DNA from: Methylobacterium sp. 77
GTDB taxonomy: Bacteria; Pseudomonadota; Alphaproteobacteria; Rhizobiales; Beijerinckiaceae
DNA: 64,000 bases
Assembly: GCF_000372825.1 (NCBI RefSeq)
Contig: NZ_KB910516.1
Coordinates: 3,267,825 to 3,331,824 of the forward strand
Direction: 5' to 3'
The notes under the pieces: model-generated
Seen by the model: only the letters and a program-made list of their open reading frames with translations
What the model was told of the DNA's origin: nothing
Databases searched by the model: none
Position numbers and translations under genes: made by a program
Shown here: piece by piece, positions 1-64,000 of the stretch
How positions within the stretch are numbered: position 1 is the stretch's first letter
Layout of the letters: each line of letters opens with the position of its first letter

Positions 1-42
1 GGCACCAATTCCACGCTCGTGCTGAAGCATATCGACGCCTGA
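1..42 (+). CDS. fabB: 3-oxoacyl-ACP synthase I, C-terminal end (partial)
   Basis: Frame 1 is open from the window edge and ends in TGA at 40-42. The last 13 residues, GTNSTLVLKHIDA, match the end of FabB-type beta-ketoacyl-ACP synthases, which finish in GGTNATLV-like sequence around the second active-site strand. FabB elongates acyl chains in type II fatty acid synthesis in the cytoplasm. The enoyl reductase fabI lies downstream on the same strand, matching the fabA-fabB-fabI order of many rhizobial-type alphaproteobacteria. Only the tail is visible, so the call rests on this short motif plus context. Confidence 0.75.
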   Translation, partial: GTNSTLVLKHIDA

Positions 43-129
43 ACCGCAGCGCCTGCGGAACTCGACTTCGGCCGTACCGGCATGCCTCCGGCCTCTTCGT
101 CCGGAACCGCGGATTCAACCTCGCGTTTC

Positions 130-276
130 ATGGATGAGGCGGGCGAGGACGCGATGGTCGTGATGATGATTTCTCTGATCGCCGTCGGCAGCGTCGGCAT
201 CGCGGCGGTGGCCTGCATCCGCTCCAAGCAGGCGTTGTTCGATACAGCCCTCGACGAGACGCGCGGTTACTTCTGA
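130..276 (+). CDS. Possible small single-span membrane protein
   Basis: A 48-codon frame from ATG 130, with an in-frame ATG upstream at 82. It has a hydrophobic stretch at about residues 9-26 (MVVMMISLIAVGSVGIAAVA) followed by a charged C-terminus. It sits between fabB and fabI on the same strand. No family is recognised and no convincing ribosome binding site precedes either ATG. It could be a real small membrane protein or chance coding in the fab intergenic region. The remaining sequence from 43 to 431 shows no other gene. Confidence 0.3.
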   Translation: MDEAGEDAMVVMMISLIAVGSVGIAAVACIRSKQALFDTALDETRGYF

Positions 277-431
277 TCACCTGCCTCTCGTGGCGCGTTT
301 GGGCGACGGCGAGACCTCGGTATCCTCATCATCATCGACACCGGATTGGACAGTCCATCGACGCCCGCGCTAAGCGTCCTCACAACAGCCGGACGTCTCG
401 GGACTTCGGCGCGATGGACGCGGGGAAACGC

Positions 432-1259
432 ATGACGGGTTTGATGGCAGGCAAGCGTGGCCTGATCCTGGGTGTCGCCAACGATCATTCCATCGCCTGG
501 GGCATTGCCAAGGCCCTTCATGACCATGGGGCGAAACTCGCCTTCACCTATCAGGGCGAAGCCCTGGGCCGTCGCGTCAAGCCGCTGGCAGCCTCCCTCG
601 GCTCCGACATCGTCATCCCCTGCGATGTGGAAGACATCGCCAGCGTGGATTCCTTGTTCGAGGCTCTCGACGGGCATTTCCCGGACGGGATCGATTTCGT
701 GGTCCACGCCATCGGCTTCTCGGACAAGGCGCAGCTCAAGGGCCGCTACGTCGATGTGACCAGCCGGGAGAACTTCTCGCGGACCATGGTCATCTCGTGC
801 TTCTCCTTCACCGAGATCGCGCAGCGCGCGGCCAAGCGCATGCGCAAGGGCGGCTCGATGCTGACGCTGACCTATGGCGGCTCGACCCGGATCATGCCGA
901 ACTACAACGTCATGGGCGTCGCGAAAGCGGCGCTCGAAGCCTCCGTGCGCTATCTCGCCGGCGATCTCGGCCCGGAGGGAATCCGCGTCAACGCCCTCTC
1001 GGCGGGCCCGATGCGGACCCTGGCCGGCGCGGGCATCGCCGATGCGCGCCTGATGTTCAACCATCAGCGCGCCCACGCCCCCTTGCGTCGCACGGTGACG
1101 CTGGAAGAGGTCGGCGGCTCGGCGGTCTACCTGCTCTCGGACCTGTCCGGCGGCGTCACCGGCGAAGTCCATTTCGTCGATTCCGGCTACAACATCATCT
1201 CGATGCCGCGGCCCGACGTCCTGCAGGCCCAGGACGAGGCCGGCGTCGCCGACACCTGA
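432..1259 (+). CDS. fabI: Enoyl-[acyl-carrier-protein] reductase (NADH), FabI type
   Basis: A short-chain dehydrogenase-fold protein of 275 residues that reduces trans-2-enoyl-ACP in the last step of each fatty acid elongation cycle. The FabI-specific cofactor loop GVANDHSIAWGIA is at residues 14-26. The active-site set is Tyr148, Tyr158 and Lys165 in YNVMGVAK, two residues offset from E. coli Tyr146/Tyr156/Lys163. That offset and the N-terminus MTGLMAGKRG favour ATG 432 over the in-frame ATG at 414. No frameshift is seen. It follows fabB, so co-transcription with the fab genes is likely. FabI is the target of triclosan and related inhibitors in other bacteria. Confidence 0.95.
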   Translation: MTGLMAGKRGLILGVANDHSIAWGIAKALHDHGAKLAFTYQGEALGRRVKPLAASLGSDIVIPCDVEDIASVDSLFEALDGHFPDGIDFVVHAIGFSDKAQLKGRYVDVTSRENFSRTMVISCFSFTEIAQRAAKRMRKGGSMLTLTYGGSTRIMPNYNVMGVAKAALEASVRYLAGDLGPEGIRVNALSAGPMRTLAGAGIADARLMFNHQRAHAPLRRTVTLEEVGGSAVYLLSDLSGGVTGEVHFVDSGYNIISMPRPDVLQAQDEAGVADT

Positions 1260-1287
1260 TCCCCTGCGGGGTCAGGCATCCGGGGGG

Positions 1288-2403
1288 TCAGGCATCCGGA
1301 ACGGCGGCGGTTTCGGGCCGGTTGCTCTCGACCAGCCCGAGGATGTCGTCCCAGCGGGACACGAAGGCGGCGACGCAGGCCGGATCGAAATGGGTGCCCG
1401 CATGCTCTTCGAGATGCCGGCGCGCGGCCTCGGGCGTCCAGGCCTTCTTGTAGACCCGCTCCGAGATCAGGGCATCGAACACGTCGGCGACGGCGACGAT
1501 GCGTCCCGCGAGAGGGATCTGCGTCGTGCCGAGCCCCTGGGGATAGCCGCCGCCGTCCCAGCGCTCATGATGGGTCAGGGCGATGTCGGAGGCGAGCTGC
1601 AGCAGGTGCGACGGGCTGTCGTGGAGCATGCGGTAGCCGCGGATCGCATGCTGCTTCATCTCCTCGCGCTCACTCTCGCTCAGAGGCCCCGGCTTCATCA
1701 GGATGCTGTCGGGAATACTGATCTTGCCGATGTCGTGCATCGTCGAGGCCAGCGCGATATCGTTGGCATCGGCCTCCGACAGGCCGAGCCCCTCGGCGAT
1801 GGCGATGGCGCAGCCGGCGACGCGCGTCAGGTGATCCCCCGCCTGATCGTCCCGGAACTCGGCCGCCAGCATCAGGCGACGGATGATTTCACGCTCCCGC
1901 AGGGCCGCCTCGGTACGGGCGCGATCGATATTGCGGTTCATCGCATCGGATTGCCGGTCGAGGAGCTGGCGCGCCAGGGTGAGTTCGATGAGGCTGCAGA
2001 CCCGGATCTGCAGGTCGAGCGGATCGATGGGCTCGATCATCACGTCGGTGGCACCGGCCTCGACCGAGGCGCGCCGCAGGGCGGCGGGCGTGCCGAGGAC
2101 CAGAATGGCGGTGCGGGCATGGCACTCGCGACTTCGCAGGTTGCGGACCACCGTGAGCCCGTCGATCCCGCCCTCGGGATCATGCATCACGATGACGAGG
2201 TCCGCCGGCTGAAAGATCTCCTCGCTCGCGGCGGCCTTCGCCCCGGTGACGAGCCGGATGGCGCAATCGAGGCCCCGCAGGTTCAGGACGCGATGGACCG
2301 GCGCCGAGGTGCAGACGATGGCGATGAGGGCCCAGGCTTGCTCGGAGGAAGCGGGCTCGGACGAAACGGGCACGGAGGAAACGGCGGCGGGCGTGGCGGG
2401 CAT
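1288..2403 (-). CDS. HD-GYP domain response regulator (putative cyclic-di-GMP phosphodiesterase)
   Basis: A 371-residue cytoplasmic protein. The N-terminal ~150 residues look like a receiver domain (LVIVMHDPEGGIDGL around the expected phospho-acceptor; LVLGTP). The C-terminal ~190 residues are an HD-GYP domain with HDIGK and HHERWDGGGYPQGL, the metal-binding HD and diagnostic GYP signatures being intact. Such proteins hydrolyse cyclic di-GMP. The conserved receiver Lys before Pro is Glu here (MIEPIDP), so phosphorylation-dependent switching may be altered. The gene is convergent with fabI. No cognate kinase is adjacent, but many sensor kinases lie later in the window. Confidence 0.88.
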   Translation of the reverse strand: MPATPAAVSSVPVSSEPASSEQAWALIAIVCTSAPVHRVLNLRGLDCAIRLVTGAKAAASEEIFQPADLVIVMHDPEGGIDGLTVVRNLRSRECHARTAILVLGTPAALRRASVEAGATDVMIEPIDPLDLQIRVCSLIELTLARQLLDRQSDAMNRNIDRARTEAALREREIIRRLMLAAEFRDDQAGDHLTRVAGCAIAIAEGLGLSEADANDIALASTMHDIGKISIPDSILMKPGPLSESEREEMKQHAIRGYRMLHDSPSHLLQLASDIALTHHERWDGGGYPQGLGTTQIPLAGRIVAVADVFDALISERVYKKAWTPEAARRHLEEHAGTHFDPACVAAFVSRWDDILGLVESNRPETAAVPDA

Positions 2404-2612
2404 CAGGACACGGTCTCTCCCGGTCGTCGTAACGCCGCAAGGGCTTCCGGACGATCCGGAAGGTGACGGGGCGCCTCAGGCTAACCCGCGATCCACGCGA
2501 GTTCCATCGCCCGCATGCCCGGCATGGACGTCATCAAGCGAAATTGTGCGCGGGACCTCGATCGGCCGGTCTCGCGCCGGGGGCTCCGCGACCCGCATCT
2601 CAGAACACCGGA

Positions 2613-3134
2613 TCAGCGCCGGCCGGTCGATCCGAAACCGCCCTGCCCGCGACCATCCCGCGGCTCCGGCTCCTCGGGATCGAGGGCATCCACGATGGTG
2701 AAGACGGGCCTCGTCACCCGCGTGAAGACGAGTTGCGCGATCCTGTCGCCGGGGCGGATGTGGATCGTGGCGGCCGGATCCGCGTTGCGGTTCCAGACCG
2801 AGATCATCAGCGGTCCCTCGTAGTCCGCGTCGATGACGCCGACGCTGTTTCCGAGGACCAAACCGTCGCGATGGCCGAGCCCGGAGCGCGGGAAGATGAG
2901 GCCGCACCAATCCGGGTCGCGGATCAGCACGCTGAACCCCGCCGGGATCAGGATCGCGGGCGAGTGCGGCGCCAGGGTCAGCGCCTCGTCGAGGCAGGCA
3001 TGCAGGTCGAGCCCCGCCGCCGCCGAGGACCCCCAGCGCGGAAAGCCCCATTCCTTCAGGCGCGGGTCGCGGATGCGCAGGTCGATCTTCGGCGCGTCGA
3101 TTCCGGGGGAATCGGTTGGGACGGCCCCGCTCAC
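2613..3134 (-). CDS. dut: Deoxyuridine 5'-triphosphate nucleotidohydrolase (dUTPase)
   Basis: A 173-residue trimeric-type dUTPase that converts dUTP to dUMP and pyrophosphate, keeping uracil out of DNA and feeding dTMP synthesis. The motifs appear in order: AAGLDLHA (motif 1), PRSGLGHRDGLVLGN (motif 2), GVIDADYEG (motif 3), RPGDRIAQLV (motif 4) and the C-terminal GQGGFGSTG flap (motif 5). The start is GTG at 3134, overlapping the TGA of the upstream lyase gene (GTGA), so the two are translationally coupled. The extra ~20 residues before the core are within family variation. Confidence 0.93.
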   Translation of the reverse strand: MSGAVPTDSPGIDAPKIDLRIRDPRLKEWGFPRWGSSAAAGLDLHACLDEALTLAPHSPAILIPAGFSVLIRDPDWCGLIFPRSGLGHRDGLVLGNSVGVIDADYEGPLMISVWNRNADPAATIHIRPGDRIAQLVFTRVTRPVFTIVDALDPEEPEPRDGRGQGGFGSTGRR

Positions 3135-4018
3135 GCCGCTCGTGCCGCGATGGCATCGGCGAGCGCGACGATCCGGGCGGCCTCCACGGCGTGGAGCCGC
3201 TCGATCATCCGGCCGCGAAAGCCGATGGCGCCACGCGCACGGTTCTCGGGCTCGGTGAAGACGGCGATGATCGCCCGCGCTTCCTCGATCTCGGCCTCGG
3301 AGGGGCCGAACAACGCATTGGCGGTGGCGATCTGGCTGGGGTGGATCAGCATCTTCCCGTCGAAGCCGCTGTCGCGGCCCTGTTCGCACTCGGCCCGGAA
3401 GCCGCTCTCGTCGCGGAAGGCATTGTAAATGCCGTCGATCACGTCGATGTCGTAGGCGCGGGCGGCCATGACCACGTTCATCAGCCAGGGCATCAGCGCG
3501 GGACGACCGGGTACCCCGAGCCGGACCCGGCTCGTCTTGGCGAGGTCGTTCGGCCCGACCAGGAGGCACGACAGGCGCGTATCCACGTCGCGGGCGGCGC
3601 TGGCGATCTCGGCGATATGCAGGATCGCGAGCGGCGTCTCGATCATCGCCCAAACACGGGTACGGTCCGGCGCGCCGAGCCGGCGCAGGCGCGAGCCCAC
3701 CGAGACGAGGGCGTCGGGACCGGACACTTTCGGGATCACGATCGCATCCGGCCCGGCCGGCGCGATGCGGGCGAGATCGGCCTCGCCCCATGGCGTGTCG
3801 AGGCTGTTGATGCGGACGACGACCTCGCGCCGGCCATAGGGCCGGGCGGCCACCGTGGCGGCGACGGCCTCCCGTCCCTCCGCCTTCATGTCGGGCGCGA
3901 CGCCGTCCTCGAGGTCGATCATCACGACGTCGGTGGGCAGGCCGCGCGCCTTTTCCATCACCCGTGGATTGGAGCCGGGCATGGCGAGAACGCTTCGACG
4001 CGGACGGATCTCTGTCAT
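3131..4018 (-). CDS. HpcH/HpaI aldolase / CitE-like (acyl-CoA lyase family) protein
   Basis: A 295-residue TIM-barrel protein of the citrate lyase beta/malyl-CoA lyase superfamily. RSVLAMPGSNPRVMEKA at the N-terminus, VVMIDLEDGVAPDMK (metal/substrate Asp-Glu), the MIETPLAI strand and GFDGKMLIHPSQI near the C-terminus are the usual family blocks. Members cleave or condense CoA thioesters such as malyl- or citramalyl-CoA. It does not look like the canonical malyl-CoA lyase of the serine cycle, so I do not assign a substrate. ATG 4018 is chosen because AGGGAG lies about 10 nt upstream. The 3' end overlaps dut by 4 nt. Confidence 0.8.
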   Translation of the reverse strand: MTEIRPRRSVLAMPGSNPRVMEKARGLPTDVVMIDLEDGVAPDMKAEGREAVAATVAARPYGRREVVVRINSLDTPWGEADLARIAPAGPDAIVIPKVSGPDALVSVGSRLRRLGAPDRTRVWAMIETPLAILHIAEIASAARDVDTRLSCLLVGPNDLAKTSRVRLGVPGRPALMPWLMNVVMAARAYDIDVIDGIYNAFRDESGFRAECEQGRDSGFDGKMLIHPSQIATANALFGPSEAEIEEARAIIAVFTEPENRARGAIGFRGRMIERLHAVEAARIVALADAIAARAA

Positions 4019-4125
4019 GGCGCGTCGGTCTCCCTGAAGCCGCAGCTTGGTGCCCCTGCCGGCCGGCGATACCGCCACCCCCCTTCGGTTTCAAGCTCCC
4101 CCGGAAAAAGGTGGCTCAGGAGAAG

Positions 4126-4341
4126 CTAGCGCTCGGGTGCCGCGCAGATCTCATGAAGTCCGGTCCGGTCGCGAAACCAGAAGACCCGCTTGAACGGATT
4201 CGCTCCCGATTCCGGGTAGGACGACGCCAGTCTCCGCGCGAGCAGGACGGCCTCGGTCCGAGTGTGGATGGCATGGGCGAGAGTCTTCCAGGCGCTTTCA
4301 TCGCCTTCGACGATTTTCCTCACGTAGATCGAATGCGCCAT
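4126..4341 (-). CDS. Small hypothetical protein
   Basis: A 71-residue soluble protein starting MAHSIYVRKIVEGDESAW and ending HEICAAPER. An AAGGAG ribosome binding site lies 8 nt before ATG 4341, which makes this a credible gene. No catalytic motif, signal peptide or membrane segment is visible. It is separated from the CitE-like gene by about 100 nt on the same strand. Function unknown. Confidence 0.6.
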   Translation of the reverse strand: MAHSIYVRKIVEGDESAWKTLAHAIHTRTEAVLLARRLASSYPESGANPFKRVFWFRDRTGLHEICAAPER

Positions 4342-4833
4342 GATTGGACTCCTTCGAAAAGGGATTTGATGGGCCGAGATATCTACATCAAGCCGGCGCC
4401 GAGCATTTGGTTTTCAGAGATTATGCAATATGGTTAATCGATCTTAATAGCTTTTCTCGTATTTGATTGGCCTTTTGCTTCATGATCACGGCGAGGCGCC
4501 GGAGATCGCGGGCGGCATCCTCCGGTTGCAGAGCGGCGTGACGGCCGGACGGAAGTCTTCCCCGGCGAGGGCGACGGGCGGCACGTTCGGTCGGTAGGCA
4601 AGAGCAAATTTCGCGGTTGCCCAGCTCGGAAGCCGCCACGCCCGTCAGGTTGACCGGCAGGCCGCATCACAACCTTAGCGCGCATCGACAAGGTTTCGAC
4701 CGCACCGGCTGCGGACCTAGCCTTCCGACGACCTCGAATCGGCGAGTGCCGTCCGATGAAAACAGTCGCTCGAATATGTCGCGAAAGGCGATACTTCCCG
4801 GCTCTGTAGCATGGTCTGTTAGCATTTTATATT
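4342..4833. other. Intergenic region without convincing gene
   Basis: About 490 nt between a leftward small gene and the rightward GGDEF-EAL gene. It includes a locally AT-rich stretch around 4380-4460, unlike the GC-rich surroundings, likely holding the promoter of the leftward gene. Short frames on both strands lack ribosome binding sites and recognisable protein character. Confidence 0.5.
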
Positions 4834-7074
4834 ATGGTCTCGATCAAGCTGCTCATGATCGGTGCCGATTCTATGCTTGCTCCACTTTCGGCACCCGCCG
4901 GAAACGACGACCCGGAATGCGCGACGCAGGAAGGTGATCGACCCGCCGCGTCTCGCTCCCGTCGCATGATCGGCGCCGCTCCGGATTCCGGCCTCGACCG
5001 CATCGTTGCCTTGACGGCCGCGAGCTTCGGAATGCCGATGGCGTGGGTCTCGCTCGTCGATGATGACGTTGCGTGGCTCGCGGCTCGGATCGGCGTCGAT
5101 CGGGACAGATTCCCGCGACATGCCCTGCCCTGCGAGATCGTGATCGCGAGCTCCGACATCCTGATCGTCACCGATGGCGGACATGAGCTCCGGGACGACC
5201 GGCTTCCTCAGGTCCTGCCCGACGTCCGGTTCTATGCCGGCGCGCCCCTCGTCACCGGCGCGGGGCAGTGCATCGGTACGCTCTGCGTGCTCGACACCGA
5301 ACCGCATGTCGATTTCGGCGAGGCCGGCCGGCACCGGCTCGCGGCCTTCGCCGACATCGTCATGGACCGGCTGCAGAGCCGCCGCTCCGACGAAGCCGTG
5401 GTGCTCGGCTTCGCCAAGGCCGCCGAATATGCCTTCCTCGCCGTGGACGGCACCGGCACGATCGCCTTCTGCAATCCCTCGGCGGATTCCCTGTTCGGTT
5501 ACGAGTCAGGCGGGATGCTCGGCCAGTCCATCGAGATCATCATCCCCGAGCCGCTCCGGGCCGCTCACAGGGCAGGCTTCTCCCGGATCGCTTCGGGCAG
5601 CGCCTCGCATCTCGCCGGTCGCACCATCGAGCTGATCGCCCTGCATCGCGACGGCCGCACCTTCCCGATCGAGTTCTCGATGTCGCTCTGGCATGAGGGC
5701 GGCGAGATCGGGATGGGGGCCGTCATTCGCGACATCAGCGAGTGGCATGCCCGTGATGCCAAGCTGGTTCAGCTGGCCCATCACGACAAACTGACCGGCC
5801 TCACCAACCGCGCCCTCTTCGACGAGCGCCTCGATGGAAGCCTCGGGGCGAACCGGGACGCCACGGTGATGCTGCTCGATCTCGACGGCTTCAAGGAGGT
5901 CAATGACAGCCTCGGCCATGCCGTCGGGGATATCCTGCTCCAGGCCGTCGCGGTGCGTCTGTCGTCCTGCGTCACCTCCGACAACACGGTCGCGCGGTTC
6001 GGCGGCGACGAGTTCGCGATTCTCCTACCGGGCCAGGGCGATCCGCTGAAAGCGGGGGCCTGCGCCGCGAGAATCCTCGAGGCGTTCCAGACCCCGATCC
6101 CGGTGGCGGGCCATATCTTTCACGTCGGCCTCAGCATCGGTGCGGCGATCGGCGGGCCGGGCAGCATCCGGGACGAGTTGATCGCCGATGCGGATCTGGC
6201 GCTCTACCAGGCCAAACGTGACGGGCGACGCTGCTTTCGCCTGTTCGAACAGCCCATGCGCAGTGCCGTCGTCGCGCGCCGGGCCCTCCATGACGAATTG
6301 ACCCGGGCGCTTGAGAACGCCGAACTGGTTCTGCACTACCAGCCGCAGGTCGAGATCGCTTCCGGGCGGATCATCGGGGCGGAAGCCCTGTTGCGGTGGC
6401 AGCATCCCACGCGCGGGCTCCTTCTCCCCGCCGCCTTCATCGACGCCCTCGAAGCCCATCCCCGCGCCGCATCGATCGGCAGCTGGATCGTCGAAGACGT
6501 CTGCCGGCAATCCGCCGCCTGGCGAGCCGACGGCCTGCCGCCCCTGCGCCTCGCCGTGAATCTGTTCGAGGCTCACCTGAGGAAGGGTACGCTCGCAGCC
6601 GAGGTGATGGCCGCCCTGACGCGCCATGCGGTGCCGCCGCACCTGCTCGAGATCGAGGTGACGGAGAGGATCGCCCTCCAGAACGACGATTCCGTGCTGG
6701 ACCCGCTGCGTGAGCTCCACGGGCATGGCGTCTCCATCGCCTTCGACGATTTCGGTACCGGCTACGCCTCGCTGAGCTCACTCAAGCGGTTTCCGCTGAC
6801 ACGGCTGAAGATCGACCGCAGCTTCGTCCGCGACATCCTCACCGACCGTCACGATGCGGAAATCGTCCGTGCCGTGCTCGGCATGGCCCAGAGCTTCGGC
6901 CTCGACGTCATCGCCGAGGGGATCGAGACGGCCGAGCAGGACACGATGCTGCGCATGATGGGCTGCCGCGAGGGCCAGGGCTATCTCTATGGCCGGGCCA
7001 TGCAAGCCGACGCGCTGGCCGCTCTCATCACGGCCGTACGGACCGAGGGCCGGCAGGGAAAGAAGGCAGCGTAG
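4834..7074 (+). CDS. GAF-PAS-GGDEF-EAL protein (cyclic-di-GMP turnover)
   Basis: A 746-residue cytoplasmic sensor with a GAF domain (about 45-185), a PAS domain (about 195-305), a GGDEF diguanylate cyclase domain (about 315-475) and an EAL phosphodiesterase domain (about 490-740). The cyclase signature is intact (RFGGDEF). The EAL domain retains GAEALLRW, the DDFGTGYASL loop and a late IAEGIET segment, so both activities are possible. No membrane segment is seen. It is unclear whether one activity dominates. The start is uncertain: ATG 4834 gives the longest frame but lacks a clear ribosome binding site, with ATGs at 4855 and 4873 as alternatives. With the HD-GYP gene at 1.3-2.4 kb it forms a second cyclic-di-GMP element nearby. 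Confidence 0.92.
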   Translation: MVSIKLLMIGADSMLAPLSAPAGNDDPECATQEGDRPAASRSRRMIGAAPDSGLDRIVALTAASFGMPMAWVSLVDDDVAWLAARIGVDRDRFPRHALPCEIVIASSDILIVTDGGHELRDDRLPQVLPDVRFYAGAPLVTGAGQCIGTLCVLDTEPHVDFGEAGRHRLAAFADIVMDRLQSRRSDEAVVLGFAKAAEYAFLAVDGTGTIAFCNPSADSLFGYESGGMLGQSIEIIIPEPLRAAHRAGFSRIASGSASHLAGRTIELIALHRDGRTFPIEFSMSLWHEGGEIGMGAVIRDISEWHARDAKLVQLAHHDKLTGLTNRALFDERLDGSLGANRDATVMLLDLDGFKEVNDSLGHAVGDILLQAVAVRLSSCVTSDNTVARFGGDEFAILLPGQGDPLKAGACAARILEAFQTPIPVAGHIFHVGLSIGAAIGGPGSIRDELIADADLALYQAKRDGRRCFRLFEQPMRSAVVARRALHDELTRALENAELVLHYQPQVEIASGRIIGAEALLRWQHPTRGLLLPAAFIDALEAHPRAASIGSWIVEDVCRQSAAWRADGLPPLRLAVNLFEAHLRKGTLAAEVMAALTRHAVPPHLLEIEVTERIALQNDDSVLDPLRELHGHGVSIAFDDFGTGYASLSSLKRFPLTRLKIDRSFVRDILTDRHDAEIVRAVLGMAQSFGLDVIAEGIETAEQDTMLRMMGCREGQGYLYGRAMQADALAALITAVRTEGRQGKKAA

Positions 7075-7136
7075 TTCCAAGACTCGATGAGCTGACCCAT
7101 AGGTCAGTCTCGTCGAGGGCCGGTGTAAGACCGGTT

Positions 7137-7481
7137 TTAGAGCGGGCGGGTCGCGTTCGGCTTCTGGAGGAGCCAGAACTTCGCGCGCTGGATCAGGGCC
7201 GGGCGAACCCGGGCCACGTCCTCGCCATCGACCAGGGGCGAGGTCGAGAGGGCGGAAAGATAGGCGCCCTCGCTGCCACGACAGGATTTAAGCGCCGATT
7301 CCACGGCCAGAACACGGCTCGTCAGGACGGATTGCAGACCGAAATTCCGGTGCAGGCATCCGCGCCATGCCGCATGCAGGGCACCGACATCGGAATCCTC
7401 GGCCGAGGCCTGAGGGATGGCGGACAAAAGCACCATGGCAGCCAGCAGGACAGCTGCGGGCACGCGGCTCAGCTTCGTCAT
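7137..7481 (-). CDS. Small exported hypothetical protein
   Basis: A 114-residue protein with a signal peptide (hydrophobic VPAAVLLAAMVLLSAIPQ, likely cleaved after ASA near residue 27). The mature part holds two cysteines (GCLHRNFG and LKSCRGSEGAYL) that could form a periplasmic disulfide. No family is recognised. It lies between the GGDEF-EAL gene and the BTLCP peptidase gene. A degenerate TTAA-N7-CTAA element at 7524-7538 lies upstream, weaker than the two boxes before the peptidase. Between this gene and 7074 there is a small CTGACC/GGTCAG hairpin (7091-7106). Confidence 0.65.
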   Translation of the reverse strand: MTKLSRVPAAVLLAAMVLLSAIPQASAEDSDVGALHAAWRGCLHRNFGLQSVLTSRVLAVESALKSCRGSEGAYLSALSTSPLVDGEDVARVRPALIQRAKFWLLQKPNATRPL

Positions 7482-7596
7482 GAGGAGGGGTTCCCGAACC
7501 CGCTCACCCTCGCCTGCGCAAGCTTAACAACTCGCTAATGCGTCGCCTTCGATACGATCCCGAACCGGGACGGGCGCCCCGGGGAGGGGCGCGCGC

Positions 7597-8274
7597 CTAG
7601 CGGTTTGCGGTCGTCACCGGCGATGTGGCGCGGCCCAGCGAGACCCAGGCCACCGCATCCTGGCTCTCGCGCTTGATGAAGGTGTAGCCGGTCTGGCGCC
7701 AGGGCAGGATGTTGCTGGTCTTGTTGTCGAGGATGAGGTCGCCCCTGTCGGTGATCAGGGTCAGGACGGCATGGCCTTCACCCTTCTCGTCGATCACCAC
7801 GGTCATCCGCATGGCCCGGCGCGGCAGGCCGGCATCGGCGAGGAGCTTGCGCTTGAGGAGCTGGAAATCCTCGCAATCGCCGGCGCCGGATTCTGCGAGA
7901 TCCCAACGGTCGGCCACGTGCAGCTGCTCCATGTCGGTGACGGCCCGGATCGACTTGTTCACGCGGCGGTTCACCGAGACGATGGTGTTCCAGATGGCGG
8001 GCGTCAGGGCGATCGTGGCGGGCTCGCCGACATTCACCGCGCATTCGGAGACGTAGGACTCGCAGAACGTGACCCATGCGGTGATCGGGCGGGCGGCCCC
8101 CGACGTCGCGATCGAGCTTGCCACGCCGGGCAGCGACGCCAGGGTCTGGGCGGCGGCGCCATCCGGTACGGCGGCAAGGGAAGCAACCATCAGGCCCGAG
8201 ACGAGGCCGAGACGTCCGACGGTGCGCCCGAGGGCAGTCACCGCATTCTGGAGCTTGGAAATCGCGATCCGCAT
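7597..8274 (-). CDS. Transglutaminase-like cysteine peptidase (BTLCP, DUF920)
   Basis: A 225-residue exported protein with a signal-like hydrophobic segment at about 22-42. The triad is visible: Cys134 in GAGDCEDFQLLKRKLL, His168 in GEGHAVL and Asp183 in LILDNK. This is the bacterial transglutaminase-like cysteine proteinase family. Members include LapG, which cleaves adhesin tethers when cyclic di-GMP falls; others are of unknown target. No LapD homologue or large adhesin is in the window, so a LapG role is only possible. ATG 8274 (MRIAISKL) is preferred; the frame extends upstream but loses protein character. Two TTAA-N7-TTAA boxes lie directly upstream. Confidence 0.85.
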   Translation of the reverse strand: MRIAISKLQNAVTALGRTVGRLGLVSGLMVASLAAVPDGAAAQTLASLPGVASSIATSGAARPITAWVTFCESYVSECAVNVGEPATIALTPAIWNTIVSVNRRVNKSIRAVTDMEQLHVADRWDLAESGAGDCEDFQLLKRKLLADAGLPRRAMRMTVVIDEKGEGHAVLTLITDRGDLILDNKTSNILPWRQTGYTFIKRESQDAVAWVSLGRATSPVTTANR

Positions 8275-8291
8275 GGCCGCCGCTCGTCCCG

Positions 8292-8306
8292 TTAATCTGT
8301 TGTTAA
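8292..8306 (-). promoter_or_regulatory. CtrA-type box, proximal (TTAA-N7-TTAA)
   Basis: TTAA, seven bases, TTAA, only 18-32 nt before the ATG of the BTLCP peptidase gene. This exact spacing is the binding motif of CtrA, the alphaproteobacterial cell-cycle and motility regulator. A second full match lies 40 nt upstream. Confidence 0.55.
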
Positions 8307-8345
8307 CGAACGTCTCACGGCCAGGGTTGGGCGGCAATCTCCGGG

Positions 8346-8360
8346 TTAAGAAAAGGTTAA
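8346..8360 (-). promoter_or_regulatory. CtrA-type box, distal (TTAA-N7-TTAA)
   Basis: Second perfect TTAA-N7-TTAA within 70 bp. Two full matches in GC-rich DNA upstream of one gene are unlikely by chance. They suggest cell-cycle or motility-linked control of the peptidase gene. Confidence 0.55.
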
Positions 8361-8512
8361 TGCTGTGAACAGCTGTGCATGACGTAAAATTACAACGCGT
8401 TCCGGACGACATGGGGGAGCGTCCGAAACCGGTGCGGCGACAGGGCATCGCCGCACCGGATCGTCGTCGCATATCGATGTGTCTCGAGGTCGATCTCGAC
8501 TCTTCGGATAGC

Positions 8513-8911
8513 CTAGGCTTGCGGCAGATCCTGGCTGATCCCGAGGGCGGCGAGGCCCTCGTCCAGGAGATCGCCGGCATCGGGCGAGCCCAGAATCTCG
8601 CGCATGGCGCCTTCGCCGGCCGCTTCGCGCTCGCGGGCGAAACGCACCGCCTCGCTCCACTCCTCCGCCTCCATGTCGCCGCGCCCGACATAGATCAGGG
8701 CGAGGAGGTTGGCCCGCTCGTCGTCGTTGAGGCCGCTGATCATGGAGCGAACCTCCGATTCCGTGGCATCGTCGGTGCCGGAGGTGAGCACGTCGGTGGA
8801 GCCGTCATCGATCGGGTTGGAGCCTGAATCGGGATCGGTCGGCCCCTCCTTCACGTCGAGCGCCCTGACCCGGAGGATGATGTCGGTGACCTTGTCGATG
8901 GCGATGTCCAT
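8513..8911 (-). CDS. DUF3775 domain-containing protein
   Basis: A 132-residue acidic cytoplasmic protein. The central block, SEVRSMISGLNDDERANLLALIYVGRGD followed by EEWSEAVRFAREREA, is the DUF3775 signature found in many alphaproteobacteria. Function is unknown. ATG 8911 (MDIAIDKVTD) is chosen because protein-like composition begins there. It is divergent from the DUF429 gene. The C-terminus (LLDEGLAALGISQDL) resembles other family members. Confidence 0.75.
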   Translation of the reverse strand: MDIAIDKVTDIILRVRALDVKEGPTDPDSGSNPIDDGSTDVLTSGTDDATESEVRSMISGLNDDERANLLALIYVGRGDMEAEEWSEAVRFAREREAAGEGAMREILGSPDAGDLLDEGLAALGISQDLPQA

Positions 8912-9060
8912 GAAACGATCCTGTGATGCGTGTCGCCAGAGGCGGCGTGTCCTGATCCGGGAGGGCGGCCATTGCGGCCGGCCATCCCTGTGCAGCGTCA
9001 ACCCGCCAGGGCCGGCGGGGTTCGCGTGATGCATCGGTTCGCAAGGCGCACGGGGTTGGC

Positions 9061-9831
9061 ATGACGTATGGGGTTGGCATGACGCGCTGGATCGCCGGAC
9101 TCGACGGCTGCCGGGGCGCCTGGGCCGGAACGCTTCTCGACCTCGACGATCCCGGCCATTACCGGGCTGCGCTCTTCGCCCGCGTCGTCGACATCCTCGA
9201 CGCGCCGGAGGCGCCGGTCTGCGTCGGGATCGACGTGCCGATCGGCCTGCCCGACGTCGTCGAAGGCGGCGGTCGCGTCGCCGATCGCGCGGCCAGGGCC
9301 TATCTCGCGGGCGGTCGGGCAAGCGTCTTTCCGGTGCCACCGCGCGCGGCGATCCATGCCGCGAGCTACGAGGAGGCGAAGGCCCTCTCCCGCGCCGCCA
9401 GCACCCCGCCCTTCGCGCCGTCGATCCAGTGCTGGAACATCACCCGCTCCATCCGCGAGGTCGACGATCTGCTGCTCTCGACGCCGCCGCTTCGCCAGCG
9501 GGTTCACGAGGTCCATCCAGAAGTCGCCTTTCGCCGCCTCAACGGAGACCGGCCACTGGCCTTTCGGAAGAAGGGGCCGGGACGCCAGGCGGGGCTGGAG
9601 GAGCGCCGCGCGCTCCTGCGCGAGGCCGGCCTTCCCGCCCCGCTGGTGAATGCTGCAAGGCCGCGTGGCGTCGGCGCCGACGATCACCTCGACGCCCTCG
9701 CCGCCCTGGTCGTCGCCCGGGACATCGCCCTCGGTCGCGCCATCCCGATGCCCGACCCGCCGGGGCGCGACGGCCATGGCCTGCCCATCGTCATCTGGGC
9801 ACCGGCTGGCGGGGGTCCGATTCCCTGCTAA
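9061..9831 (+). CDS. DUF429 family protein (predicted RNase H-like fold)
   Basis: A 256-residue protein (250 from the in-frame ATG 9079). WIAGLDGCRGAWAG at the N-terminus, CVGIDVPIGLPD, and HPEVAFRRLNGDRPLAFRKK followed by DDHLDALAALVVA are the DUF429 blocks. They suggest a metal-dependent RNase H-like fold with acidic residues in each block. The biological role is unknown. The two possible starts arise from an 18-bp tandem duplication (9053-9088) that copies GGGTTGGCATGACG, so each ATG has the same upstream context. The next gene on this strand is a Nudix hydrolase 9 nt downstream, so co-transcription is likely. Confidence 0.8.
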   Translation: MTYGVGMTRWIAGLDGCRGAWAGTLLDLDDPGHYRAALFARVVDILDAPEAPVCVGIDVPIGLPDVVEGGGRVADRAARAYLAGGRASVFPVPPRAAIHAASYEEAKALSRAASTPPFAPSIQCWNITRSIREVDDLLLSTPPLRQRVHEVHPEVAFRRLNGDRPLAFRKKGPGRQAGLEERRALLREAGLPAPLVNAARPRGVGADDHLDALAALVVARDIALGRAIPMPDPPGRDGHGLPIVIWAPAGGGPIPC

Positions 9832-9840
9832 AGCGGTGGG

Positions 9841-10431
9841 ATGACTTCACCTCCGACCACCGGGACGTCCGGGCCTTCATCGAGCCAAGCCGTTGAAGCG
9901 CCTTCCTCCGAAGCGCCTGCTCTGCGCCACATCGCCCGAGCCCTGGTCTTCGATCCGCAGGACCGGCTGCTCCTGATCGCCTACGAGGCGCAGAGGCCAT
10001 TCGAGTCCTCGAACCCCGAGGCGCGCACCTTCTGGTTCATGCCGGGAGGCGGCTTGGAGCCCGGCGAAGATCACAGGGAGGCCTGCCTTCGGGAACTGGG
10101 AGAGGAGATCGGGGTTTTCGATGCCGAGATCGGACCGCAGGTCGCGGCCTGCGACGGCCCGTTCTTCCTGTTTCCGAAACCGCGCGATGCCCGTGAACGC
10201 TACTTCGTGGTGCGTCTTCCCAGCGACGAGGTGGATACCAGCCGCCTCGCCGAGACCGAGGACAGCACCGTCCTCGGCACGCGCTGGTGGACGCTCGATG
10301 AATTGGACGCCAGCGGCGAACGGATCGAACCGGCCGGCCTGGCTCGCCTGGCCAGGCGGATCGCGTCCGGCGAGCGGCCCGACGCGCCGGTCATTCTGGC
10401 CTGGCACCCGGGATCACGGCACGACGTGTGA
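9841..10431 (+). CDS. Nudix hydrolase
   Basis: A 196-residue Nudix protein. The full Nudix box G-x5-E-x7-REL-x-EE-x-G is present at residues 70-91 (GGLEPGEDHREACLRELGEE), so it should hydrolyse a nucleoside diphosphate linked to another group, with Mg2+ bound by the Glu cluster. The first ~25 residues are Ser/Pro/Thr-rich and probably disordered. The start is 9 nt after the DUF429 stop. Substrate cannot be predicted from sequence; housecleaning of damaged nucleotides is only one option. Confidence 0.88.
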   Translation: MTSPPTTGTSGPSSSQAVEAPSSEAPALRHIARALVFDPQDRLLLIAYEAQRPFESSNPEARTFWFMPGGGLEPGEDHREACLRELGEEIGVFDAEIGPQVAACDGPFFLFPKPRDARERYFVVRLPSDEVDTSRLAETEDSTVLGTRWWTLDELDASGERIEPAGLARLARRIASGERPDAPVILAWHPGSRHDV

Positions 10432-10572
10432 CTCCGCACTGGCCCCTGCGGTCGATCCTGAGGAACATGTGGCGTCACAGTCGAGTATGGCACGGGCCGT
10501 GATCGTCGAAGGCAACGTGTCGACGATCGGGCAGCCCCGCCCCCATCAACACCGAACAAGGAAGGCAAACGC

Positions 10573-11244
10573 ATGTTTCCAGAAAAGCTGAGAACAGGAT
10601 ACCGATCGTTTCTCGACGGACGGTTGTCCGACGAGGCCAAGCGCTACGCCGCCCTCGCGGAAGGCCAGAGCCCGGAAGTCCTGCTGATCGGCTGCTGTGA
10701 CAGCCGCGTTTCGCCGGAAGTGATCTTCGATACCGGACCGGGCGAGCTCTTCATCATCCGCAACGTGGCGAACCTCGTTCCCCCATTCGAGGAAGGTGGC
10801 GAGTATCACGGCACGTCGGCGGCCATCGAGTTCGCGGTCCAGGCTCTGGAAGTGAAGCACATCGTCGTGCTGGGCCATGCCACCTGCGGCGGCATCAAGG
10901 CCTACGCCAACCCGCCGGGCCCGCTCTCGAAGAGCGACTTCATCGGCAAGTGGGTTTCCCTGGTGGCGGGCGCCGAAGAGAAGCTCAAGGTCCAGAAGGG
11001 ACCGGATCACCTGACGCGCCTCGAATACGCGACGGTGGCGCAGAGCCTCGAGAACCTGATGACGTTCCCGTTCGTCCGCGAGCGTGTGGCCTCCGGTCGC
11101 CTGTCGCTTCACGGCGCGCATTTCGGCATCGCCCACGGCGAGCTTCTCCTGCGCAATCCCGAGACGGGCGATTTCGAGCCCGCCGTCGATGGACGCGGAA
11201 AGCCGATGACCCCCGCCTCCCTGATGCACAGCAGCGAAGTCTGA
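10573..11244 (+). CDS. Beta-class carbonic anhydrase
   Basis: A 223-residue cytoplasmic zinc enzyme interconverting CO2 and bicarbonate. The zinc ligands are Cys41 in CCDSR (C-x-D-x-R, with the Asp43-Arg45 dyad), His102 and Cys105 in GHATCGG. Length and the FEEGGEYHGTSAAIEFAV block fit the plant-type/proteobacterial beta class. Bicarbonate supply would serve carboxylation steps, which matter in methylotrophs that use PEP carboxylase, but that link is inference. A strong hairpin at 11317-11345 follows. Confidence 0.92.
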   Translation: MFPEKLRTGYRSFLDGRLSDEAKRYAALAEGQSPEVLLIGCCDSRVSPEVIFDTGPGELFIIRNVANLVPPFEEGGEYHGTSAAIEFAVQALEVKHIVVLGHATCGGIKAYANPPGPLSKSDFIGKWVSLVAGAEEKLKVQKGPDHLTRLEYATVAQSLENLMTFPFVRERVASGRLSLHGAHFGIAHGELLLRNPETGDFEPAVDGRGKPMTPASLMHSSEV

Positions 11245-11316
11245 CCGAGCCGAGCCTCCGTATCCGGAGCCGGGTACGGAGGCTCGGCGCTCAGCACGGA
11301 CCGATCCGCGCACGAA

Positions 11317-11345
11317 AAACGCCGGGCTTCACCAGCCCGGCGTTT
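11317..11345. terminator. Bidirectional intrinsic terminator
   Basis: A perfect 12-bp inverted repeat, AAACGCCGGGCT and AGCCCGGCGTTT, with a 5-nt loop. A-rich and T-rich ends allow termination from both sides, between the rightward carbonic anhydrase and the leftward DUF4142 gene. Confidence 0.88.
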
Positions 11346-11399
11346 CTCATTTCCTATGTCTCGCCGTCATCCTGTCGAAGGGCGGCGAGACCGCGAATT

Positions 11400-12101
11400 T
11401 CAGCGGGCGCCGGGGAGACGCTGCGCCATCTGGTAATGCTGCTGCAGCACCGGCAGGGCCTGCTCGGCATGGGCGCGCAGGGCCGGGTTGGTGCCCGACT
11501 GGGCGTAGGACTGGTACATGCCGATCGCCATCTGATGCGACTTCACCTGGATCTCACCGTAGAGACGGTCGAAGCGCTGGCCGGCCGGGGCAGCGGCGAG
11601 CTCCGCCAGCATCGCCTGCTGCTGCGGGTCGACCGGGACCATGGTCGTACCGGCCGTGGTATCGACATCGCCGTTGAAGGCGCGGCTGCCGGCGGCGGCA
11701 CCGTTGGTCGCGCCGCTTCCGAGACCCTCGACCGCGCCGACCGGACCGCCGCTCAGCGTACCGGCAACGACGCCGGTGGCCGCACCCGTGGCCGCGCCGA
11801 CAGCGCCGCCGGCAATGGCCAGCGGGGCGCCGATCAGGCCACCGGGACCGCCATTGCCGGCATAGGTCCGCTCACCGCCGGCCAGCGCCACGTTGGCGGC
11901 GCGGTGGTCGCGCACGGCATCACGGGCGAAGCGGATCACCTGCGGGTTGCGGCTCTTCGACAGCGCGATCTGGCTGGACTGGACCTCGAACGCATTGGCC
12001 TGCATCGCCTGGAGGCGGAAATCGCCGGACATCGTCTGGGCGGCGGCGGGGGTCGCCATGGCGACGACGGCAGCGGAAAGCGCAACGTACTTATTCATCA
12101 T
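11400..12101 (-). CDS. DUF4142 protein with glycine-zipper-like insert
   Basis: A 233-residue exported protein with a signal peptide (cleavage likely after AAA/AQ near residue 22). DUF4142-type helices flank an insert: MQANAFEVQSSQIALSKS...VIRFARDAVRDHR near the N-terminus and YGEIQVKSHQMAIGMYQSY near the C-terminus. Between them, residues ~82-140 are Gly/Ala-rich with GG/GA spacing (IAGGAVGAATGAATG), like a glycine-zipper membrane segment. The family is ferritin-like and often stress-induced in alphaproteobacteria. An EcfG-type promoter upstream on this strand fits that. The DUF4142 fold split by a glycine zipper is uncommon. Confidence 0.75.
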   Translation of the reverse strand: MMNKYVALSAAVVAMATPAAAQTMSGDFRLQAMQANAFEVQSSQIALSKSRNPQVIRFARDAVRDHRAANVALAGGERTYAGNGGPGGLIGAPLAIAGGAVGAATGAATGVVAGTLSGGPVGAVEGLGSGATNGAAAGSRAFNGDVDTTAGTTMVPVDPQQQAMLAELAAAPAGQRFDRLYGEIQVKSHQMAIGMYQSYAQSGTNPALRAHAEQALPVLQQHYQMAQRLPGAR

Positions 12102-12488
12102 TCTGACCTCTGGATATGATCGGAAAACGCATGGGCGAAAGGCCGGCGTGCATCATTGAAGATGAGCGAGCCCATTCAAGCCACGTTTGGCGGACAACGA
12201 TGGACTATCCGATCGGTTCCGCACAAATTCCGCTACAGGCTCCGTCATTCTACTGACATTCTACGCTTCTCATCGGGCTTTATAGCCAAGCTCTATCCGC
12301 CCTCAGCGTAAGCGCCTGCCGCTCGCGCCCGAGCCGTCACGCAGGCACTACGGCATGCCGCGAAACCCGAACCTGCGGCCCCGAACCTGCAGAAAAGCGT
12401 GGGTTTACGGGGCGGCGGAGTTTTCCGGGATGCGAAACCGCTCTAGCCTCCGGATCGATAGCGATGACGGTGATGGAGGCTCCCGGCG
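12102..12488. other. Divergent intergenic region (DUF4142 / Usp)
   Basis: 387 nt between divergently transcribed stress-type genes. It contains the EcfG-like promoter of the leftward gene at 12196-12220. The Usp side has a good ribosome binding site (TGGAGG) but no promoter I can defend. No gene is visible. Confidence 0.5.
12196..12220 (-). promoter_or_regulatory. EcfG-type (general stress) promoter
   Basis: On the minus strand GGAAC (12220-12216), a 16-nt spacer and CGTT (12199-12196), exactly the consensus of the alphaproteobacterial general stress sigma factor EcfG. The downstream leader to the DUF4142 ATG at 12101 is about 90 nt. Confidence 0.6.
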
Positions 12489-13349
12489 ATGAAGACCCTG
12501 CTCGTTCCGGTGGCGCTCCATGACGCGCTGCCTTCGGTGTTCCAGACGACGCTCCTGACCGCGCGCAGGTTCGGCAGCCTGATCGAGGGCGTCTCCCTGC
12601 GGCCGGCCTTGGCCGAATACGTCCCCGTCGACATGGTCGGCGGCATGACCTGGCTGCGCGACGAGGAGGCCGACAAGGCCGAGGCCGAGGCGGCCGGCAA
12701 GCGCTTCGTCGATTTCCTCGTCGGTGCCGGCATCCCCCTGGCCACAGAGGGGCCGTGCACGCCGGAATTCGTAGCCGCGGCCGGGGCACGCTATCGTTGG
12801 CGCCCGGACGTGCCGGCGGGTGATGCCTTCCTAGGCCATTACGCCCGCCTGTTCACCGCCACCGTGGTCGGACGTCCCGGCTCGGGCGACGGCGCCCCCC
12901 GCATGACCACGTTCGAGACGGCCCTGTTCGAGAGCGGCCGGCCGATCCTGCTGGCGCCCCCCAAACCTCCGACGAGCCTCGGCGAGGCGATCCTCATCGC
13001 CTGGAACGGTTCGAGCGAGACCGCGCGGGCGGTGGCCTTCGCCATGCCCTTCCTCCGCAAGGCCGCGCGGATCCGGGTCATCAGCGCGGAAGGCGGCATG
13101 GTGCCAGGACCCAGCGCGGAGGATCTCGCCAAGGCTCTCGCCTGCGAGGGGATCTACGCCGATCACAGGGCGTTCCCGGAAGGCCGGCGGACGCCCGGCG
13201 AAGTCTTCCTCAACGAGGCGCAGGAATTCGGCTGCGATCTGCTGATCAAGGGCGCCTATACCCAGAGCCGGCTGCGTCAGATGATCTTCGGCGGCGCCAC
13301 CAGCCACGTTCTCGCCCATGCCACGATGCCGATGCTGATGGCGCACTGA
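12489..13349 (+). CDS. Universal stress protein (UspA family)
   Basis: A 286-residue two-domain universal stress protein. MKTLLVPVALHDALPS is the first domain's beta-strand. The second domain has EAILIAWNGSSETARAVAFAMPFL and ends GGATSHVLAHATMPMLMAH, the usual Usp end. The ATP-binding GG-x9-G(S/T) pattern is only approximated (GGATSHVLAHAT), so nucleotide binding is uncertain. Double-domain Usps are usually induced by starvation or redox stress. The next genes on the strand start 165 nt away and look like a separate unit. Confidence 0.85.
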   Translation: MKTLLVPVALHDALPSVFQTTLLTARRFGSLIEGVSLRPALAEYVPVDMVGGMTWLRDEEADKAEAEAAGKRFVDFLVGAGIPLATEGPCTPEFVAAAGARYRWRPDVPAGDAFLGHYARLFTATVVGRPGSGDGAPRMTTFETALFESGRPILLAPPKPPTSLGEAILIAWNGSSETARAVAFAMPFLRKAARIRVISAEGGMVPGPSAEDLAKALACEGIYADHRAFPEGRRTPGEVFLNEAQEFGCDLLIKGAYTQSRLRQMIFGGATSHVLAHATMPMLMAH

Positions 13350-13513
13350 CCCCTTCCGGGCCGCTTCCGAGCCGGCTCATGATGGCGCACAATTGATTTG
13401 TGCGCATACGAACCCGATGCCACCTTGCGCGTTGTCCGAACGCTTCTTGCCGCGAAGGCGGAAGCATCCGGCCCGGTCCCGACACTCGGGACCGCTCCAG
13501 CGCAAGGCATTTC

Positions 13514-14134
13514 ATGACACGACGGATCATCACGGCCGGCACCCTGTGCCTCGGCCTGCTTTCCAGCCTGACTGCACTGAGCCCGGCCGCCCTGGCCGAT
13601 TCCGCCGTGGTTCGCGTTCGCGGCACGATCGAGTCGATCGAGGGCGATCACGTGACGATCAAGCCCCGGATCGGACAGGCCGTTTCGGTCAAGTTCGCCG
13701 ATGCGATGAGGGTCGCTGCCGCCAGCAAGGCCGAGATCGGCGACATCAAGCCCGACAGCTACATCGGCACCGCCGCGACGCCCCAGGCCGACGGCACCCT
13801 CAAGGCCCTCGAAGTCGCCGTCTTCGCCCCGAGCATGCGCGGCACCGGCGACGGGCATTATCCGTGGGATCTCGAGAAGGAGAGCACGATGACGAACGGC
13901 GCGGTGGGCGCGCTCGCCGGCACGTCGGGCCGCACGATCACCGTGACCTACAAGGGCGGCGAGAAGACCATCAGCGTGCCCGAGGACGTGCCGATCGTCG
14001 CCCTCAACCCGTCCGACACATCGGTGATCAAGGTGGGCGCCCGCGTGGTGGCGATCACCAAGGCGGATGCCGCCGGCGCGATCGTCGCCGACCGGATGAT
14101 CGTCGGCGAGAACGGCACCGTGCCGCCGATGTAG
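13514..14134 (+). CDS. Exported protein of unknown function (paralogue A)
   Basis: A 206-residue protein with a signal peptide (LCLGLLSSLTALSPAALA, cleavage near residue 28). The mature part begins with a small beta-barrel-like unit (VRVRGTIESIEGDHVTIKPR) and continues IGDIKPDSYIGTAATPQADGTLKALEVAVF, HYPWDL and TMTNGAVG. It is clearly paralogous to the next gene, sharing these blocks in the same order, so the pair arose by tandem duplication. It precedes a cytochrome b and a molybdopterin oxidoreductase gene, suggesting a periplasmic accessory role. I do not recognise an assigned function. Confidence 0.75.
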   Translation: MTRRIITAGTLCLGLLSSLTALSPAALADSAVVRVRGTIESIEGDHVTIKPRIGQAVSVKFADAMRVAAASKAEIGDIKPDSYIGTAATPQADGTLKALEVAVFAPSMRGTGDGHYPWDLEKESTMTNGAVGALAGTSGRTITVTYKGGEKTISVPEDVPIVALNPSDTSVIKVGARVVAITKADAAGAIVADRMIVGENGTVPPM

Positions 14135-14255
14135 GCCGCGCCTATCCCCGAACACGACATTCCGGGGCAGCGGCGCGGTCCCGGCATCGGTGCCGGGCCT
14201 TCCCGGCCTGGCCCCGATGACAACGACGCCGAACTCCGACGCTCAAGGAAACGCC

Positions 14256-14855
14256 ATGCTGAAATCCTTCCTCACGACGCTCACCCTGACCCTGGCCGTG
14301 ACCGCGACGGCCGCCCAGGCCGACGACGTCACGCGCTACCGCGGCACCATCGAGAAGGTCGATGGAACGGCGGTAACGATCAAGCCGCGCATCGGCGACG
14401 CGCTGACGGTCACCATGGCCCCCGACGTGAAGGTACTGTCGGCCACCACCGGCAAGCTCACCGATATCAAGCCCGACAGCTATATCGGCACGGCGGCCAT
14501 CCCGCAGCCGGACGGATCGCAGAAGGCGCTGCAGGTCACCGTGTTCGCCTCGTCCCTGCGCGGCACGGCCGACGGCCATTATCCGTGGGATCTCGGCTCC
14601 AATTCCACCATGACCAACGGTGCCATCGGAACGATCTCCGGCACCGAGGGACGGACGATGCTGGTCAAGTACCAGGGCGGCGAGAAGAAGGTGAACGTCC
14701 CCGACGACGTGCCGGTGACGCTGGTCGATCCGGGTGACAAGTCCATCGTCGTCGACGGCGCGAAGGTTGTCGCCTTCACCAAGAAGGGCAGCGACGGCAA
14801 GCCCGGCGCGATCATCCTCATCGTCGGCCGGAACGGCACCGTCCCGTCGATGTAA
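14256..14855 (+). CDS. Exported protein of unknown function (paralogue B)
   Basis: A 199-residue exported protein (signal LTTLTLTLAVTATAAQA). It shares with the preceding gene the blocks RGTIEKVDGTAVTIKPRIGD, DIKPDSYIGTAA, HYPWDL, TMTNGAIG, GGEKK-VNVPDDVPV and NGTVPSM. AAGGAA lies just before ATG 14256. A GC-rich hairpin and then the cytochrome b gene follow within 90 nt, on the same strand. The copies differ enough to have diverged in role. Function unknown. Confidence 0.75.
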   Translation: MLKSFLTTLTLTLAVTATAAQADDVTRYRGTIEKVDGTAVTIKPRIGDALTVTMAPDVKVLSATTGKLTDIKPDSYIGTAAIPQPDGSQKALQVTVFASSLRGTADGHYPWDLGSNSTMTNGAIGTISGTEGRTMLVKYQGGEKKVNVPDDVPVTLVDPGDKSIVVDGAKVVAFTKKGSDGKPGAIILIVGRNGTVPSM

Positions 14856-14867
14856 CGGATCGGGCGG

Positions 14868-14892
14868 CCCTCCCCTCTCTACGGGGGGAGGG
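14868..14892 (+). terminator. GC-rich hairpin (possible attenuator)
   Basis: CCCTCCCC and GGGGAGGG form an 8-bp stem with a 9-nt loop, 12 nt after the paralogue B stop and before the cytochrome b gene. There is no T-tract, so it may only partly terminate or may protect the upstream mRNA. Confidence 0.4.
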
Positions 14893-14943
14893 TCTTCGCG
14901 GATCGGCGCTGATCCGGCACGCGTGCCACAGGGAGACCAGATC

Positions 14944-15603
14944 ATGTCATCACCCGGCGACCCCCGGTCCCGTCTCCTCGTGATCCACCCGCTCGTCGTG
15001 CGCGTGACCCACTGGATCAACGCGGTCGCGGTGTTCTGCATGCTGTTCAGCGGGTGGGCGATCTACAACGCCTCGCCGCTCTTCCCCTTCGCCTTTCCGA
15101 AATGGGCGACCCTCGGCGGCTGGCTCGGCGGGGCCCTGGCCTGGCATTTCGCCGCCATGTGGCTGTTCGCCCTAAACGGCCTCGCCTATGCGCTCTACGG
15201 CCTGTTCAGCCGCCATTTCGCCAGATCGTTCCTGCCGTTGAGCCCGACGGCGTTCTGGCGTGACGCCACGGCCGCGTTGAGGCTGCGCCTCACCCACCGC
15301 ATCGGCCAGTACAACGCGGTGCAGAGGCTCGCCTATCTGGTGGCGTTCCTGCTCGGAATCCTGCTGATCGCCTCGGGCCTCGCCCTGTGGAAGCCGGTGC
15401 AGTTGCAGGGACTCGCCAATCTGTTCGGCGGCTATGAATGGGCGCGGCGCGTCCATTTCGCCGCCATGTCCGGCCTCGTCGGCTTCATCCTGCTGCATCT
15501 GGCGCTGGTGATCCTGGTGCCGCGCACCCTCGTCGCGATGGTCACCGGCCGTGCCCGCGTTCCCGTCGATCCGCCCTCCGACATGGTGGAGAGCCGCCCA
15601 TGA
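14944..15603 (+). CDS. Cytochrome b561-type membrane protein
   Basis: A 219-residue integral membrane protein with four hydrophobic segments (about 25-45, 62-90, 128-150, 175-198). His in RVTHWINA, in AWHFAAMW and in RVHFAAMSG plus ILLHLAL are candidate heme ligands, as in the cytochrome b561/formate dehydrogenase gamma-like family. The stop overlaps the start of the molybdopterin oxidoreductase by four bases (ATGA). That strongly implies it is the membrane electron partner of that enzyme, taking or giving electrons to quinone. Confidence 0.87.
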   Translation: MSSPGDPRSRLLVIHPLVVRVTHWINAVAVFCMLFSGWAIYNASPLFPFAFPKWATLGGWLGGALAWHFAAMWLFALNGLAYALYGLFSRHFARSFLPLSPTAFWRDATAALRLRLTHRIGQYNAVQRLAYLVAFLLGILLIASGLALWKPVQLQGLANLFGGYEWARRVHFAAMSGLVGFILLHLALVILVPRTLVAMVTGRARVPVDPPSDMVESRP

Positions 15604-16379
15604 GCCGCGACCCGACCGAAGCGCAGCGCTTGCGCGACCTCCGCCGCGAGATCCAGCCGGACTTGGTGAGACTGGAGCGCCGCCTGTTCCTGCGCTCGGG
15701 CCTGTCGCTCGGTGCCCTGTCGCTGCTCTCGGGCTGCGACCTCTCCACCGGCACCAATGGCACGCTGATCGACCGGACGCTTTGGGCGATGTCGCGCGCC
15801 AACGACAGGGTCCAGGCCTGGTTGTTCGATCCGAACACCCTGGCGCCGACCTACCCGGCGAGCATGATCGACACGCCGTTCCGCTTCAACGCCTTCTACC
15901 CGCCGGACAACATCCCCGAGATCGACGAGGCGAGCTGGAAACTCGAAATCTCCGGCCTCGTCTCCGACAAGACGCCCTGGACGCTGCGGACGCTGCGCGC
16001 CCTGCCGCAGGAGAGCCAGATCACCCGGCACATCTGCATCGAGGGCTGGAGCCAGATCGGCCAGTGGAGCGGCGTTCCGCTGAGGACCTTCCTGGAACGC
16101 GTCGGCGCCGACCTCACCGCGAAATATGTCGGCTTCAAATGTGCCGACCGCTATTATGGCAGCCTCGACATGCCGAGCGCCCTGCATCCGCAGACGGTCC
16201 TGGCACTGGATTTCGGCGGCAAGGCCCTGCCCCTCGAATACGGCTATCCCCTCCGCGTGCGGGTGCCGACGAAACTCGGCTTCAAGAGCCCCAAGCACAT
16301 CGCCTCGATCTTCGTGACCAACGATTATCCGGGCGGCTACTGGGAGGACCAGGGCTACAACTGGTTCAGCGGCATCTGA
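15600..16379 (+). CDS. Tat-exported molybdopterin-dependent oxidoreductase (sulfite oxidase/MsrP-like)
   Basis: A 259-residue sulfite-oxidase-fold enzyme. RRLFLRSG at residues 27-34 is a twin-arginine signal. A lipobox LLSGC (Cys46) follows at once, suggesting a Tat-exported lipoprotein. Cys146 in HICIEGWSQIGQWSGVPL is the expected molybdenum ligand, and the later CADRYYGSLDM block fits the MsrP/YedY branch. The lack of an Ig-like dimerisation domain also suits MsrP-type proteins. It could reduce oxidised sulfur compounds, such as methionine sulfoxide, or oxidise sulfite. The overlapping cytochrome b supplies the electron link. Substrate is not decidable here. Confidence 0.85.
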   Translation: MSRDPTEAQRLRDLRREIQPDLVRLERRLFLRSGLSLGALSLLSGCDLSTGTNGTLIDRTLWAMSRANDRVQAWLFDPNTLAPTYPASMIDTPFRFNAFYPPDNIPEIDEASWKLEISGLVSDKTPWTLRTLRALPQESQITRHICIEGWSQIGQWSGVPLRTFLERVGADLTAKYVGFKCADRYYGSLDMPSALHPQTVLALDFGGKALPLEYGYPLRVRVPTKLGFKSPKHIASIFVTNDYPGGYWEDQGYNWFSGI

Positions 16380-16862
16380 TCGTCGGCGCGATCCGGCGAC
16401 ACCGGGCGAGGCCGCCGAAGAACAAGCCTGCTCCCGTCCGCGCGGCACAGGGAAGGATCTTTTCGCAAGCGCTTTGTCTTTGAAAATCACTGTCGTTGAC
16501 CCGGACGGGTCAGGATAGGCACAATAGAGCCAGGGCCGAAGGAAATATCACTCGCCCGCGTCATGCTCCCGACGACAGTCTTGTCGGGATGCAATGCTTC
16601 GATTGGAAAACCGTGTCGCGACGCCTTGGAATGCTCCCCGCCGACATGACGACAGGTTCGGTGTCGCGGAACGGGATCGAACGACGATGCCGGGTCGGCG
16701 GCCGAATGCCGGCTCGCGGAAGTAAGCCCGTGTCCCGCCGAGCCTCGTAGCAGCGAACCGGCACGATACCCGATCCGATGCCGCCGACGACCTGACAGGC
16801 GAAGGCCGTCAGGCACGCAACTGCCCCCCCCACACACCAAACGGCACCCGAAGGAGAGAGCG
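16380..16862 (+). other. Long intergenic region before a small gene
   Basis: 483 nt between the molybdopterin oxidoreductase and the 63-residue gene. It contains a possible promoter with an embedded palindrome (16496-16525). The rest looks non-coding with weak short frames on both strands. A long transcribed leader or small RNA is possible but not shown. Confidence 0.4.
16496..16525 (+). promoter_or_regulatory. Possible promoter with palindrome
   Basis: TTGACC at 16496 and CACAAT at 16520 are 18 nt apart, a plausible housekeeping promoter. The palindrome TGACCC-GGAC-GGGTCA (16497-16512) overlaps the -35 element, as an operator would. The first gene starts 340 nt downstream, so a long leader or an RNA would have to follow. 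Confidence 0.3.
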
Positions 16863-17054
16863 ATGGTTCTCGGAGATCAGGTCGTGTTCGCGAGACTCGA
16901 CGTTGCCGAGGCACTCGGCATCTGGCGCCACGCCACGGGGCGAGTCGTCGACATCGTATCCGGCGCCGACGGGGCGGACGCGGTGAACGTCCAGTTCGAA
17001 GGCCACCGCCTGCTGGTGGGCTACATCGCCTCGCTTTTCCAGCGCGTCGGCTGA
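16863..17054 (+). CDS. Small conserved-looking hypothetical protein
   Basis: A 63-residue protein preceded by AAGGAGAGAGCG before ATG 16863, the best ribosome binding site in this area. The sequence (MVLGDQVVFARLDVAEALG...VNVQFEGHRLLVGYIASLFQRVG) looks like one small compact beta domain. It is 57 nt upstream of cysE on the same strand and may be its operon partner in the sulfur locus. Function unknown. Confidence 0.65.
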   Translation: MVLGDQVVFARLDVAEALGIWRHATGRVVDIVSGADGADAVNVQFEGHRLLVGYIASLFQRVG

Positions 17055-17111
17055 GACCGGAATTCCGGTGCCGACGGGGCTCGCCCGAGCCGCCACGAGG
17101 ACGACGAACTC

Positions 17112-17978
17112 ATGACAGCCGGCAGTCTGGCCACGCGCAGTATGCCGAGCAACATCCTGCGCCCGCCCCTGCGCAGCGTGAGCCAGACCCACGCCGAATC
17201 CGACGTCTGGCGGGCGATGCGCGCGGAGGCCGAGGCCGCGCTGATCGAAGAGCCGCTCTATGCCGGCATCGTCCAGGCGACGGTGCTCGATCAGCCGAGC
17301 CTGATCCACGCCTTCGCCTACCGGCTCGCCCATCGCCTCGGCGATGGCGACCTCTCGCGGCTTTCCACCCGCGACCTCTGCCTGTCCGCGTTCCAGGCCG
17401 ATCCGCATGCGGGCGACCATGCGGTGCGCGATCTCGTCGCCATCCGCGAGCGCGACCCGACCTGCCGGCGCTACCTCGATCCCTTCCTGTTCTACAAGGG
17501 CCTCGCCGCCCTGGAGGGCTACCGCGTGGCCCACTGGCTCTGGCACCAGGGCCGCGCCACCCTCGCCCTCCATATCCAGAGCCGGATCTCCGAGGTGTTC
17601 GGGGCCGATATCCATCCCGCCGCGCGAATCGGCTCGGGCGTCTTCATCGATCACGCCACCGGCGTCGTCATCGGCGAGACGACCGTGATCGCCGACGATG
17701 TCTCGATCCTGCAATCGGTGACCCTCGGCGGCAACGGCAAGGAGAGCGGCGACCGCCATCCGAAGATCGAGCGCGGGGTGCTGCTCAGCGTCGGCGCCAA
17801 GGTGCTGGGCAACATCCGGGTCGGCGAGGGGGCGAAGGTCGCCGCCGCCGCCGTGGTGCTCCACGACGTGCCCGCTCACACCACCGTCGCAGGGGTGCCT
17901 GCCCGTGTCGTGTCCCGGATCAGCGCCGCCGAGGATCCGGCGCTCAGCATGGACCAGTTTTTCGGCGACGGGATTTAG
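17112..17978 (+). CDS. cysE: Serine O-acetyltransferase
   Basis: A 288-residue enzyme that makes O-acetylserine from serine and acetyl-CoA, the committed step to cysteine. An N-terminal SATase helical domain (DVWRAMRAEAEAAL...EEPLYAGIVQATVLDQ) precedes a left-handed beta-helix of hexapeptides (IHPAARIGSGVFIDHATGVVIGE). IDHATGVVIGET carries the catalytic His, and SILQSVTLGG and VAGVPARVV complete the family pattern. The C-terminal tail ends in Ile (DQFFGDGI), as required for docking with CysK. It lies upstream of the encapsulin shell and desulfurase, an arrangement reported for sulfur nanocompartment loci. Confidence 0.93.
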   Translation: MTAGSLATRSMPSNILRPPLRSVSQTHAESDVWRAMRAEAEAALIEEPLYAGIVQATVLDQPSLIHAFAYRLAHRLGDGDLSRLSTRDLCLSAFQADPHAGDHAVRDLVAIRERDPTCRRYLDPFLFYKGLAALEGYRVAHWLWHQGRATLALHIQSRISEVFGADIHPAARIGSGVFIDHATGVVIGETTVIADDVSILQSVTLGGNGKESGDRHPKIERGVLLSVGAKVLGNIRVGEGAKVAAAAVVLHDVPAHTTVAGVPARVVSRISAAEDPALSMDQFFGDGI

Positions 17979-18327
17979 AAAAAGATTTCGACTATTCACT
18001 TCCGTGCAACGCGCAACTCCGAGATATTTCATCCACCAGATCGCTATTTTATAGAATATAATTAGTTCATATCCAGCAAAATAGAATATCCATTCTATAA
18101 AGTGACTGAATTATAGAACATCTTTTTGTTGACCGCCTTCCATTACAAGAGCTAGAGGTAAATCGCTCCCGCAGTGACGCTTTGTCTGAGGCAGCGGGCG
18201 CCGATCAAGATCAGTCCAAGATTATCCAACGAGCGAGAGCGGACGCGCGATAGGTGCGGCTCCGACGCGGCTACGGCTGCGTCGGGGTCGGCCAACGCCT
18301 CCTGCCGCAATACGGAGATACATACCG
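17979..18327 (+). other. AT-rich intergenic region before the encapsulin gene
   Basis: 349 nt. Bases 18040-18130 are strikingly AT-rich in an otherwise GC-rich genome and contain the TATAGAA array. No open frame is credible. It most likely holds the promoter of the shell-cargo operon, with its regulation. Confidence 0.6.
18050..18118 (+). promoter_or_regulatory. Array of four TATAGAA-type elements
   Basis: Elements lie at 18050-18057 (TATAGAAT), 18081-18087 (ATAGAAT), 18092-18098 (ATTCTAT, inverse) and 18111-18118 (TTATAGAA). Pairs form inverted repeats: ATAGAAT-n4-ATTCTAT, and TTCTATAA (18093-18100) with TTATAGAA, 10 nt apart. The pattern looks like operator repeats for a dimeric regulator next to the shell promoter. 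Identity of the regulator is unknown; Rrf2/CymR-type cysteine sensors would fit only by analogy. Confidence 0.55.
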
Positions 18328-19719
18328 ATGAGTGGACCTGGTCTGAGCGTGAGCGCCTCGGCGGCACGTAATCTTGCAACCGCAACCGTCACCTCGGTCC
18401 AGAATGCGGCCAACACCCCGCGCTGGTTCCATCGCCTGCTGCCCTTCGTCGACGTCGCCGGCGGCGTCTATCGCGTCAACCGCCGCGCGGTCGTGCTGGC
18501 CAAGCCCGGCCGGATCGAACTTAGCAGCGAGGGCAACGAGCGCAGCGTGCGTCCGGCCTCCCTGCGCCGCATCCCGCTGTTCAGCCGCCTCGGCGACAAC
18601 GAATTGTCGGCTCTCGCATCGAAGTTCACGACCTCCCAGCACAAGGCCGGCGAGATCATCGCCGAGGAGGGCTCCACCGGCCGCAGCCTCACCGTGGTCG
18701 CCGACGGCACCGTCGAGCTGACCCTGTCCGGTCCGTTCAAGGGTCGCCTGCGCCAGGGCCTCGCCACCGGCGGCGACTATTTCGGTGACGGCGACCTCGT
18801 CGGCGAGAACACGCCCGCCCCGGCCGTGAAGGCGCTCTCGGCGGTGACGCTGCTCACCCTCGACCGCGCCGCCATCGAGGACGAGGGCATCCGCTCGCGC
18901 ATCACCCAGTATGTGGAAGAGCGCGACCGCCTCAAGGGCCACACCAACAGCCACGGAGAGCAGGGCATCGAGCTGCTCGCGGTCCATACCGGCGAGCCGC
19001 GCCTGCCCACCACCTTCGTCGATTACGAAGAGGATCCGCGCGAGTACCACCTCTCCACGATCCAGACGATCCTGCACACCCATACCCGCGTGACCGATCT
19101 CTATTCCAACGAGATCGACCAGCTGCGCGAGCAGATCCGCCTCACGGTCGATGCCGTGAAGGAGCGTGAAGAGTGGGAGCTGTTCAACAATTCCGAATTC
19201 GGCCTGCTCCACGAAGTCAGCCAGCGCCAGCGCATCCCCACCCGTGGCGGACCGCCGACCCCGGACGATCTCGACGAGCTCCTGACCCTGGTCTGGAAGA
19301 AGCCGGCCTTCTTCGTCGCCCATCCCCGCGCCATCGCGGCGTTCGGCCGGGAAGCCACGCGCCGTGGCGTGCCGCCGGTGGTGATCCACCTGTTCGGCTC
19401 GCCCTTCCTCACCTGGCGCGGCGTGCCGATCGTGCCCAGCGACAAGCTGCCGATCGACATCGATCCGGTGACCGGCGCCCAGACCACCTCGATCCTGCTG
19501 CTGCGCGTCGGCGAAGGCGAGCAGGGCGTGGTCGGCCTTCAGAAGTCCGGCGTCACCGGCGAGATCGAGACCGGCCTGTCGGTGCGCTACATGGGCACCA
19601 ACGACCATTCCATCGCCTCGCACCTCGTGACCCGCTACTTCTCCGCCGCCGTCCTGGTGGAGGATGCCATCGCACGCCTCGATAACGTGCTGCTGGGCAA
19701 CTACCATGACTACGCCTAG
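18328..19719 (+). CDS. Family 2 encapsulin shell protein with inserted cNMP-binding-like domain (2B type)
   Basis: A 463-residue HK97-fold shell protein predicted to self-assemble into an icosahedral nanocompartment. Residues 1-78 form the N-terminal arm and 79-200 an inserted domain with the cyclic-nucleotide-binding fold (RRIPLFSRLGDNEL, then YFGDGDLVGENTPAPAVKAL). Residues ~201-463 are the shell part (HLSTIQTILHTHTRVTDLYSNEIDQ; ending LDNVLLGNYHDYA). The phosphate cassette reads FGDGDL with no Arg in the PAPA segment, so canonical nucleotide binding is doubtful. Stop codon 19717-19719 overlaps the cargo gene start. The family name is from recall. Confidence 0.88.
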   Translation: MSGPGLSVSASAARNLATATVTSVQNAANTPRWFHRLLPFVDVAGGVYRVNRRAVVLAKPGRIELSSEGNERSVRPASLRRIPLFSRLGDNELSALASKFTTSQHKAGEIIAEEGSTGRSLTVVADGTVELTLSGPFKGRLRQGLATGGDYFGDGDLVGENTPAPAVKALSAVTLLTLDRAAIEDEGIRSRITQYVEERDRLKGHTNSHGEQGIELLAVHTGEPRLPTTFVDYEEDPREYHLSTIQTILHTHTRVTDLYSNEIDQLREQIRLTVDAVKEREEWELFNNSEFGLLHEVSQRQRIPTRGGPPTPDDLDELLTLVWKKPAFFVAHPRAIAAFGREATRRGVPPVVIHLFGSPFLTWRGVPIVPSDKLPIDIDPVTGAQTTSILLLRVGEGEQGVVGLQKSGVTGEIETGLSVRYMGTNDHSIASHLVTRYFSAAVLVEDAIARLDNVLLGNYHDYA

Positions 19720-21721
19720 CGCGCCGGGCCTCCCCACGGGTCTGTTCGGCGATACGGCGCATGCGGATCTCGTCGGGCGTCTCGCCCGCGAGATCTACGG
19801 CCAGGGGCAGGCCGCGAGCGCGCCCCTGACCCCTAACCTGCCGCAGACCCCGCAGGCACCGCAGGCCCTGGAGAATCTTCCCCAGGGCTTCGGCCACCCG
19901 CTGGCGCCCAAGGCGGATCTCGGTACGCCGTCGATCCCCTCGGGTTCCGCGCCCTCGGGATTGCAGCCCGACGCGTCGGCCCTCGCCGCCCGCTCCTTCG
20001 GTGCCCCGCCCGTCGGTCTTCCGGGCCTGACCGGGCCGGGCTTCGCCCAGCCCTCGGCTTTCCCCTCGGTCCATCCCGAGGCGCAGGCTCCCCGTGGCGG
20101 CCTGCCGGAATTCTTCGTGCCGAGCGTCGACGACGTGGCCGCCTTCCTTCCGGGGGGACGCGACCTCCACGCGACGATCGCCAAGGACCACCCGCGCGCC
20201 AATGCCTTCGCGCACGGGTTCGCCCCATCGCTGGTGCCCTCCGCCCCGACGCCCTCCGCCCCGACCGCTCGGGGTTCTCATGCGTCGCACGACGTGTCGC
20301 AGGAATCCCATGGGCGCCCCGGCCGGGTCACCGCGCCAACCGGGAAGCCCGGCTCGGCCGATTCCTACGCCACGGACGAGTATTACTTCCTCGCGGATCG
20401 CAGCCGCTCTGGCAGCACCGCGCCCGCGCAGGTGAAGACCCGCGAGAACCAGGGACGCGGAGAATCCGCTCGCCTTCCCACCGGCCAGGGCTCTAGCCCG
20501 GTAGCCGCGCCGTTCGACGTGGAGCGGGTGCGCCGCGACTTCCCGGCGCTCCACCAGAGCGTCAACGGCCATCCGCTGGTCTGGCTCGACAACGCCGCCA
20601 CCACCCACAAGCCGCAGAGCGTGATCGACGCGACGTCCGAGTTCTATGCCCGGCACAACTCGAACATCCACCGGGCCGCGCATACCCTGGCGGCGCGCTC
20701 GACGGACCTGTTCGAGGGCGGTCGCGAGAAGGTGCGGCGCTTCATCAACGCACCGTCGAAGGACGACATCGTCTTCCTGCGCGGCACCACCGAGGCGATC
20801 AACCTCGTCGCCAATTCCTACGGCCGCGCCAATATCGGTCCGGGCGACGAGATCATCGTCAGCCAGATCGAGCACCACGCCAACATCGTACCCTGGCAGC
20901 TCCTGACCCAGGCCACGGGGGCGACCCTGCGGGTGATCCCGGTCAACGACCGGGGCGAGCTCATCTTCGAGCAGTTCGCCGCCCTGCTCTCGGGCCGCAC
21001 CAAGATCGTGTCGGTGACCCATGTCGCCAACGCGCTCGGCACCATCAACCCGGTCGCGGAGATCATCGCCCTCAGCCATGCCTACGGCGTGCCTGTGCTG
21101 GTGGATGCGGCCCAATCCTCGCCGCACATCCCCCTCGACGTGCAGGCGCTGGATGCCGACTTCCTCGTCTTCTCCGGCCACAAGGTGTTCGGCCCGACCG
21201 GGATCGGCGCCCTCTACGGCAAGAAGCACCTGCTGGAGGCGATGCCCCCCTGGCAGGGCGGCGGCCACATGATCGAGGACGTCACCTTCGCGCATACCGT
21301 CTACAAGGGAGCGCCGGAGAAGTTCGAGGCCGGCACCCCGGACATCGCCGGCGCGGTCGGACTCGGTGCGGCCCTCGACTACCTCGAGAGCGTCGGCCTG
21401 CCCGGAATCGCGGCCTACGAGCACGACCTGCTCGACTACGCGCAACACGGACTCGCCGAGGTGAAGGGCCTTCGCCTCATCGGCACGGCCCGGCAGAAGG
21501 CCAGCGTGATGTCCTTCGTGATCGATGGACATGAGAACGAGGCGGTGGCCAAGCACCTCGACGCTAGCGGCATCGCGGTGCGCTCGGGCCACCATTGCGC
21601 CCTCCCGGCCCTGCGCCGCTTCGGCGTCGATCAGTCGGTCCGCGCCTCGCTCGCCTTCTACAACACCCGGGCGGAGGTGGACGTGTTCCTCAAGGCGCTG
21701 CACGCCCTGCCGCGCCGGTAA
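19706..21721 (+). CDS. Encapsulin cargo: cysteine desulfurase with disordered N-terminal targeting region
   Basis: A 671-residue protein. Residues ~1-270 are Pro/Ala/Gly/Ser-rich and disordered, the expected cargo-loading segment; short hydrophobic islands (LVGRLAREIYGQ, GGLPEFFVPSVDD, YYFLAD) are candidates for shell-binding motifs. Residues 271-671 are a SufS-like class II cysteine desulfurase: EHHANIVPW with His390, PLP-Lys493 in FSGHKVFGPTGIG, and Cys631 in RSGHHCALPALRR as the persulfide-forming residue. It removes sulfur from cysteine to alanine. ATG 19706 lies within the shell gene, 14 nt before its end, so translation is coupled. This is the cargo of the shell gene upstream. Confidence 0.9.
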   Translation: MTTPSAPGLPTGLFGDTAHADLVGRLAREIYGQGQAASAPLTPNLPQTPQAPQALENLPQGFGHPLAPKADLGTPSIPSGSAPSGLQPDASALAARSFGAPPVGLPGLTGPGFAQPSAFPSVHPEAQAPRGGLPEFFVPSVDDVAAFLPGGRDLHATIAKDHPRANAFAHGFAPSLVPSAPTPSAPTARGSHASHDVSQESHGRPGRVTAPTGKPGSADSYATDEYYFLADRSRSGSTAPAQVKTRENQGRGESARLPTGQGSSPVAAPFDVERVRRDFPALHQSVNGHPLVWLDNAATTHKPQSVIDATSEFYARHNSNIHRAAHTLAARSTDLFEGGREKVRRFINAPSKDDIVFLRGTTEAINLVANSYGRANIGPGDEIIVSQIEHHANIVPWQLLTQATGATLRVIPVNDRGELIFEQFAALLSGRTKIVSVTHVANALGTINPVAEIIALSHAYGVPVLVDAAQSSPHIPLDVQALDADFLVFSGHKVFGPTGIGALYGKKHLLEAMPPWQGGGHMIEDVTFAHTVYKGAPEKFEAGTPDIAGAVGLGAALDYLESVGLPGIAAYEHDLLDYAQHGLAEVKGLRLIGTARQKASVMSFVIDGHENEAVAKHLDASGIAVRSGHHCALPALRRFGVDQSVRASLAFYNTRAEVDVFLKALHALPRR

Positions 21722-21755
21722 TTCCCGGCGACGCCTGCAGGACGATCATCTCGAC

Positions 21756-21788
21756 CAGACCTCGATGGGCTCGCCCCATCGAGGTCTG
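21756..21788. terminator. Strong hairpin between convergent genes
   Basis: A perfect 14-bp stem (CAGACCTCGATGGG and CCCATCGAGGTCTG) with a 5-nt loop, between the desulfurase and the leftward transporter genes. There is no T-tract, but its strength and position suggest transcription termination from both sides. Confidence 0.7.
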
Positions 21789-21806
21789 AACGCATTTGGG
21801 GTGGGA

Positions 21807-22232
21807 TCAGGCGGAGCGCTCGCGGGTGAAGCGATGGAGCAGCATCCCCGCCAGCATCGCCGCCACGAACCCGATGACCTGCGGCAGGCCGAGAACCAGG
21901 CCGGCCAGCGCAGGGCCGGGGCAGAGACCGACGAGCCCCCAGCCGATGCCGAACAGGGCCGCGCCCCCGATCAGGCTGGCGGTGATCGGACGGTTGTGGG
22001 GAATCTCGAACCGCTGTGCGAGAACGGGCTTCCGCATGAGCTTGACGAGGGCGTAGCCCAGGGCCGAGACCGCGACCGCGCCGGCGAGCACGAAGGCGAG
22101 TCTCGGGTCCCAGGCTCCCGCGACATCGAGAAATCCGAGCACGCGCGCCGGGTCCATCATGCCCGACAGGGCGAGGCCGAAGCCGAACAGGAGCCCGGCG
22201 AGCAACCCCACCGCTGAACGCAGGACATCCAT
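21807..22232 (-). CDS. YeeE/YedE-type transporter, second half protein
   Basis: A 141-residue membrane protein with four hydrophobic segments and [14 protein letters not shown], the second conserved cysteine motif of YeeE/YedE family thiosulfate/sulfur transporters. Start ATG 22232 has GGAGG 6 nt upstream, and overlaps the stop of the preceding half gene. Together the two halves correspond to one YeeE-like transporter split in two, a common two-gene (DUF6691-like) arrangement. It is convergent with the encapsulin operon. Import of a sulfur compound for the desulfurase/cysE locus is a reasonable inference. Confidence 0.85.
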
Positions 22233-22648
22233 CACCATCCTCCGTGGCGGACGAGGAACACCGTCGCGGCGGCGGTGACCATGAAGGTCGCCACCGCGGC
22301 GATGGAGCGGGGCGACAGCCGAGCGAGCCCGCAAACGCCGTGGCCGCTGGTGCATCCCCCGCCGAGGCGCGTCCCGTAGCCGACGAGGAGTCCGCCGAGG
22401 ACGACGAGGATCCACGGCGCGTCGAGCTGGACGACCGGCCAGGCGCCGAAGGCGAGGCGGAACAGGATCGGCCCGAGGAGCAATCCCGCGAGGAAGGTCC
22501 AGCGCCAGAGGACCTCGCGGCTCGGCGGCCGCATCGCCCCGGCGGCGATGCCGCTGATGCCGGCGATGCGGCCGTTGAGGATGAGGAGCAGTGCGGCGGA
22601 GGTCCCGATCAGGGCACCTCCGGCGAGGGCCGACAGGTAGGTGTTCAT
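22232..22648 (-). CDS. YeeE/YedE-type transporter, first half protein
   Basis: A 138-residue inner-membrane protein with about four transmembrane segments. [20 protein letters not shown] is the hallmark cysteine motif of the YeeE/YedE family (thiosulfate uptake, TsuA-like). ATG 22648 opens [15 protein letters not shown]. Its TGA (22232-22234) overlaps the start of the second half, so the pair is translationally coupled. The pair stands on the strand opposite to the shell operon but ends against it. Confidence 0.87.
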
Positions 22649-23093
22649 TCAGCGACTCCGGCCCGACTTTATGGGGCTATCCGGAACGGGCCACGGCCAT
22701 GGCGGACCGAAACGGTCGGCGATGACGCGCCCATCGTCACGAACCGAAAACGGCAATACGGCCACGGTTCGCACTCCCGACGATAGGTCGAATGCCGGAG
22801 CGTCACTGTCAATGGGACGCGCCTGCTTCCGACACCGGGCGCTGCGCCGAGCGCTCGTGCAGGATCGCAAGGACGTGAGGCATGGTCGACGTATCGTCAT
22901 GGCCGGTGCGGCATCTCCTGGCCGGTGCGGCGTCTCCTGGCCGGTGCGGCGTCTCCTGGCCGGTGCGGCGTCTCCTGGCCGGTGCGGCGTCACATGAGGC
23001 GGCGGCCGACTGCCTCGATGGCATGTCGAACCGCCGCGCTCGCTCTTCGGGTGGCTGGCCTGACGAAGGCCAGCCACCCGGTCGCCTCGCCTT
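22649..23093 (-). other. Intergenic region with 19-bp tandem repeat
   Basis: 445 nt between the YeeE/YedE pair and the chemoreceptor, both leftward. Frames here are artefacts of the repeat. The presumed transporter promoter lies within this stretch. Apart from the tandem repeat listed separately I see nothing definite. Confidence 0.5.
22901..22993. repeat. 19-bp tandem repeat, about 4.9 copies
   Basis: Unit GGCCGGTGCGGCGTCTCCT repeats with period 19: units begin at 22901, 22920, 22939, 22958 and 22977. The first has one A for G change and the last is partial. There are no spacers, so it is not a CRISPR. It sits about 250 nt upstream of the transporter start. Variable-number behaviour between strains is possible. 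Confidence 0.9.
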
Positions 23094-24785
23094 TCAGGCC
23101 GCCCGCACGGTCTCGAGGAAGCGGGTGACTTCGGTCCCGAGATGCTCGGACTGGCGAGACAGTTCGGAGGCTGCCGAGAGAACCTGCGCGGCTGCGGCAC
23201 CCGTCTCTTCCGAGGCCTGCGCCACGCCGGCGATGTTGCTCGTCACCTCGCCGGTGCCCGACGACGCCTGCGCCACATTGCGGACGATTTCCTGCGTCGC
23301 CGCCCCCTGCTGCTCCACGGCCGCCGCGATGGAGGCAGCCACGTCGTTGATCTCGCGGATGCGCGCCGTGATCCCGCCGATGGCCGAGACGGCCTGACCC
23401 GTCGCGCCCTGAATCTGGCTGATCTGGCCTCCGATCTCCTCCGTGGCCCGCGCGGTCTGGGCGGCGAGTTCCTTGACCTCGGTGGCCACCACCGCGAAGC
23501 CCCGGCCGGCCTCGCCGGCTCGCGCGGCCTCGATGGTGGCGTTGAGCGCCAGCAGGTTGGTCTGGCTCGCGATGTTGGCGATCAGCCCGACCATGTCGCC
23601 GATGCGAGACGACGCCTGGCTCAGGGCCTGCACGAGTTGCAGGGTCTGGTCCGCCTCGTGCACCGCCGTCTGCGCCAGGGTCGAGGAGCCGGCAACCTGA
23701 CGTCCGATCTCCTGGACCGAGGAGCCGAGTTCCTCGGCCGCGGCGGCCACGGTGTGGACGTTGGTCGCGGCTTCTTCCGCTGCGGCGGCCACGGTGGTGG
23801 ATTGGCTGGCGGTCTCCGTGGCGGTGACGTTCATGCTCTGCGCAGTGGCCTGCAGTTCCGTGGCCGAAGAGGACACCATTTCGACGATGCTGCCCACCGC
23901 CCGTTCGAAGCCGTCGGCCAGTTCCACCATCGTCCGTTTGCGTGCGACGGTCGCCGCCTCATCGGCGATGCGCTTGATCTCGGCCTGCTCGGCAGCCTTC
24001 GCAGCGACCATGGACTTGATGCCCTCGACCGCGCGACCGACCTCGCCGATCTCGTCGCGGCGTGCCGCTTCCGGGATCTGGGCGTCGATGTTGCCCGAGG
24101 CCATGCGCTGGAGCACGCCGACCAGGCCGCCGAGGGGACGGGTGATGCCGAAGATCGAGATGGCGACGGCGGCCACCATTCCACCCAACAACCCGACGGC
24201 GCTCAAGATCGTCAGGGCGAGGCGGGTGGAGTCCGTCTGGTCGGTGAGAGCGTCCGAGCGCACCTCCATGTACTTGGCGATGTCTTCGGCCAAGGCGGCC
24301 CCTTCCTTCGTCATCGCCCCGAAGGTCGGGTCGATGGACGAGTGCATCAGCGCAATGGCTTCGGCATTCTGATTCAGGACGCCGAGACGGCGAACCTCGT
24401 TCACATCCTGCACGAAACGCTTCACGAGGGCAGTCTGCGCGTCGATGCGTGCCGCGAAGGTGGGAGCCTGGTCGCGGAGTTCGGCCAGGACCTTATCCAT
24501 GTTCGGCAGCGTGGCCTCGAAGCCGGCATCGGCCCTCTTCATCTGATCCGGTTCGGTCTCGGCGATGACGCGGAAGACCCAATAATTCAGCGCATAGATC
24601 AGATGATTGGTCCGTCGAACGCTGGCGACGGCCTTGGACTCCTGGCCGATGAGATGACTATAGGCGTCGTCGATCTGGCTCATGCGCGATTGGGCGTACC
24701 ACACGCAGCCGCCCACGATCGTGGCGATGAACATCAGGACCGCCAACAACTTCGGAAGGATTTTGATTCTGGAGAGGATCTGCAT
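23094..24785 (-). CDS. Methyl-accepting chemotaxis protein
   Basis: A 563-residue chemoreceptor. TM1 is at about 11-29 and TM2 at about 193-213, enclosing a ~160-residue periplasmic four-helix ligand domain. A HAMP domain follows ([20 protein letters not shown]). The cytoplasmic signalling domain has the conserved tip [19 protein letters not shown] and [10 protein letters not shown]. No CheR-binding pentapeptide is present at the C-terminus (RFLETVRAA). There are no che genes in the window, so it should feed a distant chemotaxis cluster. Ligand unknown; the neighbouring sulfur locus is only suggestive. Confidence 0.93.
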
Positions 24786-24941
24786 GTGTGCCCGCCTTCA
24801 ATGCCGCGGCATACTCAATCACATCATGCTTAAATTTTTGGCTAATGCCTCGTTTCCTGCGAATAAAAAGGCTATCGATCGCCGTCTGGCCATTATAGAA
24901 ATATACACTTCGACAAAACACGAAGTGACATAGATTTTCCG

Positions 24942-27900
24942 TCAGATATCCCTACGGGATCGAGTATTCGTACTTGTCCGGCGGCGTTCCGCCATCGCGT
25001 CGTCCAGTACCCGAGCCACGTGACGCGCATGGATGCCGAGACCGTCATGGATCTGGTGACGGCAGCTGGTCCCGTCGGCCACGACGAGATCATCGGGGCC
25101 GGCCTTGCGCAGGGCCGGGAACAGCGAGAGCTCGGCCATGGCCAGGGAGACGTCGATGGTCTCGGCGCCGTAGCCGAAGGCCCCTGCCATGCCGCAGCAG
25201 CTCGACTCGATCACCCGCACGTCCAGCCCCGGCACGGCGCGCAAGACCGTCTCCACCGCGCCCATGGCGGCGAAGGCTTTCTGGTGGCAATGGCCGTGGA
25301 GATGCGCCACCCGCCCGTGCTGATCGGCCATGGGCAGCGTGATCCGCCCGGCATCGAGGTCCACCGCCAGCAATTCCTCGAACAGGAAGCTCGCCTTGCT
25401 CAGCTCCCCCGCCTCCGGGCCGGGGAGCAGGGAGGCGAACTCGTCGCGGAAGGTGAGAAGGCAGGAGGGTTCGAGCCCGACGATCCGCGCGCCGGCCCTC
25501 ACGAAGGGCAGCAGCGCGGTGAGCGTGCGGCGCGCTTCCTCGCGGGCCCGGTCGGTCTGGCCGGAGGCGAGATAAGTCCGCCCGCAGCAGAGCGGACGCC
25601 GCCCGCGATGGGGGACGACCCGGTGCAGCCGGTAACCGGCCGCAATCAGCACGCGCTCGGCCGCCTCCAGGTTCTCGCGCTCGAAGGCGCGGTTGAACGT
25701 GTCTCCGAACAGGACGATGTCGCGGACGTCGCCGGCGACGTCCGCGGGATGGGCCGGCTCGCCCTGCTCGACCCAGGGACGGCGCCAGCGCGGCAGGGTG
25801 CGCCGCGCCGAGAGTCCGGCGACCCGCTCGGACAGTCTCGCGAGAGCGGGCAGGCGGTCGCGCAGGTTGAGGAGGGGCGCCAGCCACGCCGCCGTGCCGG
25901 CATAGAGCGGCAACGCCGCCACCAGCCGCTCCTTCAGCGGCAGGCCGTGGCGGGCATGGTAATGGTGCAGGAACTCGACCTTCATCTTCGCCATGTCGAT
26001 GCCGGTGGGGCATTCGCGGCGGCAGGCCTTGCACGAGACGCAGAGATCCAGCGTCCGCTTCATCTCGCGGCTGGTGAAGGCGTCGTTGCCGAGCTGACCC
26101 GAGATCGCGAGCCGCAGGGTGTTCGCCCTGCCTCGGGTGAGGTGCTGCTCCTCTTTCGTGACGCGATAGGACGGGCACATCGCCCCGCCGGCGAGCTTCC
26201 GGCAGGTGCCGTTGTTGTTGCACATCTCGACGGCGCCGCCGAACCCGCCCCATTCCGACCAGTCGAGGGCGGTCGTCTTCGGCTGGCTCACGGCGTAGCC
26301 CGGCTGGAACCGCATCAATGAGCGGTCGTCCATCTTCAGCGGCCGGACGATCTTGCCGGGATTGAGCCGGTTCTCCGGGTCGAACCCGTCCTTGACCTGC
26401 TCGAAGGCGCGGGTCAGGCGCTCCCCGAACATCGGCGCGATGTATTCCGAGCGCGAGATGCCGTCGCCGTGCTCGCCCGAATACGAGCCCTTGAAGCGGC
26501 GGACCTGCTCGCTCACGGCCTCGGCGATGGCCCGCATCCTGGCGACGTCGCCGCCCTGCTTCATGTCGAGGATCGGGCGGACGTGGAGGCAGCCGACGGA
26601 AGCGTGGGCATACCAGGTGCCGCGCGTGCCGTGGCGGGTGAACACCTCCGTCACCGCGTCGGTATAATCGGCGAGATGCTCCAGCGGCACCGCGCAATCC
26701 TCGATGAAGGAGACCGGCTTCGCGTCGCCCTTCATCGACATCATGATGTTGAGGCAGGCCTCGCGCACCTCCCATACCGATTTCTGGCGGACGGGTTCCG
26801 GCACCTCGACCACCGCACCGGCAAAGCCGTGATCGGCCATGCAGGTATCGAGGCGTTCGAGGTCGCGCAGCAACGCATCCCGGTCGTCGCCGGCGAATTC
26901 CACCAGCAGCAGGCAGTTCGGCCGGCCGCGCGTGATGTCGGCGAGCGTCGCCCGGAACAGGGGAATGTCGGCGCCGAGCACGAGCACGTTGTTGTCGACG
27001 AGTTCCACCGCCACGGGGTCGAGATCGACGATGGCCTTCGTCGTCTCCATCGCGGAGCGAAACGAGGGAAAGTGGCAGACGCCCATCACCCGGTGGGTCG
27101 GCAGGCGCGAGAGCTTCAGGGTCACGCTGGTCGTGGCCGCCAGCGTGCCCTCCGAACCGACCAGGAGATGGGCGAGGTTCGGCCGCGCCTCGATCAGCGC
27201 ATCGAGATTGTAGCCGCCGACCCGGCGCTGGACCCGGGGGTAGATCCGCAGGATCTCGTCGCGCTCAGCATCGGCGAGCGCCCGCATCGCGGCGGCGAGG
27301 TCACCGGCGCGCTCCGAGCCGACGACGCCCGTCGCCTCGTTTCCGGTGAGGCCGAAGCCGAAGGGCTCGCCGTCATGGAACAACGCCTCCAGGCTCAGCA
27401 CGTTGTCGCTCATCTTGCCGAAGCGCAGGGAGCGCGCGCCGCAGGAATTGTTGCCGGCCATGCCGCCGATGGTGCAACGAGTCGCGGTGGAGGGTTCCAC
27501 GGGAAAGAACCAGCCATCGGCCTTCACGCGGGTGTTCAGCCGCTCCAGCACCATGCCGGGCTCCACCGTGATGGTGCCTCGTTCCGGATCGTAGGCGATG
27601 ATGCCGTTGAAATGGCGCGAGCAATCGACCACGAGGCCGCGCCCGATGGGCTGGCCGTTCTGCGAAGTGCCGCCGCCGCGCAGGATCACCGGCACATCGT
27701 GCTCGGCCGCGATCTTCAGCGTCGCGGCGATGTCGGCGGCGTTGCGCGGCAGGACCACGCCCGCCGGCATGATCTGGTAGATCGAGGCGTCGTTGGAATA
27801 GCGCCCGCGGGTGAAGGCATCGAATCGCGCCTCGCCGCGCAGAGCCTCGGCGAGACGTCGCGGCAGGCCCGCACCCTGGCGGTTGGCGGCGCGGGGGCTG

Positions 27901-27974
27901 ATCGGCCCCGATCCGGCAGCGGCGGGCGACCCGGCGGGATTCGGGCCGGTGGCGGGCTCAGCCGTGGCGGTCAT
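24942..27974 (-). CDS. FAD-linked oxidoreductase with 4Fe-4S and CCG domains (YdiJ-like)
   Basis: A 1010-residue fusion: FAD_binding_4 (about 60-280; VILRGGGTSQNGQPIGRGLVV), FAD-oxidase C-terminal domain (about 300-560), a ferredoxin-type segment (CNNNGTCRKLAGGAMCPS; CVSCKACRRECPTG) and two CCG motifs (CCGRTYL, SSCCGMAGAFGY). Domain order and length match E. coli YdiJ, a D-2-hydroxyglutarate dehydrogenase-type enzyme of about 1018 residues. Related fusions oxidise D-lactate, glycolate or other 2-hydroxyacids. Divergent from the threonine-aldolase-like gene, with a palindromic site in the shared promoter. Exact substrate undetermined. Confidence 0.9.
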   Translation of the reverse strand: MTATAEPATGPNPAGSPAAAGSGPISPRAANRQGAGLPRRLAEALRGEARFDAFTRGRYSNDASIYQIMPAGVVLPRNAADIAATLKIAAEHDVPVILRGGGTSQNGQPIGRGLVVDCSRHFNGIIAYDPERGTITVEPGMVLERLNTRVKADGWFFPVEPSTATRCTIGGMAGNNSCGARSLRFGKMSDNVLSLEALFHDGEPFGFGLTGNEATGVVGSERAGDLAAAMRALADAERDEILRIYPRVQRRVGGYNLDALIEARPNLAHLLVGSEGTLAATTSVTLKLSRLPTHRVMGVCHFPSFRSAMETTKAIVDLDPVAVELVDNNVLVLGADIPLFRATLADITRGRPNCLLLVEFAGDDRDALLRDLERLDTCMADHGFAGAVVEVPEPVRQKSVWEVREACLNIMMSMKGDAKPVSFIEDCAVPLEHLADYTDAVTEVFTRHGTRGTWYAHASVGCLHVRPILDMKQGGDVARMRAIAEAVSEQVRRFKGSYSGEHGDGISRSEYIAPMFGERLTRAFEQVKDGFDPENRLNPGKIVRPLKMDDRSLMRFQPGYAVSQPKTTALDWSEWGGFGGAVEMCNNNGTCRKLAGGAMCPSYRVTKEEQHLTRGRANTLRLAISGQLGNDAFTSREMKRTLDLCVSCKACRRECPTGIDMAKMKVEFLHHYHARHGLPLKERLVAALPLYAGTAAWLAPLLNLRDRLPALARLSERVAGLSARRTLPRWRRPWVEQGEPAHPADVAGDVRDIVLFGDTFNRAFERENLEAAERVLIAAGYRLHRVVPHRGRRPLCCGRTYLASGQTDRAREEARRTLTALLPFVRAGARIVGLEPSCLLTFRDEFASLLPGPEAGELSKASFLFEELLAVDLDAGRITLPMADQHGRVAHLHGHCHQKAFAAMGAVETVLRAVPGLDVRVIESSCCGMAGAFGYGAETIDVSLAMAELSLFPALRKAGPDDLVVADGTSCRHQIHDGLGIHARHVARVLDDAMAERRRTSTNTRSRRDI

Positions 27975-28074
27975 GATCCATCGTCCTCGTGAGGATGCCG
28001 TAAGCCGGCATCACGGCGATCCGGGTTTCGGCAGGGTGGCGGGATCGCTCCGACCGGCTAAAGTGGTCTGCACG

Positions 28075-28086
28075 AATTGCATGCAA
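28075..28086. promoter_or_regulatory. Candidate GntR/FCD operator, site 1
   Basis: AATTGCATGCA lies here, including the perfect palindrome TTGCATGCAA (28077-28086), in the 126-nt gap between the divergent dehydrogenase and lyase genes. A near-identical copy on the other strand is at 29989-29999. Confidence 0.5.
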
Positions 28087-28100
28087 AACAGGGCCGCCGA

Positions 28101-29147
28101 ATGATCGATTTGTATAGCGACACGCAGACGCGGCCAACGCCCGGCATGCGCGAGGCCATGGCCCGCGCCGAGGTCGGCGACGAGCAATCCGATTCCGATC
28201 CGACGACCCTGGCCCTGTGCGAGCGCGTCGCCGCCCTGCTCGGCAAGGAAGCGGGCGTGTTCATGCCGTCGGGCACGATGTGCAACCTCGCCTCGATCCT
28301 GGTCCAGACCCGCCCCGGCGACGAGATCGTGGTCGACGACCAGTCCCACATCTACAACACCGAGGCTGCGGGCTCGGCCGCCATCGGCGGTGTGTCGGTG
28401 AAGGCCCTGGCGACGCCGGCAGGCGTCTTCACGCCCGAGGCGTTCGAGGCGGCGATCCGCCCTCCGGCTCGCACGGCGCCGCGCTCGGCCCTGGTCTCGG
28501 TGGAGCAGACCACGAGCTTTTCGGGCGGCTCGGTCTGGCCGCTCACCGACATGCGCCGCATCCGTGATCTCGCCCATCACAGCGGCATGAAGGCGCATAT
28601 CGACGGGGCGCGCCTGCTCAATGCCGTGGCTGCCACCGACATCTCCGCCAGGGACTACGCCAAAGGCTTCGACAGCGTCTGGATCGACCTGAGCAAGGGA
28701 CTCGGCTGCCCGGTCGGCGCCGTTCTGTGCGGATCGAAGCACTTTATCGTCGAGGCGTGGCGGTGGAAGTACCGGCTCGGTGGCGCCATGCGCCAGTCGG
28801 GGATCCTCGCCGCGGCCGGGCTCTACGCCCTCGATCACCATGTGGACCAGCTGGAACTCGACAACGCCAATGCCGGCGAGTTGAAGGCCCGCATCACCGG
28901 CGCGCCGGGCCTTACCATCGCGCCCGATGCGGCCCAGTCCAACATCCTGTGCTTCTCGGTGGAGCCGCTGGGCATCACCGCGACCGCCTTCGCCGAGGCG
29001 TGTCTCGCAGAAGATGTGCGTATCCGCGCCATCGGCGCGCATCAGATCCGCGCGACCACCCATCTCGACGTCGACCGGGCCGGCATCCTGACCGCAGCAG
29101 ACGTGATCCGGGCGCAGGCCGCACGGTTTCATGAGGCCTTCCGCTGA
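28101..29147 (+). CDS. Low-specificity threonine aldolase-like PLP enzyme
   Basis: A 348-residue PLP fold-type I enzyme. MIDLYSDTQTRPTPGMREAMA is the typical N-terminus of L-threonine aldolases, which sets ATG 28101 as the start. EVGDEQSDSDPTTLALCERVAALLGKEA, HIDGARLLNA and SKGLGCPVGAVLCG (PLP lysine) follow. It would cleave threonine or a 3-hydroxy-amino acid to glycine plus an aldehyde, or beta-eliminate. It stands beside a glyoxylate-linked aminotransferase, so a role in glycine/glyoxylate supply is plausible. Exact substrate unknown. Confidence 0.85.
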   Translation: MIDLYSDTQTRPTPGMREAMARAEVGDEQSDSDPTTLALCERVAALLGKEAGVFMPSGTMCNLASILVQTRPGDEIVVDDQSHIYNTEAAGSAAIGGVSVKALATPAGVFTPEAFEAAIRPPARTAPRSALVSVEQTTSFSGGSVWPLTDMRRIRDLAHHSGMKAHIDGARLLNAVAATDISARDYAKGFDSVWIDLSKGLGCPVGAVLCGSKHFIVEAWRWKYRLGGAMRQSGILAAAGLYALDHHVDQLELDNANAGELKARITGAPGLTIAPDAAQSNILCFSVEPLGITATAFAEACLAEDVRIRAIGAHQIRATTHLDVDRAGILTAADVIRAQAARFHEAFR

Positions 29148-29154
29148 GCCGCCG

Positions 29155-29913
29155 TCACGATGCGGCGGAGGCGACGTCCGGCGGGCACGCCGTCTCGCGC
29201 CCGGCCGCCGCCCGGCGCTTGTTGCGCAGGTGCCCGAACAGGATGTCACTGAGCTCGTTGCCGGCGCGCCGCCGCAGCGCATCGAGGATTTCCTCATGCT
29301 CGCGCATCGCCTCGCCCCAGCGGTCGCGATTCTCGTCGAGATTGGCCGAGTAGCGCACACGGCGCAGGCGCCCGGCGAAATTGGCGTAGCTCGCCCGCAA
29401 CGGCTCGTTGTCCGCCGCCTGCACGATCCGGTCGTGGATCGCCTGGTTGCAGGCGAAGTAGCCGTGCAGGTCGCGCCGCATGTAGCAGCCGTACATCTCA
29501 TGGTGCAGCCGCTCGATCTCCGCATAGGCGGCGGGCGTGATCTTCTCGCAGGCGAGGCGCCCGGCCAGGGCTTCGAGCCCGCCCATGACGTCGAACAGGT
29601 CCACCAGTTCCTCGGTGCCGAGCTGGCGCACCCGTGCGCCGCGATTCGGCAGGAGCTCGATCAGCCCCTCCGAGGCCAGCACCTTCAGCGCCTCGCGCAG
29701 AGGTGTGCGCGAGATGCCGAAACGCTCGCACAGGATGCGCTCCGGCACCCGCGCACCGGCCGCCAGATTGCCCTCGACGATATAGTCCCTAAGGCGCGCC
29801 AGAAGCTCGCCGTGCAGCGATTTCGCCAGGAACGGGACAGCGGCGGGGCGCGCTCCGTCGCTCGCCGGAGGACCGGTATCGGCGTCGGGTTCGGAGATGG
29901 GGTCAAGCACCAT
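29155..29913 (-). CDS. GntR family transcriptional regulator (FCD domain)
   Basis: A 252-residue DNA-binding regulator. The winged helix is at about 30-95 (LHGELLARLRDYIVEGNLAAG; FGISRTPLREALKVLASEGLI) and the FCD effector domain at about 100-230, with His in HDRIV and REHEEIL as metal/effector residues. FCD-type repressors bind organic acids such as lactate, glycolate or gluconate. It is divergent from the aminotransferase and convergent with the lyase, with candidate operators in both promoters. It probably controls this cluster. Confidence 0.9.
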   Translation of the reverse strand: MVLDPISEPDADTGPPASDGARPAAVPFLAKSLHGELLARLRDYIVEGNLAAGARVPERILCERFGISRTPLREALKVLASEGLIELLPNRGARVRQLGTEELVDLFDVMGGLEALAGRLACEKITPAAYAEIERLHHEMYGCYMRRDLHGYFACNQAIHDRIVQAADNEPLRASYANFAGRLRRVRYSANLDENRDRWGEAMREHEEILDALRRRAGNELSDILFGHLRNKRRAAAGRETACPPDVASAAS

Positions 29914-29988
29914 AATGCGGGCTTACCAGCCGAAAGCGATGCGGTCGAGGATGAATGTTCGCATAATAATGCTTGCCCTCTCAAAAAA

Positions 29989-29999
29989 TGAATGCAATT
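29989..29999. promoter_or_regulatory. Candidate GntR/FCD operator, site 2
   Basis: On the minus strand AATTGCATTCA, matching site 1 (AATTGCATGCA) at 10 of 11 positions. It lies in the gap between the divergent gntR and aminotransferase genes. Confidence 0.5.
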
Positions 30000-30072
30000 T
30001 TCCGCCGCATGCCGCCCCGATCCGTCGATCTCGGGGGGCCACTCCCTTCGACCGGCCATCGCGGAGACACCG

Positions 30073-31248
30073 ATGACGACACGGACCGGACGCCACTTCC
30101 TGCACATTCCGGGCCCCAGCCCGGTGCCAGAGCGCGTCCTTCGCGCCATGGACATGCCGGTGATCGACCATCGCGGACCCGACTTCGCCGAACTCGGCAA
30201 GTCGGTGCTGGAGGGAGCCCAGGCGGTGTTCCAGACCCGCTCACCGGTGATCATCTATCCGGGCTCCGGCACGGGCGCCTGGGAATCCGCCATCGTCAAC
30301 ACGCTGTCGGCCGGCGACCGGGTGCTGATGTTCGAGACCGGCCATTTCGCCACCCTGTGGCGCCAGATGGCGGCGCGCTGGGGCATCGAGGTCGAGTTCG
30401 TCCCCGGCGACTGGCGCCGCGGCGTCGATCCGGAGCGCGTCGAGGCGATCCTGGCCGAGGACCGGGCGAAATCCATCAAGGCGGTGATGGTGGTCCATAA
30501 CGAGACCTCGACGGGTGCGACGAGCCGGATCGCCGACATCCGAAAGGCCATCGACCGCGCCTCCCATCCGGCCCTCTTCCTCGTCGATACGATCTCCGGC
30601 CTCGGCTCGGCCGAATACGCCCATGACGAATGGGGCGTCGACGTCGCGGTGAGCTGCTCGCAGAAGGGCCTGATGCTGCCGCCGGGGCTCGGCCTCGTCG
30701 CCCTGTCGGACAAGGCGCTCGCCGCCGCGAAAACCGCGACGCTGCCCCGCTCCTACTGGGATTGGGAGGACATGCTCAAGCCGAATGCCAGCGGCTACTT
30801 CCCCTATACGCCGGCGACGAACCTCCTCTACGGCCTGCGCGAAGCCATCGCCATGCTGAGAGAGGAAGGTCTGCCGCAGGTCTTCTCCCGCCATCACCGC
30901 CTCGCCGCCGCGACCCGCGCCGCCGTCGAGGGCTGGGGCCTCGAAGTCCTGTGTCAGGAGCCGTCGGACTATTCGCCGGTCCTCACCGCCGTGATGCTGC
31001 CCGCGGGCCAGGATGCCGATGCCCTGCGAAAGCTGATCCTCGAGAAGTTCGACCTCTCCCTCGGCACCGGGCTGGCCAAGCTCAGCGGCAAGGTCTTCCG
31101 CATCGGCCATCTCGGCGAGTGCAACGACCTGATGCTGATGGCGGCGCTGTCGGGCGTCGAGATGGGCCTCAAGGCTGCCGGCGTTCCGCACAGGAGCGGC
31201 GGCGTGCTCGCGGCGATGACCGCCCTGCGCTCCGGCCTCGACGATTGA
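30073..31248 (+). CDS. Serine-glyoxylate aminotransferase-like (class V) enzyme
   Basis: A 391-residue class V aminotransferase. HFLHIPGPSPVPERVLRAMDM near the N-terminus, GSGTGAWESAIVNTL, HNETSTGATSRI, SCSQKGLMLPPGLG (PLP lysine) and KVFRIGHLGECNDLML match SgaA and alanine-glyoxylate aminotransferases. It would convert serine plus glyoxylate to hydroxypyruvate plus glycine, or use alanine as donor. The context is not a serine-cycle operon, since the neighbours are GntR, MFS and CaiB, so I treat it as a paralogue for a catabolic route. CGGAGA precedes ATG 30073. A close SgaA of the serine cycle may exist elsewhere. Confidence 0.87.
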   Translation: MTTRTGRHFLHIPGPSPVPERVLRAMDMPVIDHRGPDFAELGKSVLEGAQAVFQTRSPVIIYPGSGTGAWESAIVNTLSAGDRVLMFETGHFATLWRQMAARWGIEVEFVPGDWRRGVDPERVEAILAEDRAKSIKAVMVVHNETSTGATSRIADIRKAIDRASHPALFLVDTISGLGSAEYAHDEWGVDVAVSCSQKGLMLPPGLGLVALSDKALAAAKTATLPRSYWDWEDMLKPNASGYFPYTPATNLLYGLREAIAMLREEGLPQVFSRHHRLAAATRAAVEGWGLEVLCQEPSDYSPVLTAVMLPAGQDADALRKLILEKFDLSLGTGLAKLSGKVFRIGHLGECNDLMLMAALSGVEMGLKAAGVPHRSGGVLAAMTALRSGLDD

Positions 31249-31504
31249 GGGACGACGCGTCCAGCCGCTCCGACCGGCTGGCGCCGTCGCGCATCGTCCT
31301 TCCGGGACGCGGACGGTGCGCGGCTTTGCACCGCCGGGCTCCCCGGACTTCGGGTTCCCCGACCCGGCCCCGGGATGACGGGGCGCCGAACTCAGCGAAC
31401 ACGAACAAACCGACACCACACGAACCACCAACCGCGCGCGCAGCCACCAGAAAGCTCGGCGATCAGATCGGGCGGCCTCGCACTTCCAACCTGAGGAAAC
31501 CCCG

Positions 31505-32857
31505 ATGACGCCTGCCAATGGACGCGTATCCGCGTCGGAACCTGCTGATGGACGCGTCATCGCGTCGAAACCTGCCAAGCGACGCGTCAGCGCGTCGAAC
31601 ATGGTGCTGTTCCTGCTCTGCCTGATGTATTTCGTCACCTATCTCGACCGGGTGAACATCGCGACGGCGGGCGGCGAGATCATGAAGGATCTCGGGCTTT
31701 CGAATACCCAGTTCGGTCTGATCCTGTCCGCCTTCGCCTACCCCTACGCCATCTTCCAGGTCATCGGCGGCTCGGTCGGCGACAAGTTCGGGGCGCGGCG
31801 CACCCTCCTCGTCTGCGGCCTGATCTGGGCCTCGGCAACGATCCTCACCGGACTCGTGGGCGGCCTCGTCAGCCTGTTCCTCGCCCGCGTGCTCCTCGGC
31901 TTCGGCGAGGGCGCGACCTTCCCCACCGCCACCCGCGCGATGCAGAACTGGACCGCGCCGGGCAAGCGCGGCTTCGCGCAGGGCATCACCCATGCGTTCG
32001 CGCGCCTCGGCAACGCGGTGGCGCCGCCCATCGTCGCCGTCCTGATCTACCAGTTCGGCTGGCGCATCGGCTTCGTCATCCTGGGGGTGGCGAGCTTCCT
32101 CTGGGTCGTGGTCTGGTACCTTTATTTCCGCGATGACCCGGCCGAGCATCCGGCGATCACGCCGGAGGAACTCGCGGTGCTGCCTCCGCCGCGCAAGGTC
32201 GGCGCCAAGCAGAACATCCCCTGGAGCCGCCTGACCATGCGGATGCTCCCGGTCACCTTCACCTATTTCTGCTACGGCTGGACGCTGTGGCTGTTCCTCG
32301 GCTGGCTGCCGAGCTTCTTCAAGCTGAATTACGGGCTCGACTTGAAGAACTCGGCCCTGTTCGCCTCGGGCGTGTTCTTCGCCGGCGTGGTCGGCGATAC
32401 GCTCGGCGGCGTGCTCAGCGACCGTATCCTGAAGAAGACCGGCAACCTCAAGCTCGCCCGGCTCAGCATCATCGTGGTCGGCTTCCTCGGCGCGGCGGCG
32501 AGCCTCACCGGCGTGTTCTTCACCAAGGACCTGACCCTGGTGGCGCTCCTTCTGAGCTCCGGCTTCTTCTTCGCCGAGCTCGTCATCGGCCCGATCTGGT
32601 CGGTGCCGATGGATATCGCGCCGACCTATTCGGGCACGGCGGCCGGGCTGATGAATACCGGATCGGCCGTGGCGGCGATCATCTCGCCGATCGTGTTCGG
32701 GCTCATCGTCGACGCGACGGGAAGCTGGACGCTGCCCTTCGTCGGCTCCATCGGCCTCTGCCTGGTGGGTGCCGGCCTCGCCTTCACCATGCACCCCGAG
32801 CGCCCCTTCGAGGAGGAACCGTCGCTGCCGGTGGGGCGGCCCGTACCGGCGGAATAG
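31505..32857 (+). CDS. MFS transporter (ACS-type, organic anion)
   Basis: A 450-residue major facilitator with 12 predicted membrane segments. YFVTYLDRVNIATAGG at the first helix and GDKFGARRTLLVCGL (loop 2-3 motif) fit the anion:cation symporter family that imports organic acids. The first 32 residues are hydrophilic and consist of three 10-residue repeats (PANGRVSASE, PADGRVIASK, PAKRRVSASN). AGGAAA before ATG 31505 supports this start, although ATG 31601 lies just before the first helix. It follows the aminotransferase on the same strand and is followed by the CoA-transferase. Confidence 0.9.
   Translation: MTPANGRVSASEPADGRVIASKPAKRRVSASNMVLFLLCLMYFVTYLDRVNIATAGGEIMKDLGLSNTQFGLILSAFAYPYAIFQVIGGSVGDKFGARRTLLVCGLIWASATILTGLVGGLVSLFLARVLLGFGEGATFPTATRAMQNWTAPGKRGFAQGITHAFARLGNAVAPPIVAVLIYQFGWRIGFVILGVASFLWVVVWYLYFRDDPAEHPAITPEELAVLPPPRKVGAKQNIPWSRLTMRMLPVTFTYFCYGWTLWLFLGWLPSFFKLNYGLDLKNSALFASGVFFAGVVGDTLGGVLSDRILKKTGNLKLARLSIIVVGFLGAAASLTGVFFTKDLTLVALLLSSGFFFAELVIGPIWSVPMDIAPTYSGTAAGLMNTGSAVAAIISPIVFGLIVDATGSWTLPFVGSIGLCLVGAGLAFTMHPERPFEEEPSLPVGRPVPAE
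31511..31600 (+). repeat. Three 30-bp tandem repeats within the MFS gene N-terminus
   Basis: Units at 31511, 31541 and 31571, each about 30 bp, with CCTGC...GACGCG...CGCGTCG conserved. They encode the three near-identical decapeptides of the N-terminal tail. In frame, so a copy change would lengthen or shorten the tail without breaking the gene. Confidence 0.85.
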
Positions 32858-32865
32858 CGCACCAC

Positions 32866-32896
32866 GCTCCCCTCCCCTCGCGAGGGGGAGGGGAGC
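32866..32896 (+). terminator. GC-rich palindrome between MFS and CoA-transferase genes
   Basis: GCTCCCCTCCCCTCG is followed by CGAGGGGGAGGGGAGC, a near-perfect 15-bp stem with almost no loop (one G bulge), 9 nt after the MFS stop. There is no T-tract. Partial terminator or mRNA-stabilising structure. Confidence 0.45.
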
Positions 32897-32951
32897 CCCA
32901 TGCGCCGGTTTCCATCGACCGCCAGACGACACAACAGAGGAACCGAGCAGG

Positions 32952-34184
32952 ATGGACGAATCCGTGCGCGAAGACGCCACGCCGAGCCGCCCCCTTCCTT
33001 TGGCGGGGATCCGCGTCCTCGACGTGACCCAGGTGATGGCGGGGCCGTTCTGCAGCATGCTGCTCGCCGATCTCGGGGCAGATGTCGTCAAGATCGAGCC
33101 GCCGGGCACGGGCGACCAGACCCGCGGCGCCATGGGGTTCAAGATGAAGGGGCCCGACAGCATGGGTTTCCTCAACATGAACCGGAACAAGCGCAGCCTC
33201 GCCCTGAACCTCAAATCCGATGCCGGGCGCGACCTGCTGCTCGACATGGCCTCCAGCGCGGACGTGCTGGTCGAGAATTACCGGCCCGGCGTGATGGCCC
33301 GGCTCGGCCTCGGCTACGAGGCGATGCGCGCCCGCAATGCGGGGCTGATCTATGCGAGCATCTCGGGCTTCGGCCAGTCGGGCCCCTGGGCGAAACGGCC
33401 CGGCTACGACCTGATGGCGCAGGCGATGTCGGGGGTGATGAGCGTCACCGGCCATCCCGGCGGACCGCCGGTCAAAGCCGGCGTCCCGGTCGCCGATATC
33501 GGCTGCGCGCTGTTCACCGTCTACGCGATCCTGGCCGCCTATATCGGCCGACAGGCCAGTGGCGAGGGCCAGTATATCGACGCCTCCCTGTTCGATGCGG
33601 CCCTGGCCTTCTCGATCTGGGATGTCTCGGAATATTGGGGGACGGGCCGCATCCCGCAGCCGCTCGGCACCTCCAACCGCATGAGCGCGCCCTATCAGGC
33701 GGTGCGCGCCTCCGACGGATACTTCGTCATGGGGGCGACGAACCAGAAGCTCTGGCGCCTGCTCTGCGACGTGCTCGGCCGCGGCGACCTGTTCGACGAT
33801 GACCGCTTCGTCGACATCCCGGCAAGGCTCGCCAACCGCGAGACTCTGATCGAGGAGCTGGAGCGGAGCTTCGCCGCCAAGAGCGCCGAGGAATGGGTCT
33901 CCCTGCTTCTCGACGCCGGCATCCCGGCCGGACGCATGAACACGTACCCGGAGGCGTTCGAGAGCGAGCACGGCCGGCACCGGCAGATGCGCATCGAGGT
34001 TCCCCACCCGATCGAGGGCACGGTGCCGAATATCGGCTTTCCGGTGAAGCTGATGGGCACGCCCCAGCGCGTCCGCACGCACGCCCCCCTGCTCGGCGAA
34101 CACACCGACGACGTGCTGGCGGAATTCGGTCTCTCGGCGGACGAGATCGAGACCCTGCGCTCGCGCGGGGCCTTCGCCGCATGA
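32952..34184 (+). CDS. CaiB/BaiF family CoA-transferase
   Basis: A 410-residue class III CoA-transferase. LAGIRVLDVTQVMAGPFCSMLLADLGADVVKIEPPGTGD is the standard N-terminal block (beyond that length I give only the start). The catalytic Asp sits in KRPGYDLMAQAMSG, and VKAGVPVADIGCALF and GEGQYIDASLFDAAL complete the pattern. It transfers CoA between acyl-CoA and a free acid. Target is not decidable; it fits an organic-acid cluster where the acid is activated, e.g. as malyl-, oxalyl- or mesaconyl-type thioester. The MFS permease precedes it, and a kinase gene lies 475 nt after. Confidence 0.88.
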   Translation: MDESVREDATPSRPLPLAGIRVLDVTQVMAGPFCSMLLADLGADVVKIEPPGTGDQTRGAMGFKMKGPDSMGFLNMNRNKRSLALNLKSDAGRDLLLDMASSADVLVENYRPGVMARLGLGYEAMRARNAGLIYASISGFGQSGPWAKRPGYDLMAQAMSGVMSVTGHPGGPPVKAGVPVADIGCALFTVYAILAAYIGRQASGEGQYIDASLFDAALAFSIWDVSEYWGTGRIPQPLGTSNRMSAPYQAVRASDGYFVMGATNQKLWRLLCDVLGRGDLFDDDRFVDIPARLANRETLIEELERSFAAKSAEEWVSLLLDAGIPAGRMNTYPEAFESEHGRHRQMRIEVPHPIEGTVPNIGFPVKLMGTPQRVRTHAPLLGEHTDDVLAEFGLSADEIETLRSRGAFAA

Positions 34185-34659
34185 CAGCGCTTGGTGAGCC
34201 GGTGCTCGGATCAACGACAGTGAGCCGAGTGAAGCGAGAGGCCGGGCAGTCCTATCGGTCTTGAGGATGCCCCCCGCCCCATGATCATGCCCAAAGGACA
34301 TGGCTTTGTCCTGTGAGCGCCAAGGTGGGCGCGTCACTTCGAGACTGACCTCACGACCGCAATGACGGGAGGGTGACGCCCGCGATTCATGGCCTGGCAT
34401 GACGCGATCAGCGGCGCCACACACGATGGATTCGGCCACTCGGCGGATCGCGCCCGGCGCGGCCCACTCTGGCGCCACCCCGAGGATTGCGGCAGAAAGC
34501 TGCCATGGAACGTCTCGCCATCGTCACCATCAGCCGGTTCACTCATCGCCTCGCCCACGAGGCCGCACAGGCCGAGACCGGCACCGTTTGCTGGGCCGAC
34601 GGCATCGCAGGTGCGGGCCACGCTTCCGGCAGGCGTGCCGAACGATCGGCGGTCCAGGC
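34185..34659 (+). other. Intergenic region before the hybrid kinase
   Basis: 475 nt. It contains one small open frame (34505-34663) whose stop overlaps the kinase start codon (ATGA). Otherwise I see short frames on both strands with no ribosome binding sites. The kinase promoter should be here. Confidence 0.4.
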
Positions 34660-34663
34660 ATGA
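34505..34663 (+). CDS. Possible 52-residue leader protein overlapping the kinase start
   Basis: A frame from ATG 34505 to TGA 34661-34663, encoding MERLAIVTISRFTHRLAHEA and a Gly/Ala-rich end. Its stop overlaps the kinase ATG at 34660, the arrangement of translational coupling. There is no good ribosome binding site and no recognisable family. It may be chance. Confidence 0.2.
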   Translation: MERLAIVTISRFTHRLAHEAAQAETGTVCWADGIAGAGHASGRRAERSAVQA

Positions 34664-37353
34664 GCCGGCCCGAAACCGAGGCGCTTCTGCGCCGCGCCCA
34701 GGAAGCCGGTGGCATCGGCGTCTTCTCGGTCGGCATCGACGACGGGGTTCTCCATCCGACCTGGGAATTCTGTCGGCTCTATGGTTTGCCGGAGCGGTCG
34801 AATTATCCCGCGACGGCGTTCGAGGGATTGGTCATCCCCGAAGACGCGCATCTCGTCTCGACGGTGGAGGGCCGGCGCCGGGGCGAACTGGTCCTCGACG
34901 TCGAGTACCGCATTCGGCGCGCCGATACCGGCGAGATCCGCTGGATCGCGCGCAAGGGCGAACTCGAACGCGACGTCTCGGGACGCCCGATCCGGTTCTC
35001 AGGGGTCGCGCGCGACGTGACCGAACAACGCTCGGCCCTCGATGCGCTGGCCACGAGCGAGGCGCGCTACCGTGCGCTATTCGATGCGGTCGACGACGGT
35101 TTCTGCATCATCGAGTTCTTCGACGGACCGCACGGCCCGTTGAGCGATTACGTCCATGTCGAGGCGAATGCGGGCTACGAGCGCCATACCGGCATCCCGA
35201 ACATCGTCGGCCGCACCCTGCGCGACCTCGCGCCCGACGAGGCCGAAGGCTGGCTCGGCCTCTATGGCGGCGTGCTGCGCACGGGTGAGCCGGTGCGGTT
35301 CGAGCGCGCGTTCCCGGCGGCACGACGCCATATCGAGGTCTCGGCGGCGCGGATCGAGCCCGCGAGCAACCGCCAGGTCTCGGTGCTGTTTCGCGACGTC
35401 ACGGCACGCAAGCGCGCGCAAGCCGATCTACGCGCGAGCGAGGCGCAGTTCCGCGCCTTCTCCGAGGCCGTGCCGAACCAGGTCTGGGCCGCGCGGCCGG
35501 ACGGCGACCTCTACTGGTTCAACGCCCAGGCCTACGCCTATGCGGGCGTCGAGGCGGGCGCCATCGACGGCAAGCTGGCCTGGGAAGACCTGATCCATCC
35601 CGACGACCTCCTTGTCGCCGCCGGGGCGTGGTCCCGCTCCCTCGCGACCGGCGCCGCGTATGAGGTCGAGTTCCGCATCCGCCGCGCCGACCGGACCTAC
35701 CGCTGGTTCCTGGCGCGGGCGGAGGCGATCCGGGACGGCGCGGGGACGGTCACGGGCTGGATCGGCACCAATACCGACATCGACGAGCGCAGGCGCCACG
35801 CCGCGGAACTCGAACGTCAGGTCGCCGCCCGCACCGCCGAGCGGGACATGATCTGGCGGGCCACCTCCGACCTGCTCAGCGTCGCCAGTCTCGACGGGCG
35901 GTTCATCAGTCTCAACCCCGCTTGGTCGGCGACCCTCGGCTGGAGCGATGAGGAGATGAAGGCACGGCCCTTCCTCGACCTCGTCCATCCCGACGACCGC
36001 GCCACGACGGTGGCGGCCTCGGAGGGTCTCACGCGCGGAGAGGCGCAGCTCTCGTTCGAGAACCGCTACCGGCACCGCGACGGAAGCTACCGCTGGTTCT
36101 CCTGGAACGCCGTCACCAGCGAGGGGCTGATCTACGCGACCGTGCGCGACGTGACCGCCGCGAAGGAGCAGGCGGACATCCTCGCCCGAACCGAGGAGGC
36201 GCTGCGTCAGGCGCAGAAGATGGAGGCGGTCGGTCAGTTGACCGGCGGCCTCGCCCACGACTTCAACAACATGCTCGCCGGCATCGTCGGCTCCCTGGAG
36301 CTGATGCAGACCCGCATGCTCCAGGGCCGGGTGGGCGACCTCGAACGTTACATCGGCGCCGCGCAGGGAGCGGCGCGGCGGGCGGCGGCCCTGACACACC
36401 GCCTGCTCGCATTCTCGCGTCGGCAGACGCTCGCCCCGAAGCCGACCGACGTGAATCGTCTGGTGGAGGGGATGGTGGATCTGGTGCGCCGCACCGTCGG
36501 GCCGGGCGTGTCGGTCGAGGTGGTCGGGGCCGGCGGCCTGTGGCCGACACTGGTCGACCCGAGCCAGTTGGAAAACGCGCTGCTCAACCTCTGCATCAAC
36601 GCGCGCGACGCCATGCCCGACGGTGGCCGCGTCGTGGTCGAGACCGGCAACCGCTGGCTCGACCTGCGCGGTGCCCGCGAGCGCGACCTGGAGCCGGGCC
36701 AGTACGTCTCGCTCTGCGTCTCGGATAATGGCGCCGGCATGACGCCGGACGTCGCCGCCAAGGCCTTCGATCCCTTCTTCACGACGAAACCGCTCGGCGA
36801 GGGCACCGGGCTCGGTCTCAGCATGATCTACGGTTTCGCCAAACAATCCGGCGGACAGGTGCGGATCTATTCGGAGCCCGGCGAGGGCACGATGGTCTGC
36901 CTCTACCTGCCGCGCCATCGCGGCGAGGCGGAAGGGTCGGAACCGGTCCCCGATCTGTCGGAGGCGGCGCGTGCCAAGGCCGGCGAGACGGTGCTGGTGG
37001 TCGATGACGAGCCGACGGTGCGCATGCTGGTGACCGAGGTGCTGGAGGATCTCGGCTATGCCGCCATCGAGGCGGCGGACGGTGCCTCCGGGCTGAAAGT
37101 GCTACAATCGGACGTGCGCATCGACCTGCTCGTGACCGATGTCGGCCTGCCCGGCGGCATGAACGGACGACAGATGGCGGAGGCGGCCCTTCTGTCCCGG
37201 CCTGATCTCAGGGTGCTCTTCATTACCGGCTACGCCGAGAACGCCGCCCTCAACCACGGCCATCTCGCCCCCGGCATGCAGGTCATGGTCAAGCCGTTCG
37301 CCCTCGAGGCACTCGCCACGCGGATTCGAGGACTCATCGAAGGGAAGGTGTGA
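34660..37353 (+). CDS. Multi-PAS hybrid sensor histidine kinase
   Basis: A cytoplasmic hybrid kinase of 897 residues from ATG 34660 (MSRPETEALL). Four PAS-like domains run through the first ~510 residues (repeated RIRRAD-x-YRWF and DVTARKR-type ends). A HisKA domain follows with GGLAHDFNNMLAGIVG (phospho-His) and then an HATPase domain (CINARDAMPDGG, SDNGAGM, GEGTGLGLSMIYGF). A C-terminal receiver has VLVVDDE and LLVTDVGLPGG (phospho-Asp). No membrane segment is seen. The internal receiver suggests a phosphorelay with no partner nearby. Confidence 0.9.
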   Translation: MSRPETEALLRRAQEAGGIGVFSVGIDDGVLHPTWEFCRLYGLPERSNYPATAFEGLVIPEDAHLVSTVEGRRRGELVLDVEYRIRRADTGEIRWIARKGELERDVSGRPIRFSGVARDVTEQRSALDALATSEARYRALFDAVDDGFCIIEFFDGPHGPLSDYVHVEANAGYERHTGIPNIVGRTLRDLAPDEAEGWLGLYGGVLRTGEPVRFERAFPAARRHIEVSAARIEPASNRQVSVLFRDVTARKRAQADLRASEAQFRAFSEAVPNQVWAARPDGDLYWFNAQAYAYAGVEAGAIDGKLAWEDLIHPDDLLVAAGAWSRSLATGAAYEVEFRIRRADRTYRWFLARAEAIRDGAGTVTGWIGTNTDIDERRRHAAELERQVAARTAERDMIWRATSDLLSVASLDGRFISLNPAWSATLGWSDEEMKARPFLDLVHPDDRATTVAASEGLTRGEAQLSFENRYRHRDGSYRWFSWNAVTSEGLIYATVRDVTAAKEQADILARTEEALRQAQKMEAVGQLTGGLAHDFNNMLAGIVGSLELMQTRMLQGRVGDLERYIGAAQGAARRAAALTHRLLAFSRRQTLAPKPTDVNRLVEGMVDLVRRTVGPGVSVEVVGAGGLWPTLVDPSQLENALLNLCINARDAMPDGGRVVVETGNRWLDLRGARERDLEPGQYVSLCVSDNGAGMTPDVAAKAFDPFFTTKPLGEGTGLGLSMIYGFAKQSGGQVRIYSEPGEGTMVCLYLPRHRGEAEGSEPVPDLSEAARAKAGETVLVVDDEPTVRMLVTEVLEDLGYAAIEAADGASGLKVLQSDVRIDLLVTDVGLPGGMNGRQMAEAALLSRPDLRVLFITGYAENAALNHGHLAPGMQVMVKPFALEALATRIRGLIEGKV

Positions 37354-37739
37354 TCGAAGGCCGGGCCGGAACCCCGAACCGCCCGCCCTTCGGCACACAC
37401 CGTCCATGCGCCCAAGCCTTCGACTCCTCCCAAGACACCGACGCGCCCAAGAGACCCACGCGCCCAAGTCTTCGACGAGCCCACGCCTTCGACGATCCCA
37501 AGCCTTCGACGCCGCTCCACTCCGGCCGGCATCGCTGCGGGCAAACCGCCCTTGCGCCCGATCCGGACACCGCATACTTCATGAAAAGATCAATGATTAC
37601 AGTACATTATTCTATTTAAAAACTACGCCTGCCGCGAAGAGGCCGGCCATGGAGTAGGACGGACGCATGCTCCCGATGCTCGAATCGAGGCCGTATCCTT
37701 CGGCTCGCAGACTCGCAGGACGGTCGCTGATCATTCCGC
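37354..37739 (+). other. Intergenic region with imperfect repeats, before the MFS-FhuF-ABC operon
   Basis: 386 nt. Several copies of CCCAAG(C/T)CTTCGAC-like sequence occur between about 37411 and 37513. An AT-rich stretch follows (about 37575-37625). The promoter of the iron-type operon is probably here, but no iron-regulator box can be confirmed by eye. No gene is credible. Confidence 0.45.
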
Positions 37740-39086
37740 GTGCCCGTCGACATTGCTTCTCCGTCGGGCATGCCTGAGCCGCACGGCCGGAGGGAGGCCG
37801 AAGCCGATCCTCGTTCGTGGCAGGTCGGCGGACCGGACGCGGCGGCGCGCGCGATCGGCACCCGGTTCGAAGGTTCTTCCCGGATGCATTGGGTGCGGCC
37901 CCTACTGCCGTTCTTCTGCCTCTACATCACCTTCGGGACGACGCTCGGCTTCCTGTCGAGCGGCGCCCCGCTGATCCTGCGGGCACGCGGCGTCGAACTG
38001 GCCGAGATCGGCTTGCTGCAGCTGATCAACCTGCCCGTCGGCCTGACGTTTCTCTGGGCCGTCGCTGTCGACAGGTTTCGCCTGCCGGGCCTCCCGCACC
38101 GCATCGGCTGGATCGTGCTGATGCAGGGTGCGGCCATCGCCCTGCTCATCGTCCTCAGCCAGGGCGAGACCTGGCCGCTCGCCGTGCTGCTCGGTCTCGC
38201 GGTGGCGACCTGCTTCTGCATCGCGACGATGGACATCGCCCTCGAAGCGCTCGTGGTCGAGACGGTGCCCGCCGACCGGCGGCCGTTCGTGGCCTCGGCC
38301 AAACTCTCCGGCGCTTCGCTCGGCGGCATCGCCGGTGCTGGCCTGCTGATCGGATATTACGACACCCTCGGCTGGCAGGCCGCGGTACTCGGCGTCGCCG
38401 GCCTCAACCTCCTCTGCCTCCTGCCGATGCTCCGGTATCCGGAAGCCCGGCTCTACCGGGACGCCGCGCCGGCGGAACGATCGGGAGGCTCCCTCGAGCG
38501 CTTGCGAGCGCTGGCGCCGCGCATCCTGGTGCTGGGCCTCTATTTCGCGGCCCTGTTCGTCCTCTCCGGCTTGAACAACCTCGCCTTGCTCGATCTCGGC
38601 GTGCCGCTGCAGGACGTCGGGTTCGTCACCGGCAGCCTCTCGCCGATCGTCAATCTCGTGATGGCACTGGTCTCGGGCGGCCTCGTGCAGTGGGTGGGGA
38701 CGCTGCGCCTCATCGGGGTCTCGGCTCTCGGCATGCTCGTCGGCGGCGTCCTGATGCTCGTCGCCTGCGCCGTCGGATCGGCCTGGCTGGCCATCGCGGC
38801 GACGATCCTCGGCATCGTCAGCGGCGGAGGGCTGGGCGTGCCGGTGTTCAACATGATCTATCGCTGGGCGCAGGGGCCGCGCCCCGCCACCGACTACGCC
38901 CTGCTGTTCGGGGCGGCGTTCTTCGCCGCGATGCCGCTGCGGATCGCCGCCCCGGCTCTCGCGGCGCATGCCGGCTGGCCGGTCTATTTCGCTGCCGCGA
39001 TCCTGTTCTACGCCGTCGCCTTCGCCGGCCTGCGCTCGGCGATCGGCCGAACCCTCGAGGCCGATCGGGTCGCGGGGGACGCATGA
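37740..39086 (+). CDS. MFS transporter (putative siderophore/iron-complex permease)
   Basis: A major facilitator of 448 residues from GTG 37740, but the first membrane helix begins at ATG 37884 (MHWVRPLLPFFCLYITFG). Since GAAGG lies about 10 nt upstream of 37884, that may be the true start (400 residues). About 12 helices. Its distinguishing context is that its last codons overlap the FhuF-like reductase gene by four bases. Rhizobactin-type RhtX and similar permeases import siderophores as single MFS proteins, and this would be a comparable role. Identity to a named permease cannot be claimed. Confidence 0.82.
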   Translation: MPVDIASPSGMPEPHGRREAEADPRSWQVGGPDAAARAIGTRFEGSSRMHWVRPLLPFFCLYITFGTTLGFLSSGAPLILRARGVELAEIGLLQLINLPVGLTFLWAVAVDRFRLPGLPHRIGWIVLMQGAAIALLIVLSQGETWPLAVLLGLAVATCFCIATMDIALEALVVETVPADRRPFVASAKLSGASLGGIAGAGLLIGYYDTLGWQAAVLGVAGLNLLCLLPMLRYPEARLYRDAAPAERSGGSLERLRALAPRILVLGLYFAALFVLSGLNNLALLDLGVPLQDVGFVTGSLSPIVNLVMALVSGGLVQWVGTLRLIGVSALGMLVGGVLMLVACAVGSAWLAIAATILGIVSGGGLGVPVFNMIYRWAQGPRPATDYALLFGAAFFAAMPLRIAAPALAAHAGWPVYFAAAILFYAVAFAGLRSAIGRTLEADRVAGDA

Positions 39087-39829
39087 TCGATCGGCTCGCA
39101 GCACTGGTTCCACCCTCGCTCGCGGCCTTCGGCTGCCGCATCGCCGCGACACCGTCCAGGCCCGAGGCCCGGCCGCTCTCGATCCTGGCCAGCAAGGCGG
39201 CCTTCGACGGTGTGGTGGACGGGTTCGGCAGAGCCTTGGGCGAAGGGGGCAGCGGAGGCGCCGGCCAGGGATTCGAAACAGCCGACCGGCGGGCCCTGGT
39301 CTCGCTCTGGACCCAGTACTACCTTCCTGCCCTCATCATCCCCTATTTCACCGCTCTTAGCCGCCTCGGCCGTGCCTTGCCGATCGGGTTCGACCGGGTC
39401 GGCTTCGAACTCGACGAGGCCGGCATCGTCTCCCGCTTCATCGTGGCGGAGGCGGATTCCCGTGACGCCGAGCCGGAGCCCGGCCTCGATCCCCTGATCG
39501 AGGGCCATCTGCGGCCGTTCTTCGACCTGTGCCACGGGCATTACGGACTGTCCCGCCGCGTGCTCTGGTGCAATGCCGGCGTCACCGCCGACTTCGCCTT
39601 GCGCGAATTGAGCATCGGCACGGCGGCAATGGTGCCGGTCCAGTTCCGCGTGGAAGCCTGCCTCGGTCGCTGCGGCGCGGATGCGTTCGGCCGCTGCCCG
39701 CTGGCCCGGGCCTTCAGCGTCGGCGAGGAGCGGCGACGGCGGGTTTGCTGTATGCGCTACAAGCTACCGGGCGTGCCGTCCTGCGGAGCCCTCTGCCCCG
39801 TCGATCATCTGACGAAAGCATCATGCTGA
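39083..39829 (+). CDS. FhuF-like siderophore ferric-iron reductase
   Basis: A 248-residue protein resembling FhuF, which reduces ferric iron of imported siderophores through a [2Fe-2S] cluster bound by four cysteines near the C-terminus. Here Cys222-Cys223, then ten residues, Cys234 and Cys238: C-C-x10-C-x3-C instead of the usual C-C-x10-C-x2-C. Three more cysteines (193, 197, 205) lie just upstream. ATG 39083 overlaps the MFS stop, and the ABC gene start overlaps its own end by 7 nt. Coupling with transport genes on both sides supports an iron-siderophore function. Confidence 0.8.
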   Translation: MIDRLAALVPPSLAAFGCRIAATPSRPEARPLSILASKAAFDGVVDGFGRALGEGGSGGAGQGFETADRRALVSLWTQYYLPALIIPYFTALSRLGRALPIGFDRVGFELDEAGIVSRFIVAEADSRDAEPEPGLDPLIEGHLRPFFDLCHGHYGLSRRVLWCNAGVTADFALRELSIGTAAMVPVQFRVEACLGRCGADAFGRCPLARAFSVGEERRRRVCCMRYKLPGVPSCGALCPVDHLTKASC

Positions 39830-41577
39830 AGGCCTTCCTCGCCTATTATCGCCCGCACCGGACCCTGTTCCTCGTCGATTTCGGCTGCGCCGTCCTGTCG
39901 GGCCTGCTCGAACTCAGCTTCCCGATGGCGGTGAAGGTGTTTGTGGACGTGCTGCTGCCGCGCCAGGATTGGCAGCTCATCCTGCTCGCCGCCCTCGGTC
40001 TCGGCCTAGTCTACGTGGCCAATGCCGGCCTGATGGTGGTCGTGACCTATTGGGGGCACGTTCTCGGCATCAACATCGAGACCGAGATGCGCAGGCGCGC
40101 CTTCGATCACCTGCAGAAACTCTCGTTCCGCTATTTCGACAACCAGAAGACCGGCCACCTCGTCGCCCGCGTGACCAAGGACCTGGAGGAGATCGGCGAA
40201 GTCGCGCATCACGGCCCGGAGGATCTCTTCATCGCGGTGATGACACTCATCGGCGCCTTCGCCCTGATGGTCTATGTCCACCCGCCGCTGGCTTTCCTGA
40301 CCGCCGGGATCCTGCCGGTGATCGCCTTCGTCACCCTTCGCTACGGCGGCCGCATGACCCGGAACTGGCAGGCGCAATACGGCCGCGTCGCCGCCTTCAA
40401 CGCCCGTATCGAGGAGAATGTCGGCGGCATCCGCGTGGTCCAGGCCTTCGCCAACGAGCCGCACGAGCGCCACCTGTTCGCCGCCGACAACCGGAAATAC
40501 CGCGAGACCAAGCTCGAAGCCTACCGGATCATGGCGGCCAGCCTGTCGATCAACTATCTCGGCATGCGGCTCGTCCAGATCGTGGTGTTGCTCGGCGGGG
40601 CCGCCTTCGTCGTGCGCGGCGAGCTCTCGCCCGGCGGCTTCATCGGGTTCCTGCTGCTGGTGGGCGTGTTCTATCGGCCGCTGGAGAAGATCGGCGCCGT
40701 CGTCGAGACCTACCCCAAAGGGGTCGCCGGCTTCCGGCGCTACGCCGAACTGCTCGCGACCGAGCCCGATATCGTCGACCGTCCGGATGCCGTCTCCGTG
40801 CCGGCGCTGAAGGGGGACATCCGCTTCGAGGGCGTGAGCTTCGGTTACACCAGAGAGCAGCCCGTCCTGACCGGGCTCGACCTCGACGTCGCGGCGGGAG
40901 AGACGGTCGCCTTCGTCGGGCCCTCGGGGGCCGGCAAGACCACTTTGTGCTCGCTCATTCCGCGTTTCTACGACGTCGATCGCGGGCGCATCACCATCGA
41001 CGGGAGGGACATCCGCGACCTCACGCTCGCCTCGCTGCGTCGGCAGATCGGCATCGTCCAGCAGGACGTCTTCCTGTTCGCGGGCACGATCCGCGAGAAC
41101 ATCGCCTATGGAAGGCTCGATGCCAGCGAGGCGGAGATCACCCAGGCGGCGCGGCGGGCCAAGCTCGGCGGGTTGATCGAGAACCTGCCGAACGGGCTCG
41201 ACACCCTGGTCGGCGAACGCGGCGTGAAGCTCTCCGGCGGCCAGAAGCAGCGCCTCGCCATCGCCCGGGTGTTTCTCAAGAATCCGCCGATCCTGATCCT
41301 CGACGAGGCGACCTCGGCCCTCGACAGCGAGACCGAGCAGGCGATCCAGGCCTCCCTGGTCGAACTCTCCGAAGGGCGCACCACCCTCGTCATCGCCCAC
41401 CGCCTCGCCACCATCCGCCAGGCCGACCGGATCGTCGTGATCGGGACGGACGGCATCGTCGAGCAGGGCCGGCACGAGGCGCTTCTCTCGGCAAACGGAG
41501 CCTACAGACGCCTCTACACCGCCCAGTTCGCGCAACGCCAGGAGAACGGATCGCCCGCGGAGTTCGCAGCCGAGTGA
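39823..41577 (+). CDS. ABC transporter, fused permease-ATPase (exporter type)
   Basis: A 584-residue half-transporter. The N-terminal ~310 residues have six membrane helices. The ATPase domain shows Walker A GPSGAGKTT, signature LSGGQKQR, Walker B ILILDEATSALD and the switch His in VIAHRLAT. This exporter architecture (MsbA-like) is found with siderophore loci, where it secretes siderophores or related compounds. It overlaps the FhuF-like gene by 7 nt and completes the three-gene operon. A small CCCAAG/CTTGGG hairpin (41581-41595) follows the stop. Confidence 0.92.
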   Translation: MLKAFLAYYRPHRTLFLVDFGCAVLSGLLELSFPMAVKVFVDVLLPRQDWQLILLAALGLGLVYVANAGLMVVVTYWGHVLGINIETEMRRRAFDHLQKLSFRYFDNQKTGHLVARVTKDLEEIGEVAHHGPEDLFIAVMTLIGAFALMVYVHPPLAFLTAGILPVIAFVTLRYGGRMTRNWQAQYGRVAAFNARIEENVGGIRVVQAFANEPHERHLFAADNRKYRETKLEAYRIMAASLSINYLGMRLVQIVVLLGGAAFVVRGELSPGGFIGFLLLVGVFYRPLEKIGAVVETYPKGVAGFRRYAELLATEPDIVDRPDAVSVPALKGDIRFEGVSFGYTREQPVLTGLDLDVAAGETVAFVGPSGAGKTTLCSLIPRFYDVDRGRITIDGRDIRDLTLASLRRQIGIVQQDVFLFAGTIRENIAYGRLDASEAEITQAARRAKLGGLIENLPNGLDTLVGERGVKLSGGQKQRLAIARVFLKNPPILILDEATSALDSETEQAIQASLVELSEGRTTLVIAHRLATIRQADRIVVIGTDGIVEQGRHEALLSANGAYRRLYTAQFAQRQENGSPAEFAAE

Positions 41578-41766
41578 AGCCCCAAGGCACTTGGGTTCAG
41601 GCAGGTAAGAAGTAGCCAGACGACCCGAAATTATTCGACGGGATCACGACCGTCATCGCCCTCATTCGGATTGCTCGCTCTTAGATGTTTGGTCCCGTTG
41701 TGTGGTGTGACGGATCGAGCCTGAAGCGTTCGGGCTCTTTCGTCCACGCCCGCCACCATTAAAAAA

Positions 41767-41796
41767 CGTTCCAGTAGGGAACACCCTACTGGAACG
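41767..41796 (-). terminator. Rho-independent terminator for the leftward secreted-protein gene
   Basis: A perfect 13-bp stem, CGTTCCAGTAGGG and CCCTACTGGAACG, with a 4-nt loop. Read leftwards the stem is followed by a run of six T (41766-41761). It lies 42 nt downstream of the leftward 75-residue gene. Confidence 0.9.
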
Positions 41797-41837
41797 CGGA
41801 TGCGCCGAGATGACTCGGTTCGAGCCACGGGGCCACC

Positions 41838-42065
41838 TTAGCGGGTCGAGGTGTCGACTGCCTCGGCAACGATGCGGCGGGTCGGGAGAGCACGCGCGGT
41901 CACGGACGGCGTGGTCGTCAGCTCGGAAGCCGGACGCACGGCTGCCGTCACGCGGGCCTGCTCACGGTAGAGCGGCGGAGTGAGGTTGATCCGCTCATCG
42001 GCGATGGCCGTGCCGGCCAGGGTGGCGGATGCCAGAGCGGCGAGAACGAGAACTCGGACTGTCAT
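41838..42065 (-). CDS. Small exported hypothetical protein
   Basis: A 75-residue protein with a signal peptide (VLVLAALASATLAGTAIA, cleavage near residue 22), preceded by AGAGGAAG before ATG 42065 and followed by a strong terminator. The mature ~50 residues are Thr/Ala/Arg-rich. Its first four residues (MTVR) and small secreted layout resemble the next leftward gene, a possible distant paralogue. Function unknown. Confidence 0.65.
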   Translation of the reverse strand: MTVRVLVLAALASATLAGTAIADERINLTPPLYREQARVTAAVRPASELTTTPSVTARALPTRRIVAEAVDTSTR

Positions 42066-42218
42066 GGTAAAACTTCCTCTGATGCTTCAGGGCAGCGCCC
42101 TGTTTCGTGAGACCGATGTACTTCGCACCGCACCATCATTCAAACAGATATCGTCAATACTCCATATCGACGAAATCAATGATGATGGGCGCAGGCCGGC
42201 TTTGCCGGATGGTTTGGT

Positions 42219-42530
42219 CTACCGGACCGGAGCCGAGACCGCGGCGTCCCAGACGTCGAGGGTACGGGTCGGCTGCACTTCCACGGCCCCTGCGTCGGCG
42301 ACACCGGCCTTGGCCGACGCGTAGGCGCGCTTGGGAGCGATCGAGCCGGTGGTCCGGATTGCGCTGTCACTGGCCGGGAAGGCCGCAACCGAGGCCGGCC
42401 GCCACTCCATGACGTCGAAGGTATGGTTCCAGATCGCCAAGGTCCGGACGTCCTGGGCGGAGGCGGGAGTGCCGAGGGCGGCGATAGCGGCGGCGATGGC
42501 AGCGATGGTGAGAGCGGAACGTACGGTCAT
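42219..42530 (-). CDS. Exported hypothetical protein
   Basis: A 103-residue secreted protein starting MTVRSALTIAAIAAAIAALG (cleavage near ASA/QD, about residue 26), then LAIWNHTFDVMEWRPASVA. AAGGAGA lies before ATG 42530. It is divergent from a MarR gene and shares its promoter region with three operator-like sites, so it is a candidate target. Function unknown. Confidence 0.65.
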   Translation of the reverse strand: MTVRSALTIAAIAAAIAALGTPASAQDVRTLAIWNHTFDVMEWRPASVAAFPASDSAIRTTGSIAPKRAYASAKAGVADAGAVEVQPTRTLDVWDAAVSAPVR

Positions 42531-42606
42531 CGGAAGTCTCCTTGGTCGGTGAGCGATGGGTGCGGTGTGGTCCCCGGGAACCCGGCGTGGATGCTCATTG
42601 CGATAA

Positions 42607-42747
42607 GGTTGATATAAACCTGTCTCAGCTTTTCGCCGTGCAGTACGACACATGGGTTGATATCAACTTTATCGGAGGGGACGTGCAGGATTGAGGTCGC
42701 GGCCGGCTGCGCCACGACGGGAGATGTGCTATAGGGTTGGTATCAAC
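42607..42747. promoter_or_regulatory. Three MarR-type operator-like sites
   Basis: Sites lie at 42607-42620 (GGTTGATATAAACC, arms GGTT/AACC), 42656-42667 (GTTGATATCAAC, perfect palindrome) and 42736-42747 (GTTGGTATCAAC, one mismatch). All are in the divergent gap between the secreted-protein gene and marR. The last is 18 nt from the marR ATG, so autoregulation is likely. Confidence 0.65.
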
Positions 42748-42765
42748 TTTCCCGAGGAGCCGCCC

Positions 42766-43215
42766 ATGGCTACGCCCCCCGTCCTGACACCGATCGTCGC
42801 GGCTGCGGTGGAGCAGGCCTGTTTCAGCTTCGCGGCCCAGAAGGCCGCACGTGCCATCGGTCGCCGCTATGATGCGGCCCTGCGCCCGACAGGGTTGTCG
42901 AACTGGCAGTTCACGCTGCTGATGATGCTCGTCCGCGACGCGGTGCCGACGGTGGGCGCGCTGGCGCATGACATGGCGACGGATCGCACCACCATCACGG
43001 CCAACCTGAAACCCCTGGAGCGCCGCGGATTGCTCGCGATCCAGACCGACGCGGACGATCGGCGGATCCGGCGCATCCTGCTCACGGATGAGGGGCGCGC
43101 AGTCCTGACCGAGGCATACCCGCTCTGGGAGGAAGCGCAGGCGGCGTGCGCCGAACAGCTCGGCACGGTCGATCAGACCAATTTTCGCGCGGCCGTAACG
43201 GCGCTGTCGACCTGA
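42766..43215 (+). CDS. MarR family transcriptional regulator
   Basis: A 149-residue winged helix-turn-helix regulator. MATPPVLTPIVAAAVEQACFS begins at ATG 42766 with GAGGAG upstream. Core: LSNWQFTLLMML, VGALAHDMATDRTTITANLKPLERRGLL (DNA-recognition helices) and DDRRIRRILLTDEG (wing). MarR proteins usually repress and respond to small aromatic or oxidising ligands. The three operator-like sites upstream suggest it controls itself and the divergent secreted protein. It is convergent with the HWE kinase gene. Confidence 0.88.
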   Translation: MATPPVLTPIVAAAVEQACFSFAAQKAARAIGRRYDAALRPTGLSNWQFTLLMMLVRDAVPTVGALAHDMATDRTTITANLKPLERRGLLAIQTDADDRRIRRILLTDEGRAVLTEAYPLWEEAQAACAEQLGTVDQTNFRAAVTALST

Positions 43216-43230
43216 GCACGGGCACCGGGT

Positions 43231-44232
43231 CTACCGGTTCCGGAGCGGAACCTTGATCCGGACCCTCAATCCGTCAGTATCGAAGGCGATGTCGACCTTG
43301 GCCGATGTCTGGGCCGTCAGGATCTTGTTGAGCAGCCGCGTTCCGAAGCCTTCCCGTGTCGGCAGCGTCGGCGGCGGTCCGTCATGTTCGTTCCAGACCC
43401 AGGCGAGGCAGGACCCGTCAGGGCCCTCCTCGACATCCCAGGTCACCGCGACCCGCCCGTCCGGATGCGCGAGCGCCCCATGCCTCACGGCATTGGTGGT
43501 CAGCTCGTGCAGCGCCATGCTGATCGGCACCGCGAGTTCGGATGGCAGCTTGAGGTTCGGGCCTTCCAGCGCGATGCGGCCCCCCTCGCTGTAAGGATTC
43601 AGCTCAGCCCGGAGCAGGCCAGCGAACGAGGCGACCTGGGCCTCGTCCTCGGTGATGAGCGCGTGGGTCCGGGCCAGCGAGATGATCCGCCCCGAAAACG
43701 CGCGTCCGAACTCCGCCATGGTCACGGACGACCGCATGGTCGCGTTCAGCACGGCCTGCACGGTGGCGAGGGTGTTCTTCACGCGGTGATGCAGCTCGCG
43801 CACCATCAGCGCCTGCCGGTCCTCGAAGGCCCGTCGCTCGGTGACGTCGCGCTGTGCCGAGACCCAATGCGTGATCCGCCCATCCGCGTCGCGGATCGGC
43901 GTGATCAGCCATTCGACCCTGTAGGTCGAGCCGTCCTTGCGATAGTTGAGCGCCTCGCCCTGGAACGCCTCTCCGGCACGGAGCGAGGCCCTCGCATGGT
44001 CGAGCGTGGCGCGGTCCGTGCCCGGCCCTTGCAGCAGCCTGGGACTGCGTCCGGTGACCTCGCGTTCCTCGTATCCCGTCAGGCGGGTGAAGGCAGGGTT
44101 GGCGTAGACGATGCTCGGGCCGGGCTCCTCGATCTCGGCCGTGGTGATCAGGATGGCCTCGCCCGCCGCCTCGACCGCAGCCTTCAGGAGTCTCGGGTCG
44201 ACTCCCCCCACCCCGTTGTCATCACGACGCAT
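43231..44232 (-). CDS. PAS/LOV-like HWE histidine kinase
   Basis: A cytoplasmic HWE-family kinase of 333 residues. Residues ~15-135 are a PAS domain of the LOV-like type: GRSPRLLQG at 61-69 stands where photoreceptor LOV domains have GRNCRFLQ, with Pro64 replacing the flavin-binding Cys. Then RELHHRVKN (His149 expected) and the HWE catalytic domain with ALHELTTNAVRHGA and WVWNEHDGPP (W-x-E). ATG 44232 is preferred because GGGAGG lies 11 nt upstream; ATG 44259 is an alternative. Such kinases often act in general-stress control, but no partner regulator is adjacent. Confidence 0.87.
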   Translation of the reverse strand: MRRDDNGVGGVDPRLLKAAVEAAGEAILITTAEIEEPGPSIVYANPAFTRLTGYEEREVTGRSPRLLQGPGTDRATLDHARASLRAGEAFQGEALNYRKDGSTYRVEWLITPIRDADGRITHWVSAQRDVTERRAFEDRQALMVRELHHRVKNTLATVQAVLNATMRSSVTMAEFGRAFSGRIISLARTHALITEDEAQVASFAGLLRAELNPYSEGGRIALEGPNLKLPSELAVPISMALHELTTNAVRHGALAHPDGRVAVTWDVEEGPDGSCLAWVWNEHDGPPPTLPTREGFGTRLLNKILTAQTSAKVDIAFDTDGLRVRIKVPLRNR

Positions 44233-44610
44233 CGTCCGAACCGCCTCCCGGGGTGCCATGTCGACGCCGCACCCCGGACGCTCGGGCACGCCACGCGGCA
44301 GGTATCTCCCTGAACGGAACAACAACCGGCGTTACCGTCGGTTGCGGCCGCCGGTGCCGGACACCTGGACGCAGGATGATCCGTGCGCGGTAAGAATTGG
44401 TGGCTCGAAGATCTGGCGCCAGGAAGACTTGAAGGCCCCGAGGCGGGGCTCTCGCCGTTTTGGAAAGGATGCGTCGTCCGGGCCGCAAATAATGCGCAAT
44501 CGCGGACGAGAGGTACGGTCTTCGGACACGGATCGGACGATCTCCGTTTCCGCCCCCTGCCTCCGCCTCCGCCTCCGCCTCCGACCGATGACGAAACATG
44601 AGACGCCGGC
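44233..44610. other. Divergent intergenic region with CCTCCG microsatellite
   Basis: 378 nt between two divergent kinase genes. A short (CCTCCG)-type microsatellite lies at about 44558-44582. Promoters for both genes should be here. I see no gene. Confidence 0.5.
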
Positions 44611-46839
44611 ATGACCAAACATCTCGTCGCGCGTGCCAACATTCTCGTCCTCGGCGTCCTGCTGGCGCTTCTGAGCCTCGTCGGGGCCGTGACCTGGGAG
44701 CGCCTGAACGCCTCGCGTGACGCACGGGAATGGTCGCAGCACAGCTACGGTGTGCTTGGCACGATGAAGGATCTCGCCATCGCCCTGCGCGACGCCGAGC
44801 GCGGCCAGCGGGGATACCTTCTCACGGGCAAGGCCGATTACCTCGGGCCTTACAACGCCGCGCGCGACCGCATCGGTCTGCTGCAGGGCGAGTTGCAGAA
44901 GCTGACGGCGGACAACCCGGCGCAACAGGAACGCCTGCGCGCCATGTCCCCGACGATCCAGCACAAGCTCGAAGAGCTTGCCCAGACGGTGCAGGCCCGT
45001 CGCGACAGCGGCCTCGAAGCGGCGCTGCGTATCGTCAACACCGATGCCGGTCGCACCTTTATGCGCGAAATCGAAGCCATGCTCTCCGACCTTCTCGCCG
45101 ATGAGCAGGTCCTGCTCGCCCAGCGCCAGGTCCAGAACGATGCGCGCGCGGCCTGGGTCCGCTGGCTGGTGATCGGCGGCTCGGGCCTCGCCATCCTGAC
45201 CCTGCTCCTGGCAGCTAGGCTGCTCAACCACGCCTGGTCGCGCTCCTACAAGGCGGAGGCCGAGCAGCGGGCCCTGGTCCTGCGCCTGCGCACCACCCTC
45301 GACAGCCTGAGCCAGGGCGTCGCCGTGTTCGGTCCCGACGGCAAGCTGAAGAACTGGAACGAGTGCTTCCAGATCCTTCTCGACCTCCCGAAGGCCATGG
45401 TCCGGCCCGGTGCATCCTATCTGGCCTTCGTCGAGCATACGGCCGAGCCCGGCAGGCCGGAGCTGGAAAGCGAGGACCAGGTCCGGCACGGCACCCGGCC
45501 CCTGCGCGAGGCCATCACCTACGAGCGCGAACGCGCCGACGGGCATCATCTCGAAATCCGGCGGACGCCGATGCCGGATGGCGGCTTCGTCCTGACCATT
45601 TCCGACATGACCAAGCGCGCCCAGGCCGAGGGTGTGCTGCGCGAGGCCCAGAAGATGCAGGCCATCGGCCAGCTCACCGGCGGCATCGCGCACGACTTCA
45701 ACAACCTGCTCCAGGTCATCCTCGGGAACCTGGAATTCGTCCGGGCCAAGCTCGACGGCGACGGCAAGCTCCAATCCCGCATCGAGCGCGCGACCTGGGC
45801 CGCCCAACGCGGCGCGACGCTGACCGGGCAGCTCCTCGCCTTCGCCCGCAAGCAACCCCTGGCACCGGCCGCCATCGACCTCTCGGCGACGATGCCCGAC
45901 CTGATCCCGCTCCTGCGACGGACGCTCGGCGAGCATATCGACGTGCGCTACGTCGAGACGGCGGGCCTGTGGCCGGCAATGGCCGACCCGGCGCAACTGG
46001 AGAGCGCGGTCCTAAACCTCGCCCTCAACGCGCGAGACGCGATGCCGGGCGGCGGCCGGCTCACCATCGAGCTCGGCAACACGGTGCTGGACGATGACTA
46101 TGCGCGCCACAATGCGGAGGTGACGCCCGGCGACTATGCCATGGCGGCGGTCTCCGACACCGGTCACGGCATGACGCCGGAGGTAATTGCTCGCGTGTTC
46201 GAGCCGTTCTTCACGACGAAGCCAGACGGCAAGGGCACGGGGCTCGGACTCGCCATGGTGTTCGGCTTCGTGAAGCAGTCGGGCGGCCACGTGAAGGTCT
46301 ATTCCGAGCCCGGCGAGGGTACGACGGTGAAGCTCTACCTTCCCCGCGCGACGGGGACGGTCAGGGTCGCTGGCCAGCGCATGGGGACGCCGCTGGAGCT
46401 GCCCCGCGGGTCGGCGACGGTGCTGGTGGTGGAGGACGAGGCGGCGGTGCGCGAGATCGCCTGCGCGATCCTGGGCGATCTCGGCTATCGCGTGCTGGAG
46501 GCGTCCGACGGCGAAGAGGGACTGCGCGTCTTCGGCGCCAACGCCGCCGCGATCGACCTGCTGCTGACCGACGTCATCCTGCCGGGCGAGATCCGGGGCC
46601 GGGAGCTGTCGGAGCGGATCCGGGCGATCCGGCCGGAGGTGAAGGTGGTGTTCATGTCGGGCTACACCGAGAATTCCATCGTCCATCATGGACGCCTCGA
46701 CGAGGGCGTCCACCTGATCGGCAAGCCGTTCAAGCGCGAGCAACTCGCCGTGAAGATCGCCGATATTCTCGGAACCGGAGCCGAAGTCAGGGACGAGACC
46801 GGCAAGGTCGTCGAATTCAGGGCGAGACGCGAGCCGTGA
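44611..46839 (+). CDS. CHASE3 hybrid sensor histidine kinase
   Basis: A 742-residue membrane kinase. TM1 about 8-28 and TM2 about 184-205 flank a CHASE3 domain (ALRDAERGQRGYLLTGKADY). A PAS-type region follows, then HisKA with GGIAHDFNNLLQVILGN (phospho-His) and HATPase (LNARDAMPGGG, DTGHGM, GKGTGLGLAMVFGF). A C-terminal receiver has VLVVEDE and LLLTDVILPGE (phospho-Asp). CHASE3 senses an unknown extracytoplasmic cue. The HisKA-receiver architecture resembles the hybrid kinase at 34.7-37.4 kb (NNML/NNLL-type H-boxes). No downstream partner is adjacent. Confidence 0.92.
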   Translation: MTKHLVARANILVLGVLLALLSLVGAVTWERLNASRDAREWSQHSYGVLGTMKDLAIALRDAERGQRGYLLTGKADYLGPYNAARDRIGLLQGELQKLTADNPAQQERLRAMSPTIQHKLEELAQTVQARRDSGLEAALRIVNTDAGRTFMREIEAMLSDLLADEQVLLAQRQVQNDARAAWVRWLVIGGSGLAILTLLLAARLLNHAWSRSYKAEAEQRALVLRLRTTLDSLSQGVAVFGPDGKLKNWNECFQILLDLPKAMVRPGASYLAFVEHTAEPGRPELESEDQVRHGTRPLREAITYERERADGHHLEIRRTPMPDGGFVLTISDMTKRAQAEGVLREAQKMQAIGQLTGGIAHDFNNLLQVILGNLEFVRAKLDGDGKLQSRIERATWAAQRGATLTGQLLAFARKQPLAPAAIDLSATMPDLIPLLRRTLGEHIDVRYVETAGLWPAMADPAQLESAVLNLALNARDAMPGGGRLTIELGNTVLDDDYARHNAEVTPGDYAMAAVSDTGHGMTPEVIARVFEPFFTTKPDGKGTGLGLAMVFGFVKQSGGHVKVYSEPGEGTTVKLYLPRATGTVRVAGQRMGTPLELPRGSATVLVVEDEAAVREIACAILGDLGYRVLEASDGEEGLRVFGANAAAIDLLLTDVILPGEIRGRELSERIRAIRPEVKVVFMSGYTENSIVHHGRLDEGVHLIGKPFKREQLAVKIADILGTGAEVRDETGKVVEFRARREP

Positions 46840-46858
46840 TGGTCATGACGGGCCCCGC

Positions 46859-49186
46859 TCAACCCTCCTTCTGGAAGGCACCGAGGGGCGCGCGGACATG
46901 GCAGGTCACGCCGCCGGCGGCGTAGTCGACCGCTATCTCGGCTCCGACCTGGCCGGACAGGCCCCGCTCGATCAGCCGTGAGCCGAAGCCTTTTCGGGTC
47001 GGCGCCACCACCACGGGACCGCCGCTTTCCCGCCAGGCGATGCAGAGGTCCGCCTCCTCGGCTCCGGGAGCGAGGGACCACGTCACCTCGACCCGGCCGT
47101 CCTCGACCGAGAGCGCACCGTATTTCGCCGCGTTGGTGGTGAGCTCGTGAATCATCAGCGACAGCGATAGGGCCGCGCCGCGCGAGATCTCGACATCCGG
47201 CCCCTCGTAGCGGAAGCGCCCGAACTCGTCGTGGGCGCCGACGCCCCCGCGGATGACGGCGCCGATGGCGGCACGATCGAGATCGCTCCCGAGCAGGATA
47301 TCCTGCGCCTTGCCGAGGGCGACGAGGCGTTCGCCGAGAATCTCCTTGACCGCGCCGAGATCCGTGGCCCCGCGCAGGGTCTGCACCGCGATGGACTGGA
47401 CCATCGTCAGCAGGTTCTTCATGCGGTGGCCGAGTTCGTGATTCATCAGGGTCTGCATCGCCTCGGCCCGCCGCCGGTCCTCGACGTCGACCAGCACGGT
47501 GACCGCCGCCTGGATGCCGCCCGCCTCGTCACGGACAGGCGCGCTCGACACCTCGAACCGGCGCACCTCGCCGGTGATGCCGTTGCGGTAGCGCATCTCC
47601 TCGGCGCGGACCGCCTCGCCGTCGCGCAGCGCGCGCAGGGTGGGATAATCGGTGAGCGCATAGGGCGTATCGTCCGCATGGAGCGCGCCGTATCCCGCTT
47701 GCCTCTCCTCGCCGGGCGCGCCGAGGCCATGCCCGAGCATCTCCTCCGCCTGGGTGTTGATCATCGTAGTCCAGGCCGATGCGGCGTCGGCCACGGCAAT
47801 GCCGACCGGCGCCTGCCGGAAGATCGCCTGGAGCAGGCTTCTTTCCATGTCGAGCTTGCGCCGGGCATCGCGCAGGGCGGCCTCGGCCGCACGGATACTG
47901 GTCAGGTCCAGCATCGCACCGATCATGCGGATCGCGCGCCCGTTCGCATCGCGGATGACGTAGCCGCGATCGAGCACCGGCGCGTAGCTCCCGTCGGCCC
48001 GCAGGAAGCGATACTCGTCCGTCCAGGCCGTGCCCGTCCCGTCGATCACCGCATGGATCGAGGCATCGACCTTGGCCCGGTCATGCGGGTGGATATGGTC
48101 GATCCACCAATCCCCGGTCGGCTCGACATCCTCGGGGGCGTGGCCGTAGGCCTCCGTCAACGCCTCGTTCCACAGCACGTGGTTGCTGGCGAACTCCCAG
48201 TCCCAGATCGCATCGGTCGTGGCCCGAGCCGCCAGACGGTAGCGCTCCTCGGTCGCGCGCAGGGCGAATTCGGCGCCCTTCTGCGCCGAGATGTCCCGAA
48301 CGGTGCCGACGAAACGGACCGTCTCGCCCCCCTCCACGATGGCCTGGCCGCGGGCGGCGAGCCAGCGCTCGGTGCCCGTATCGGCGGCGATCACGCGGTA
48401 TTCCGTATCGAACCGGCAGGCCCCCGAGGGATCGAGCGCCGATTGCACGGCGGCATCGGCATGGGCGCGGTCATCCGCGTGGATATTGGCGAGGAACGAC
48501 CCCTCGTAGCTGACCGGGCTCCGCTCGGGCACGCCGAACAGCGCCCGGACGCGATGGTCCCAATGCAGGGCGCCGCTTCGCGGCTCGAAATCGAACACCC
48601 CGATGCCGGTCGCCTCGGCGGCGAGGCGCATCTGTTCCTCGGCCTTCGCCCGCGCCGCCAGGGCCTGCCCCCGGTTCTCGACGGCGCGGTGGAGTTCGAG
48701 CTGCACCATGACTTGGCGTGCGAGCGCCCTCAATCCGCTCCGCTGCCCGTCGTCGAGCCCGTGCGGCCTCGGCGCCGTGTCGATCACGCAGAGTGTCCCG
48801 AGGGTGGCTCCCTCCGGGGTGTGGAGGGGTGCCCCGGCATAGAACCGCAGATGCGGCTCGCCGGTGACGAGGGCGTTCCCCCAAGTGCGCGGGTCCTGCG
48901 TCAGGTCCGTGATGACGAGCAGGTCGTCGGCGCCGAGGGCATGGGCGCAGACCGATTGATCGAGCGGCGTCTCGCAGGGGTTGAAGCCGATGCGCGCCTT
49001 GAACCATTGCCGGTCCTTCGCGACGAGGCTGACGAGGGCGGTCGGCGCCTCGCAGATCTGGGAGGCCAGCAGCACGATGTCGTCGAAACCCTGCTCGGGC
49101 TCGGTATCGAGGATGTCATACCCGTCGAGCGCCGCCAGGCGTTCGGCATCCGCCGCGAGTTCGAGACCGGTCGGTGAGGATGTCAC
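46859..49186 (-). CDS. GAF-PAS-PAS-PAS HWE histidine kinase
   Basis: A 775-residue cytoplasmic kinase. GAF domain at about 15-165 (DTEPEQGFDDIVLLASQICEA), then three PAS domains to about 560. The HWE module has NHELGHRMKNLLTMVQ (phospho-His), MIHELTTNAAKYGALS and IAWRESGGPVV (W-x-E). Multi-sensor HWE kinases of this type usually sense several small signals. It is convergent with the CHASE3 kinase (20 nt apart) and follows the PAS-HWE kinase cluster, so three kinases stand together without an obvious response regulator. Confidence 0.92.
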   Translation of the reverse strand: MTSSPTGLELAADAERLAALDGYDILDTEPEQGFDDIVLLASQICEAPTALVSLVAKDRQWFKARIGFNPCETPLDQSVCAHALGADDLLVITDLTQDPRTWGNALVTGEPHLRFYAGAPLHTPEGATLGTLCVIDTAPRPHGLDDGQRSGLRALARQVMVQLELHRAVENRGQALAARAKAEEQMRLAAEATGIGVFDFEPRSGALHWDHRVRALFGVPERSPVSYEGSFLANIHADDRAHADAAVQSALDPSGACRFDTEYRVIAADTGTERWLAARGQAIVEGGETVRFVGTVRDISAQKGAEFALRATEERYRLAARATTDAIWDWEFASNHVLWNEALTEAYGHAPEDVEPTGDWWIDHIHPHDRAKVDASIHAVIDGTGTAWTDEYRFLRADGSYAPVLDRGYVIRDANGRAIRMIGAMLDLTSIRAAEAALRDARRKLDMERSLLQAIFRQAPVGIAVADAASAWTTMINTQAEEMLGHGLGAPGEERQAGYGALHADDTPYALTDYPTLRALRDGEAVRAEEMRYRNGITGEVRRFEVSSAPVRDEAGGIQAAVTVLVDVEDRRRAEAMQTLMNHELGHRMKNLLTMVQSIAVQTLRGATDLGAVKEILGERLVALGKAQDILLGSDLDRAAIGAVIRGGVGAHDEFGRFRYEGPDVEISRGAALSLSLMIHELTTNAAKYGALSVEDGRVEVTWSLAPGAEEADLCIAWRESGGPVVVAPTRKGFGSRLIERGLSGQVGAEIAVDYAAGGVTCHVRAPLGAFQKEG

Positions 49187-49460
49187 AAGCTGGGATCGGC
49201 TTTCGGCTGACTCGCGCGGATCTGAGGTTGCCCGGGCGTCGCATCGACATTGTCTAACACATCCGGCTCGAACAAGTGCGGCCGGCCTTCATTCAGTGGA
49301 ACGAAGCATTCATCCCGTCACGGCGACCATGAGGTGACGGTGACAACACGGTCGGAACCGCGGAGCCGGAGAATACCGATCGCGGCCCTTCGGAACCCGC
49401 TCGTGGCGCCGAGGCTTGCCAACCTGCGCCGGCACGCCGTCCGGCTGGGAGATTGCCATC

Positions 49461-49658
49461 ATGGCGAGCGATACCGAGAGACATCAGGCCCTGCTCACCG
49501 CGCTCAAGGCGGCCCAGGGCAAGGGTGACGGTTCCTTCGAACAGGCCGTCACGAGCGCCTTCGAACACGTCTTCGAGCATCTGGAGCGGCTGAACGCGGT
49601 CAGCGGACCCGACGAGGAGCGGCCCCTGCATCCCGGTGAATCCTCGACCCTGCGATAG
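49461..49658 (+). CDS. Small hypothetical protein
   Basis: A 65-residue protein preceded by GGGAGA 9 nt before ATG 49461. Mostly helical: HQALLTALKAAQGKG, then FEQAVTSAFEHVFEHLERLN, with a heptad-like pattern that could dimerise. It is divergent from the big HWE kinase, in the 270 nt gap. Function unknown; a link to the kinase is possible only by position. Confidence 0.6.
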   Translation: MASDTERHQALLTALKAAQGKGDGSFEQAVTSAFEHVFEHLERLNAVSGPDEERPLHPGESSTLR

Positions 49659-49744
49659 GCCTTGCCGGGGCCGGTCGCCCCATCCGTCTCGGGATTTGGG
49701 CGGCCGTCCATCGGACGGCGCGTCACCATGCGGAGGGATGCCGC

Positions 49745-50227
49745 CTATCGCGGCAATCGCAGGATCCGGGGTCGCCAGATGCCGAGCACGACGTTCGCCG
49801 TCGCGATCGCCAGCAGCAGCCAGAGCGTGTTGCGCTCCGGCCCGAGCGAGGCGGCGAGCGTGGCGGGATCGACCCGACCGGCGAGCGCCCCGGCGCTCTG
49901 CTCGGCCTCCTGCCGCATCGGCCCCTCCACGTAGACGAGCACGCCTTCGAACATCAGGACCCCGGTGGCGAGCTTCAGCCAGGCCCAGCCCGCGTTGAGG
50001 AAGGCGCGATTGAGCGTCATCGCTAGCAGCCCGGAGACCAGCATGAGCGCGAGGCTCGGCAGGACGATCCAGGTGGCGACGGCGCCCATGGCCCCGCGCG
50101 AGGCCGTGTAGCCGACCAGTTTGCTCGGCGGGGGCGCGACGCTCAGCATGACGATCAAAGCCGCCATCGCCCCCATCAATCCGGTCGCCCCCATCGTGTG
50201 GAGGAATTTCATCGGGCGCCGCCACAT
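49745..50227 (-). CDS. Four-helix integral membrane protein (DUF2269-like)
   Basis: A 160-residue membrane protein with four predicted helices (about 12-30, 45-70, 78-100, 135-152). ATG 50227 is chosen because GGAGGG lies 7 nt upstream. The pattern MKFLHTMGATGLMGAMAALI resembles small DUF2269 membrane proteins of unknown function. No catalytic motif is seen. A DUF2778 gene follows upstream on the same strand, 47 nt away. Confidence 0.65.
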   Translation of the reverse strand: MWRRPMKFLHTMGATGLMGAMAALIVMLSVAPPPSKLVGYTASRGAMGAVATWIVLPSLALMLVSGLLAMTLNRAFLNAGWAWLKLATGVLMFEGVLVYVEGPMRQEAEQSAGALAGRVDPATLAASLGPERNTLWLLLAIATANVVLGIWRPRILRLPR

Positions 50228-50274
50228 CAACACGCCCTCCGCTGCCGTCGGTGCCCTCGGGAGAGTGGGCGGTC

Positions 50275-51300
50275 TCAGCCTCCGGCGACCACCACGAGGC
50301 GCTGGACGTCGCCGCGCAGATACGCCTGCAGGAACTTCTCGTAATCCCTGAACGAGACGCAGCCATTCGAGGCCCCGTTCGCCCCCAGCATGTAGGTATG
50401 GGCGAGTAGACCGACGCGACCATGCACGGCCTCGGGACCTCCCACGGGATTGAGGCGCAAGGCGCGAACTCCATGGAAGGGCTGCTCGCGCTCGGTGATA
50501 TCGTAGGTCCCCACCGGCGTCGGTCCCTTCATGCGGACATGGACGTGGTTCGGATCGTCGATACTGTCGCCGAGTCCCGAATGCGCCTCGAGCTTCTCTC
50601 CGTTCGGGAGCGTCACCACCTTGGCGCGGATGTCGTAGATCGCGACGCCGCCGGTGCCGGCATTCGGCACGACGCTCAAGGCCCTGCGAAATACGGTGTC
50701 GACGGGCTTCGTCTCCAGGGCCGCGTAGGCGAGGCGCGGCGGATCCGAGCGTTCGAGACCGAGCAGCTTCTCGAAGAACGAGCGCGTGTCCTCGGGCGGT
50801 GCCGCCGCCACTTGCGGAGCCCGGCGCGCGGCGAGGCGCGGGGCCGGCGAGGCGGCTCTGCCGGTGCGGAACTCGGGCGGACGCGGCACCGGAAGGGGGA
50901 CCAGCCGCGAGGCCAGCGCTGCCGGGGCCGGCATGGCAGCGTCCGGGATCGACGGCGCGGATTGGTTGTCCGGCGGCGAAGGCTCAGGGGCGGCCGCGTA
51001 GGTTGCGACATCCTGCGAAGGAGCGGACGCCTCGCCCTGGTCCGCGATGAGCAGGTCATCGTGGGCCTTCGTCGCGATATCGGCTGCGGTGGCGATGTCG
51101 GAGGCAGCGGAACCGTCCGACGTCGCCATCGTCGGCGAAGCGGCCGGGTCGAGACGGGCGAAGGACGGAAGCTGGGACCGATAGGAAAGGCCGGCCATGC
51201 CGCCGCCGAGGACGACCACCATCGCCAGGACGCCTCCGATGGGACGACCCGACCGCGCAATCATGGAAGTCCGGGGAGCTTCAGCCATGGTCAGGGCCAT
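50275..51300 (-). CDS. DUF2778 (L,D-transpeptidase/Tlde1-like) exported protein
   Basis: A 341-residue protein with an N-terminal membrane segment (IGGVLAMVVVLGGGMAGLSY) and a long Ala/Pro/Ser-rich linker (about 45-175). The C-terminal domain carries VHGRVGLLAHTYMLGANGASNGCVSFRDYEKFL-like sequence; I give only the key part, HTYMLG and NGCVSF with the catalytic Cys. DUF2778 proteins cleave or modify peptidoglycan cross-links and include type VI effectors. Without effector neighbours, a housekeeping cell-wall role is as likely. The start could also be ATG 51288. Confidence 0.75.
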   Translation of the reverse strand: MALTMAEAPRTSMIARSGRPIGGVLAMVVVLGGGMAGLSYRSQLPSFARLDPAASPTMATSDGSAASDIATAADIATKAHDDLLIADQGEASAPSQDVATYAAAPEPSPPDNQSAPSIPDAAMPAPAALASRLVPLPVPRPPEFRTGRAASPAPRLAARRAPQVAAAPPEDTRSFFEKLLGLERSDPPRLAYAALETKPVDTVFRRALSVVPNAGTGGVAIYDIRAKVVTLPNGEKLEAHSGLGDSIDDPNHVHVRMKGPTPVGTYDITEREQPFHGVRALRLNPVGGPEAVHGRVGLLAHTYMLGANGASNGCVSFRDYEKFLQAYLRGDVQRLVVVAGG

Positions 51301-51745
51301 CCGCCATTCTGGGTTGGCGTGGTTGCCACCCCTTCCTTCCGCGCTGTCAGCTGCGCAGGTGACGGAAAGACAAGTAATGATCCGCCACGAATTCTGTCTA
51401 ATCCGAGGGGGTCGGCATTTCTGTGGCTGGATTGCGCCAACTTTGAGGACCAAGGAGAATCGCTCTATTGCCCCGGCCAGGGCGAAATCGGACTGCCAAT
51501 TCCCCGTCGACTTTCGGATGCCCGCCGCCAAGCCGCTATGCGGCCGGACCGATCGCGCCGGCATCCCGGCCCGATGCGCTCTGCGGCAAAATTGTATCCT
51601 TTCGTTCACTTTCCTTCAGGTGACACCATAAGGAGTTGCGGGCATTCCAGAAGTCGGGTTGATATCGAACACTGCTGGCAGGCAGTCCTCGAGCGCCAGC
51701 GGCAGGAACTCTGAAGTCTCGCTCGCTCGCAGCCGAAAAGCGCCC
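51301..51745. other. Intergenic region
   Basis: 445 nt between divergent DUF2778 and DUF6894 genes. Frames are weak on both strands. Somewhat lower GC around 51380-51440. No operator or hairpin stands out. Confidence 0.45.
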
Positions 51746-52045
51746 ATGGCCAGATATTTTATCCATCTGCAACTTCGCGGCGATCAGATCCTGGATACCG
51801 AGGGCAGAGAGTTCGCCACGCTCGACGCGGTTCACAAGGAGGCGGTTGCCAGCGCGAGGCAGATGATCGCCTTCGACCTGATGCAGGGGCTTCCGCTCAG
51901 CGAAGCCTTGGACGGCGTCATCGACATCTGCGATGGAGGCGGGGCAACGGTCGCGTTCGTGCCCTTTCCTCAGGCCGCAGAACTGCGCGTGATCCAAGGT
52001 TCGAGCATTCTGTCTACTGACTCAATGGCGACTTGGACCAACTGA
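51746..52045 (+). CDS. DUF6894-type small protein
   Basis: A 99-residue protein, MARYFIHLQLRGDQILDTEG at the start, with LDAVHKEAVASARQMIAFD. This small alphaproteobacterial family (DUF6894, PARYFFH-type N-termini) is common in rhizobia and methylobacteria and has no known function. It overlaps the convergent small gene by 32 nt. ATG 51746 is favoured over the longer frame because the family begins there. Confidence 0.7.
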   Translation: MARYFIHLQLRGDQILDTEGREFATLDAVHKEAVASARQMIAFDLMQGLPLSEALDGVIDICDGGGATVAFVPFPQAAELRVIQGSSILSTDSMATWTN

Positions 52046-52256
52046 AATTTGTCGGACCATCGGCGCGAGCAGCAAATTTGTCGGCGAGTTCCATGATGCG
52101 CCGATTGGCTTCCTCGACGGTCGCATAAGCTTCGGCTCCGAGAACGACGTTGGCCGGCCCTATGCAGACCGCCAGCCAGGGGAGGCTTTCGGCCGGTGGC
52201 TCGTAGACGATGAATGCGTAACCGCCTGCGGAGTGCTTGTGGTATTCGACCAACAT
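52014..52256 (-). CDS. Small hypothetical protein
   Basis: An 80-residue protein with GGAGGAAA before ATG 52256, a strong ribosome binding site. Contains HSAGGYAFIVYEPPAES and ATVEEANRRIMELADKFAA. No family recognised. Tail-to-tail overlap of 32 nt with the DUF6894 gene. Confidence 0.6.
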   Translation of the reverse strand: MLVEYHKHSAGGYAFIVYEPPAESLPWLAVCIGPANVVLGAEAYATVEEANRRIMELADKFAARADGPTNFSWSKSPLSQ

Positions 52257-52515
52257 GCGTTTCCTCCGCGCAGAGACGTCGGAAGAACGCTATCGGCTAC
52301 AGCGTAGGCGTACAAGGCCGATTGATACCGTACACATGATGCTTACGCATGACTCGCATTCGACTGTCGGCTCTTGGCGCTCGTCTCACGATCTGCCGTA
52401 GGTTTACGTCGGCATCCTTTTTCTCTGCGCTGCATCCTGCTCCGTGCGCCGCGTCCTCGAACCGGCAGCGGCACCGCTCCGGCGCGAGCGTTCCGGCGCC
52501 TGCCTTCCGCTGGCG

Positions 52516-53607
52516 TCAGATCGCCAATCCGAGCTGGCACGGTCCCTCGGGCTGACCATGATGCAGGCCCGACAGGGACACGCCGAGAAGGCGGACGCTG
52601 CGTCGGAGCGGGAACACGGTGCGGAGCAGGCCGAGGACCGAGTGCAGCATCGCTTCGCGCTCATTGATCGGAACCTCGAAAGACTGCGCCCGGGTGATCT
52701 GGACGAAATCCGAGAACTTCACCTTGAGCGTCACGGTGCGCCCTGAAACGTTCTTGGCGGTGCAGGACGTCCAGACCTTGTCGATCAGCGGCTCCAATCG
52801 CCCGGCCATGGCGTCGAACCCGTTCAGATCCTCGGAGAAGGTGCTCTCGGCCCCCACCGACTTGCGGATGCGATGCGCGCGCACCTGTCGCTCGTCGATG
52901 CCGCGCGCGACCGAGTGGTAATAGGGCGCCGAACTGCCGAAGGCCGCCTGCAATTCCGCCAGCGAGCGGGCCCTGAGGTCGCGACCGGTGAGGATGCCGA
53001 GGCGCTTCATCTTCGCTTCGGTGACGGGGCCGACGCCGTGGAACCGTCCGATGGGCAGATCCTCGACGAAGCCCGGCCCCATCGCGGGCGTGATCACGAA
53101 CAGCGCGTCGGGCTTGCGGAAGTCCGAGGCGACCTTGGCGAGGAACTTGTTGTAGGACACGCCCGCCGAGGCGACGAGGCCGGTCCGCGCGAGGATGTCG
53201 GCCCGGATGACCCGCGCGACTTCCGTGGCGGTGGCAAGACCCTGCAGGTTCTCGGTGACATCGAGATAGGCTTCGTCGAGCGCCACCGGCTCGATGATCG
53301 CGGTATGCTCGGCGAACACCGCACGGATCTCCTCCGAGATCCCCCGGTAGACCTCGAAACGCGGTTTGACGAAGACCAGGTCGGGACATAGGCGCCGGGC
53401 CGTGACCGAGGCCATGGCCGAGCGCACGCCGAAGACCCGCGCCTCGTAGCTGGCGGCGGCCACGACGCCACGCTCGCGCGAGCCGCCGACCGCCAGGGGC
53501 CGACCGCGCAGGGCCGGATCGTCGCGCTGCTCCACGGACGCATAGAAGGCATCCATGTCGATATGGATGATCTTGCGGACGGGGACGTCGTCATCGGGGC
53601 TCGACAT
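52516..53607 (-). CDS. dinB: DNA polymerase IV (Y family)
   Basis: A 363-residue translesion polymerase. The catalytic acids are in IIHIDMDAFYASVE (Asp17) and ALDEAYLDVTE. The family SGVSYNKFLAKVASDFRKPD and little-finger region (KNVSGRTVTLKVKFSDF) are present. Start ATG 53607 (MSSPDDDVPVR) sets the first block at residue 11. No beta-clamp motif of the QxxLF type is obvious at the C-terminus (QPEGPCQLGLAI), which begins 'SLSGLHHGQ', so the clamp contact may differ. No imuA/imuB neighbours, so this is the stand-alone DinB. Confidence 0.92.
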   Translation of the reverse strand: MSSPDDDVPVRKIIHIDMDAFYASVEQRDDPALRGRPLAVGGSRERGVVAAASYEARVFGVRSAMASVTARRLCPDLVFVKPRFEVYRGISEEIRAVFAEHTAIIEPVALDEAYLDVTENLQGLATATEVARVIRADILARTGLVASAGVSYNKFLAKVASDFRKPDALFVITPAMGPGFVEDLPIGRFHGVGPVTEAKMKRLGILTGRDLRARSLAELQAAFGSSAPYYHSVARGIDERQVRAHRIRKSVGAESTFSEDLNGFDAMAGRLEPLIDKVWTSCTAKNVSGRTVTLKVKFSDFVQITRAQSFEVPINEREAMLHSVLGLLRTVFPLRRSVRLLGVSLSGLHHGQPEGPCQLGLAI

Positions 53608-53877
53608 CGCATCGGGCTGTCGGTTGGATGGTCGGAGACGGGACGTGCTTCTCGTTCGGTGTTTGTTCTTCCTGCATCCGGGGCTCCCGGTCAACCGGCG
53701 GGCAGCGGCGCATGCCAGGCTCTCAATAGGTAATCCGCGCCAGGGCATCGCGCGGCCCCGCCCCCATCGATGCCGGGGCGGCCCACGCATCGGCCATCGG
53801 CCCGAACAGCTTTCATGCCTTCAACGAGACCGCCCGCCGGACTTTGCCGACGGGCGGTCGCGGCGGTTCAGACCGGT

Positions 53878-55137
53878 TCAGTGCCGTGGTTGGGCGGGCG
53901 AGGTCGAGTGGGCCATGAAGAAGCGCATCATCTCACGGCTGGCATCGGGACCGCGCGGGTCGGTGTAGCTGCCGTCCGTGCTCCCGCCGGACCAGGCATG
54001 CCCCGCCCCATGCAGGGCCCAATGCTCGACCATGGCGCGTCCCGAGGCGCTCGATTGGACCGTGCGGGTGAAGCTCATCCCCTGCCCGGATTCTCCCTGG
54101 GTCACGACGCGGGTCAGCGTCTCGCCGGACAGCGCCTGCGCGATGACCTGCTCGCCGTTGACGGGGCACACCGTCCTGTCGGCATCGCCGTGGAAGACGA
54201 TGGTCGGCACGCCGGTCCCGTCCTTCCGCGCCGCAGGGGTGCCGCCGCCATTCATCGCCGCGAAGGCGGAGGGCATGTCGCGAGCGGCACCGCAGGCGAG
54301 CCCCGAATGGACGCCGATTGCCGCGAACACGTCGGGATAGGTGGACGCCATGATCGCGGCCGCAGCCCCGCCTGCCGACAGGCCCGCCGCGTAGACCCGG
54401 CTCGGATCGGCCAAGAATTCCTTCACCACCTCCAGGGCGATTCCGGCGATCAGCGAGGGTTCGCCGCGGTCCCGCTGCTGGTCGCTCGCGTTGAACCAGT
54501 TCCAGCATTTCTGCATGTTGGCCGATTGCGGCTGGCCGGGATACGCCACCAGGAAGGTCTGCTCCTCGGCCAATTCGTTCATGCGGGTGCCGGCGGCAAA
54601 ATCGTCCGGGTTCTGGGTGCATCCGTGCAGCATGATCACCACGGGAAGTGCCTGGCCGGTATAACTGCTCGGGACGTAGACCTTGTACGAGCGACTGCCC
54701 GCCGCGTTGGCGAAGCTTCGCTCCTCGAACCGCGCCCCCGCCGGCACCGCGACGGTGACGCCACGCGACGATCCAAGTCCGCCGCCGAGCCCCGCGCCCA
54801 ATCCCCCGCCGAATTCCGGCATGGCGCCCATCTTGGGGAAACGCTCGCGCAGGCTCCGTATCGTCTCCGCGAGACTCGGCCGCGCGAAGGCTTTCGCATG
54901 CGCGGGTGCCTCTTCGGTGTCCGGTCCGATGCCCGGAGCGGTCCAGGCGCCCCCGGAGAGGGACGGCGCCACCATGTCGATGGTCGCGCCAACGTTCGAT
55001 GCCTCGGGGACGCTGCCCGCCCGTGCGGGCGTCCCGGAGGCGGGCCTGCCCTGAAGCAGGGCCATCGCCTCGTTCAACTGGCCGGCGCGGGTGAGACGGG
55101 TCACCTCGCTCATGTCGATCTTGGAGAAAACGGTCAT
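53878..55137 (-). CDS. PHB depolymerase-family esterase
   Basis: A 419-residue protein. The last ~290 residues are the PHB-depolymerase/feruloyl-esterase fold: IMLHGCTQ (oxyanion), GLSAGGAAAA (lipase box with Ser), FHGDADRTVCP (Asp) and GHAWSGG (His). The first ~120 residues are Gly/Pro-rich with no signal peptide, so an intracellular role is likely, for instance on polyhydroxyalkanoate or an ester. ATG 55137 has AGGA 8 nt upstream. It is followed leftwards by the dinB gene, and preceded by a ribbon-helix-helix gene. Confidence 0.87.
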   Translation of the reverse strand: MTVFSKIDMSEVTRLTRAGQLNEAMALLQGRPASGTPARAGSVPEASNVGATIDMVAPSLSGGAWTAPGIGPDTEEAPAHAKAFARPSLAETIRSLRERFPKMGAMPEFGGGLGAGLGGGLGSSRGVTVAVPAGARFEERSFANAAGSRSYKVYVPSSYTGQALPVVIMLHGCTQNPDDFAAGTRMNELAEEQTFLVAYPGQPQSANMQKCWNWFNASDQQRDRGEPSLIAGIALEVVKEFLADPSRVYAAGLSAGGAAAAIMASTYPDVFAAIGVHSGLACGAARDMPSAFAAMNGGGTPAARKDGTGVPTIVFHGDADRTVCPVNGEQVIAQALSGETLTRVVTQGESGQGMSFTRTVQSSASGRAMVEHWALHGAGHAWSGGSTDGSYTDPRGPDASREMMRFFMAHSTSPAQPRH

Positions 55138-55197
55138 GGTCACGATCCTGGATTGAGAGAGGGGGGGACGGCGTCCCGCACGTGTCGTCGCGAAAGG

Positions 55198-55617
55198 TCA
55201 GGCGATGCGGTCGGCCAGGGCTGCCTTGACCGCAGGACTGGCCTGGAATGCGCCGAGCACCTGCACCGAGGCGATGGCTTCGCGGGCCAGTTCCGGCGTC
55301 ACGTCGACGGCGATGCTGGCGAGGCCGAGCACCTGGATATGGAGAGGCATCCCGGCATCCCTGGCGGCCTCGAGGTCGCGGATCGTGTAGTGGGACAGGC
55401 CGATGCTGAGCTGCTTGCGGGCGACCGATTGCTTCACCGCGTCACCCTGCCGGTCGAGCTGGTTGCGCACGGCCGTCCGGATGAAATCGGCGCGGTTGGC
55501 GTAGAAACCGTCCCGGACCAGGAGGTCGATCTGGCCGAGATCGACGAAGCCGAGATTGAGGGTCAGCTTCTCACTGTCGGGCGCCTTGGGACGAAGGTCC
55601 CGAACATTGTCCGCCAT
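55198..55617 (-). CDS. Ribbon-helix-helix (CopG-type) regulator-like protein
   Basis: A 139-residue protein. KLTLNLGFVDLGQIDLLVRDGFYANRADFIRTAV has the strand-helix-helix pattern of CopG-type DNA-binding domains (residues ~17-50). The remainder (LSIGLSHYTIRDLEAARDAG; ELAREAIASVQVLGAF) is helical. No toxin or other partner gene is adjacent, so it is not clearly an antitoxin. Two palindromes directly upstream suggest autoregulation. It is 60 nt upstream of the esterase on the same strand, possibly regulating it. Confidence 0.75.
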   Translation of the reverse strand: MADNVRDLRPKAPDSEKLTLNLGFVDLGQIDLLVRDGFYANRADFIRTAVRNQLDRQGDAVKQSVARKQLSIGLSHYTIRDLEAARDAGMPLHIQVLGLASIAVDVTPELAREAIASVQVLGAFQASPAVKAALADRIA

Positions 55618-55633
55618 CTACCGCACTCCACAA

Positions 55634-55669
55634 ACCATCCGGCTGGATGGTCTGGAGATGGTATCCAGA
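55634..55669. promoter_or_regulatory. Adjacent palindromes upstream of the RHH gene
   Basis: A palindrome, ACCATCC-GGCT-GGATGGT (55634-55651), and next to it TCTGGA-n7-TCCAGA (55651-55669). They begin 17 nt upstream of the ATG at 55617. Such tandem operators are typical of RHH repressors. Confidence 0.55.
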
Positions 55670-55969
55670 TAGAAAAGCACAAGGGCATGTCGTCGCCGGG
55701 CCTCGTTCGGGTCGTTCGGAAGCGGCGTTCCGGCGGGCGATGGCCCTGGCTCGGCACAAGGCATTCCTCACCCTGTGCGAAAGCTGGAGCGGCAGCCGAG
55801 GCGCTGTCGAGGGGATGGCACCTAGACCAGCCGTGCGAGACTCACTGTGCGAGACTTGCTGTGCATGACGACGGATCGCGCCATGGCCATCGATCCGAAA
55901 ACATCGGATAGCCGTTGCCGTCGGCCGATCGCCATGGCGCATCTCCGGCGATGAAGTGTGGAGACGCCG
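55670..55969. other. Intergenic region
   Basis: 300 nt between divergent genes. Weak frames on both strands lack ribosome binding sites. Nothing else seen. Confidence 0.4.
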
Positions 55970-56419
55970 GTGTCGCGATCGATTGCCCTGTGCCTGATCA
56001 CGCTCGCGCTGATCCCCGTGTTCGGCTCCGCCGGATCAGCTCAGGACGCGGATGCGGAGGACGACCGACGCTGCCTCGATTACGGGACCACGCGCGGCAC
56101 TCAGGCCTATGTCGAATGCCGCGTGACCCTGGAGCGCCGCAGCGACGAGGCCCGGCCCGCGCCGTATGGGGGTCGCATCGCGCCCCCGGCCGGGGAGCAG
56201 ACCATTTCCGACGGTCTCGCGCTTTCGGAATGCGAACGCCGCGCACGACAGGTCGCTCCCTACCCGATCAAGCGCCGTGCGACGAGCTTCGTGTTCCCGG
56301 GCCGGGAGAAGCGCGCGTCCCTGTCCTTCGAGATCAACAAGCCCGGATCGTCCTCCGCATTCTGGAACGTCGACTGCAAGTTCGCCGGCAATGCCATGAC
56401 CGATTTCAGCGCGCGCTGA
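55970..56419 (+). CDS. Exported cysteine-containing hypothetical protein
   Basis: A 149-residue secreted protein from GTG 55970 (preceded by GGAGA): signal SRSIALCLITLALIPVFGSA, mature part with four cysteines (RRCLDYG, VECRVTLE, SECERRAR, VDCKFAG) that could form two disulfides. An upstream GTG at 55958 is in frame but lacks the ribosome binding site. A membrane protein gene follows 15 nt away. No known family. Confidence 0.7.
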   Translation: MSRSIALCLITLALIPVFGSAGSAQDADAEDDRRCLDYGTTRGTQAYVECRVTLERRSDEARPAPYGGRIAPPAGEQTISDGLALSECERRARQVAPYPIKRRATSFVFPGREKRASLSFEINKPGSSSAFWNVDCKFAGNAMTDFSAR

Positions 56420-56434
56420 GCCGGGCCCTCGACG

Positions 56435-57223
56435 ATGCTCACGTTCTGGCTCGATCAACCGGTCTGGCTCATCTTCGGGTTTCTCGCCCTCTTCATATCG
56501 GCCTGGTGCTTCGTCCTGGTGGCGCTGACGAACGCGAAGCGGACACGCCCGTTCATCCTGTTCGTCGGCACCGGCATCGCACCCGCCTTCGTCGGCGTCG
56601 TCTCGGTGCTGCTCTCGCTGCTGATCGGCTTCGTCGCCAACGATGCCTGGGAGCGCCAGCGCCAGGCATCCCGCATCGTGCAGACGGAGAGCGGCCATGC
56701 CCGCGCCGTGTTCAACCTCAGCCGATCGGTGTCCAAGGATCTGCCGGACATCCGCATCATGCTGGCCGAATACATCGAGGCGATCGTCGTCGAGGAATGG
56801 CCGGCGATGGCGAATGGCGGGAATGCCTCACCCAAGGCGGATCTCGCCTTCGGCCGCCTGCTGCAGGCTGTGGTCGCGCCGAATTTCGATATCGTGGTGG
56901 GCAGGGCGAACCACTCGGCGCTGCTCGGCGCCGTGCTCAGCCTGCAGACCGCCCGCAGCGAGCGGCTCGCCCTCAGCGAGGTGGAGGGCGACGACAGCAA
57001 ATGGGCGACCCTCCTCGCGCTCTCCGCCCTCACACTCCTGATCATCGCCTCCATCCATACGGAGCGCCCGCTGTCGCAAGCCATCACCCTGGCGATGTTC
57101 GGCATGGCGATGGTGATCACGCTCGGCGTGGTCGCCATGCACGAACGTCCCTTCGACGGGCCGCTCGCGCTCAGTCCGAGGCTTCTGGAGAAAGTCTATA
57201 CGGTGGTCGCGCCGGGCAACTGA
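56435..57223 (+). CDS. DUF4239-like integral membrane protein
   Basis: A 262-residue membrane protein. Hydrophobic segments at about 8-30, 40-70, 190-210 and 215-238 enclose a ~115-residue soluble loop (SRSVSKDLPDIRIMLAEYIEAI). This topology resembles DUF4239/bestrophin-like proteins of bacteria, of unknown role. It is 15 nt downstream of the secreted-protein gene, and on the same strand as the zinc-ribbon protein 195 nt later. Confidence 0.7.
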   Translation: MLTFWLDQPVWLIFGFLALFISAWCFVLVALTNAKRTRPFILFVGTGIAPAFVGVVSVLLSLLIGFVANDAWERQRQASRIVQTESGHARAVFNLSRSVSKDLPDIRIMLAEYIEAIVVEEWPAMANGGNASPKADLAFGRLLQAVVAPNFDIVVGRANHSALLGAVLSLQTARSERLALSEVEGDDSKWATLLALSALTLLIIASIHTERPLSQAITLAMFGMAMVITLGVVAMHERPFDGPLALSPRLLEKVYTVVAPGN

Positions 57224-57418
57224 CGTTGGACGGCGTGGCGACGTCATCCTCCCCGATACCGTATCGGGGGCGATGCAGTCGGCTCTCGATGGTACATCAT
57301 CGTGCGCGAAAACCGGCGTCCACCTGTCGGGATGATGCTCGATCGATCCCGTCGATGCTTGATCCGAAGCCGGTTGCGAGCGAAACCCCACCGCTCCTCA
57401 TTCAACGAGGTCCATGAC

Positions 57419-58471
57419 ATGCGCTCCAGCCGAAGACTGTCCGAACGCTGGCTGACGCTCGGGCTCTGGCTCATCGCCATCCTTTTCGCGTGGTTCCTGA
57501 TCGGCCTCGGCTCCCTCGTCGTCGGCGACCTGCCGCAGGTCGAGAACCGCTACACCCTCGAACAATTCCTCGACGGGGCCGAGGACGGACCGGCCGCCGA
57601 ATCCCTGAAGCAGATCCGCCGAGAGCTGGACGACAATCGGCGCCGGACGGAGCAGGAGCAGCTCGCCCTCGATGCCGCGCGCTCGGCCTCGGAGGCGGCG
57701 CGGGAGACCTTCGCCAACTGGCTGAAGACCCGCGACGCGACGCAGCGCGTCGACCAGGATCCCGACCTCATCGCACGCACGCAGACGCTCGATGCGCTGA
57801 AGGCTGCCGAACGGACCGTCGAGGAACGGCTGGAAGGTCTGGCGAAGGCCCGGCTGGATCTCTCCGAGCGGGAGGAAACCCGGATGAGGGCGGAGAGCGA
57901 CCTGCGCGCGGCGGCCCAGGTCAAGCTCGACGCCGTGGAGCGTGAGCAGGAGCTGCGCGTCTTCGGATACCGCCTCGCCTTGACGGTGCCGCTTCTGGCG
58001 CTGGCCGGCTGGTTGCTCCTGAAGCGACGCCGGACCCGCAACTGGCCCTTCGTCTGGGGCTTCGCCTTCGCGGCGGCCTTCGCCTTCTTCGTCGAACTCG
58101 TCCCCTACATGCCGAGCTACGGCGGATACGTGCAGTATGGCGTCGGCGTCCTCGCCACCCTCATCGCCGGCCGGGCCGCGATCGGCGCCCTGCAATCCTA
58201 CAACGAGCGCCAGAAGCTCGCGGAAACCCGCTCGACGGAGGAGCGTCGCGGCGAGATCGCGACCGATCAGGCGCTCCAGCGCCTCGCCAAGAAGTCCTGC
58301 CCGGGCTGCGAGCGGCCGATCGCCCTCGACGATCCGAGCCTGAACTTCTGCCCCCATTGCGGCCTCGGCGTCTTCGAGCGCTGCCCGGCCTGCGATCAGC
58401 GCAAGAGCACCTTCGAGCGCTTCTGCCGCGCCTGCGGAACGCCTTCCGCGCAGGCGGTGGACGTGTACTAG
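57419..58471 (+). CDS. Membrane-anchored coiled-coil protein with two zinc ribbons
   Basis: A 350-residue protein with one N-terminal membrane segment (LGLWLIAILFAWFLIGLG), a long coiled coil (about 55-175: ESLKQIRRELDDNRRRTEQEQ), a pair of hydrophobic segments at about 185-245, and two C-terminal zinc ribbons: CPGCERPIALDDPSLNFCPHCG and then CPACDQRKSTFERFCRACG. It looks like a scaffold or sensor rather than an enzyme. A possible link to the adjoining island is only positional. ATG 57419 is the preferred start. Confidence 0.75.
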   Translation: MRSSRRLSERWLTLGLWLIAILFAWFLIGLGSLVVGDLPQVENRYTLEQFLDGAEDGPAAESLKQIRRELDDNRRRTEQEQLALDAARSASEAARETFANWLKTRDATQRVDQDPDLIARTQTLDALKAAERTVEERLEGLAKARLDLSEREETRMRAESDLRAAAQVKLDAVEREQELRVFGYRLALTVPLLALAGWLLLKRRRTRNWPFVWGFAFAAAFAFFVELVPYMPSYGGYVQYGVGVLATLIAGRAAIGALQSYNERQKLAETRSTEERRGEIATDQALQRLAKKSCPGCERPIALDDPSLNFCPHCGLGVFERCPACDQRKSTFERFCRACGTPSAQAVDVY

Positions 58472-58490
58472 CCACGCGACGACAGGATGA

Positions 58491-58511
58491 GGTCCGGCGC
58501 TGCGCCGGACC
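58491..58511. terminator. GC-rich palindrome after the zinc-ribbon gene
   Basis: GGTCCGGCGC and GCGCCGGACC with a single central T, 20 nt downstream of the 58471 stop. Likely a termination or mRNA-end structure. Confidence 0.5.
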
Positions 58512-58622
58512 GACCGGCTGAAGTCGCTATGACCGGGTTTGGGAGTCGGGGACTGTCAAGGGATTTCCCGCCGGAACCGTAGCGAACGGTCTTCGCTGGA
58601 TCCGGAGCTAAGCGAGGGCAAA

Positions 58623-58639
58623 TGGCGGAGAGGGGGACT
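58623..58639. other. attL: 3' end of tRNA-Ser (complement) used as integration core
   Basis: TGGCGGAGAGGGGGACT is the reverse complement of a tRNA 3' end: AGTCCCCCTCTCCGCCA, i.e. acceptor arm CCTCTCC, discriminator G and CCA, as in tRNA-Ser. No other part of a tRNA follows to the right, where the integrase gene begins after a short gap. So this is the copy left at one junction, and the intact tRNA should be at the other end of the island. Confidence 0.65.
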
Positions 58640-58653
58640 GCCCTACTCATATG

Positions 58654-58690
58654 CGACAACAACCATTGTTGTTCGACAAGCTGTTGTTCG
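58654..58690. repeat. Repeated GTTGTTCG-type motif near attL
   Basis: TGTTGTTCG occurs at 58667-58675 and at 58682-58690 (15-bp period). An inverse-related copy (CGACAACAAC) lies at 58654-58663. The position between core and integrase gene suggests integrase arm-type or excision-factor sites. Confidence 0.4.
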
Positions 58691-58779
58691 TCAATGGCTT
58701 AGCTATCATACCTTGTGCGAGCTTGTCCGTTGCAATCCACCTACACCCCACATAAAGTGTGGTTGAAAATGTGGGTGCT

Positions 58780-60009
58780 ATGAGTTCGACGGACGCTTCA
58801 GGAAAACGAAAAGGTCGCCATCCTGAAAAGGCACTCACCGCCGTGCAGGTTCGGGCGCTCAAGGCTCCGGGTCGACATGCAGATGGCCATGGCCTCTACC
58901 TTGTTGTCGAGCCATCCGGCTCAAAACGATGGCTTCTGCGGATCGTTATCCAGGGTACTCGGCGCGACATCGGATTAGGCGGTGCCAGCCTTGTCACGCT
59001 GGCCGAAGCCCGGGAAAAAGCGTTCGCCTACCGTAAGCTTGCCCGCGATGGTGGCGACCCGCTCGCCGAACGGCGCAAGCCTGTCGAGACGATCCCGACC
59101 TTCGCCGAAGCGGTCATTCGGGTCTTCAAGGACAACAAGCCCTCGTGGAATAACGCGAAGCACGCAGCGCAGTGGAATACCACCCTCGAAACCTACGCGA
59201 ATCCGTTTTTCGGGAGCCGGCGAGTGGATCAGGTCGAAACACCCGATGTGCTTCGCGCCCTGTCACCGATCTGGCTAACAAAGCCGGAGACGGCGCGGCG
59301 GGTACGCCAGCGCATTGGCACTGTCCTCGACTGGGCCAAGGCTGCCGGCTATCGCAGCGGCGACAATCCGATTGACGGGGTTAGCCGGGGACTGCCGAAG
59401 CAAGGCGAGCGCGCGGAGCACCATGCGGCGCTGCCCTATGCTGAGGTTCCCGCTTTCGTTGCGCAACTGCGCGGGTCGAGCGAGCAGGGTGAAGTCGCCC
59501 GACTAGCCTTCGAGTTTTTAATTCTGACAGCTGCCCGTACCAGTGAGGTGCTCGGCGCTGCGTGGTCCGAGGTCAACGACGCTGAAGCGCTGTGGACGGT
59601 GCCGGCAACTCGCATGAAGGCGGGGCGCGAGCACCGGGTCCCCCTCAGCAGTCGCGCGGTTGCGGTGCTGGCACGGGCGAAAGCCCTGGGTAGCGGCAGT
59701 ACCCTCATCTTCCCTGGGCGGTCGGGCGTGAAACCACTGTCGAACATGGTTTTCCTGATGGCCCTGCGCCGGATGGCAGTGCCGATCACCGCCCATGGGT
59801 TCCGGTCGTCATTTCGCGACTGGGCAGCTGAGGCAACCAACCTGCCGCGCGAGGTTGCTGAGATGGCACTGGCCCATGCCGTAGAGAACCGGGTCGAGGC
59901 GGCCTATCGGCGAGGCGATCTGCTGGCAAAACGACGCGAGATGATGGAAGCTTGGGCGTCATACATAGCTGGCGCTACGATCTCTCATGACCAACAAAAA
60001 ACAGCCTAG
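58780..60009 (+). CDS. int: Tyrosine-type integrase, P4/DUF4102 family
   Basis: A 409-residue site-specific recombinase. The N-terminal DUF4102 domain (ALTAVQVRALKAPGRHADGHGLYLVVEPSG) and SAM-like core-binding region lead into the catalytic domain with Arg253 in LTAARTSEVLG, His339-x-x-Arg342 in HGFRS, His366 in LAHAVENRVEAAY and Tyr376 in AAYRRGD. All are intact, so it should be active. It lies next to a tRNA-Ser 3' end, the usual target of this family. ATG 58780 is preferred; an in-frame GTG 58759 exists. Its end overlaps the next gene by 23 nt. Confidence 0.92.
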   Translation: MSSTDASGKRKGRHPEKALTAVQVRALKAPGRHADGHGLYLVVEPSGSKRWLLRIVIQGTRRDIGLGGASLVTLAEAREKAFAYRKLARDGGDPLAERRKPVETIPTFAEAVIRVFKDNKPSWNNAKHAAQWNTTLETYANPFFGSRRVDQVETPDVLRALSPIWLTKPETARRVRQRIGTVLDWAKAAGYRSGDNPIDGVSRGLPKQGERAEHHAALPYAEVPAFVAQLRGSSEQGEVARLAFEFLILTAARTSEVLGAAWSEVNDAEALWTVPATRMKAGREHRVPLSSRAVAVLARAKALGSGSTLIFPGRSGVKPLSNMVFLMALRRMAVPITAHGFRSSFRDWAAEATNLPREVAEMALAHAVENRVEAAYRRGDLLAKRREMMEAWASYIAGATISHDQQKTA

Positions 60010-60757
60010 CGATGCTTTCCCTGAGCTACAGCCGAATTTTGGCATCAAGCTCTTTCGCGACAAGGCTACAGAAAAGGCGAGCACGCGTCGGGCTTACTTC
60101 ATTCTTCGAAGTTTTGTCAGCTATGGAAAATCTGCGGTCGCCAAGGACAAATGGCGAGACAATCGTCAGCTGATCCTACAAAGTTTATGTCAAGTATCGG
60201 CCCGCTATTAGTCTGATAAGGAGCATGATGACAGGGCAGCTGCTGGCACCATCAAAGCTGAGCTTAGCAAGCTCAAACCACATGCAGATGCCCTGGTCCA
60301 AGGAATGGAAAGCCTCTCCCCCGTTGCCCGAAGAGGTCTAAGTGGCAAAACACTCAGCGAAATACTGAAGCTGCCATTATCCACGCGATCATTCAATGAT
60401 GCCCTACTTGCGGTTAAAGACGTTCAAGCGTGCATCGACCTACTCGTCAGTCGCAAAGCAACAAAACAAACGCAAGCTTCGATACGCAATGCATGCGGCG
60501 CCATCGTCAGCGTTCGCGAGCGGCTTTCTGGTCAACCATTCTTGCGTACTTATGAGGTGACGAAACGAGGCGCAAACAGCAGGTTTACGACCGGGGAAAA
60601 CGAGTTTTCGTCGGTAGATGCTTTGTTTGTTCAGGCGGCAATACAAGCCATCGATCCCACATTGGACTTACCTCCAATCAAAACGGGTCTGAGGGCGTGG
60701 TTCGCGTGGCAAAAGCAGCAGGCAGAAGCGCGCGACGAGGGCAAAAAGCGGCCATAA
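59987..60757 (+). pseudogene. Hypothetical gene interrupted by an in-frame TAG
   Basis: One reading frame runs from ATG 59987 to TAA 60755-60757 except for TAG at 60209-60211 (codon 75 of 257). The part after it stays in the same frame and continues as SDKEHDDRAAAGTIKAELSK, so the two parts (74 and ~181 residues) were one gene. The second part holds KDVQACIDLLVSRKATKQTQ and FAWQKQQAEARDE. Lower GC than the neighbours. Either a nonsense-broken gene or an amber-readthrough product. No known function; it overlaps the integrase end. Confidence 0.7.
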
Positions 60758-60876
60758 CGCTGAACGAAGACACGATGAGCCATCAAAATCACGGTCAATC
60801 GTGTCCTAGGATTCGCTCGCAAACCGTCATGTGCGGTGGTTGATGTCCGACCCTGTCCAATAAGCTGGAGGGTCCG

Positions 60877-61245
60877 ATGGATCAGTACGCCAAGCCCGAA
60901 AAACCCAACCCCCAAGGCTTCTTGCCCGACGGCTACGTTGCCTACCTGCCTACGCCGGTTGCGACGGCGCCGTTGAAGGCCGTGAAGGAGGGCTTCGCCC
61001 CGCACAAGCCGGTCAAGCCGAAGTCCAAGCCCGCGCCCATTGCGTTCCCGGCCGAGGGCTACGCCACCTACGCCCAGGTGCAGGCCCGCCTGCAAATCAG
61101 CAACAGCACGATGCACCTTTGGATCCAGCAGGATCGACTGCCAGCTCCCGTGCGCATCGGCGCGCGAGCGATGCGGTTTAGCGTCCAGGACATCCTCGAC
61201 TACGAGCGCGCGGCCCGCGAGGCCACCAGGGTGGCGGCGGAGTAA
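60877..61245 (+). CDS. AlpA-like regulator/excisionase
   Basis: A 122-residue protein. The C-terminal half (ATYAQVQARLQISNSTMHLWIQQDRLPAPVRIG, then RAMRFSVQDILDYERA) is the AlpA/MerR-like winged helix found in prophage regulators that activate excision. The first ~60 residues are Pro/Lys-rich with two FPxGYxxY-type repeats (LPDGYVAYL and FPAEGYATY). Typical of satellite islands with a P4-type integrase. Confidence 0.8.
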   Translation: MDQYAKPEKPNPQGFLPDGYVAYLPTPVATAPLKAVKEGFAPHKPVKPKSKPAPIAFPAEGYATYAQVQARLQISNSTMHLWIQQDRLPAPVRIGARAMRFSVQDILDYERAAREATRVAAE

Positions 61246-61407
61246 TCCGCCCCACCACCGCGTAAACCTGCACCGCACAGGCAACAACGAGCACTCTGGC
61301 AACCGGGAAACCAGCCAGCCGCTCTCTCACTCCCCTCACGAAAATCACCCCGCCACCAAAGCAACCGGCCTCCCGGCCGGCAGGGCAGCTATTGCCAAGG
61401 ATCCCGC

Positions 61408-62211
61408 ATGTCTGAACCCTACTACCTTAAGGCTCGGCGCCAGAACCGACGGCGACTGATCGGCCGGCTGGAGCACGGCAGCAACGCCGAGCGCCAGCTT
61501 GCTGCGACACTCGTTGCCTGCACCGAAGCCGATCCCTGCTTGAGCGGTGCCTGCACCGAGTGCGGCGGCCTTCTCCAACTCGCTGCCCTGGACCTAGCAA
61601 ATCGGTTCGTTCGCGGGCCTGCACGGGCCCTGCGCGGCCGGATGACCATGATCACGGTGGTGCCCAGCTGGGGCTGCGTCCTGCCGCGCGAGCTTGATGC
61701 GGCCGTTTGCCGGCGGGTCCTCGCAGCGGTGAAGGCGGCCGCTGTGGCCAGCGGCATCACCCCCAGCATCTTCAGCCTCGACATCTCCTTCAACGAAGAT
61801 CTGACCGGCAAGGGTCCCCTGCCGCACTGGTGCGTGCACGCGGCCGGGCTCGCGACCGATTGGTTCTCACCGGCTCAGGAAAGGCCGTTTCGGGCCGCAT
61901 TCTCGCGATCCTCGTGGGTGAAGCGGCCGGTCTGGTTCGAACGCATCGATGCCAGCGGGGCCGCCGATCTCTACGCACTCAAGCCCGACCGTGGCCGGCG
62001 GGTGACCGTCTGGAACGAGCGCCGGCTGAACGCCGGCGGCGGTCCCAGCACCAAAACCTCTCCCCGTGGGTTGCGGGCGATTCAGGCCGATGAGCTGGCC
62101 ATGGTTGAGCACCAGCTCGGCTTGGCTGGCCGGGTCATCGGGTGCGGAATCGACAACGATGCCGTCGAACGGGCTCTGGGTGGCTTCAACTGGGCGAGAG
62201 ACGGGCCCTAG
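61408..62211 (+). CDS. Hypothetical island protein with cysteine cluster
   Basis: A 267-residue protein without a recognised family. The N-terminal region holds CTEADPCLSGACTECGG, four cysteines that could bind a metal. The middle has FNEDLTGKGPLPHWCVHAAGL with a His-x-Cys-x-His pattern, slightly like the HUH-type region of replication proteins but not a match. It lies between the AlpA and DUF927 genes, suggesting a role in island replication or packaging. A strong hairpin follows. Confidence 0.6.
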   Translation: MSEPYYLKARRQNRRRLIGRLEHGSNAERQLAATLVACTEADPCLSGACTECGGLLQLAALDLANRFVRGPARALRGRMTMITVVPSWGCVLPRELDAAVCRRVLAAVKAAAVASGITPSIFSLDISFNEDLTGKGPLPHWCVHAAGLATDWFSPAQERPFRAAFSRSSWVKRPVWFERIDASGAADLYALKPDRGRRVTVWNERRLNAGGGPSTKTSPRGLRAIQADELAMVEHQLGLAGRVIGCGIDNDAVERALGGFNWARDGP

Positions 62212-62220
62212 GGGCGATTA

Positions 62221-62252
62221 GGCGGGAGGGGGAACTGCAACCCCCTCCCGCC
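62221..62252 (+). terminator. Hairpin downstream of the Cys-rich gene
   Basis: A perfect 12-bp stem (GGCGGGAGGGGG and CCCCCTCCCGCC) with an 8-nt loop, 10 nt after the stop codon at 62211. There is no T-tract, but the stem is strong. Confidence 0.7.
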
Positions 62253-62313
62253 CTGACCAAGTCACCGTGCTCCCCGGCCTGCCCGGCGCCTACCCCACGC
62301 TGTCAGCGCAAAG

Positions 62314-62340
62314 CCCGTGCATCCCGTGCATCCCGTGCGT
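62314..62340 (+). repeat. Three 9-bp direct repeats (CCCGTGCAT-type)
   Basis: CCCGTGCAT at 62314, 62323 and (last with one G for A) 62332, in tandem, about 50 nt upstream of the DUF927 gene. Iteron-like, though three copies may be chance. Confidence 0.45.
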
Positions 62341-62392
62341 GAGCTGACCAAACACCATCCAATACCAGTCTGAGGACGGAATTAAAGGAACC

Positions 62393-64000
62393 ATGATGTC
62401 GATCGATAGCGCCACGCCCAACGCGGGTATCCGCAAAATCAATCAGCTTTACGACGAGAGCGAACAGGTTTGGTACGACGTCTACGAGGCGCCGGGCATC
62501 GCTGACTGTCTGGTCACTGCCAATGTCCCGCGTGAAGACCAAAGCGTCGGGGCAGTGATCCGCCACCTCCTGCGCTGCGGGGCGGAACTGCCTCCGACCA
62601 ACGAGCGTCAGGGTATCATCGCCGCCGCCATCGCATGTGAGGCTCCCATCGTCCGTCGTGCCGCGCGCACCGGCTGGCGCAATGGGGAAACCTTTGTGAT
62701 GCACCGTACCGTTGTGTCAGGGCGCGAAAACGATGACGCCATTTTGCCGCCGAGCGGAGCTTTTGCCGGAAGCACCGGTCACATGCAGGACCGCGTTGAT
62801 CTCGACGCGTGGCGCACGTTGATGCTGATCGCCCAGTACTCGACGGCGATGATGCTCGCGCTGGCTGCCGTGTTCGCCGGGCCCATCCTCAAGATTGCGC
62901 GACGTCCCAACTTCGCCTTGGTCCTGCACGGCCCGAGCCGGTCTGGGAAATCAACGGCGCAGCTCGCTGGTGCATCGGCCCTCGGCTACGGACAGGAGGA
63001 GGACCTCCCAAGCCTGAACGCTACACCCGCCGGGCTAATGGCAATTGCCGTGGCATTCAACGACCATGCGCTGCCGATCAACGAGGTTGGCACCGCGCGA
63101 GGCGGAAAGGGTAATGTCTACGATGTCCTTCGCGACGTCACCTATTCGCTCGGCAATGGGCAAGACACCATCCGCCACCCTAGCTGGACCGGTAGCAGTG
63201 GCGGGGAGGCCGCCACCTTCCAAGTGCTTCCGCTGATGTCTTCCGAGCATTCACCCGACGCGTGGGCAGCTCGCAAGGGCGAAAGCCGCGACGAGGGTGA
63301 AACGGCGCGCCTGATCGGGGTTCCGGTACTCTTCAATGGATACACGACGATCTTTGATCGGGCGCCGAAGACGTTATCTGCAACCGATCGTGCCTCGTGG
63401 GAGCAGGAGCAGTTCAAGCAGTTGCGCGAAGGACTACCGAATCAGCGAGGCTTTGCCTTCAAAGCGCATCTCGAATGGATGACTGCTCGGCCTGAACTCC
63501 TCCAAAAATGGGTGGGAATCCTTGTGGCACGCTTCGAGTCGGCGGTTGTGCAGGCGGATATGTCTCCCGTGAAGCGCGACATCGTGGCCAAGTTCGGTGT
63601 CCTGTACGCAGGTGGATACCTCGCTATCAAAGCGGGGGGCCTGCCGTTGGATAAGCTTAAGTTCGGCCAGGCAATCATTCGAGCTTGCCAGGCGGCACTG
63701 GCCGAGCTGCCCGATCCAATGGCTGAGCTGAAGCGTGATTTGGGGGTCATGAAAGCCAAGCTTGCGGGCGCCTCTGTCGTGGATACGGAAGCATGCACGG
63801 GCAAGCAGTTGCGGCTGATGCGGAGTACCGATGGCTTTCGGTCGCCCAAGAACACCGGGCATGCAATCGTCGTTCGTGCCCAGGTCTTCGCGGACTGGTT
63901 CCCATCGAAATTGCGGACCCGTCGGGTGCTGGAGTGGCTTGATACCGAAGGGTTCCTCGATCACGTCCGGGACCGGACCAACGGCCGTTCAAACCTTTGG
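62393..64000 (+). CDS. DUF927 domain P-loop protein, 5' part (truncated by window)
   Basis: An open frame of 536 codons with no stop before the window ends. AAAGGA lies just before tandem ATGs at 62393/62396. GPSRSGKST at residues 180-188 is a P-loop; the region before it (LMLIAQYSTAMMLALAAVFAGPI) and after it (LPINEVGTARGGKGN; FNGYTTIFDRAPKTL) match DUF927 proteins, which occur with phage and island replication modules. It is probably the island's helicase/primase-type replication protein. The C-terminus is not seen. Confidence 0.82.
   Translation, partial: MMSIDSATPNAGIRKINQLYDESEQVWYDVYEAPGIADCLVTANVPREDQSVGAVIRHLLRCGAELPPTNERQGIIAAAIACEAPIVRRAARTGWRNGETFVMHRTVVSGRENDDAILPPSGAFAGSTGHMQDRVDLDAWRTLMLIAQYSTAMMLALAAVFAGPILKIARRPNFALVLHGPSRSGKSTAQLAGASALGYGQEEDLPSLNATPAGLMAIAVAFNDHALPINEVGTARGGKGNVYDVLRDVTYSLGNGQDTIRHPSWTGSSGGEAATFQVLPLMSSEHSPDAWAARKGESRDEGETARLIGVPVLFNGYTTIFDRAPKTLSATDRASWEQEQFKQLREGLPNQRGFAFKAHLEWMTARPELLQKWVGILVARFESAVVQADMSPVKRDIVAKFGVLYAGGYLAIKAGGLPLDKLKFGQAIIRACQAALAELPDPMAELKRDLGVMKAKLAGASVVDTEACTGKQLRLMRSTDGFRSPKNTGHAIVVRAQVFADWFPSKLRTRRVLEWLDTEGFLDHVRDRTNGRSNLW

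Follow-up and report, generated by a model that had tools for sequence, protein, structure and literature searches.

In Methylobacterium, an operon that pairs a Family 2B encapsulin shell with a cysteine desulfurase is likely used during sulfur limitation. This reading combines the family assignment of the shell and its cargo with a promoter element that recurs before sulfur-scavenging genes, and it is the control region that constitutes the new element of the finding.

Gene content and family assignment

The genome is a single contig of 4.66 Mb with its closest named relatives in Methylobacterium, and the shell protein is 98% identical to its counterpart in M. gossipiicola. In the window, by which we mean the whole stretch of 64,000 nucleotides that was analysed, the plus strand carries a 63-residue ORF, cysE, a gap of about 350 bp, the shell gene and the desulfurase gene, and two YeeE/YedE halves, which overlap each other, converge on them from the minus strand. 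The desulfurase ATG falls within the final codons of the shell gene, producing an overlap of 14 bases.

16863..17054, + strand: 63-residue SH3-like protein of no named family (conservation and predicted structure)
17112..17978, + strand: cysE, serine O-acetyltransferase (TIGR01172 224 bits, cut-off 211; PF06426 98 bits)
18328..19719, + strand: Family 2B encapsulin shell protein (NF041163 576 bits, PF19307 364 bits)
18640..18879, + strand: inserted cyclic-nucleotide-binding-like domain, shell residues 105–184 (PF00027 32.6 bits)
19706..21721, + strand: cargo, cysteine desulfurase of SufS type with an extended N-terminus (PF00266 491 bits)
19769..19801, + strand: putative cargo loading motif 1, LVGRLAREIYG, residues 22–32 (likeness to LARLANEFFS, PMC8049743)
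20381..20392, + strand: putative cargo loading motif 2, YYFL, residues 226–229 (likeness to AASPYYFLDG, PMC8049743)
21758..21786, no strand: hairpin GACCTCGATGGG-ctcgc-CCCATCGAGGTC, a possible terminator where the two units converge (from the sequence, unscored)
21807..22238, − strand: YeeE/YedE half 2, DUF6691 (PF20398 128 bits; bounds approximate, the start codon being assigned by choice)
22232..22648, − strand: YeeE/YedE half 1, Sulf_transp (PF04143 36.6 bits)

The preliminary description of this DNA had named a shell, a desulfurase cargo, a serine acetyltransferase and a split YeeE/YedE transporter, and the ORFs and profile matches place each of them where it had been located. The row of cysE, shell and cargo likewise stands, with the addition of the 63-residue gene before cysE, which had been left undescribed although its start, 16863, coincides with the left boundary given there. 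Outside this row, positions 14734–16379 contain a gene of the cytochrome b561 type and, after it, one for a molybdopterin oxidoreductase, both kept at this place in the five closest named loci (L036–L040), and a 19-base unit is repeated in tandem (4.8 copies, 98% match) at 22900–22991, just past the YeeE pair.

By profile score and homology, the shell is a Family 2B encapsulin. It passes the ‘family 2B’ model NF041163 (cut-off 400) and far exceeds the cut-off of 22.8 for PF19307, the SrpI-like, HK97-type shell domain; its score against the 2A model NF041162, 426 bits on the shared shell part, is 150 bits under the 2B score. The closest solved chains are the Streptomyces 2B shells 9bje, 9bix and 9bhu (355–397 bits), followed by 2A shells including SrpI (6x8m, 329 bits). 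The subfamily is given by the inserted cyclic-nucleotide-binding-like domain, which is absent from Family 2A; the assignment to 2A was considered and rejected, because a PF00027 domain is inserted here whereas 2A is defined without one. The claim of a Family 2 shell thus agrees with both profiles and with solved homologues of both subfamilies, and the comparison of 2A and 2B models that had been proposed with it resolves the subfamily as 2B. An AlphaFold2 model of the shell from a 36-row alignment is confident in the inserted domain, with an overall pLDDT of 56 and most of the HK97 part below 60. A Foldseek search with this low-confidence model ranks 2B and then 2A shells at the top with a TM score of only about 0.28, and the HK97 fold of the shell therefore rests on homology.

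The adjacent cysteine desulfurase bears a long N-terminal extension and retains SGHK and GHHCA, to which we ascribe catalytic roles. Read from an earlier in-frame start at 19664, it passes the encapsulin cargo desulfurase model NF041166 (815 bits, cut-off 800), so that this score, the PF00266 match and both N-terminal motifs agree with its earlier description as a desulfurase cargo. Two motifs, LARLANEFFS and AASPYYFLDG, are given for the N-termini of 2A cargoes of Synechococcus in the available portion of PMC8049743, and counterparts of both are present in the window. Among Methylobacterium-type cargoes with a readable N-terminus, the helix expression is found in 59 of 64 and YYFL in all 64; the corresponding counts for the helix and a YYFL-like motif are 10 and 11 of 14 other-taxon 2B cargoes, and 13 and 10 of 13 proteobacterial 2A cargoes. 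This recurrence across 2A and 2B cargoes makes it appear that both use one common loading code, and the shell probably packages the cysteine-cleaving enzyme. PF00266 has nine matches in the genome, among them a further SufS-scale enzyme at 473 bits and another match at 202 bits, and a second CysE (236 bits) is also encoded elsewhere; the pair at the encapsulin locus would therefore be additional to a housekeeping set.

The serine acetyltransferase proposed upstream is upheld by its TIGR01172 score. Together with the small ORF it makes up a unit distinct from the shell–cargo pair. Of 66 Methylobacterium-type loci, 63 have the small ORF and cysE upstream of the shell; L082, L092 (contig edge) and L093 do not, so the arrangement is not due to chance. 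The small ORF is absent from all 14 other-taxon loci examined. A search among 5.8 billion proteins returned 41 matches to its product, most of them without an organism label and all the labelled ones from Methylobacterium. Seventeen positions are invariant across 50 sequences, and dN is lower than dS in the 40 comparisons listed out of 53. The structural model is an SH3-like barrel (pLDDT 90.8) with generic structural matches only. As a first guess, the protein may act with CysE or on its expression, because its gene stands before cysE.

Of 37 genomes in the genus, 32 have a 2B shell above cut-off; among 24 genomes from elsewhere in the order, none does. Within the class, 4 of 289 genomes have PF19307 above its cut-off, and two of the four belong to this genus; within the phylum, 17 of 398 do, five of them from this genus and the remaining twelve having frames of 2A size (305–348 residues).

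The control box and its other sites

What could link this operon to sulfur supply? In the shell promoter, which is sigma-70-like, a loose palindrome directly adjoins the −35. The sites in the window are the following:

18107..18134, + strand: main control box, abutting the −35 TTGACC (18129–18134), with a −10-like TAGAGG at 18153–18158 (matrix 36.2)
18081..18098, + strand: weaker second box, a perfect inverted repeat ATAGAAT-N4-ATTCTAT about 32 bp upstream of the main box (matrix 12.3)
16474..16501, + strand: box with the −35 TTGACC (16496–16501), upstream of the small ORF and cysE (matrix 18.9)

The element is present in all 65 loci used (64 relatives and the own genome), its sites having been chosen by a loose expression around TTGAC that favours finding them; the box tests that follow are independent of this choice. 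It lies 167–273 bp upstream of the shell ATG and consists of an AT-rich half-palindrome of approximately AAATTTAGAAAATCATTCCG, then TTGAC, then TA some 18 bp further on. A matrix built from these 65 promoters, with an effective number of 26, was scanned over both strands of the whole window, where its best match is the main shell box and its second best the box before the small ORF and cysE. Only 13 of 62 relatives have a box scoring at least 10 at the latter position. Among relatives without it (L047, L053, L057, L068 and others), another AT-rich element (AATTATC..., CAATGACT) is apparently common, as judged by eye. Separately, the shell frame of Methylobacterium sp. Leaf123 (L093, 8001–9347) has an internal stop, no match to the small ORF or cysE upstream and no strong box, and is perhaps a decaying copy.

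Over the 66 loci (1.06 Mb), the matrix yields 91 matches of at least 20, of which 27 remain after subtracting one per locus; each of five dinucleotide shuffles gives none, and the reversed matrix gives one. Some of the 27 are second shell-promoter boxes or boxes before the small ORF. Most of the others looked at precede genes for an SsuA-family binding protein, SsuD-like, TauD, SfnB-related acyl-CoA-dehydrogenase-like, rhodanese and SoxC-like proteins, and a few precede genes with no plain link to sulfur (L043, L079, L095).

When one mismatch is allowed, a relaxed pattern matches the own genome at 16 places, against 3 for the reversed control; the looser pattern with two mismatches gives 35 matches against 13. 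Seven of the 16 stand at sulfur genes: those for O-acetylhomoserine sulfhydrylase, SoxC, the small ORF with cysE, the FMN reductase MsuE, a MetN-like ATPase and a 3-mercaptopyruvate-sulfurtransferase-like protein, the last two under their profile cut-offs, and a sulfate-binding protein, with the box in opposite orientation. The remaining nine are not by sulfur genes, which counts against a regulon. One more box stands at an SsuA-family binding protein of this genome (L133) that scores under its profile cut-off.

Across the genus, the exact pattern has 23 matches in 18 of 59 genomes and none for the control, these counts coming from related genomes and hence from non-independent samples. Of these, five lie before the shell, 15 before a sulfur-type gene and three before neither; the last three again count against a regulon. 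The sulfur-type genes, named by likeness to proteins that were profile-scanned elsewhere in the analysis, comprise four SsuD-like, four O-acetylhomoserine sulfhydrylase and four acyl-CoA-dehydrogenase-like genes, along with single cases of an FMN reductase, a luciferase-like oxygenase and a binding protein.

Since the box is common to the shell and to sulfur-scavenging genes, the encapsulin seems to belong to a sulfur-limitation regulon, and its shell is probably made when sulfur is short. The sulfur role earlier proposed for the locus from its gene content thereby gains independent promoter evidence. In Synechococcus, the 2A relative SrpI increases under sulfate starvation, but loss of SrpI or its cargo causes no growth defect, which counts against a role in sulfur limitation (both from the accessible text of PMC8049743).

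Possible roles of the compartment

How might such a compartment serve the cell? We propose that a regulator of sulfur limitation would bind the box and turn on shell and cargo along with organosulfur uptake. The shell would assemble and take in the desulfurase through its two N-terminal motifs, and CysE would provide O-acetylserine for cysteine synthesis. The packaged desulfurase would convert cysteine to alanine and sulfane sulfur, to be held in the shell or handed out from it.

The shell might instead be a persulfide relay and not a store, such that a chosen sulfurtransferase alone collects the desulfurase sulfur for cofactor or methionine synthesis under sulfur limitation. This is a tentative and less likely alternative. 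In its favour, the box also stands at the 3-mercaptopyruvate-sulfurtransferase-like gene and at O-acetylhomoserine sulfhydrylase, rhodanese-like genes occur downstream of the cargo in four loci from other taxa (cluster 38), and the idea is discussed in the portion of PMC8346489 available. However, the window's own operon holds no rhodanese, and the sulfurtransferase is encoded elsewhere in the genome and falls under its NCBIfam cut-off.

The split YeeE/YedE pair converging on the shell unit, as originally described, agrees with its PF04143 and PF20398 matches. Its further placement among the members of the system is supported by position but not by shared control, as the matrix scan of both strands of the whole window finds no box upstream of the pair. 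By coordinates compared by hand, YeeE half 1 is found no more than 6 kb from the shell in 20 of the 32 genomes that have one; in 6 of these it stands downstream of the shell and in 14 upstream. The upstream copies are 55–62% identical to that of the window, less than the 67–73% of ten copies of the same genus that are unlinked to the shell, which suggests two separate linkages. From these positions, the linkage between YeeE and the shell is real and perhaps repeated, and YeeE-like matches also occur close to the shell in Acetobacter (L104) and in Oscillatoria (L106). That the pair works in the system by importing thiosulfate or a similar sulfur species nevertheless seems somewhat unlikely, given the missing box, the absence of linkage in 12 of the 32 genomes and the result with the NCBIfam TsuA model NF052577, where half 1 scores 23.9 bits against a cut-off of 400 that half-size proteins could hardly reach, and half 2 has no match. 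In L072 (at an offset of −1738 relative to the shell) and in four more loci, a gene for a DUF442/BLH-like sulfur transferase lies upstream of the small ORF on the other strand, close to an upstream YeeE/YedE pair.

Quite unlikely, in our estimate, is a compartment that serves not scavenging but the restraint of cysteine breakdown or the handling of excess cysteine or sulfane sulfur, with CysE and the desulfurase balancing the cysteine pool. The two enzymes act oppositely on that pool and their genes lie together, and sequestration of the desulfurase to spare cysteine is suggested in the accessible part of PMC8049743; yet the common box points to sulfur-acquisition genes, and both units share it in only part of the genus.

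The inserted domain, modelled alone, is well predicted and has cGMP- and cAMP-binding domains as its structural matches. The arginine of the cyclic-nucleotide-binding cassette is its phosphate-binding residue. In the window shell, this arginine is replaced by proline and the glutamate of the cassette by aspartate; the arginine is missing in 34 of 36 aligned shells and kept in two. Its loss makes cyclic-nucleotide control unlikely, and the domain probably no longer senses cyclic nucleotides. It is therefore highly improbable that the insert renders the shell a cyclic-nucleotide-gated compartment, for all its PF00027 match and its likeness to cGMP- and cAMP-binding domains, the more so as earlier-tested 2B domains bind no cyclic nucleotide according to the available text of PMC12407261. 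A planctomycete 2B shell beside a desulfurase (L105, 837–2225) keeps the canonical cassette FGEIAL...PRTANV and may therefore suit a search for ligand binding better.

The proposed use of the operon in sulfur limitation could be extended by viewing the encapsulin as a sulfur buffer that is switched on for organosulfur scavenging. A single regulator would co-induce the shell, sulfonate and taurine uptake, oxygenases and sulfite handling, and sulfur arriving in bursts would be banked inside as sulfane sulfur. The SH3-like protein of this genus would tune either CysE or the shell, and the nucleotide pocket, now decayed, would serve another ligand. Taken as a whole, this extended scheme is speculative and quite unlikely. 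The promoter box itself is strict and testable, and it ties the compartment to named sulfur-scavenging genes. Methylobacterium is a genus with workable genetics, and the cellular role of desulfurase shells is therefore directly testable.

Comparison with known encapsulin systems

The preliminary description had regarded a role specific to this organism as undescribed. As far as the literature was searched, this holds for the genus; operons of the 2B desulfurase type are themselves in print (PMC8346489, in its available portion), and a search of open-licence papers turned up no experimental work on an encapsulin of this type.

Judged by its genes, the operon of the window is one of a published kind, in which a Family 2B encapsulin goes with a cysteine desulfurase. 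The 2021 survey, in the part available, counts 199 2B desulfurase operons and lists serine acetyltransferases and rhodaneses as enriched neighbours (PMC8346489). The window resembles these operons in the nucleotide-binding-like insert of the shell and the disordered-type N-terminus of the desulfurase. It differs in the small SH3-like gene, YeeE/YedE and the control box, which go unmentioned in that portion of the survey; the name Methylobacterium has no occurrence in its main text.

The SrpI/CyD system of Synechococcus elongatus, of Family 2A, shares the desulfurase cargo, the two N-terminal motifs and the link to sulfur limitation (PMC8049743, accessible text). Unlike the window shell, SrpI has no inserted domain, and its system belongs to a different phylum and uses a different promoter. 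The Streptomyces 2B shells 9bje, 9bix and 9bhu have the identical domain layout. As described in the available text of PMC12407261, 9bje and 9bix form a two-component system of xylulose-kinase type, whereas the window combines a single shell gene with a desulfurase.
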